Shown: piece after piece, positions 1 to 22,489 of the stretch
Layout of the letters: every line of letters begins with the position of its first letter
How positions within the stretch are numbered: the first letter of the stretch is position 1
Origin: a virus
IMG/VR virus record: IMGVR_UViG_3300017719_000234
Coordinates: 1 to 22,489 of that record
DNA length: 22,489 bases
Reading direction: 5' to 3' (one strand)
The notes under the pieces: generated by a model
What the model saw: only the letters and a program-made list of their open reading frames with translations
The model's database searches: none
Told to the model about the DNA's origin: nothing
Position numbers and translations under genes: made by a program

Positions 1-1
1 T

Positions 2-952
2 AGACTCGAAATTGACAACGGATCAACTGGTCTTAAATTTAACGATGGTGCAAATACATACACTGTTTGGCATGCCGGCAACGACGGCGCAGGCAGTGGA
101 CTAAATGCAGACGAGTTAGATGGTCTTAGTAGTGGAAGTTTCATACGTAGCGATGCTAATGATAGTTTCAGTGGAACAATCACTGGTGCCGGTACTATTA
201 ATATTACTGGTAATATTACTGCTAATTCCTTTACAGGTGATGGTAGTGGCTTAACAGGTATTAGTGCTGATGATGCTAATACACTAGATGGACTTGATAG
301 CACAGCATTCTTGAGAACAAATGGTGCTCATACATCAACTGCAACACAGATATTCTCAAACAGTGGTACAGCATTCCGTGGTACACAAGGTACAATGGGC
401 GACAACGATCAATGGAGATTTGGTGGCGCAGCGACTGGGTCAAACGCAGGTTATTTAGAAGTTGCAACAGGAGACGATGGCACAGAACCGCACTATCACA
501 GACAGTACACTGGAGTGTTTAGTTCACTAACAAGAACTGCAACTATTTTAAATGGCAGTGGTAATACACTATTCCCGGGCGAAGTTACAGCGTACTCATC
601 GGATGCTAGACTTAAAACCAATGTAGAAAACATTCCAAATGCACTTGACAAAGTCAAAGCATTAAATGGTGTTCTTTATAACTGGACAGCTGAAGGCCAC
701 AAGTGGGGACTAGATGTTGATACTGAAAAGCGTGAAGTTGGTTTACTTGCACAAGAAGTTCAAGCAGTACTACCAGAAGCAGTTGCTCCGGCGCCGTTTG
801 ACTTAGACGACGATGGCAACAGTAGAAGTGGTGAAGATTACTTAACTGTTAAGTATGAGCGTATTGCTCCAGTTCTAATTGAAGCAATCAAAGAACAACA
901 GAAAGAAATCGACGAGTTAAAAGCAATGGTGCAAAAACTACTAGATAAATAA
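2..952 (+). CDS. Tail fibre, 3' part, with C-terminal S74 self-cleaving chaperone
   Basis: This gene is open at the left edge and ends at TAA 950-952, leaving about 316 residues. The N-terminal part is low-complexity and rich in Gly, Thr, Asn and Asp, with repeats such as ADELDGLSSGSF and ANTLDGLDSTAF, as in trimeric phage fibre shafts. From base 599 it carries the signature SDARLK, then NALDKVKALNGVLYNW, which marks the peptidase S74 / endosialidase-type intramolecular chaperone. In that family the Ser and the Lys five residues later carry out self-cleavage after the fibre trimer folds, and both are present (codons 599 and 614). The released chaperone would be about 117 residues and ends in a heptad-like helix (IKEQQKEIDELKAMVQKLL). 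The mature fibre is inferred to bind the host surface. The family call for the C-terminus is firm; the receptor and the missing N-terminus are unknown. Confidence 0.88.
   Translation, partial: RLEIDNGSTGLKFNDGANTYTVWHAGNDGAGSGLNADELDGLSSGSFIRSDANDSFSGTITGAGTINITGNITANSFTGDGSGLTGISADDANTLDGLDSTAFLRTNGAHTSTATQIFSNSGTAFRGTQGTMGDNDQWRFGGAATGSNAGYLEVATGDDGTEPHYHRQYTGVFSSLTRTATILNGSGNTLFPGEVTAYSSDARLKTNVENIPNALDKVKALNGVLYNWTAEGHKWGLDVDTEKREVGLLAQEVQAVLPEAVAPAPFDLDDDGNSRSGEDYLTVKYERIAPVLIEAIKEQQKEIDELKAMVQKLLDK
944..951 (+). promoter_or_regulatory. Possible T4-type late promoter motif overlapping the fibre stop codon
   Basis: GATAAATA matches the recurring late motif of this window (T4 consensus TATAAATA). 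Its last bases are part of the TAA stop of the fibre gene. A start about 6 bases downstream would place the hairpin at 958-975 at the 5' end of the transcript. It may be chance, because GAT AAA TAA simply encodes Asp-Lys-stop. Confidence 0.35.
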
Positions 953-957
953 TAGGG

Positions 958-975
958 TAGCCAATTTATTGGCTA
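958..975 (+). terminator. Hairpin after the fibre gene
   Basis: TAGCCAAT and ATTGGCTA form an 8-bp inverted repeat separated by 2 bases (in practice a shorter stem with a 4-6 base loop), followed by TCTTTC. It starts 5 bases after the fibre stop, as expected of an intrinsic terminator. The T-tract is short, so termination may be partial. Confidence 0.55.
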
Positions 976-982
976 TCTTTCA

Positions 983-1011
983 TTGACACAAAGTAAATAG
1001 TGTGTTATTGT
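983..1011 (+). promoter_or_regulatory. Possible sigma70-type promoter
   Basis: TTGACA (983-988), a 17-base spacer and TATTGT (1006-1011) form a plausible -35/-10 pair just after the hairpin that ends the fibre unit. It lies beside a late-type motif at 1017-1024, so the small gene at 1034 could have both host-type and late transcription. The -10 is imperfect. Confidence 0.35.
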
Positions 1012-1016
1012 ATAAT

Positions 1017-1024
1017 AATAAATA
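1017..1024 (+). promoter_or_regulatory. Late promoter motif AATAAATA
   Basis: AATAAATA precedes the ATG at 1034 and lies within an AT-rich run. It fits the xxTAAATA motif seen at other junctions of this window. A Shine-Dalgarno-like AGGA (1024-1027) overlaps its end, so a transcript starting about 6 bases downstream of the motif would exclude the SD. The SD may therefore serve transcripts from further upstream. Confidence 0.5.
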
Positions 1025-1033
1025 GGATTCGTA

Positions 1034-1216
1034 ATGGCATTACCAGCAACAGGCAGTACAATATCAATGAGTGATATCCGCAATTACTTTGTTGGCGGAG
1101 GCTTTGCGAGTAGCTATACTATTAGTGTATTAGGAACATATATCGGTGTTAGTGCAGGTACTACTATTAGTATGAGCAGCACATTTGGCGGATACTATTT
1201 TCCAATTTTACCTTAA
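1034..1216 (+). CDS. Small Gly/Ser/Thr-rich protein, probably virion-associated
   Basis: The product has 60 residues and starts with MALPATGSTISMSDIRNYF. The phrase TISMS occurs twice (residues about 9-13 and 44-48), separated by a hydrophobic Gly/Ser/Thr stretch. There is no clear signal peptide and no charged catalytic motif. Short proteins with a GxISMSD-type phrase occur beside tail fibre genes in marine phages, and the same phrase is used in longer tail proteins (family knowledge from memory, not a search). A small tail-tip or fibre-associated protein is the inference. The start is supported by AGGA at 1024-1027 with normal spacing. The gene is followed 10 bases later by the next start, so the two are probably co-transcribed. 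Confidence 0.6.
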   Translation: MALPATGSTISMSDIRNYFVGGGFASSYTISVLGTYIGVSAGTTISMSSTFGGYYFPILP

Positions 1217-1226
1217 GGAACACACA

Positions 1227-1601
1227 ATGAAAACACTATACGAAATTTTAAATGTAGATCTAGCACAAGAATATACCAAGGCACGTAAACTTGCAAAACT
1301 TGCTACATTAGATGCTGGCGATCTTACAGCAGAAGTAGAAACTGCAATTAACGAAATGGACATTCCAAATGACGATGACAGATTGCACTGGATTCAAAAA
1401 CTTGGAAGAGCAGCAGGTGCAGACTTGCTTACACTTGGAAAAGTGCAGCCAGAAAACATGATTAAAATGGCAAGTTTATCAGCTGACGACTTTCAAGAGT
1501 GCGTAAAAGTTGCAACAGGTTCTGCACGTGATTGGAATCAATTAACAATTGGTGCTGAAAAAGATCTTAATCAGGAAACAATTCCAAACACAATGCTCTA
1601 A
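1227..1601 (+). CDS. Unknown 124-residue protein
   Basis: I do not recognise this protein. It begins MKTLYEILNVDLAQEY and is mainly helical and charged, with conspicuous Lys/Ala/Leu stretches (KARKLAKLA) and acidic segments (NEMDIPNDDDR). There are no membrane segments and no cysteine cluster. The start at 1227 is chosen over an in-frame ATG at 1185 because AAGGA (1215-1219) lies 7 bases upstream, and the upstream start would run through the end of the preceding gene. The stop overlaps the next ATG by one base (TAATG at 1599-1603), which indicates translational coupling with the glycosyltransferase-like gene. Its position between a fibre and glycosyltransferase genes is the only functional hint. 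Confidence 0.7.
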   Translation: MKTLYEILNVDLAQEYTKARKLAKLATLDAGDLTAEVETAINEMDIPNDDDRLHWIQKLGRAAGADLLTLGKVQPENMIKMASLSADDFQECVKVATGSARDWNQLTIGAEKDLNQETIPNTML

Positions 1602-2185
1602 TGCAATTAAGTATTTGTGTCCCAGCAGGCGACAAAGTCCACACAGTATTTGCAAAAAGTTTAGCAAATCTAACTAGTCGCTTGACAAAATTATCAATAG
1701 ACTGGAACTTGCACATTGTAAGTAGCAGTGTAGTTTGTGAATCACGTACTCAGTTAGCAAAAGAAGCACTGGACAGCAATGCTACACATTTACTATGGTT
1801 AGACAGTGATATGTACTTTCCAGCAAGTGTTGTATTAGATCTGTTATCTCATAAAAAAGATATTGTTGCTGCAACATATAGCACAAGATACGCTCCGTAT
1901 CGTACTGTTGCATTTACAAATCCAAATGATACAAACGAAAGACTTGATATTAGTAATGGGTTGCATAAAGTTTGGGCAGTAGGTATGGGTTGTATGTTAG
2001 TCACACGACAAGTATTTGAAGATTTACCCAAGCCCTGGTTTGCACACGAATATAATAAAACTTTAGATACACACAGCGGCGAGGATATATACTTTTGTAA
2101 TCAAGCAATGCACCACGGTTATGAAGTATACGTTGATGCAGATATTAAACTTGCACACATAGGAATAAAGGCTAATCAATTATGA
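1601..2185 (+). CDS. GT-A-fold glycosyltransferase-like protein
   Basis: The product has 194 residues. It begins with a beta strand and a nucleotide-binding-like start (MQLSICVPAGD), has a helix region ending in LAKEALDSNATHLLWLDSD with the DxD motif at residues 68-70, and ends with SGEDIYFCNQAMHHGYEVYVDADIKLAHIG. The DxD binds the metal and the nucleotide-sugar phosphates in GT-A enzymes. The Glu-Asp pair at 161-162 and His186 sit where family-2 enzymes place their catalytic base and third metal ligand. It is shorter than most bacterial family-2 enzymes but complete in motif order. Substrate and acceptor are unknown; the fibre upstream or the phage DNA are candidates only by position. It starts within the stop of the preceding gene and overlaps the next gene by 4 bases (ATGA), so all three are likely translated together. 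Confidence 0.75.
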   Translation: MQLSICVPAGDKVHTVFAKSLANLTSRLTKLSIDWNLHIVSSSVVCESRTQLAKEALDSNATHLLWLDSDMYFPASVVLDLLSHKKDIVAATYSTRYAPYRTVAFTNPNDTNERLDISNGLHKVWAVGMGCMLVTRQVFEDLPKPWFAHEYNKTLDTHSGEDIYFCNQAMHHGYEVYVDADIKLAHIGIKANQL

Positions 2186-4788
2186 AAGCAATAGATAGAT
2201 TCGAACGTTTTGGTAATCCAATGCACAACGGGCAGGATTATTTAAAAAATCATATCTTTGAAAGATATCCAGTTATACACAACAAAACTGAAATATCAGA
2301 GTGGCAAGACCGCAGTAAGTATGTCTGGCTAGTAGATCCAACTTTAAAAGTATACGATAGCTTTCCTTGGTTTTACAGACCAAATAAAAATGACGATGTT
2401 GCAATACATGCATTTCCTTATGTGTTTGAAAAAAGTCGAGATGTAAAGTCCTGGGACATGGTACAACTAGTTCCAACGCAGCCTGGTGATTACGAAATTA
2501 AAAAACATGCACATATCTGTGGACATTACGATCCTACAATGGGAACAGGCAAGTTTGAAATATTTTATATTGGCAAAGACAAAACTGTTTTAAATAAATT
2601 AATTGAAAGAAATTTTGATGTACAAGTAGTTGATAATATTACACAAGCCAATGAGCGAAGTTTTACAGATATGTTTTGGGTAGTATACGACGATACTATG
2701 ATTAGAGATACATTTAAATTTAGCTATGTACCAGACGAGTGGAGTTATGATATTCCGCATGTATTTGGAAACGGAGACATTGATCAGTTAGACGGCATTG
2801 TACTATTACCAAAAAAATATAATGCTACTGACAAAGAAGTAAAGCATAGATTTTTTGTAAATAAAAAAGAAGTACGTATTATGGCAAGTAATCCAAAGCC
2901 ATATGATATTTTTCAAATAAACAATTATAATGATTATTTAGAAGCCATCGAAAAAACTACTACAGATATGTTTTGGGGTTATAACAATCAAATTATTATA
3001 CACAGCGATTTTAATTTTGATTATTATATTAGTCATCACAGTAGTGATAAAAAATCTAACCATGCATGGCTAAATGGAAATAATTATAATGGTGTGTTTT
3101 TGTTTAGTAAAACCAAACCTGTATCAGAAGAAGAAATACTTTTTAGAGATATAAAAGAAAAAATTGAACACAACACAATTGCAAGTATGCCTAAAGATTT
3201 TGAAAAGTTTAAGATAGATACATACGACGAATATAAAAATGCATTAGATGTTTGCAGCAGTGATATGTTTTGGGTTATACCAAATGATGTAGAAGTTGCT
3301 GAAGATTTTACATGGGACAAATACTTTCACGATCAAGAATCATTTGATATGAAAACCAATCATGTGTTTCTCAATGGTGAATCATATGACGGTATTGTAC
3401 TAATGTGTGCAAAAGCAGAAATCACAGAAAAAGAATTTGAACACAGATTTTATGTAAACAAAAAAGAACACAAAATTGTAGCAAGTACTCCAAAGCCTTA
3501 TCAGAAATTTACTATTGACAGTTATGAAGATTATACCGAAGCACTATATAATTGCAATACAGAAATGTTTTGGAGTGTACCAAGTGATGTAGAAGTTGCT
3601 GAAGATTTTGATTTCAATTTGTACTTTGATCATCATAATACATATGACAGAAATATAAATCATGTATTTCTAAATGGCGAAAACTATGACGGTATTGTGC
3701 TGTTTAGTAAAAACGTTCTAGTAAGTGAAAAAGAAATTGAGCATAGATTTTTAATTAAAAAGAAAGAACACGAAGTTGTAGCAAGTACACCTAAACCTTA
3801 TCCTATCTATACAGTAAACAATTACCAAGATTATTTAAATGCAAAAAAAGATTGCAACTATGATTTATTTTGGATGGTAAATGATAGTTTCTTACCTGTA
3901 GACAATTTTGACTGGAACTTTAATATTACGCATCATAATCAATATGAACGTAAAATTAATCATGTATGGAAAAATGGAGACTACTTTGACGGCATTGCTC
4001 TTACTAATAAAAAATTAAATATTAGTCAACGTGAAATTGATTATAGATTCTTTGTCACTAAAAAAGAATATAAAGAAATAGGCAGTATGCCCAAGCCTTA
4101 TGATATTGTCTTTATTAGTAATGGCGAACCTAATGCAGATGATAATTTTGATTTATTAAGCGAAACGTTTCCAAGAGCAAAACGAGTTATGGATATCAAA
4201 GGCATTCATGCAGCACATAAACGTGCAGCTGAGTTAGTTGAAACAGACATGTTCTGGGTAGTTGACGGTGATGCAGAAATAATTGACGGATTTGATTTTA
4301 ATTATTATGTACCTGCTTATGACATTGATGGTAAAGATACTGTACATGTATGGAGAAGTTTAAATCCAATTAACGGACTTGTTTACGGATACGGCGGTGT
4401 TAAATTATTACCCACTAATCTAACTAGAAACTTAGATCAAACTACTACTGACATGACAACAAGTATTAGTGATAAGTTTAAAGGTATAGAAGAAATGAGC
4501 AACACAAGTGTATTCAACACAGATTCTTTTAGTGCATGGCGCAGTGGATTTAGAGAATGTGCAAAACTTTCAAGTAGAACTATTGCTAGACAAAAAGACG
4601 ACGAAACAGAATTTAGATTAGATGCATGGTGTACTCGAGGCGCCGATAAACCATTTGGCAAAGCAGCTATTGCTGGAGCAAAAGCAGGCAGAGCTTTTGG
4701 AGAAGACAACAAAGACAATGCACAAGAGTTGGTAAAAATTAATGATTTTGAATGGTTAAAAGATGAATTTAAGAAATTATATCAATAA
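2182..4788 (+). CDS. 868-residue repeat protein with degenerate glycosyltransferase-like modules
   Basis: The protein is built from a module of about 100 residues. Each unit starts with [TS]DMFW, has an acidic pair where DxD would be, then F[ND][FW]xxY, NHVxLNGxxYDGI, HRFFVxKKE and ends AS.PKPY. The MFW or LFW codons begin at 2671, 2968, 3265, 3565, 3865 and 4249, that is spacings of 297, 297, 300, 300 and 384 bases. A more diverged unit precedes them (YVWLVDP near residue 48). Only the last unit keeps a full DxD-like VVDGDAEI; the others read YDD, NNQ, PND, PSD or NDS. The C-terminal about 130 residues differ (SVFNTDSFSAWRSGFRECAKL). No signal peptide or membrane segment is seen. I infer a glycosyltransferase-like catalytic end with repeated non-catalytic binding copies. 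The function is not proven. The gene overlaps the preceding gene by 4 bases and its 3' end overlaps the convergent Nudix gene by 20 bases. Confidence 0.75.
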   Translation: MKAIDRFERFGNPMHNGQDYLKNHIFERYPVIHNKTEISEWQDRSKYVWLVDPTLKVYDSFPWFYRPNKNDDVAIHAFPYVFEKSRDVKSWDMVQLVPTQPGDYEIKKHAHICGHYDPTMGTGKFEIFYIGKDKTVLNKLIERNFDVQVVDNITQANERSFTDMFWVVYDDTMIRDTFKFSYVPDEWSYDIPHVFGNGDIDQLDGIVLLPKKYNATDKEVKHRFFVNKKEVRIMASNPKPYDIFQINNYNDYLEAIEKTTTDMFWGYNNQIIIHSDFNFDYYISHHSSDKKSNHAWLNGNNYNGVFLFSKTKPVSEEEILFRDIKEKIEHNTIASMPKDFEKFKIDTYDEYKNALDVCSSDMFWVIPNDVEVAEDFTWDKYFHDQESFDMKTNHVFLNGESYDGIVLMCAKAEITEKEFEHRFYVNKKEHKIVASTPKPYQKFTIDSYEDYTEALYNCNTEMFWSVPSDVEVAEDFDFNLYFDHHNTYDRNINHVFLNGENYDGIVLFSKNVLVSEKEIEHRFLIKKKEHEVVASTPKPYPIYTVNNYQDYLNAKKDCNYDLFWMVNDSFLPVDNFDWNFNITHHNQYERKINHVWKNGDYFDGIALTNKKLNISQREIDYRFFVTKKEYKEIGSMPKPYDIVFISNGEPNADDNFDLLSETFPRAKRVMDIKGIHAAHKRAAELVETDMFWVVDGDAEIIDGFDFNYYVPAYDIDGKDTVHVWRSLNPINGLVYGYGGVKLLPTNLTRNLDQTTTDMTTSISDKFKGIEEMSNTSVFNTDSFSAWRSGFRECAKLSSRTIARQKDDETEFRLDAWCTRGADKPFGKAAIAGAKAGRAFGEDNKDNAQELVKINDFEWLKDEFKKLYQ
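2665..4413 (+). repeat. Intragenic tandem repeat, six units of about 300 bases
   Basis: Six in-frame units begin with codons for xDMFW or a close variant, at regular spacing (see the gene at 2182). Units 3 and 4 are the most alike in DNA: a 25-base string at 3285-3309 recurs at 3585-3609, exactly 300 bases apart. This points to a comparatively recent duplication or gene conversion of that unit, whereas the other units have diverged to protein-level similarity. Confidence 0.85.
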
Positions 4789-5203
4789 CTTGTAAAACAG
4801 TTTTTAGTTTATTTTGATTAATTTTACTTCTAAGTGTATTTTGTAAACCGTGATGTAATGGCTTTGGCCATGAGCCAAAATTTACCCATGCATATCCGTC
4901 GTGTTCTGAATTTAATTGTGGAATAAATTCTTTTTCTATTACACATAGATATGTGTGAAAATGAAAGTGCTCGTCGCTACTAATAAAAGTTTCTAATGGT
5001 ATAGTTTTTTTAATATCGGGCACATGTCCTATTTCTTCAGAAATTTCACGTTGCAACCCTTCCCAAGGAGTTTCTTCGCCCTCATTAGTTCCGCCAACTA
5101 ATCCCCAGAGATTCTTTGCTTTACTTTGTGTTCTATGAAGAAATAAAAATCTTTTTGTCTGTAGTGAATAAAACAAAGCACCGCTACATATAATACTATT
5201 CAT
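4769..5203 (-). CDS. Nudix hydrolase
   Basis: The product has 144 residues. It carries a Nudix box at residues 38-61: G38, E44, R52-E53, E56-E57 and G59, matching GX5EX7REUXEEXGU except that His60 takes the final aliphatic position. The glutamates bind the metal that hydrolyses a nucleoside diphosphate linked to another group; the substrate cannot be read from the sequence. The upstream WGLVGGTNEGEE and the N-terminal strand FLFLHRT fit the MutT-like fold. The gene lies 13 bases after gp15 on the minus strand with no evident Shine-Dalgarno, so it is probably the last gene of the gp14-gp15 transcript. Its 3' end overlaps the convergent gene by 20 bases with no terminator hairpin visible. T4 also encodes a Nudix enzyme, but orthology is not claimed. 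A house-cleaning or capped-RNA role would be speculation. Confidence 0.87.
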   Translation of the reverse strand: MNSIICSGALFYSLQTKRFLFLHRTQSKAKNLWGLVGGTNEGEETPWEGLQREISEEIGHVPDIKKTIPLETFISSDEHFHFHTYLCVIEKEFIPQLNSEHDGYAWVNFGSWPKPLHHGLQNTLRSKINQNKLKTVLQVIDIIS

Positions 5204-5216
5204 AAAAATAGTTATC

Positions 5217-6902
5217 TTACAGTGTTATACTCCATGTGCCTCTTGGATAATATCCGTCTATTGCAGTTTGCCAATAATAATTATTCCAGTAGTATTGTTG
5301 TCCAGTTGTTATATTTGTGACATATGTAGTTTCGTTATTGGTACTACCGTCCCAAATAATATCCCATTTAGATCCGTCCCACTCAACTATATCATTTGCA
5401 TCTGCAACAAAATCGCTATTATCTGCATTCTTCCACGCTGCTGCACCGTCTTCATTTAAATTTAAAATATACTTGACTTCGTCGCCTGCATTGTAAGGAA
5501 CATCTAATGTAATTAAGAATTTATCACCTGCATTAGAACCTGTTGCTTCTACAGCTAATCCGTTTACATAAACATTAAAACTTGTGACTGTTTCGTCGCC
5601 AATACGATCTCCAAGAGAACTTGATAAAATATTAAAGTCTAAATCGGTATGGATTTTGTTATCACTGTATGTTGCTTCAAAAGTTCTATCAACTTTAAAT
5701 CCTAATGGCCCTAATAATATTATACGTGTGCCAACTGTCTTTACACTACTAGGATTAAAATCAATCGGATTAACAATATAATCTATTGTTCCGTCAGTTT
5801 TAGTTGGTCCTTCTATTAGAGTATTACTAGGTAAAGTATCTGTATCCCAAACTATTTCTATAGTAAAATCATCGCCTGATTTAAGTGCAAACGTTCCTAC
5901 AACTTCGGTATTTAATTCTGCTCTACGAATTCTAATTTGACTTATTCCTGGTTGAAATCTTGCAGGTAGTTCAGCTTCTAATATATTCAGCCAATTTACT
6001 TCGCCTACACGCAATTTTCGATTCAATGCAAGCTGTGCAGTTTCTTCTTGTACAATAATATCAAAGTTTCTATAACTTGTCACAAGAGGGTTGTTAAGAT
6101 CCAGTCGTCCGTTTCCAACACTTGCACTACCGTTGGTCACAATTGACCCGTCTGGTAGTACAGTTGTACCACTTACTGCGCCTTGATCTGAATCTGTAGG
6201 AGGATTAAATCCTTCTAAACTAACTGTGCCTTGTTCTGTGTTGAATACACTTGTTATAATATCTGTAATAATTCCTAGTTTTTTAACTTTAGTCGGTGGC
6301 GAAATGTATATAGGTGCAGTAAAGCCAATTGTAGCAACATCAATATCATCTTGTGTTCCTACCGGTATACTTCTACTACTAAAATTTATATCTTCTAAAT
6401 ACAGCGTTGTTAAACTTGTCCAATCAACATAGTTGTCTGTTGTTTGAAATTCCAAGTCTGGGTTGAACAGCATAAAGATTTGTTCTAGTATTTGTAGCTT
6501 TTGCTCAGTGCTGGTGCTCCAAACATCTATGTTTATTGCCAGAGTATAAGGAGTAGGATGCAATCTTTCAACAGTATAACCCTTGGCTTGTTGAGATATA
6601 TAGCTGTTAGTATCGCTGTCAAATTCTTTTTCACGTAAGTTTATTTTACTAACAAAACTACTATCACTAAGTCTTGCTCTGTCCATTTGTAAACTAGTAA
6701 TATAAACACCAATACGTGGAGCACTTGGCAGCTTGTTTTCTGAATTTTCTCTTATAATACTACCGACTTGTCTTGTAATATCTCCATACATGCACGGAAC
6801 TCTTGTTAAATCGCCATCGCCGTCTTGATAACTAAAGTTGCTAAACACTCTAATTATTTGCGTAAGGTATCTACGTATTTGTCCATCATAAAAAAACTGC
6901 AT
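5217..6902 (-). CDS. gp15: gp15-like tail terminator / sheath stabiliser with long C-terminal extension
   Basis: T4 gp15 caps the tail, stabilises the contracted or extended sheath and joins the neck. The first 205 residues match the T4 pattern in order: FFYDGQIRRYLTQIIRVFSN at the N terminus (T4 YFYNSSFRRYATLMGDLFSN), RVPCMYGD, LPSAPRIGVYITSL, the phrase HPTPYTLAINIDVWS (T4 PSPIKMIYELSIFT), and ILEQIFMLFNPDLEF. At 561 residues it is about twice the T4 protein (272). The extra 350 residues are beta-rich, with an Ig-like segment (NVYVNGLAVEATG, VPYNAGDEVKYILN) and a Trp-rich tail (VEWDGSKWDIIWDGS, YYWNNYYWQ). The ATG overlaps the gp14 stop by one base (TAATG), so translation is coupled. It is unusual that it lies inverted relative to gp13, gp18 and gp19. 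Confidence 0.83.
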   Translation of the reverse strand: MQFFYDGQIRRYLTQIIRVFSNFSYQDGDGDLTRVPCMYGDITRQVGSIIRENSENKLPSAPRIGVYITSLQMDRARLSDSSFVSKINLREKEFDSDTNSYISQQAKGYTVERLHPTPYTLAINIDVWSTSTEQKLQILEQIFMLFNPDLEFQTTDNYVDWTSLTTLYLEDINFSSRSIPVGTQDDIDVATIGFTAPIYISPPTKVKKLGIITDIITSVFNTEQGTVSLEGFNPPTDSDQGAVSGTTVLPDGSIVTNGSASVGNGRLDLNNPLVTSYRNFDIIVQEETAQLALNRKLRVGEVNWLNILEAELPARFQPGISQIRIRRAELNTEVVGTFALKSGDDFTIEIVWDTDTLPSNTLIEGPTKTDGTIDYIVNPIDFNPSSVKTVGTRIILLGPLGFKVDRTFEATYSDNKIHTDLDFNILSSSLGDRIGDETVTSFNVYVNGLAVEATGSNAGDKFLITLDVPYNAGDEVKYILNLNEDGAAAWKNADNSDFVADANDIVEWDGSKWDIIWDGSTNNETTYVTNITTGQQYYWNNYYWQTAIDGYYPRGTWSITL

Positions 6903-8056
6903 TAATTACTTGCCTTTGCTCTCAGTGCTTTACTTAAAGCCTGTCTTTCAATTACTTCTTCACCACCAATTGTACTTACAGTAGTATTGTTAATAAATGT
7001 GCCTTTTAGGGTATCTCTATTATCGTCTGGTGTCATTGATGTTCTTACAGAGTCTTCTATTTTACTCCAGGTATTTCCATCGTATCTAAACAATCTATTT
7101 GGAAGTAAATCAACTCTTAAAAAATAATCACCTACGGCTGCACCTGCAGGAAATCCACTGCCTTGGCTGTATGGAGCACCGTTAGGCGGTATACCATCAC
7201 CAACTAAGTATCCCAGATACCCGTTGCCATCAGGTGTGACAAAAACTGTATCACTGGTTATAGTACCGTCAACTAGTAAGTCTTGGTAGTCTGCACTAAC
7301 AATTGCAACTTCGCCTCTTTCATTAACACTAAGTGTATAGAATTGTATAGTACTATAACCACTTTGATTTGCATAACTTTCAGCTTGTGCAATTACTGCA
7401 TCATTGATTTGCATTTCCTTTTCATATGTACTCAATACATCTCGAAGTGTATTTCCAGCTTCGTCTCCTGCATCTAAATCAAGTATATCTTTGTATTCTT
7501 GTGAATCCATTATTTGTTTTACTCTAACTCTATATAAATGCGGATACCATGTTTGACTAAAGCCTTCTGCTGCTCTTGTCACTTCATCAACTACATAAAA
7601 TCTTTTTAATGCTACACTATAATCGTTTGCTGCATATTCGTCAATCAAATGAGGTAATTCAAATACATCACCTGGCATAATTTTTCTACCTAGTGTTTTG
7701 ACACTAGAATTAATATGCATTGTCATAAACAATGTATCATTTTGTAAAAATAAACCAAACTGACTTAAATCAAAGTCTTGATCTTGTACATTATAGTGTG
7801 CTCTTACATTATAGATATCGGGATCGTATTTTCTATCTCGGTTTTCTAAAAACAATAAATCTTGTATATTAGTTTCTGCTACAGCATCATATGCTGGTTG
7901 TTCGGAAGTGGCCTCATCGGCACTTACAGATTTGGGTCCTAAATACTTGTGTATTAGTAAATCTGTTCCTCCCACTGTGAATTGTTCGTAGATTATCTTA
8001 TCTAAGAAAAAGTAATCGTTTGACCTCTCCGGCCTATATAGACTTAAACGTGGCAT
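6902..8056 (-). CDS. gp14: gp14-like neck protein with C-terminal extension
   Basis: T4 gp14 forms, with gp13, the neck that seals the packaged head for tail joining. Residues 95-190 follow the T4 gp14 order: DFDLSQFGLFLQNDTLFMTMH (T4 FFSKFGMQVQDEVTLSIN), KIMPGDVFELPHLID (T4 PKEGDLIYFPMDN), then RFYVVDEV and the Trp/Tyr region SQTWYPHLYRVRVKQI. The start MPRLSLYRPERSNDY at 8056 is preferred to the upstream ATG at 8107, because the longer reading frame would run back through the promoter and past the gp13 start codon. No Shine-Dalgarno precedes 8056. Residues about 200-384 have no T4 counterpart and include GDYFLRVDLLPNRLFRYDGNTW, a module also seen in gp18. The gene heads the minus-strand gp14-gp15-Nudix operon, driven from the shared promoter at 8062-8076. 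Confidence 0.8.
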   Translation of the reverse strand: MPRLSLYRPERSNDYFFLDKIIYEQFTVGGTDLLIHKYLGPKSVSADEATSEQPAYDAVAETNIQDLLFLENRDRKYDPDIYNVRAHYNVQDQDFDLSQFGLFLQNDTLFMTMHINSSVKTLGRKIMPGDVFELPHLIDEYAANDYSVALKRFYVVDEVTRAAEGFSQTWYPHLYRVRVKQIMDSQEYKDILDLDAGDEAGNTLRDVLSTYEKEMQINDAVIAQAESYANQSGYSTIQFYTLSVNERGEVAIVSADYQDLLVDGTITSDTVFVTPDGNGYLGYLVGDGIPPNGAPYSQGSGFPAGAAVGDYFLRVDLLPNRLFRYDGNTWSKIEDSVRTSMTPDDNRDTLKGTFINNTTVSTIGGEEVIERQALSKALRAKASN

Positions 8057-8061
8057 ACATA

Positions 8062-8076
8062 TATTTATGATAAATA
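8062..8076. promoter_or_regulatory. Palindromic bidirectional late promoter between gp14 and gp13
   Basis: The 15 bases TATTTATGATAAATA form a perfect inverted repeat around a central G. Read on plus, GATAAATA (8069-8076) faces gp13; read on minus, CATAAATA (8069-8062) faces gp14. Starts about 6 bases downstream of each motif would fall near 8082 (plus, 12 bases before the gp13 ATG, with GGAGA in the leader) and near 8056 (minus, exactly the gp14 ATG). The plus side shares the 16-base string GATAAATACTGTATGG with the promoter at 14559. Confidence 0.75.
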
Positions 8077-8093
8077 CTGTATGGAGAACTTTG

Positions 8094-9092
8094 ATGGTAG
8101 ACAGCAACTTAGCAACACAAAAACAACAGGTATTTGATTATGTAAACGCAATGTTAGGCGGAGGCATGGTTGATGTCGAGCTTGATCCAATTCATTATGA
8201 AACAGCGTTAACTAAATCATTAACCAAATATAGACAACGTAGTGAAAACAGTGTAGAAGAAAGTTATGTCACTATAAAACTAAACCAAGATCAGAATGTT
8301 TATACCTTGCCTCAAGAAATTATTGAAGTAAGAAAAATTCATAGACGCAACGTTGGTAGTAGACTCGGCGGGCTCGGAGGCAGCGGAGGCGGTAATCCAA
8401 TTTCTACACAGACTATTACTGCTACTGCTGGACAAACAGAATTAAATGTAAATTATAATTTATTATCAGTTGCTACAATCAGAGTTGAGATAAACGGAGT
8501 TGCTACTTCTGATTTCACTACCGATAGTGGACAAAATAACATAACATTGATAAATCCGTTAAATGCTGGAGATGTTGTAGGAATAAAACTTTTTCCAGAA
8601 GGTGAAAATACTGGCGGCAGTTTGTTTGAGCCATTTAATCTAGCATACACAAACACTTATTTGTTAGCAGGTTCGGGCATAGGCGGATTAGCAACTTATG
8701 ATTTCTTTGCACAACAACAAGAATTAGTAGGACGTATGTTTGGTAGTTTTATAGAGTTTACATGGAACCCTGCTACAAGTAAATTAACCATACTTCAACG
8801 CCCGCGATCAGAAGAAGAAGTTATGTTGTTTTGTTATAATTATCGTCCTGATGATCAATTATTAAAAGATTACAAGTCACAGCAGTGGATCAAAGATTAT
8901 ACACTTGCTAGTTGTAAATACATGCTAGGCGAAGCACGTAGTAAGTTTGCTACTATTGCTGGCCCAGGCGGTGGAACATCGTTAAACGGCGATACTCTAA
9001 AGAACGAAGCAATGCAAGAGATGGAAAAGCTAGAAGCAGATTTATCTATGGCTGTAGCAGGCGGTACAGGGTATGGATTCTTAATTGGATAA
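8094..9092 (+). CDS. gp13: gp13-like neck protein with inserted Ig-like module
   Basis: T4 gp13 is a neck protein that binds below the portal and closes the filled head. This 332-residue product (T4: 309) has the family N-terminus (QQVFDYVNAMLGGGMVDVELDPIHYETALTKSLTKYRQRSENS, residues 12-53; read in two parts around GGG) and a C-terminal half with TNTYLLAGSG, FEFTW-like IEFTWNPATSKLTI, and YKSQQWIKDYTLASCKYMLGEARSKF. Between them a Gly-rich linker (GGLGGSGGG, residues 92-100) leads into TITATAGQTELNVNY...VRVEINGV...GDVVGIKLF (about 103-170), an Ig-like or fibre-type module not in T4. The start at 8094 is chosen over the in-frame ATG at 8067 because GGAGA (8083-8087) lies at normal spacing and the upstream ATG lies inside the promoter. 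The next gene starts inside its last codons. Confidence 0.84.
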   Translation: MVDSNLATQKQQVFDYVNAMLGGGMVDVELDPIHYETALTKSLTKYRQRSENSVEESYVTIKLNQDQNVYTLPQEIIEVRKIHRRNVGSRLGGLGGSGGGNPISTQTITATAGQTELNVNYNLLSVATIRVEINGVATSDFTTDSGQNNITLINPLNAGDVVGIKLFPEGENTGGSLFEPFNLAYTNTYLLAGSGIGGLATYDFFAQQQELVGRMFGSFIEFTWNPATSKLTILQRPRSEEEVMLFCYNYRPDDQLLKDYKSQQWIKDYTLASCKYMLGEARSKFATIAGPGGGTSLNGDTLKNEAMQEMEKLEADLSMAVAGGTGYGFLIG

Positions 9093-9906
9093 AATAAAAA
9101 AAGTTATTGCTGGCGGTTGTAGCTTTACAGCAGGCTCAGAATTAAAAGATTGGGATGCACAACAGCCTAACATAGGAATTTTAAGACCTCGTAGTGATTT
9201 TACATGGGCTAATTGGCTACAGAAAAAAATATACAAAAACGCAACTGTAGACAACACAGCTATTCCTGGTAGCGACTACGGCGGATGTGTTAGGCGTGTA
9301 ATTTTTCAAACTAACAAAATGTTAAAAATATATAAACCTGATGAAATAGTTGTTTGTATTATGTGGACAAGTATTTTACGTAGGGAATATCCAAGAGTAT
9401 CTCCAATTGATACAGAAACACTTAACGACGACGAAGATAGATTTTTTAGTTCGCTTCCTTCAGATGGAGACGGTTTAAAGAGTTATTGGTCAATTAGATC
9501 AGGAATAGAACGCAGACAATATATTTCCGACGAGCATTTAGCTCGAACACTTATTGAGTTTTATACAAGACGTGCAACTGCGGATAATCATATATATTAT
9601 CCTTTACAACAATTAGAATATCTTACCAGTTGGTTAAAAATGCACAATGTTAAATTTTATTACACATGCGCTTTTAATGATTTATTAAGTCTTGAACATC
9701 ATCAGCCTAATGTGTTTTATGAAGATATGAAACAAAGATTAGATTTAAAAAATATTGTGCATACAGAAGACAATCAAGGTTTCTATGACTGGGCCAAAAA
9801 ACACAATTACAAATGTGGAGAAACAGACCATCCATTAGAAGCAGCACAAGAAAAATGGGCTGATTTATTTTCTAAATACATAGTTGACAAAAACAAAACT
9901 ATATAG
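9085..9906 (+). CDS. SGNH/GDSL-like hydrolase
   Basis: The product has 273 residues. It opens with a strand and the block VIAGGCSFTAGSE, where Ser13 would be the nucleophile of the SGNH fold, followed by block-II-like NTAIPGSDYGGCVRR with Gly and Asn positions typical of the oxyanion hole. Near the C terminus ETDHPLEAAQEKWADLF (His249) resembles the block V His-Pro phrase, although the Asp normally three residues before His is Glu246 here, with Asp248 adjacent. Members hydrolyse esters, often sugar acetyl groups; the substrate here is unknown. The start is TTG at 9085, eight bases inside gp13, as no ATG occurs nearby; GGA at 9075-9077 gives weak ribosome binding. Coupling to gp13 implies late expression. 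It could modify a host surface glycan or simply be a non-catalytic fold member. Confidence 0.68.
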   Translation: MDKIKKVIAGGCSFTAGSELKDWDAQQPNIGILRPRSDFTWANWLQKKIYKNATVDNTAIPGSDYGGCVRRVIFQTNKMLKIYKPDEIVVCIMWTSILRREYPRVSPIDTETLNDDEDRFFSSLPSDGDGLKSYWSIRSGIERRQYISDEHLARTLIEFYTRRATADNHIYYPLQQLEYLTSWLKMHNVKFYYTCAFNDLLSLEHHQPNVFYEDMKQRLDLKNIVHTEDNQGFYDWAKKHNYKCGETDHPLEAAQEKWADLFSKYIVDKNKTI

Positions 9907-9912
9907 TATAGT
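9884..9912 (+). promoter_or_regulatory. Near-consensus sigma70-type promoter before the kinase gene
   Basis: TTGACA (9884-9889), a 17-base spacer and TATAGT (9907-9912) match the bacterial sigma70 consensus except for one base in the -10. The -35 lies within the end of the SGNH gene. The expected start, about 7 bases past the -10, coincides with the kinase ATG at 9919. No late motif precedes this gene, unlike its neighbours. Confidence 0.7.
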
Positions 9913-9918
9913 TAGTGT

Positions 9919-10422
9919 ATGCGTAAGAAAAAGTTATTAGTAATAGGACACGGCCGCCACGGTAAAGATACTGTGTGCGAGATCCTACGAGACAAATACA
10001 ACTATACATTTGAAAGCAGCAGCAAGTTTTGCTCAAAGTTGTTCATCTACAATGATCTAAAAGACAAGTATGGATACGCCGATGAAGATGAGTGTTATGC
10101 TGACAGACATAATCACAGAGCAGAATGGTATAATGCTATCTGCGATTATAATGTTCCTGATGCAGCGACTCTAGGTAGAGAAATGTTTGCTGCTTACGAT
10201 ATCTATTGTGGGCTACGCAACAAGCGTGAATTCTTTGCAATGCAAAATACTGGAGTGTTTGATTATTGTATTTGGGTTGATAGATCAGATCATTTGCCTA
10301 GCGAGTCTAAAGACAGCATGAGCCTAGAACATTGGATGGCAGATTTTACAATTGATAACAATGGAACATTGGATGATCTTTGGTTTAATATTGAACAGCT
10401 AATAACACATTTGCATAGATAA
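9919..10422 (+). CDS. P-loop nucleotide kinase-like protein
   Basis: The product has 167 residues. The N-terminal KKLLVIGHGRHGKDT gives a Walker A motif (G10 to T18, with K16) followed by a helix (VCEILRDKYNYTF), the layout of nucleoside and deoxynucleoside monophosphate kinases such as T4 gp1 and of GKDT-type small kinases. Later segments (CDYNVPDAATLGREMFAAYDIYCGLRNKREF, FDYCIWVDRSD, DFTIDNNGTLDDLW) fit a phosphate-acceptor and lid region and a strand with acidic residues. The expected role is phosphorylating a nucleotide for phage DNA synthesis, but the substrate is inferred only from family resemblance. No Shine-Dalgarno is seen and the promoter at 9884-9912 would start at the ATG. Its early-type promoter sets it apart from the surrounding structural genes. 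Confidence 0.7.
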   Translation: MRKKKLLVIGHGRHGKDTVCEILRDKYNYTFESSSKFCSKLFIYNDLKDKYGYADEDECYADRHNHRAEWYNAICDYNVPDAATLGREMFAAYDIYCGLRNKREFFAMQNTGVFDYCIWVDRSDHLPSESKDSMSLEHWMADFTIDNNGTLDDLWFNIEQLITHLHR

Positions 10423-10465
10423 CTACGCACTTAACCCCTTAAAAAGCCCGTTTTCCACCAGATCT

Positions 10466-10473
10466 GCTAAATA
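10466..10473 (+). promoter_or_regulatory. Late promoter motif GCTAAATA before the sheath gene
   Basis: GCTAAATA is a variant of the xxTAAATA motif. A start near 10479 would leave a leader of about 27 bases containing AGGAG (10493-10497) before the gp18 ATG at 10506. A TATAAT at 10478-10483 also occurs but has no convincing -35. Confidence 0.55.
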
Positions 10474-10505
10474 ATACTATAATAGCAATGTTTAGGAGAA
10501 CAACA

Positions 10506-13500
10506 ATGGCATTAACATCACCAGGTGTAGAAGTCCAGGTTATTGACGAGAGTTTTTATACTCCAGCAGAACCGGGTACAGTACCTATTATATTTGTCGC
10601 TACAGGCGAGAATAAATTAAATGGTGCCGGAACAGGAATTGCTCCTGGTACCACTAAAGCAAATGCTGGAAAACCTTACCTACTTACTTCACAGCGTGAA
10701 CTTGTAGATACTTTTGGTGATCCATCATTTTATGTTGATAATAACAACAACCCAATCCACGGCGGGGAACAAAACGAATATGGTCTTCAGGCAGCATATT
10801 CTTACTTAGGTGTAAGCAATAGAGCATACGTAGTACGTGCAGATGTCGATCTCAATGCAATCAATGCAAGTGCAACTGCAACTACTGCTAATCCAGCAGA
10901 TGGAACATATTGGTTAGATACTGCTAACAGCAGATACGGAATTTTTGAATGGAATGGCAGTGCTGTTTCAGTAAGCAACACTACAGGGCAAAGTTTTACA
11001 AACAAAACACCTGTCGTAATTACAGACTCAACTAAAGTAGTTGGCAGTGGTGATTACACACCGAAATCAAGTGTTGGATCAATAGGAGATTATGCTCTTG
11101 TTGTTCTTACAACTGTTCCAACATTATATTATAAAAACACATCAGGTAATTGGGTTGTAGTAGGAAGCGGAGATTGGAAAGCAAGCTGGCCTTCAATCAC
11201 AGGAACAGAAAATGTATCTGGAGACGTATTTACAGCTAGTGATAACTTTACTGTTAATGATTCTGAAGGCGTACAAATCTTTACATTTGTATTAACTGGA
11301 GCTACTGCATCATCGTTTGTGACTGATTTTACTACAGCCGCAGCAGGAACTGGTATATCAGCAGCCGTTGTAAACAACAGAATTGAAATTTACAATGACG
11401 GTTCTGTGCATGATGCATTTCAGCTAGGTGGCACAGGTACAGTATTAACTGATGCAGGTCTTGCAGGTGCAGTAAATTATGCTGCTCCTAAGTTGCAAGC
11501 AAGTGCGCATACTAGTGTTCCTCTTTATAAAACTGGTGACGAAGGAAGACCAACTGGTAGTATATGGGTTAAAACAACTACTCCAAATGCCGGTGCAAAC
11601 TGGAGTGTAAAAGTATGGAATGATGATACAGAGTTATGGGATACATCAAGTGCTCCAATTTATGGATCAAATCATGCAGCAATTTGGAGTATGGACTTGT
11701 CAGGTGCAGGTGCAAATCTTACAACTGCAAATCTTTACATTCAAACCAATACAACTGAAGCAGCAACAAACTTGGCAGATTTTACAATCTTCAAGCGTAA
11801 TGCATCAGGCGCAACAACAATTACAAGTTCTACTATTACAGCAACTACATTTATAGCAGCAACGGGCAATTTTACAATCAGTGAGAGTGTAAAAGGCAGT
11901 GCAATGATGAGTGCGCCAGTCACGGTAGCATGGACACCAGCTGGTGAGATTGCTGACGCTGATGCACTAGCAGGTGCAATTAATGCAGCAGGTTTAGCTA
12001 ACGTAAGTGCAAGTATTGTGTCAGGTAATAAAGTTGTTATTGAACATGCAACAGGCGGCGAAATTAGAATTGTAGATACAAATACACAATTTGTTTCAGC
12101 TTTCCCAGCATGGAATTATACTAATTCTACAGGCACTGCAAACTTGTATGACGATCCAACTGGCGCTGCAAATAGTTATGTAGCAAGTCTTTGGAAAGAA
12201 CTTTCATATACAGCAAGCGACGATGCACCAACTGCACTAGCAGCAGATGGCGCACTATGGTACAGTAGCGTAATTGACGAAATTGATATTATGGTACACG
12301 ATGGTACAAACTGGAAGGGTTATGTAAATGAATATGCAGACTCAGATCCAGCAGGCCCTACTGTAAGTGCTACTGAACCAGAAGTACAATCAGATGGTAG
12401 TGCATTGGTCACTGGAGATATTTGGGTAAGCACAGCTGACTTAGAAAACTTTCCAACAATTTACAAGTACAATGCTACATTAAGTAGTTGGGTAGAAATT
12501 GATAAAACTGATCAAACTACTGAAAATGGTGTAATATTTGCAGATGCACGTTATAACACAGCAGGCTCAAATAGTGGCTCAGCTGGCGATATTGCAGACT
12601 TACTAGCTAGTGATTACTTAGACCCAGATGCACCAGATCCTGCACTATATCCAAAAGGTATGTTGCTTTGGAATCTACGTAGAAGTGGATTTAATGTAAA
12701 ACGTTTTGAACGCAGCTATATTGATGTAGCAGCTGAAAATACAAGAGCAGACGACGAATCAATGGCAGCGTACTATCCGCATCGTTGGGTGACTGAATCA
12801 GCTAATGAAGCAGACGGTTCGGGAAGTTTTGGACGTAAAGCACAGCGTAAAGTTGTAGTACAAAAACTACAAGCAATGCTAAACGAAAACCAAGATATTC
12901 GCGATGATGAATCACGTATCTTTAACTTGATTGCAACACCAGGTTATCCAGAACTAATTGGCGAAATGATCACACTAAACTATGACAGAGGCCTAACAGC
13001 ATTTGTTATTGGTGACTCACCGATGCGTTTAACATCAGATGCAACTTCGCTTAACGAATGGGCAACCAACGTTAATACAGTTGTTGAAGATAACGATAAC
13101 GGTCTTGTTAGTAGAGATGAATACTTAGGTGTTTATTATCCAAGTGGCTTTACTAGTGACAACGCAGGCAACAACATTGTTGTTCCAAGTTCGCACATGG
13201 TACTACGCACATTTGCACTTAACGACCAAGTTGCTTATCCATGGTTTGCACCAGCAGGTACAAGACGTGGCGGAGTTACAAACGCAAGTTCAACTGGTTA
13301 TATCAACGGCGAAGGTGAATTTGTTGCAACAGCACTAAACGAAGGTGTAAGAGATACATTGTATGCAAACAATGTAAATCCAATTACATTCTTAACAGGT
13401 GCAGGACTTGTTGTATTTGGACAAAAAACTCGTGCAAGAAATGCAAGTGCATTGGATCGAATTAACGTTGCAAGACTTGTAGTATTCTTACGTAGTCAGT

Positions 13501-13772
13501 TAAACACATTAGCAAAACCATACTTGTTTGAACCAAATGATAAAATCACTCGTGATGAAATCAAACAACAAGTTGAAAGTCTAATGGTAGAACTAGTAGG
13601 ACTAAGAGCACTATTTGACTTCTTGGTTGTGTGTGACGAAACAAACAACACACCGGCAAGAATCGATAGAAACGAGTTGTATGTAGATATTGCTATTGAA
13701 CCAGTAAAAGCAGTAGAATTTATTTACATTCCACTACGTATTAAAAACACAGGCGAAATCGCAGGGTTATAA
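10506..13772 (+). CDS. gp18: gp18-like contractile tail sheath, greatly enlarged
   Basis: The sheath surrounds the tail tube and contracts to drive it through the host envelope. The N terminus (MALTSPGVEVQVIDESFY, then QAAYSYLGVSNRAYVVRADVDL) and the C-terminal third (LQAMLNENQDIRDDESRIFNLIATPGYPELI, YYPSGFTSDN, FLVVCDETNNTPARIDRNELYVDIAIEPVKAVEFIYIPLRI, each cited in part) match T4 gp18 architecture. At 1088 residues it is far longer than T4 gp18 (659). The surplus lies at about residues 120-710 and holds five copies of a short motif, roughly G[ST/D]xW.....YxxN..W (DNA near 10896, 11086, 11557, 12247, 12411), plus two longer similar segments (FTVNDSEGVQIFTF and FTISESVKGSAMM). The start at 10506 is chosen over ATG 10488 for AGGAG at 10493-10497. 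It is followed by a strong hairpin at 13781-13809. Confidence 0.93.
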   Translation: MALTSPGVEVQVIDESFYTPAEPGTVPIIFVATGENKLNGAGTGIAPGTTKANAGKPYLLTSQRELVDTFGDPSFYVDNNNNPIHGGEQNEYGLQAAYSYLGVSNRAYVVRADVDLNAINASATATTANPADGTYWLDTANSRYGIFEWNGSAVSVSNTTGQSFTNKTPVVITDSTKVVGSGDYTPKSSVGSIGDYALVVLTTVPTLYYKNTSGNWVVVGSGDWKASWPSITGTENVSGDVFTASDNFTVNDSEGVQIFTFVLTGATASSFVTDFTTAAAGTGISAAVVNNRIEIYNDGSVHDAFQLGGTGTVLTDAGLAGAVNYAAPKLQASAHTSVPLYKTGDEGRPTGSIWVKTTTPNAGANWSVKVWNDDTELWDTSSAPIYGSNHAAIWSMDLSGAGANLTTANLYIQTNTTEAATNLADFTIFKRNASGATTITSSTITATTFIAATGNFTISESVKGSAMMSAPVTVAWTPAGEIADADALAGAINAAGLANVSASIVSGNKVVIEHATGGEIRIVDTNTQFVSAFPAWNYTNSTGTANLYDDPTGAANSYVASLWKELSYTASDDAPTALAADGALWYSSVIDEIDIMVHDGTNWKGYVNEYADSDPAGPTVSATEPEVQSDGSALVTGDIWVSTADLENFPTIYKYNATLSSWVEIDKTDQTTENGVIFADARYNTAGSNSGSAGDIADLLASDYLDPDAPDPALYPKGMLLWNLRRSGFNVKRFERSYIDVAAENTRADDESMAAYYPHRWVTESANEADGSGSFGRKAQRKVVVQKLQAMLNENQDIRDDESRIFNLIATPGYPELIGEMITLNYDRGLTAFVIGDSPMRLTSDATSLNEWATNVNTVVEDNDNGLVSRDEYLGVYYPSGFTSDNAGNNIVVPSSHMVLRTFALNDQVAYPWFAPAGTRRGGVTNASSTGYINGEGEFVATALNEGVRDTLYANNVNPITFLTGAGLVVFGQKTRARNASALDRINVARLVVFLRSQLNTLAKPYLFEPNDKITRDEIKQQVESLMVELVGLRALFDFLVVCDETNNTPARIDRNELYVDIAIEPVKAVEFIYIPLRIKNTGEIAGL

Positions 13773-13780
13773 TATCATAA

Positions 13781-13809
13781 TGTAGGGGGTAAAATAAAAA
13801 CCCCCTACA
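13781..13809 (+). terminator. Strong hairpin after gp18
   Basis: TGTAGGGGGT (13781-13790) and ACCCCCTACA (13800-13809) form a perfect 10-bp stem with a 9-base A-rich loop, 8 bases after the gp18 stop. No T-run follows, so it may protect the 3' end of the sheath mRNA or act with a factor rather than terminate on its own. Confidence 0.65.
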
Positions 13810-13812
13810 AAT

Positions 13813-13820
13813 GATAAATA
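13813..13820 (+). promoter_or_regulatory. Late promoter GATAAATA before gp19
   Basis: GATAAATA lies three bases after the gp18 hairpin. A start near 13826 would give a leader of about 20 bases with AAGGAG (13831-13836), then the gp19 ATG at 13846. Confidence 0.75.
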
Positions 13821-13845
13821 CTTGTGTATTAAGGAGAAACAATAG

Positions 13846-14484
13846 ATGGCAATCTCGACTCTATTAAATTTAACAGTTCCATTAGCAAACGACACTACTT
13901 CTAGTAGTCAAGGTTTACTTATGCCAAAACTTCAGTATCGCTTTAGAGTGACACTAGAAAACTTTGGTATTAGTGGGAACACAACAGAATTAACAAAACA
14001 AGTTATCGATGCAACTAGACCAAACATTCAGTTTGATCCTATTCAATTAGATGTCTATAACAGTAAAATTATGATGGCAGGTAAGCATACATGGCAAGCT
14101 GTCACTATTAATTTACGTGATGACATTAACGGTAATGTGCAAAAACTAGTTGGTGAACAACTACAGAAACAATTTGACTTTTTTGAACAAGCAAGTGCTG
14201 CTACCGGTCAAGACTATAAATTTACACAACGTATTGAAGTCTTAGACGGCGGCAATGGAGCAAATACTCCACAAGTACTAGAAACCTGGGAACTTTATGG
14301 TTGCTATTTGAACAGTGTTGATTACGGCAGTATGGCATATGGTACTAATGATGCAATGCAAGTTGCATTAAGTATTACATATGATAATGCAGTACAGCTC
14401 AATGTTGGAGTAGGAACACCAAACAACTTCCAAGATAGAAACAGTGAAACAGGCACAGGTGCTACAGGCGGCGCAGCTCTTTAA
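13846..14484 (+). CDS. gp19: gp19-like tail tube protein
   Basis: The tube forms the hollow shaft inside the sheath through which DNA passes. The 212-residue product (T4: 163) has the tube fold order: MPKLQYRFRVTLENFG, a strand ending TKQVIDATRPNIQF, then QLDVYNSKIMMAGKHTWQAVTINLRDD (T4 PVGFMNRKINVAGDRTFDDWTVTVMNDE), a helical linker, and the last strand pair TWELYGCYLNSVDYGSMAYGTNDAMQVALSITYDNAVQ. It follows the sheath gene, as in T4, but as its own late transcript. AAGGAG is at 13831-13836 with 9-base spacing. The C-terminal 20 residues are Gly/Thr-rich. It ends before a textbook terminator at 14509. Confidence 0.92.
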   Translation: MAISTLLNLTVPLANDTTSSSQGLLMPKLQYRFRVTLENFGISGNTTELTKQVIDATRPNIQFDPIQLDVYNSKIMMAGKHTWQAVTINLRDDINGNVQKLVGEQLQKQFDFFEQASAATGQDYKFTQRIEVLDGGNGANTPQVLETWELYGCYLNSVDYGSMAYGTNDAMQVALSITYDNAVQLNVGVGTPNNFQDRNSETGTGATGGAAL

Positions 14485-14508
14485 TACTTAAATGAGATTG
14501 CATCAATG

Positions 14509-14533
14509 AAAAGGAGTCGAAAGGCTCCTTTTT
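14509..14533 (+). terminator. Intrinsic terminator after gp19
   Basis: AAAAGGAGTC (14509-14518), a GAAA tetraloop (14519-14522) and GGCTCCTTTT (14523-14532) form a 10-bp stem with one T-G wobble, followed by TTCTTT. The GNRA tetraloop and T-rich tail are typical of a strong intrinsic terminator. Confidence 0.88.
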
Positions 14534-14558
14534 CTTTATATACTCAGTTTAAAATAAA

Positions 14559-14566
14559 GATAAATA
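14559..14566 (+). promoter_or_regulatory. Late promoter GATAAATA abutting a start codon
   Basis: GATAAATA is followed by CTGT and then ATG at 14571, with no Shine-Dalgarno. The 16-base string 14559-14574 is identical to 8069-8084 at the gp13 promoter. A late start about 6 bases downstream falls on or within a base of the ATG. Confidence 0.75.
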
Positions 14567-14570
14567 CTGT

Positions 14571-15848
14571 ATGGCAACAAATAGTTTTTACGATAACTTC
14601 AGCAGTTTAGATAGTGGCAAAGGCATAGTCGGTGATTTTGCTCATGCGTCTGCATTATATAGACGAAATAACTTTAGACTTGCACCTAAAGTTAAATTTC
14701 TTTATCATGTTGTAGTAGATGTAAACACTACGGCACTTGGCGTATTAGGCAACAGTGTTTTTAGTCTGTTAAACAAACGTGAATTTAACTTGCTTGCAAA
14801 CGCAGCCGATTTACCGAGATACAGTATTCAAACTGAAACTTTAAATCAATACAATAGAAAAAAAGTAATTCAAACTCAACTTCAATATAACGAGGTTAAT
14901 ATCGATTTTCACGATGATAATGCAGGGCTTACTAGTTTATTATGGGAAGCGTATTACAGATATTATTATCAAGATGGCAACTATACTGATCAAGGTAGTA
15001 GACCTAGAGCATATCAAACTAAATTATATGATACAGATATAGCAAATACATACAGGCATGGCTTTAATAGAAGACGACCAACTGACATACCGTTTTTTAA
15101 TAGTATTACAATTCATCAATTACATCCTCAAAATAAAGAAAGTACTTTTACAAGTTTTACACTTGTAAATCCTATTATTACAGAATGGCAACATGACAGA
15201 GTTGATCAAGCAGATGGATCTGGTGTAATGCGTAATTCAATGAGACTTGCATATGAAAGTGTGTTGTATGACAGAGAACTTACTAGTCCTGATAAAATAC
15301 AAAGTTTTGGAGATATACAACACTACGATACAGTACCAAGCCCGTATAATAGTGTTAGTACAAATAGCATAGCAAAAGATTCCGATGATAATACTTTTTG
15401 GGGATCTATATTTACTGATTTACTAGTAGGTATTGTTAACCTTACCGACTTTAATTCTCAACAACGACAAAGTCAACTGCCAAATAATGTAAGACAAATT
15501 GGTCAAACAACGCTGCCTCCAGCTACAAATAGAAACTTCTTTCCAAGTTCTGTAAACCCAAACAGTGTCACAACAGCACAGCCTGTTAACACAGCATCTC
15601 AAAATTTTAATATTAGTAATCAACAGTCTTCGAGAGAAATAAACAATAATCAAAAACGTCTAGCAGACTTTGCAAAAAGTCTTACAACTACACAATTATC
15701 TACCTATACAGGAAGAAACATACAAGAATCAAAACAGTTTTATGATTCACTATCACCTAATGTAAAATTTCAGATAGAGCAGGCAGCAGCAACAGAATCT
15801 AGCACACAAGGATTTGTTAGTAGATTAAACGAAATAGGAATTTTGTAA
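14571..15848 (+). CDS. Second tail-tube-fold protein, gp54-like tube initiator candidate
   Basis: The 425-residue product has an N-terminal domain with the tube-protein order: RRNNFRLAPKVKFLYHVVVD, NLLANAADLPRYSIQTETLNQYNRKK (residues 75-98), IQTQLQYNEVNIDFHDD, then LLWEAYYRYYYQDG and IITEWQHDRVDQADGSGVMRNSMRLAYESVLYD. T4 gp54, a baseplate protein that starts tube assembly, shows the same sequence of landmarks (ADFQRNNMF, LSYETDWNYNSPNIRITGRE, LVISFRMD, APELSYDGDNQITTFDVTFAY). The C-terminal third is Asn/Gln/Ser/Thr-rich and low-complexity (from about residue 290). It is therefore a paralogue of gp19 by fold, with gp54 the best functional guess and gp48 an alternative. No Shine-Dalgarno precedes the ATG. 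The stop overlaps the next start by one base. Confidence 0.65.
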   Translation: MATNSFYDNFSSLDSGKGIVGDFAHASALYRRNNFRLAPKVKFLYHVVVDVNTTALGVLGNSVFSLLNKREFNLLANAADLPRYSIQTETLNQYNRKKVIQTQLQYNEVNIDFHDDNAGLTSLLWEAYYRYYYQDGNYTDQGSRPRAYQTKLYDTDIANTYRHGFNRRRPTDIPFFNSITIHQLHPQNKESTFTSFTLVNPIITEWQHDRVDQADGSGVMRNSMRLAYESVLYDRELTSPDKIQSFGDIQHYDTVPSPYNSVSTNSIAKDSDDNTFWGSIFTDLLVGIVNLTDFNSQQRQSQLPNNVRQIGQTTLPPATNRNFFPSSVNPNSVTTAQPVNTASQNFNISNQQSSREINNNQKRLADFAKSLTTTQLSTYTGRNIQESKQFYDSLSPNVKFQIEQAAATESSTQGFVSRLNEIGIL

Positions 15849-16222
15849 TGAGCAGTTATGCAGATGAAGAAAAATCGCAAAAGCAAGACAGTGGTAAAGA
15901 AGTTAGACAATTATTTGATAGGTATTTTACCAAGCAAATTAGTTTAACTAGTAATGAAGTTGATACTGTTGTAGGATTTTTTACAAAAAGAAAGTTTACA
16001 AAAGATGCAGCAATTGCAGTATCTACTGTAATATTACAACAAGCCAAATCAGAAAATAAAAAAGTATTTGAAATTGTTGACACACTTGAAGGATTAGATG
16101 AAGTCCAATTAAGTAGGCTAGTAAGTGCTATCCTTAATAATAACAGAAGCAGAATAAGTGCATTAGGTTATAAAAACGATTATGCAACTCAAACTACAGA
16201 GAATAGAAATGTGAGACTGTAA
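15848..16222 (+). CDS. Unknown 124-residue protein in the tail/head cluster
   Basis: I do not recognise a named family. After a charged N terminus, the sequence VRQLFDRYFTKQISLTSNEVDTVVGFFTKRKFTKDAAIAVSTVILQQAKSE (cited in order) and VFEIVDTLEGLDEVQLSRLVSAILNNNRS suggests a compact all-helical domain of about five helices. No catalytic or metal-binding motif and no membrane segment is apparent. AGGAA (15836-15840) lies 7 bases before the ATG, which sits in the stop codon of the tube-like gene, so the two are coupled. A baseplate- or tail-associated virion protein is inferred from position alone. The stop overlaps the gp4 ATG by one base, so expression is in a tight row of four genes. Confidence 0.75.
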   Translation: MSSYADEEKSQKQDSGKEVRQLFDRYFTKQISLTSNEVDTVVGFFTKRKFTKDAAIAVSTVILQQAKSENKKVFEIVDTLEGLDEVQLSRLVSAILNNNRSRISALGYKNDYATQTTENRNVRL

Positions 16223-16659
16223 TGGGACGCTTTGCACAGGGCAAGTTTACACTAAAAAACCCTGACAAATATATAGGTGGCCGAACTCCAACATATCGTA
16301 GTAGCTGGGAATTTGCTTTCATGCGCATGTGTGATCAAAATGATAACATATCAAAATGGGCAAGTGAATCAATAAAAATTCCGTATAGAAATCCTTTTAC
16401 AGGAAAACATACAATATATGTTCCAGACTTTTTTATAGTATATAATGACCGTACTGGAAAACAACATGTAGAATTAATTGAAGTTAAGCCTGCAAATCAT
16501 ACTTTTAAAGAACAACTAGGTAATAGTAAACATAATAAAGCACACTACGTATTAAATCAAGCTAAGTGGGGAGCAGCAAAGCACTATTGTAAACAAAAAG
16601 GCATGGTGTTTAGAGTTGTCAACGAAGGAGATATTTTCCATCAAGGCAAACGTAGATGA
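16222..16659 (+). CDS. gp4: gp4-like head completion protein, PD-(D/E)xK nuclease fold
   Basis: In T4, gp4 acts after packaging to complete the head so that the tail can join. The 145-residue product starts MGRFAQGKFTLKNPDKYIGG and continues TYRSSWEFAFMRMCDQND, KIPYRNPFTGKHTIYVPDF and HVELIEVKPANH, the order of the gp4 family. The residues E30, D69 and E87-x-K89 are arranged as in PD-(D/E)xK nucleases (VPDFF, LIEVK), and the early Glu is as in TnsA-like members. It is close to the length of T4 gp4 and appears intact, with no missing catalytic position. Its ATG overlaps the previous stop by one base, and its 3' end overlaps the next gene by 4 bases. DNA trimming at the head entrance is a plausible but unproven activity. 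Confidence 0.88.
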   Translation: MGRFAQGKFTLKNPDKYIGGRTPTYRSSWEFAFMRMCDQNDNISKWASESIKIPYRNPFTGKHTIYVPDFFIVYNDRTGKQHVELIEVKPANHTFKEQLGNSKHNKAHYVLNQAKWGAAKHYCKQKGMVFRVVNEGDIFHQGKRR

Positions 16660-17195
16660 AAATATACGAACAAACATTTCCTTGGAAACACTGGATAATA
16701 GATAATTTTTTAGATAAGTCTGATGTTGCAAAACTTTCATATGTTGCTCATAAACATATTCAAGAAAATAACAGTAAATTTCATTACACCGTTGATAGTT
16801 TACAAGATCCATATAAACAAGTATTATCAAGTGCTATAGAAAAAATGCCAGATGTAATTAAGAATTTAAATTATACATCGCCTAGAAAATATAAAAAAAT
16901 ATATGCACTTGGACATTTAGCTGTTAATCCTGCTAATTATAGTTTCCAACCTCATTGCGATGATGAAACAAAAATATGGACATTTGTGACATACATAGGA
17001 CCTAACAAAAGCACAGGAACGTATGTAATGACAGATATGAATGAAAATAATAAAATAGAAATTCCTTGGATGCCAGGTCGGTGCTTAGTTTTTGCAGGAA
17101 ATACTGGCGAAACATGGCACAGCTATACTAGTAGCAACGACTGGCGTGCAACTATAACCGCTTATATGAACACCAATAAAAATTGGGGTAAATAA
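16656..17195 (+). CDS. 2-oxoglutarate/Fe(II)-dependent oxygenase
   Basis: The 179-residue product shows the double-stranded beta-helix pattern of the 2OG-Fe(II) superfamily: H100-x-D102 in QPHCDDETKIWTF, the distal His155 in ETWHSYTSS, and Arg164 in NDWRATITAYM for the 2OG carboxylate. The segment IPWMPGRCLVFAGNTG is the usual strand leading to the distal His. Such enzymes hydroxylate proteins, nucleic acids or small molecules using oxygen and 2OG. Marine T4-like phages often encode several, with mostly unknown substrates. AAGG (16643-16646) precedes the ATG, which overlaps gp4 by 4 bases. The stop lies inside a late promoter motif. Embedding between gp4 and gp16 suggests late action on the virion or packaging DNA, which is inference. 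Confidence 0.88.
   Translation: MKIYEQTFPWKHWIIDNFLDKSDVAKLSYVAHKHIQENNSKFHYTVDSLQDPYKQVLSSAIEKMPDVIKNLNYTSPRKYKKIYALGHLAVNPANYSFQPHCDDETKIWTFVTYIGPNKSTGTYVMTDMNENNKIEIPWMPGRCLVFAGNTGETWHSYTSSNDWRATITAYMNTNKNWGK
17187..17194 (+). promoter_or_regulatory. Late promoter variant GGTAAATA before gp16
   Basis: GGTAAATA overlaps the TAA stop of the oxygenase gene (17193-17195). A start near 17200 would give a leader of about 21 bases before the gp16 ATG at 17221, containing GGAAAAG at normal spacing. It is weaker than the GATAAATA copies. Confidence 0.45.
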
Positions 17196-17220
17196 AGTAA
17201 GCATATAATGGAAAAGTACT

Positions 17221-17706
17221 ATGACTAAAAAACTAGAAGACATGTTAAATCTTCCTGATAATAAAGATCTTAATGAAGAAGAAAATATTGCTCCTGTTGT
17301 AGAACACGAAGACACATTTAGAGATATTGCAGAGTTTGACAAAATCTCTGATGCCTTGCCTGCTGTAAAAGGGCTAGGCGATATGGCAGACAAAGAACTC
17401 AACGAAGTTGCAAATAAAGCCATGACTGCATATGACGATTTAATGGATCTTGGTATGAACGTTGAAAGTCGCTATAGCGGTAGAGTGTTTGAAGTTGCTG
17501 GCACAATGTTAAAAACCAGTCTAGATGCTAAAGTTGCAAAACTAGACAAAAAACTTAAAATGGTAGAACTACAACTTAAAAAAGAAAAAATGGATAGAGA
17601 CAGCGGACCAGGCGGAGATGGCGACATTGTAAACGGCGAAGGTTATGTTGTGTCTGATAGAAATAGTTTATTAGAGCGCCTAAAAGGCATAGATAAAGAT
17701 AAATAG
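17221..17706 (+). CDS. gp16: gp16-like small terminase subunit
   Basis: T4 gp16 forms rings that recognise DNA and stimulate the packaging motor gp17. The 161-residue product (T4: 164) begins LEDMLNLPDNKDLNEEEN (T4 INKLLDISDLPG) and is acidic there. Its core is helical: YDDLMDLGMNVESRYSGRVFEVAGTML (T4 [29 protein letters not shown]), then a coiled-coil KLDKKLKMVELQLKKEKMDRD, and a flexible Gly/Asp-rich tail that ends with NSLLERLKGIDKDK. This is the usual layout for marine T4-like gp16 proteins. It lies three genes upstream of gp17 rather than adjacent, with two extra genes in between. The stop is part of the next late promoter motif. Confidence 0.85.
   Translation: MTKKLEDMLNLPDNKDLNEEENIAPVVEHEDTFRDIAEFDKISDALPAVKGLGDMADKELNEVANKAMTAYDDLMDLGMNVESRYSGRVFEVAGTMLKTSLDAKVAKLDKKLKMVELQLKKEKMDRDSGPGGDGDIVNGEGYVVSDRNSLLERLKGIDKDK
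17698..17705 (+). promoter_or_regulatory. Late promoter GATAAATA overlapping the gp16 stop
   Basis: The motif is formed by the last codons GAT AAA TAG of gp16. A start near 17711 would give a leader of about 18 bases with AGGAT (17718-17722) before the ATG at 17729. The position fits a late promoter for the next gene, but the sequence is also just coding for Asp-Lys-stop. Confidence 0.55.
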
Positions 17707-17728
17707 TAATATAATTTAGGATACGTCG

Positions 17729-18286
17729 ATGAAAAATTTTGCTGATTATTTAACAGAATCAAAAAGAACATATGAATTTAAAATTGGCATCGCAGGTGAT
17801 CAGCCTGATGGATGCGAAGATATAATTGAAACAGGATTATCAAAGTTTGGTATTTCCAAAATGTCAACCGGTAAAAAAACACCAATTCAGGAACGTCCTT
17901 TAGATTTTCCGCAATTAGAAAATACAGAAGTTTATTACTACGAAGTAGAACTTACTTACCCTACAACTGTACAAGTTTTACAAGAATACTTAGGCAGTGT
18001 ATGCGGTATTCCTCAAAGTCATATTATTGTACGTAATCCAAATGAGCCACAAGAATTATATCAGCAAGAAGACTCCAGTGAAGAATATGTATCCAAACTA
18101 ACACAGGAAGATTTAGGCGGCGAGTCAGCACAAGAAGACGCAGGACCAGATCGTGTTATGAACTTGTTGAAAGAATTAGAAACAGCACGTAAAGACCGAG
18201 GCAACGATTATGTAGGCGAAACACCTTCAGGTGAAAGTAAAGATATCGGCGATACTGAAAATACAAAAAGCCCTATAGGAGCCTAA
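17729..18286 (+). CDS. Probable capsid-internal protein with capsid-targeting-like leader
   Basis: The 185-residue product begins MKNFADYLTESKRTYEF. T4 internal head proteins start with a capsid-targeting sequence like MKTYQEFIAEA, which the prohead protease gp21 cuts after the Glu of [LI]xE. Here M-K, an aromatic at position 4 and L8-T9-E10 match in type and position. The rest has a small alpha/beta domain (residues about 15-110: TYEFKIGIAGDQPDG, VYYYEVELTYPTTVQVLQEYLGSVCGI, SHIIVRNP) resembling a ferredoxin-like fold, then an acidic disordered tail rich in Glu, Asp, Ser and Gly. The role inside the head is inferred. An alternative is a core or unrelated virion protein. Late promoter 17698-17705 and AGGAT precede it. 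The next gene starts one base after its stop. Confidence 0.68.
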   Translation: MKNFADYLTESKRTYEFKIGIAGDQPDGCEDIIETGLSKFGISKMSTGKKTPIQERPLDFPQLENTEVYYYEVELTYPTTVQVLQEYLGSVCGIPQSHIIVRNPNEPQELYQQEDSSEEYVSKLTQEDLGGESAQEDAGPDRVMNLLKELETARKDRGNDYVGETPSGESKDIGDTENTKSPIGA

Positions 18287-18287
18287 C

Positions 18288-19946
18288 ATGAAAATATCTG
18301 AAGTAAAAGTTATTAAAGAAGCAGCACCAACTAGATTTATTCCAACACACTACGGTGGACCAGGAGGCATGAATAATGTCATGCTACACACAGATGGTAA
18401 TCTTTATTTTCAAAAACAAAGAGAAGATGGCGCCGGAAGAGAAATAGTAAGATGGAACGGCAACCCAACAGGTGAAGGATTTTTTGGTAAATGGAACCCT
18501 GCAACTATTAAAGGTACAATAGTTGACGGACAGCGAGTTCCGTATCCAGCAGGAACAAACTTTAGTAATGCACCAAGAGCAGCAGCACCAGCAGCAGCAC
18601 CAGCGGCAGCACAGCCAACAGCAGCAAATCCTACACCAAATACTAATATTACAGGTACAACAACAACACCTAATGGTAATTTACGTAATGGTAGCAGAGG
18701 ACCAGATGTAAAAAGTATTCAGCAATCATTAGGCATGGCAAGAGATGAACAAGATGGCATATTTGGTCCAAAAACAGAAGCAGCAGTCAGAGCATTTCAA
18801 CAAGAAGCTGGAATTCAAGTTGACGGTGTAGTTGGCCCAGAAACTAGAGCAGCATTAATGGATAGACTTTCATCGCAAACTTCTCCAGCACCAGAGCCAG
18901 AAGCAGCACCTGATCCTGACACAGCACCTGAACCGCCAAGAACCGCAGATGCAGATGAGACTCCTCCACCAGAAGCAGATTTTGGTGCTGGCGCAGAACC
19001 AACAAGCAGACTAGATACCAAAGGTGAAACACCAACAGCAGAACCTGAAGAACCTACAGAACCTGCTCCAAGTGGACGTGTGGCAGCAGACACTATTAGA
19101 GATAGGTTGTCTCCAGGAGCTCAAGAAAAATTTGATGATCAAATAGAAGAATTTGATGGCGACCTTTTTAGAATGTTAGTTGATGCAAAAAATCAAGCAG
19201 ATGACTTTTGGCAAAGAGGTGAGTGGAGAGATTTTTACGAAGAAGTATTTGGTATTACAGTAAGTGGCGGCAGAGTAACAGACAATCCACGTGCAGGTAT
19301 AATTGATATTAATTCAATTCCTCGAATGCCTAGAGGCAGAGGAGCAGCCAATGCAGATACCGGAGCATTGCTTTCAAGAATAAAATACAAAACAATTGAC
19401 GATATGGAAGAGTCAAGGATATTAGATCTAGCAGGAGTAAATATGAAAAAGAAACTAGACGAAGCAAGCATCAACATTAACGGTGCAGATGCAAGCGAAG
19501 TAGCAGAAATACTCCGCATGATGCAATTAGCAGGTGCAGATGGTGCCAAAATGGTAGAGCCGGATGATATTAATCCTGGTCCTAAGCCTTGTCCAATTTG
19601 CGGTAAAATGCATGGACCAAGTCAGCCAATGGGAGGCTGTGGTAGTAAACCAAGCGAACCAGAAATGGGCGATATGATTCGTTTAATGGCACCTGAAGAA
19701 GAAATGGCACAAGAAGACATAGACGGAAACTTTGCCGATGCAACTACAGAACCAGATGACGAATACATGAGATCAAATGCAGGTGATGTTAGTGATGCAA
19801 TACCAGCAGGAAACGACTTGCATAAAGAAAAAGGATCGTATCCGGCAACAGCAGGCGGTGATAACCCTATGAACACTGAAGGTGAAGATTTAGAAGAAAC
19901 AATCAAATCACAATTGCTTGCAGCATTAGCTAAAAGAAAACAGTAA
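18288..19946 (+). CDS. Multidomain virion-like protein with peptidoglycan-binding domain and CCHC cluster
   Basis: The 552-residue product starts MKISEVKVIKEAAPTRF, with I3-S-E5 and I9-K-E11 as possible gp21-type cut sites. A first domain (15-90) with GNLYFQKQ and Trp56/Trp69 is followed by an Ala/Pro linker (95-128) and then a peptidoglycan-binding-1 domain (about 133-194: LRNGSRGPDVKSIQQSLG, DGIFGPKTEAAVRAFQQEAGI, DGVVGPETRAAL). A Pro/Glu linker (197-262) leads to a helical region (265-325). The segment SININGADASEVAEILRMMQLAG precedes C435-x2-C438-x3-H442-x8-C451, a probable zinc site, and an acidic tail. There is no lysozyme or amidase domain, so binding rather than hydrolysis is inferred. 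The gene is one base after the preceding stop, with TAGGAG before the ATG. It ends at a strong terminator. Confidence 0.75.
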   Translation: MKISEVKVIKEAAPTRFIPTHYGGPGGMNNVMLHTDGNLYFQKQREDGAGREIVRWNGNPTGEGFFGKWNPATIKGTIVDGQRVPYPAGTNFSNAPRAAAPAAAPAAAQPTAANPTPNTNITGTTTTPNGNLRNGSRGPDVKSIQQSLGMARDEQDGIFGPKTEAAVRAFQQEAGIQVDGVVGPETRAALMDRLSSQTSPAPEPEAAPDPDTAPEPPRTADADETPPPEADFGAGAEPTSRLDTKGETPTAEPEEPTEPAPSGRVAADTIRDRLSPGAQEKFDDQIEEFDGDLFRMLVDAKNQADDFWQRGEWRDFYEEVFGITVSGGRVTDNPRAGIIDINSIPRMPRGRGAANADTGALLSRIKYKTIDDMEESRILDLAGVNMKKKLDEASININGADASEVAEILRMMQLAGADGAKMVEPDDINPGPKPCPICGKMHGPSQPMGGCGSKPSEPEMGDMIRLMAPEEEMAQEDIDGNFADATTEPDDEYMRSNAGDVSDAIPAGNDLHKEKGSYPATAGGDNPMNTEGEDLEETIKSQLLAALAKRKQ

Positions 19947-19962
19947 TACATCCCCCCAACTC

Positions 19963-19989
19963 AATAGCGTCTTCGGGCGCTATTTTTTT
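19963..19989 (+). terminator. Intrinsic terminator with UUCG tetraloop before gp17
   Basis: AATAGCGTC (19963-19971), TTCG loop (19972-19975) and GGCGCTATT (19976-19984) form a 9-bp stem with one T-G pair, and T19983-19989 gives the U-tract. It is a textbook strong terminator placed 1 base before the next late promoter. Confidence 0.93.
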
Positions 19990-19990
19990 G

Positions 19991-19998
19991 GTTAAATA
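19991..19998 (+). promoter_or_regulatory. Late promoter variant GTTAAATA abutting gp17
   Basis: GTTAAATA is followed by CAAT and ATG at 20003, with no Shine-Dalgarno. A start about 6 bases past the motif would fall on the ATG, giving a leaderless message. The variant differs from GATAAATA by one base. Confidence 0.6.
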
Positions 19999-20002
19999 CA
20001 AT

Positions 20003-21583
20003 ATGGCAGCATCATTAGACGGCGTCTTAATCAAAAAGGCGAATAGAAAAGAAACATTTACAGAAGAACAAATAGCAGACCTTTTGGCCTGCATGGATCC
20101 GGATACAGGATACTTACATTTTTCTCGTAAGTTTGCTTATATACAACACCCAACTAAAGGCAAACTACTGTTTGATCCTTATGAATATCAGCTAGGGTTA
20201 ATGGATAGTTATCATAGTTTTAGATTCAACATTAATATGATGCCTAGACAAACAGGTAAGACTACATGTGCAGCAATCTATCTAGCATGGTTTGCAATGT
20301 TTAATCCAGATCAAACTATTCTTATTGCTGCACACAAATACACAGGTGCGCAGGAGATTATGTCACGCATACGCTTTGTGTACGAAACTTGTCCAGATCA
20401 TATTAGAGCAGGTGTCACAAGTTATAACAAAGGCAGTATTGAGTTTGAAAATGGAAGTCGTATTGTAAGTCAAACAACAACAGGCAACACAGGACGTGGT
20501 ATGAGTATTTCGCTATTATACTGTGACGAGTTTGCATTTGTTATGCCTAACATTGCAGAAGAATTTTGGACTAGTATTTCGCCTACACTAGCAACTGGTG
20601 GTCGTGCTATTATTACTAGTACACCTAACAGTGACGAAGATACATTTGCTACTATTTGGAAACAAGCAGAACAAAAGTTTGACGAACATGGTGAAGAACA
20701 AGATGTAGGCATAAACGGATTTCATAGTTTTATTGCAGAATGGCACGAGCACCCAGACAGAGACGAAGCGTGGAAAAAAGAAGAAATTGGCCGGATTGGT
20801 GAAGAAAAATTCCGTCGAGAATATGGTTGTGAATTCTTAGTATTTGACGAAACACTAATCAATAGTATTAAACTTGCATCTATGGAAGGCAAGGATCCTA
20901 TTATAAGAATGGGACAAGTGCGTTGGTATAAAAAACCTGATGCAAAAAAATCATATGTAATAGGATTGGATCCTAGTATGGGCACTGGCGGAGATTATGC
21001 AGCAATACAAATTATAGAATTGCCCACATACGAACAAGTTGGAGAATGGCAGCATAATACAACTGCAATACCAGGACAAGTTAGAGTACTTGCAGATGTA
21101 TGCAAGTATCTTGCAGATGAAATGAAAACGTCTAGCAACATATATTGGAGTGTTGAAAACAACGGTATTGGCGAAGCAGCCTTATTAGTAATCAATGATT
21201 TTGGAGAGGAAAATATTCCAGGATTGTTTATAAGTGAACCTATACGAAAAGGTCACGTAAGAAAATTTAGAAAAGGCTTTAATACAACGCACAGTAGTAA
21301 AACAACTGCATGTGCAAGACTAAAAACAATGGTCGAAAATGATAAACTTACTGTACGCAGCAAAGCACTACTTAGTGAGTTAAAAGCATACATTGCATCA
21401 GGTAGTAGTTTTCAAGCAAAACCCGGACACCACGATGATTTAGTTAGTAGTCTTTTACTTACACTTAGAGTAATGACAGTAATGAAGGATTGGGATCCAG
21501 CAGTGTATAATACCTTTAGTCAAATTGAGCATGAAGAAGATTACGAAATGCCAATGCCGATCTTTGTTAGTAGCAGTTATTGA
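20003..21583 (+). CDS. gp17: gp17-like large terminase (packaging ATPase-nuclease)
   Basis: This motor pumps DNA into the head and cuts the concatemer. The 526-residue product (T4: 610) carries Walker A MMPRQTGKTT (K86), Walker B SLLYCDEFAFV (D175-E176) and the coupling motif IITSTPNS (near 205). The nuclease domain has GLDPSMGTGGD (D323), WSVENNGIG (E385) and KPGHHDDLVSSLLL (D478/D479), corresponding to the RNase H-like triad Asp, Glu, Asp of T4. An upstream in-frame TTG at 19988 is rejected because it lies within the terminator; ATG 20003 starts MAASLDGVLIKK. No Shine-Dalgarno is present. The terminator and late promoter directly upstream make it a separately controlled gene. The stop TGA overlaps the next promoter. 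Confidence 0.96.
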   Translation: MAASLDGVLIKKANRKETFTEEQIADLLACMDPDTGYLHFSRKFAYIQHPTKGKLLFDPYEYQLGLMDSYHSFRFNINMMPRQTGKTTCAAIYLAWFAMFNPDQTILIAAHKYTGAQEIMSRIRFVYETCPDHIRAGVTSYNKGSIEFENGSRIVSQTTTGNTGRGMSISLLYCDEFAFVMPNIAEEFWTSISPTLATGGRAIITSTPNSDEDTFATIWKQAEQKFDEHGEEQDVGINGFHSFIAEWHEHPDRDEAWKKEEIGRIGEEKFRREYGCEFLVFDETLINSIKLASMEGKDPIIRMGQVRWYKKPDAKKSYVIGLDPSMGTGGDYAAIQIIELPTYEQVGEWQHNTTAIPGQVRVLADVCKYLADEMKTSSNIYWSVENNGIGEAALLVINDFGEENIPGLFISEPIRKGHVRKFRKGFNTTHSSKTTACARLKTMVENDKLTVRSKALLSELKAYIASGSSFQAKPGHHDDLVSSLLLTLRVMTVMKDWDPAVYNTFSQIEHEEDYEMPMPIFVSSSY

Positions 21584-21589
21584 TAAATA
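21582..21589 (+). promoter_or_regulatory. Late promoter GATAAATA overlapping the gp17 stop
   Basis: GATAAATA starts within the TGA stop of gp17 (21581-21583). It is followed by GTATACA and then ATG at 21597, so a start about 6 bases downstream leaves only 2 bases of leader and no Shine-Dalgarno. Confidence 0.7.
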
Positions 21590-21596
21590 GTATACA

Positions 21597-22489
21597 ATGA
21601 GAAATTTAAACGTAGTAGCAGAACAACTTTTTAATGAAATTAGAGGACGCTTTCCTAGTGTCACTATCGGTGACGGCGACGGTAATGTCACAAATGAGCC
21701 AGCTATGGCCCGTTTTTATGAATTTGATTTCAAAAGTTTAGGAAATACATTAGGTAAAATTAGTGTCACATTAGATGAAAAGTCTGGTGTCACAATTATG
21801 TATAATAAAGATTTTACCGAAGAAGTAGGTTATACAGAACAAGAAGAATGGTACAATTTTTTAAAAGGTGTACGAGTATTTGCAAAAAAGCGTTTACTAA
21901 ATTTTGAAGTTAGAGATATTAATAAGAGTAACTTTACTCAAAGAGATTATAGCTATATGGCAACAAATCGCGGAGAAACAAAAATGAATGAATCAGCATT
22001 ACGTGGAACTAATAAAACAAGTTATCAACGTATTGGTAATGCTAAATTAAGTATTAGGCATACGGGTAATATAGAAGAAGGCGAAAGCAGAACTAAAAAA
22101 ATTGGATCTCTTTTTGTAGAAAATACATTAGGTGAAAAATTTAAATATCCTTTCAAACATCTTGCAGGTGCAAGAGCAATGGCTGTTCATGTTAGTGAAG
22201 GCGGGCATCCGTTTGATGACTTTGGCAAACATATTACAAGCATGAGTGAAGAACTTTCAAATCTCCGCAAGTTCAAAACATACATGGGTCGTAGTAGTGT
22301 AATGGCAGAAAGTTTATCTGAGCATATGGAAACTGTAAATGAACGAATTGCAACTGTACGTAAAACTGTTCAAAGTCTCCAAAAGCCATCAAATTACACA
22401 AAAGCATTTGAAAATTTTGAACCAATTGAAAAAACAGTTGTGCCAGAGGATATTGCAGATAGTTGGATTGATCAATTAACAGTAAAACA
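21597..22489 (+). CDS. Unknown protein, 5' part, cut by the window edge
   Basis: The reading frame is open from ATG 21597 to the right edge, giving about 297 residues. It begins MRNLNVVAEQLFNEIRGRF and has an alpha/beta N-terminal part (MARFYEFDFKSLG, LGKISVTLDEKSGVTIMYN, EEWYNFLKGVRVFAKKRLLNFEVRD), then a charged region and a helical C-terminal part with heptad-like stretches (NERIATVRKTVQSLQKP). No enzymatic motif, signal peptide or membrane segment is seen. Proteins of this general look follow gp17 in some marine T4-like phages, from memory only. A late structural or core-associated protein is likely from its promoter and position, but I cannot assign a function. The absence of a Shine-Dalgarno and the motif 7 bases upstream fit the near-leaderless pattern of its neighbours. 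Confidence 0.75.
   Translation, partial: MRNLNVVAEQLFNEIRGRFPSVTIGDGDGNVTNEPAMARFYEFDFKSLGNTLGKISVTLDEKSGVTIMYNKDFTEEVGYTEQEEWYNFLKGVRVFAKKRLLNFEVRDINKSNFTQRDYSYMATNRGETKMNESALRGTNKTSYQRIGNAKLSIRHTGNIEEGESRTKKIGSLFVENTLGEKFKYPFKHLAGARAMAVHVSEGGHPFDDFGKHITSMSEELSNLRKFKTYMGRSSVMAESLSEHMETVNERIATVRKTVQSLQKPSNYTKAFENFEPIEKTVVPEDIADSWIDQLTVK

Follow-up and report, generated by a model that had tools for sequence, protein, structure and literature searches.

A predicted bidirectional T4-type late promoter between the divergent neck genes of a T4-like virus

Examination of the junction between the divergent gp14-like and gp13-like neck genes of a T4-like myovirus suggests that it is a bidirectional late promoter, in which two complete T4-type (gp55-sigma) -10 elements stand back to back. 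We consider this prediction to be quite probable. The stretch of DNA analyzed (the window) comprises one complete virus record, 22,489 bases long, and is a fragment of the genome of a marine virus whose relatives include Atu_ph07, Phosso and PA5oct-type jumbo phages.

Two late motifs and the neck genes that flank them

The junction contains the 15-bp sequence TATTTATGATAAATA (8062-8076), which, as originally predicted, is an inverted repeat without mismatches, centred on a G (8069). It reads as CATAAATA on the minus strand (8069 down to 8062) and as GATAAATA on the plus strand (8069-8076). The two 8-mers abut, and base pair 8069 is the only one in common. Because the TAAATA cores are separate, the original prediction that both strands use the same bases holds for this single base pair, and is overstated for the cores. 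The features of the junction and its surroundings are as follows:

5217..6902, minus: gp15-like tail sheath stabilizer, start overlapping the gp14 stop (Pfam T4-gp15_tss, 8.5e-19)
6902..8056, minus: gp14-like neck protein (head closure Hc2), 384 aa, ATG at 8056 (PHROG 11591; Foldseek)
8056, minus: predicted gp14 mRNA start, on the A of the ATG (leaderless), placed by analogy with T4, where the element spans -13 to -6 (PMC1524935)
8062..8069, minus: CATAAATA, putative -10-type element of a late promoter reading into the gp14-gp15 operon; its TAAATA core (8067-8062) is invariant in 30/30 junctions
8069..8076, plus: GATAAATA, putative -10-type element of a late promoter reading into gp13; its TAAATA core (8071-8076) is invariant in 30/30 junctions
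8082, plus: predicted gp13 mRNA start (+/- 1 nt), from the T4 spacing
8083..8086, plus: Shine-Dalgarno GGAG of gp13, from the sequence and conserved in relatives
8094..9092, plus: gp13-like neck protein (head-tail adaptor Ad2), 332 aa (PHROG 211; PDB; hhalign)

The gene labels of the original prediction were borne out, by profile for gp13 and by fold for gp14. The profile of the plus-strand gene matched T4 gp13 in the PDB (E 6e-10), with 97.3% in hhalign to T4 gp13, and the label holds. Comparison of the minus-strand gene with T4 gp14 by sequence gave no significant match. A first AlphaFold model had a pLDDT of 42, and a wider alignment raised it to 56 (moderate quality). The four best Foldseek matches of the model were chains from gp14-containing portal-neck complexes of T4 (E 1.3e-5), followed by stopper and connector proteins from other phages, and the gp14-like label holds at moderate model confidence. 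The 14-15 pair points away from gene 13 in this phage, whereas in T4 genes 13-14-15 all run in one direction.

The start of gp14 was placed at ATG 8056, as Met1 still lines up in relatives of as little as 37% identity. That of gp13 was placed at ATG 8094, behind the GGAG, instead of at the mechanical ORF start (8067); ATG 8067 and TTG 8107 were ruled out as gene starts by the relatives and by the placement of the Shine-Dalgarno sequence. An out-of-frame ATG (8081-8083) lies 4 nt past the plus TAAATA core and directly 5' of the GGAG, opening a short frame that overlaps the gp13 start; it is missing in some relatives. Residues ~95-175 of gp13 include an extra domain of ~75 residues, present in this phage and in two relatives (L089 and L093), and absent from most others. 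Elsewhere in the window, a small ORF (16222-16659) matches PHROG 218, annotated as 'head closure', yet matches the TnsA-like endonuclease N-terminal domain of Pfam (2e-20).

T4 late promoters, which depend on gp55, gp33 and gp45, have an 8-bp element, TATAAATA, that spans -13 to -6, with transcription starting 5-6 nt past it, and lack a -35 element (PMC2988020, PMC1524935), and the late motif of S-PM2 is NATAAATA (PMC2984593). The 8-bp elements at the junction are TATAAATA-like, with a TAAATA core and, as in S-PM2, variable first bases. Also as for T4-type late promoters, no -35 element is present, and such motifs stand 5' of late structural genes (gp13, gp14, gp15, terminase and a tail-tube-like ORF), with GATAAATA itself repeated 5' of further structural genes in the window. 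A scan for sigma70-type promoter hexamers placed for the predicted gp14 and gp13 starts found none. The arrangement differs from that of T4-type late promoters in that two elements abut head to head, and in that one start codon lies on the predicted transcription start. Since a -35 element is missing from T4 late promoters, two could abut without loss.

A search with T4 gp55 revealed homologs in G001, G007, Atu_ph07, Phosso, SCTP-2 and Ettore, and the gp55-like proteins of G001 and Atu_ph07 fall to PHROGs 12791 and 234, both of which are late-sigma families. The gp55-like ORF is thus carried by relatives, and the 22.5-kb window, a fragment, does not itself contain one. We infer promoter activity and start sites at the junction as follows. 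Each host RNA polymerase with a gp55-like late sigma factor would use one of the two elements. In the minus direction, a start at ~8056 would yield a leaderless gp14-gp15 mRNA with the ATG as its first codon, and in the plus direction, a start at ~8082 would yield a gp13 mRNA with a ~12-nt leader holding the GGAG.

The palindrome as such is unexceptional and constitutes weak evidence: the window contains 15 perfect inverted repeats (arms of at least 7, centre 0-3), compared with 8.9 ± 3.3 expected in first-order Markov sequences. A head-to-head TAAATA pair with a spacer of 2-10 bp is rare, with 0.17 expected per random window, and the observed pair sits between two divergent genes.

The junction in related viruses and in known systems

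Two IMG/VR scans yielded 160 loci, comprising 30 distinct 50-bp junctions. All 30 keep TATTTA...TAAATA, that is, two outward-facing TAAATA cores, with varying neighbours, in support of the original prediction that each half is a T4-type late motif facing gp14 on the minus strand and gp13 on the plus strand. The inward spacer between the cores is 3 (12 junctions), 4 (7), 5 (5), 7, 8, 9 (3) or 10 bp. The outward distances vary little: the gp14 ATG is 5 nt (26 junctions) or 4 nt (4 junctions) from its own core, and on the gp13 side the GGAG is 5 nt from its own core in 26/30, compared with 6 nt after the plus core in the window. The varying inward spacer and the near-constant outward distances argue for two independent promoters over a dyad operator: the position of each motif is tied to the gene it faces and is free of the other motif.

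The perfect dyad is present in just 10/30 distinct junctions. Relatives with 91% gp14 identity have the junction TATTTAGCATAAATA, in which the dyad is broken and both promoters are retained. The search of homologous gp14/gp13 junctions that had been proposed thus went against the palindrome, which is lost in close relatives, and its role as a functional unit is not supported, both late motifs being kept in 30/30. The bare palindrome was rejected as a signal, being neither rare nor kept as a perfect dyad in relatives. Alternatively, a dimeric DNA-binding protein that regulates both genes might use the palindrome as its operator, with the resemblance to promoters secondary. Common operators are frequent between divergent genes, and the dyad is perfect in the window and in those 10 junctions. 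Such an operator would call for constant spacing, however, whereas the spacing of the half-sites (3, 4, 5, 7, 8, 9 or 10 bp) changes their helical phase, the distances to the start codon and to the Shine-Dalgarno sequence are almost fixed, and other late genes are preceded by a lone copy of the motif in a single orientation. We regard the operator as highly improbable, and rejected it on the varying half-site spacing.

A second alternative is that one motif alone is an active promoter, the other being a chance match or a relic whose gene is read from elsewhere. AT-rich DNA often contains TAAATA cores, and weak matches abound in it; sites resembling TATAAATA with a single mismatch showed no enrichment over shuffles. 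Yet both cores are invariant in the 30 distinct junctions despite their varying neighbours, no other promoter was found near the junction for either gp14 or gp13, and only antisense gp13 sequence lies upstream of gp14. A single active promoter is therefore quite unlikely.

The pair of late promoters predicted here recurs in more distant viruses. The isolate Atu_ph07 keeps it as TATTTACCGTTAAATA, with a 4-bp spacer, at ~40% protein identity. The spacing is wider in Phosso (14 bp), and another locus (L435) has a pair with a 4-bp spacer. Among the marine records scanned, the pair is present in 11/11, and is the sole such pair in 9/11.

The original prediction had held T4-type late promoters to be normally single. 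This is too strong, as T4 itself has head-to-head late motifs, TATTTATCATATTTATAAATA (116441-116461), between gene 26 (minus) and gene 51 (plus), with a core spacer of 9 bp. The T4 genes are likewise divergent and late, and encode baseplate proteins; they differ from the present pair in identity, and both have leaders and Shine-Dalgarno sequences. The back-to-back arrangement of late motifs is therefore not unique to this phage, and the conserved pair of predicted promoters at the neck genes adds a new example, in a geometry of its own. No report of divergent or leaderless T4-type late promoters was found in the open-access literature searched.

Bidirectional promoters have also been described in bacteria by Warman, Grainger and colleagues. 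There, a symmetrical -10 element gives rise to divergent mRNAs, and the bound polymerases are mutually exclusive (PMC12825309). The -10 element is common to both directions, with starts that are usually separated by 18 bp, and in some cases by 10 or 23 bp (PMC12825309). In contrast, the junction described here contains two full phage-sigma elements with separate cores, 3-10 bp apart, and predicted starts ~26-33 bp apart.

Predicted leaderless geometry of late genes

The gp14 ATG lies 5 nt past the motif, which implies a leaderless mRNA, a point missed by the original prediction. The predicted start falls on the A of the ATG, no Shine-Dalgarno sequence is present, and the gap is 4-5 nt in 30/30 junctions. 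To see how far this geometry extends, TAAATA-to-ATG gaps were counted in the window and 11 long relatives, with mechanical ORFs as gene calls. The distribution was bimodal, with 53 sites at 4-5 nt, 9 at 6-7, 2 at 8-12, and then a broad class at 13-33 nt. A Shine-Dalgarno-like string was found at 6/53 sites of gap 4-5, compared with 85/104 of gap 13-33. Leaving out the window, there were 50 cases of gap 4-5 on the 11 relative contigs, belonging to 11 protein families; as the contigs are related, the 50 cases are not independent, and the family count is the fairer figure. We read the gap 4-5 class as predicted, systematic leaderless late mRNAs. Two further examples in the window are:

14559..14566, plus: GATAAATA, core 4 nt before ATG 14571 of the tail-tube-like ORF, after a terminator (14508-14533); predicted leaderless
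19993..19998, plus: TAAATA core 4 nt before the terminase ATG 20003, directly after a terminator (19963-19984); predicted leaderless

Both terminators are intrinsic. For terminase, 35 distinct upstream regions have the core at 4 or 5 nt, with TAAGTA instead in three records. Among the terminase orthologs L166-L245, TAAATAC was associated with a gap of 4 and any other next base with a gap of 5 (15/4 compared with 3/13; Fisher p 0.0006, uncorrected for relatedness). The gene that follows terminase has no obvious Shine-Dalgarno sequence, and its ATG comes 7 nt past a TAAATA (21582-21597); in relatives this motif is conserved at 4-7 nt.

AT-rich start regions favour translation of genes that lack a Shine-Dalgarno sequence. 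TAAATA at 4-5 nt before an ATG might accordingly be a translation-start element or an unstructured AT element, in which case the leaderless reading would be wrong. Several observations speak against this explanation. Among the 15 permutations of the hexamer, a peak at gap 4-5 is confined to TAAATA and to hexamers that overlap it with a one-base shift: in the count that leaves out the window, 12 of the other 14 give 0-4 sites, and the exceptions, AAATAT (23) and ATAAAT (11), are TAAATA displaced by one base. The terminase copy stands directly after an intrinsic terminator, and TAAATA is also found 13-33 nt 5' of genes with a Shine-Dalgarno sequence (85/104). We therefore judge an AT element to be unlikely.

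The 11 gene families with TAAATA 4-5 nt before the ATG are those of marine relatives (L301-L340). The Pelagibacter phage HTVC008M, isolated on SAR11, has 11 sites at gap 5, compared with ~0.1 for control hexamers. The gap 4-5 peak was absent in T4, S-PM2, Syn9, Atu_ph07 and Phosso (0, 0, 0, 2 and 2 sites, respectively).

In pelagimyophages, prediction of late promoters by the cyanophage methods was unsuccessful (PMC7029224). A motif standing almost on the start codon may be the reason for this failure, and offers a rule for finding late promoters. If these late mRNAs are leaderless, the phages may use a route of translation not used by T4 late genes, possibly tied to the compact genomes of their hosts.

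Expected mutual exclusion and a possible choice of direction

The predicted start sites are ~26 bp apart in the window and at most 33 bp apart in relatives. At a distance of ~26 bp, an open complex in one direction would cover the other element, so that the two directions would exclude each other; in T4, activated complexes reach 13 bp further upstream for the clamp (PMC2988020). Mutual exclusion, as originally predicted, is expected from this geometry together with known polymerase footprints. At bidirectional promoters of E. coli, competition appears only at high activity (PMC12825309).

In T4, swapping the nicked strand reverses the direction of late promoter activation (PMC2988020). As the nicked strand sets the clamp-activated direction in T4, clamp orientation could choose the direction here. 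A balance between the two neck proteins brought about by exclusion is speculative, as is a choice of direction through the orientation of the sliding clamp. Because of the reversal seen in T4, back-to-back gp55 promoters would be a clean natural test of clamp polarity.

A broader proposal, which is possible and which we put forward only tentatively, is that in a marine T4-like group including HTVC008M many key late mRNAs are leaderless and clamp orientation also picks the divergent gene. The leaderless part would apply to terminase, gp14, the tail-tube-like gene and others, and the clamp choice to neck or head genes at back-to-back pairs. HTVC008M has such a junction, TATTTATATCTAAATA, at 18916 (minus)/18943 (plus) (L433:1917-1944), with back-to-back motifs like those described here. 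The genes it separates are unlike gp14/gp13, being a divergent DNA end protector and head closure pair. Both annotated ATGs are 5 nt from the motif, giving leaderless geometry on both sides, unlike the neck-gene junction.
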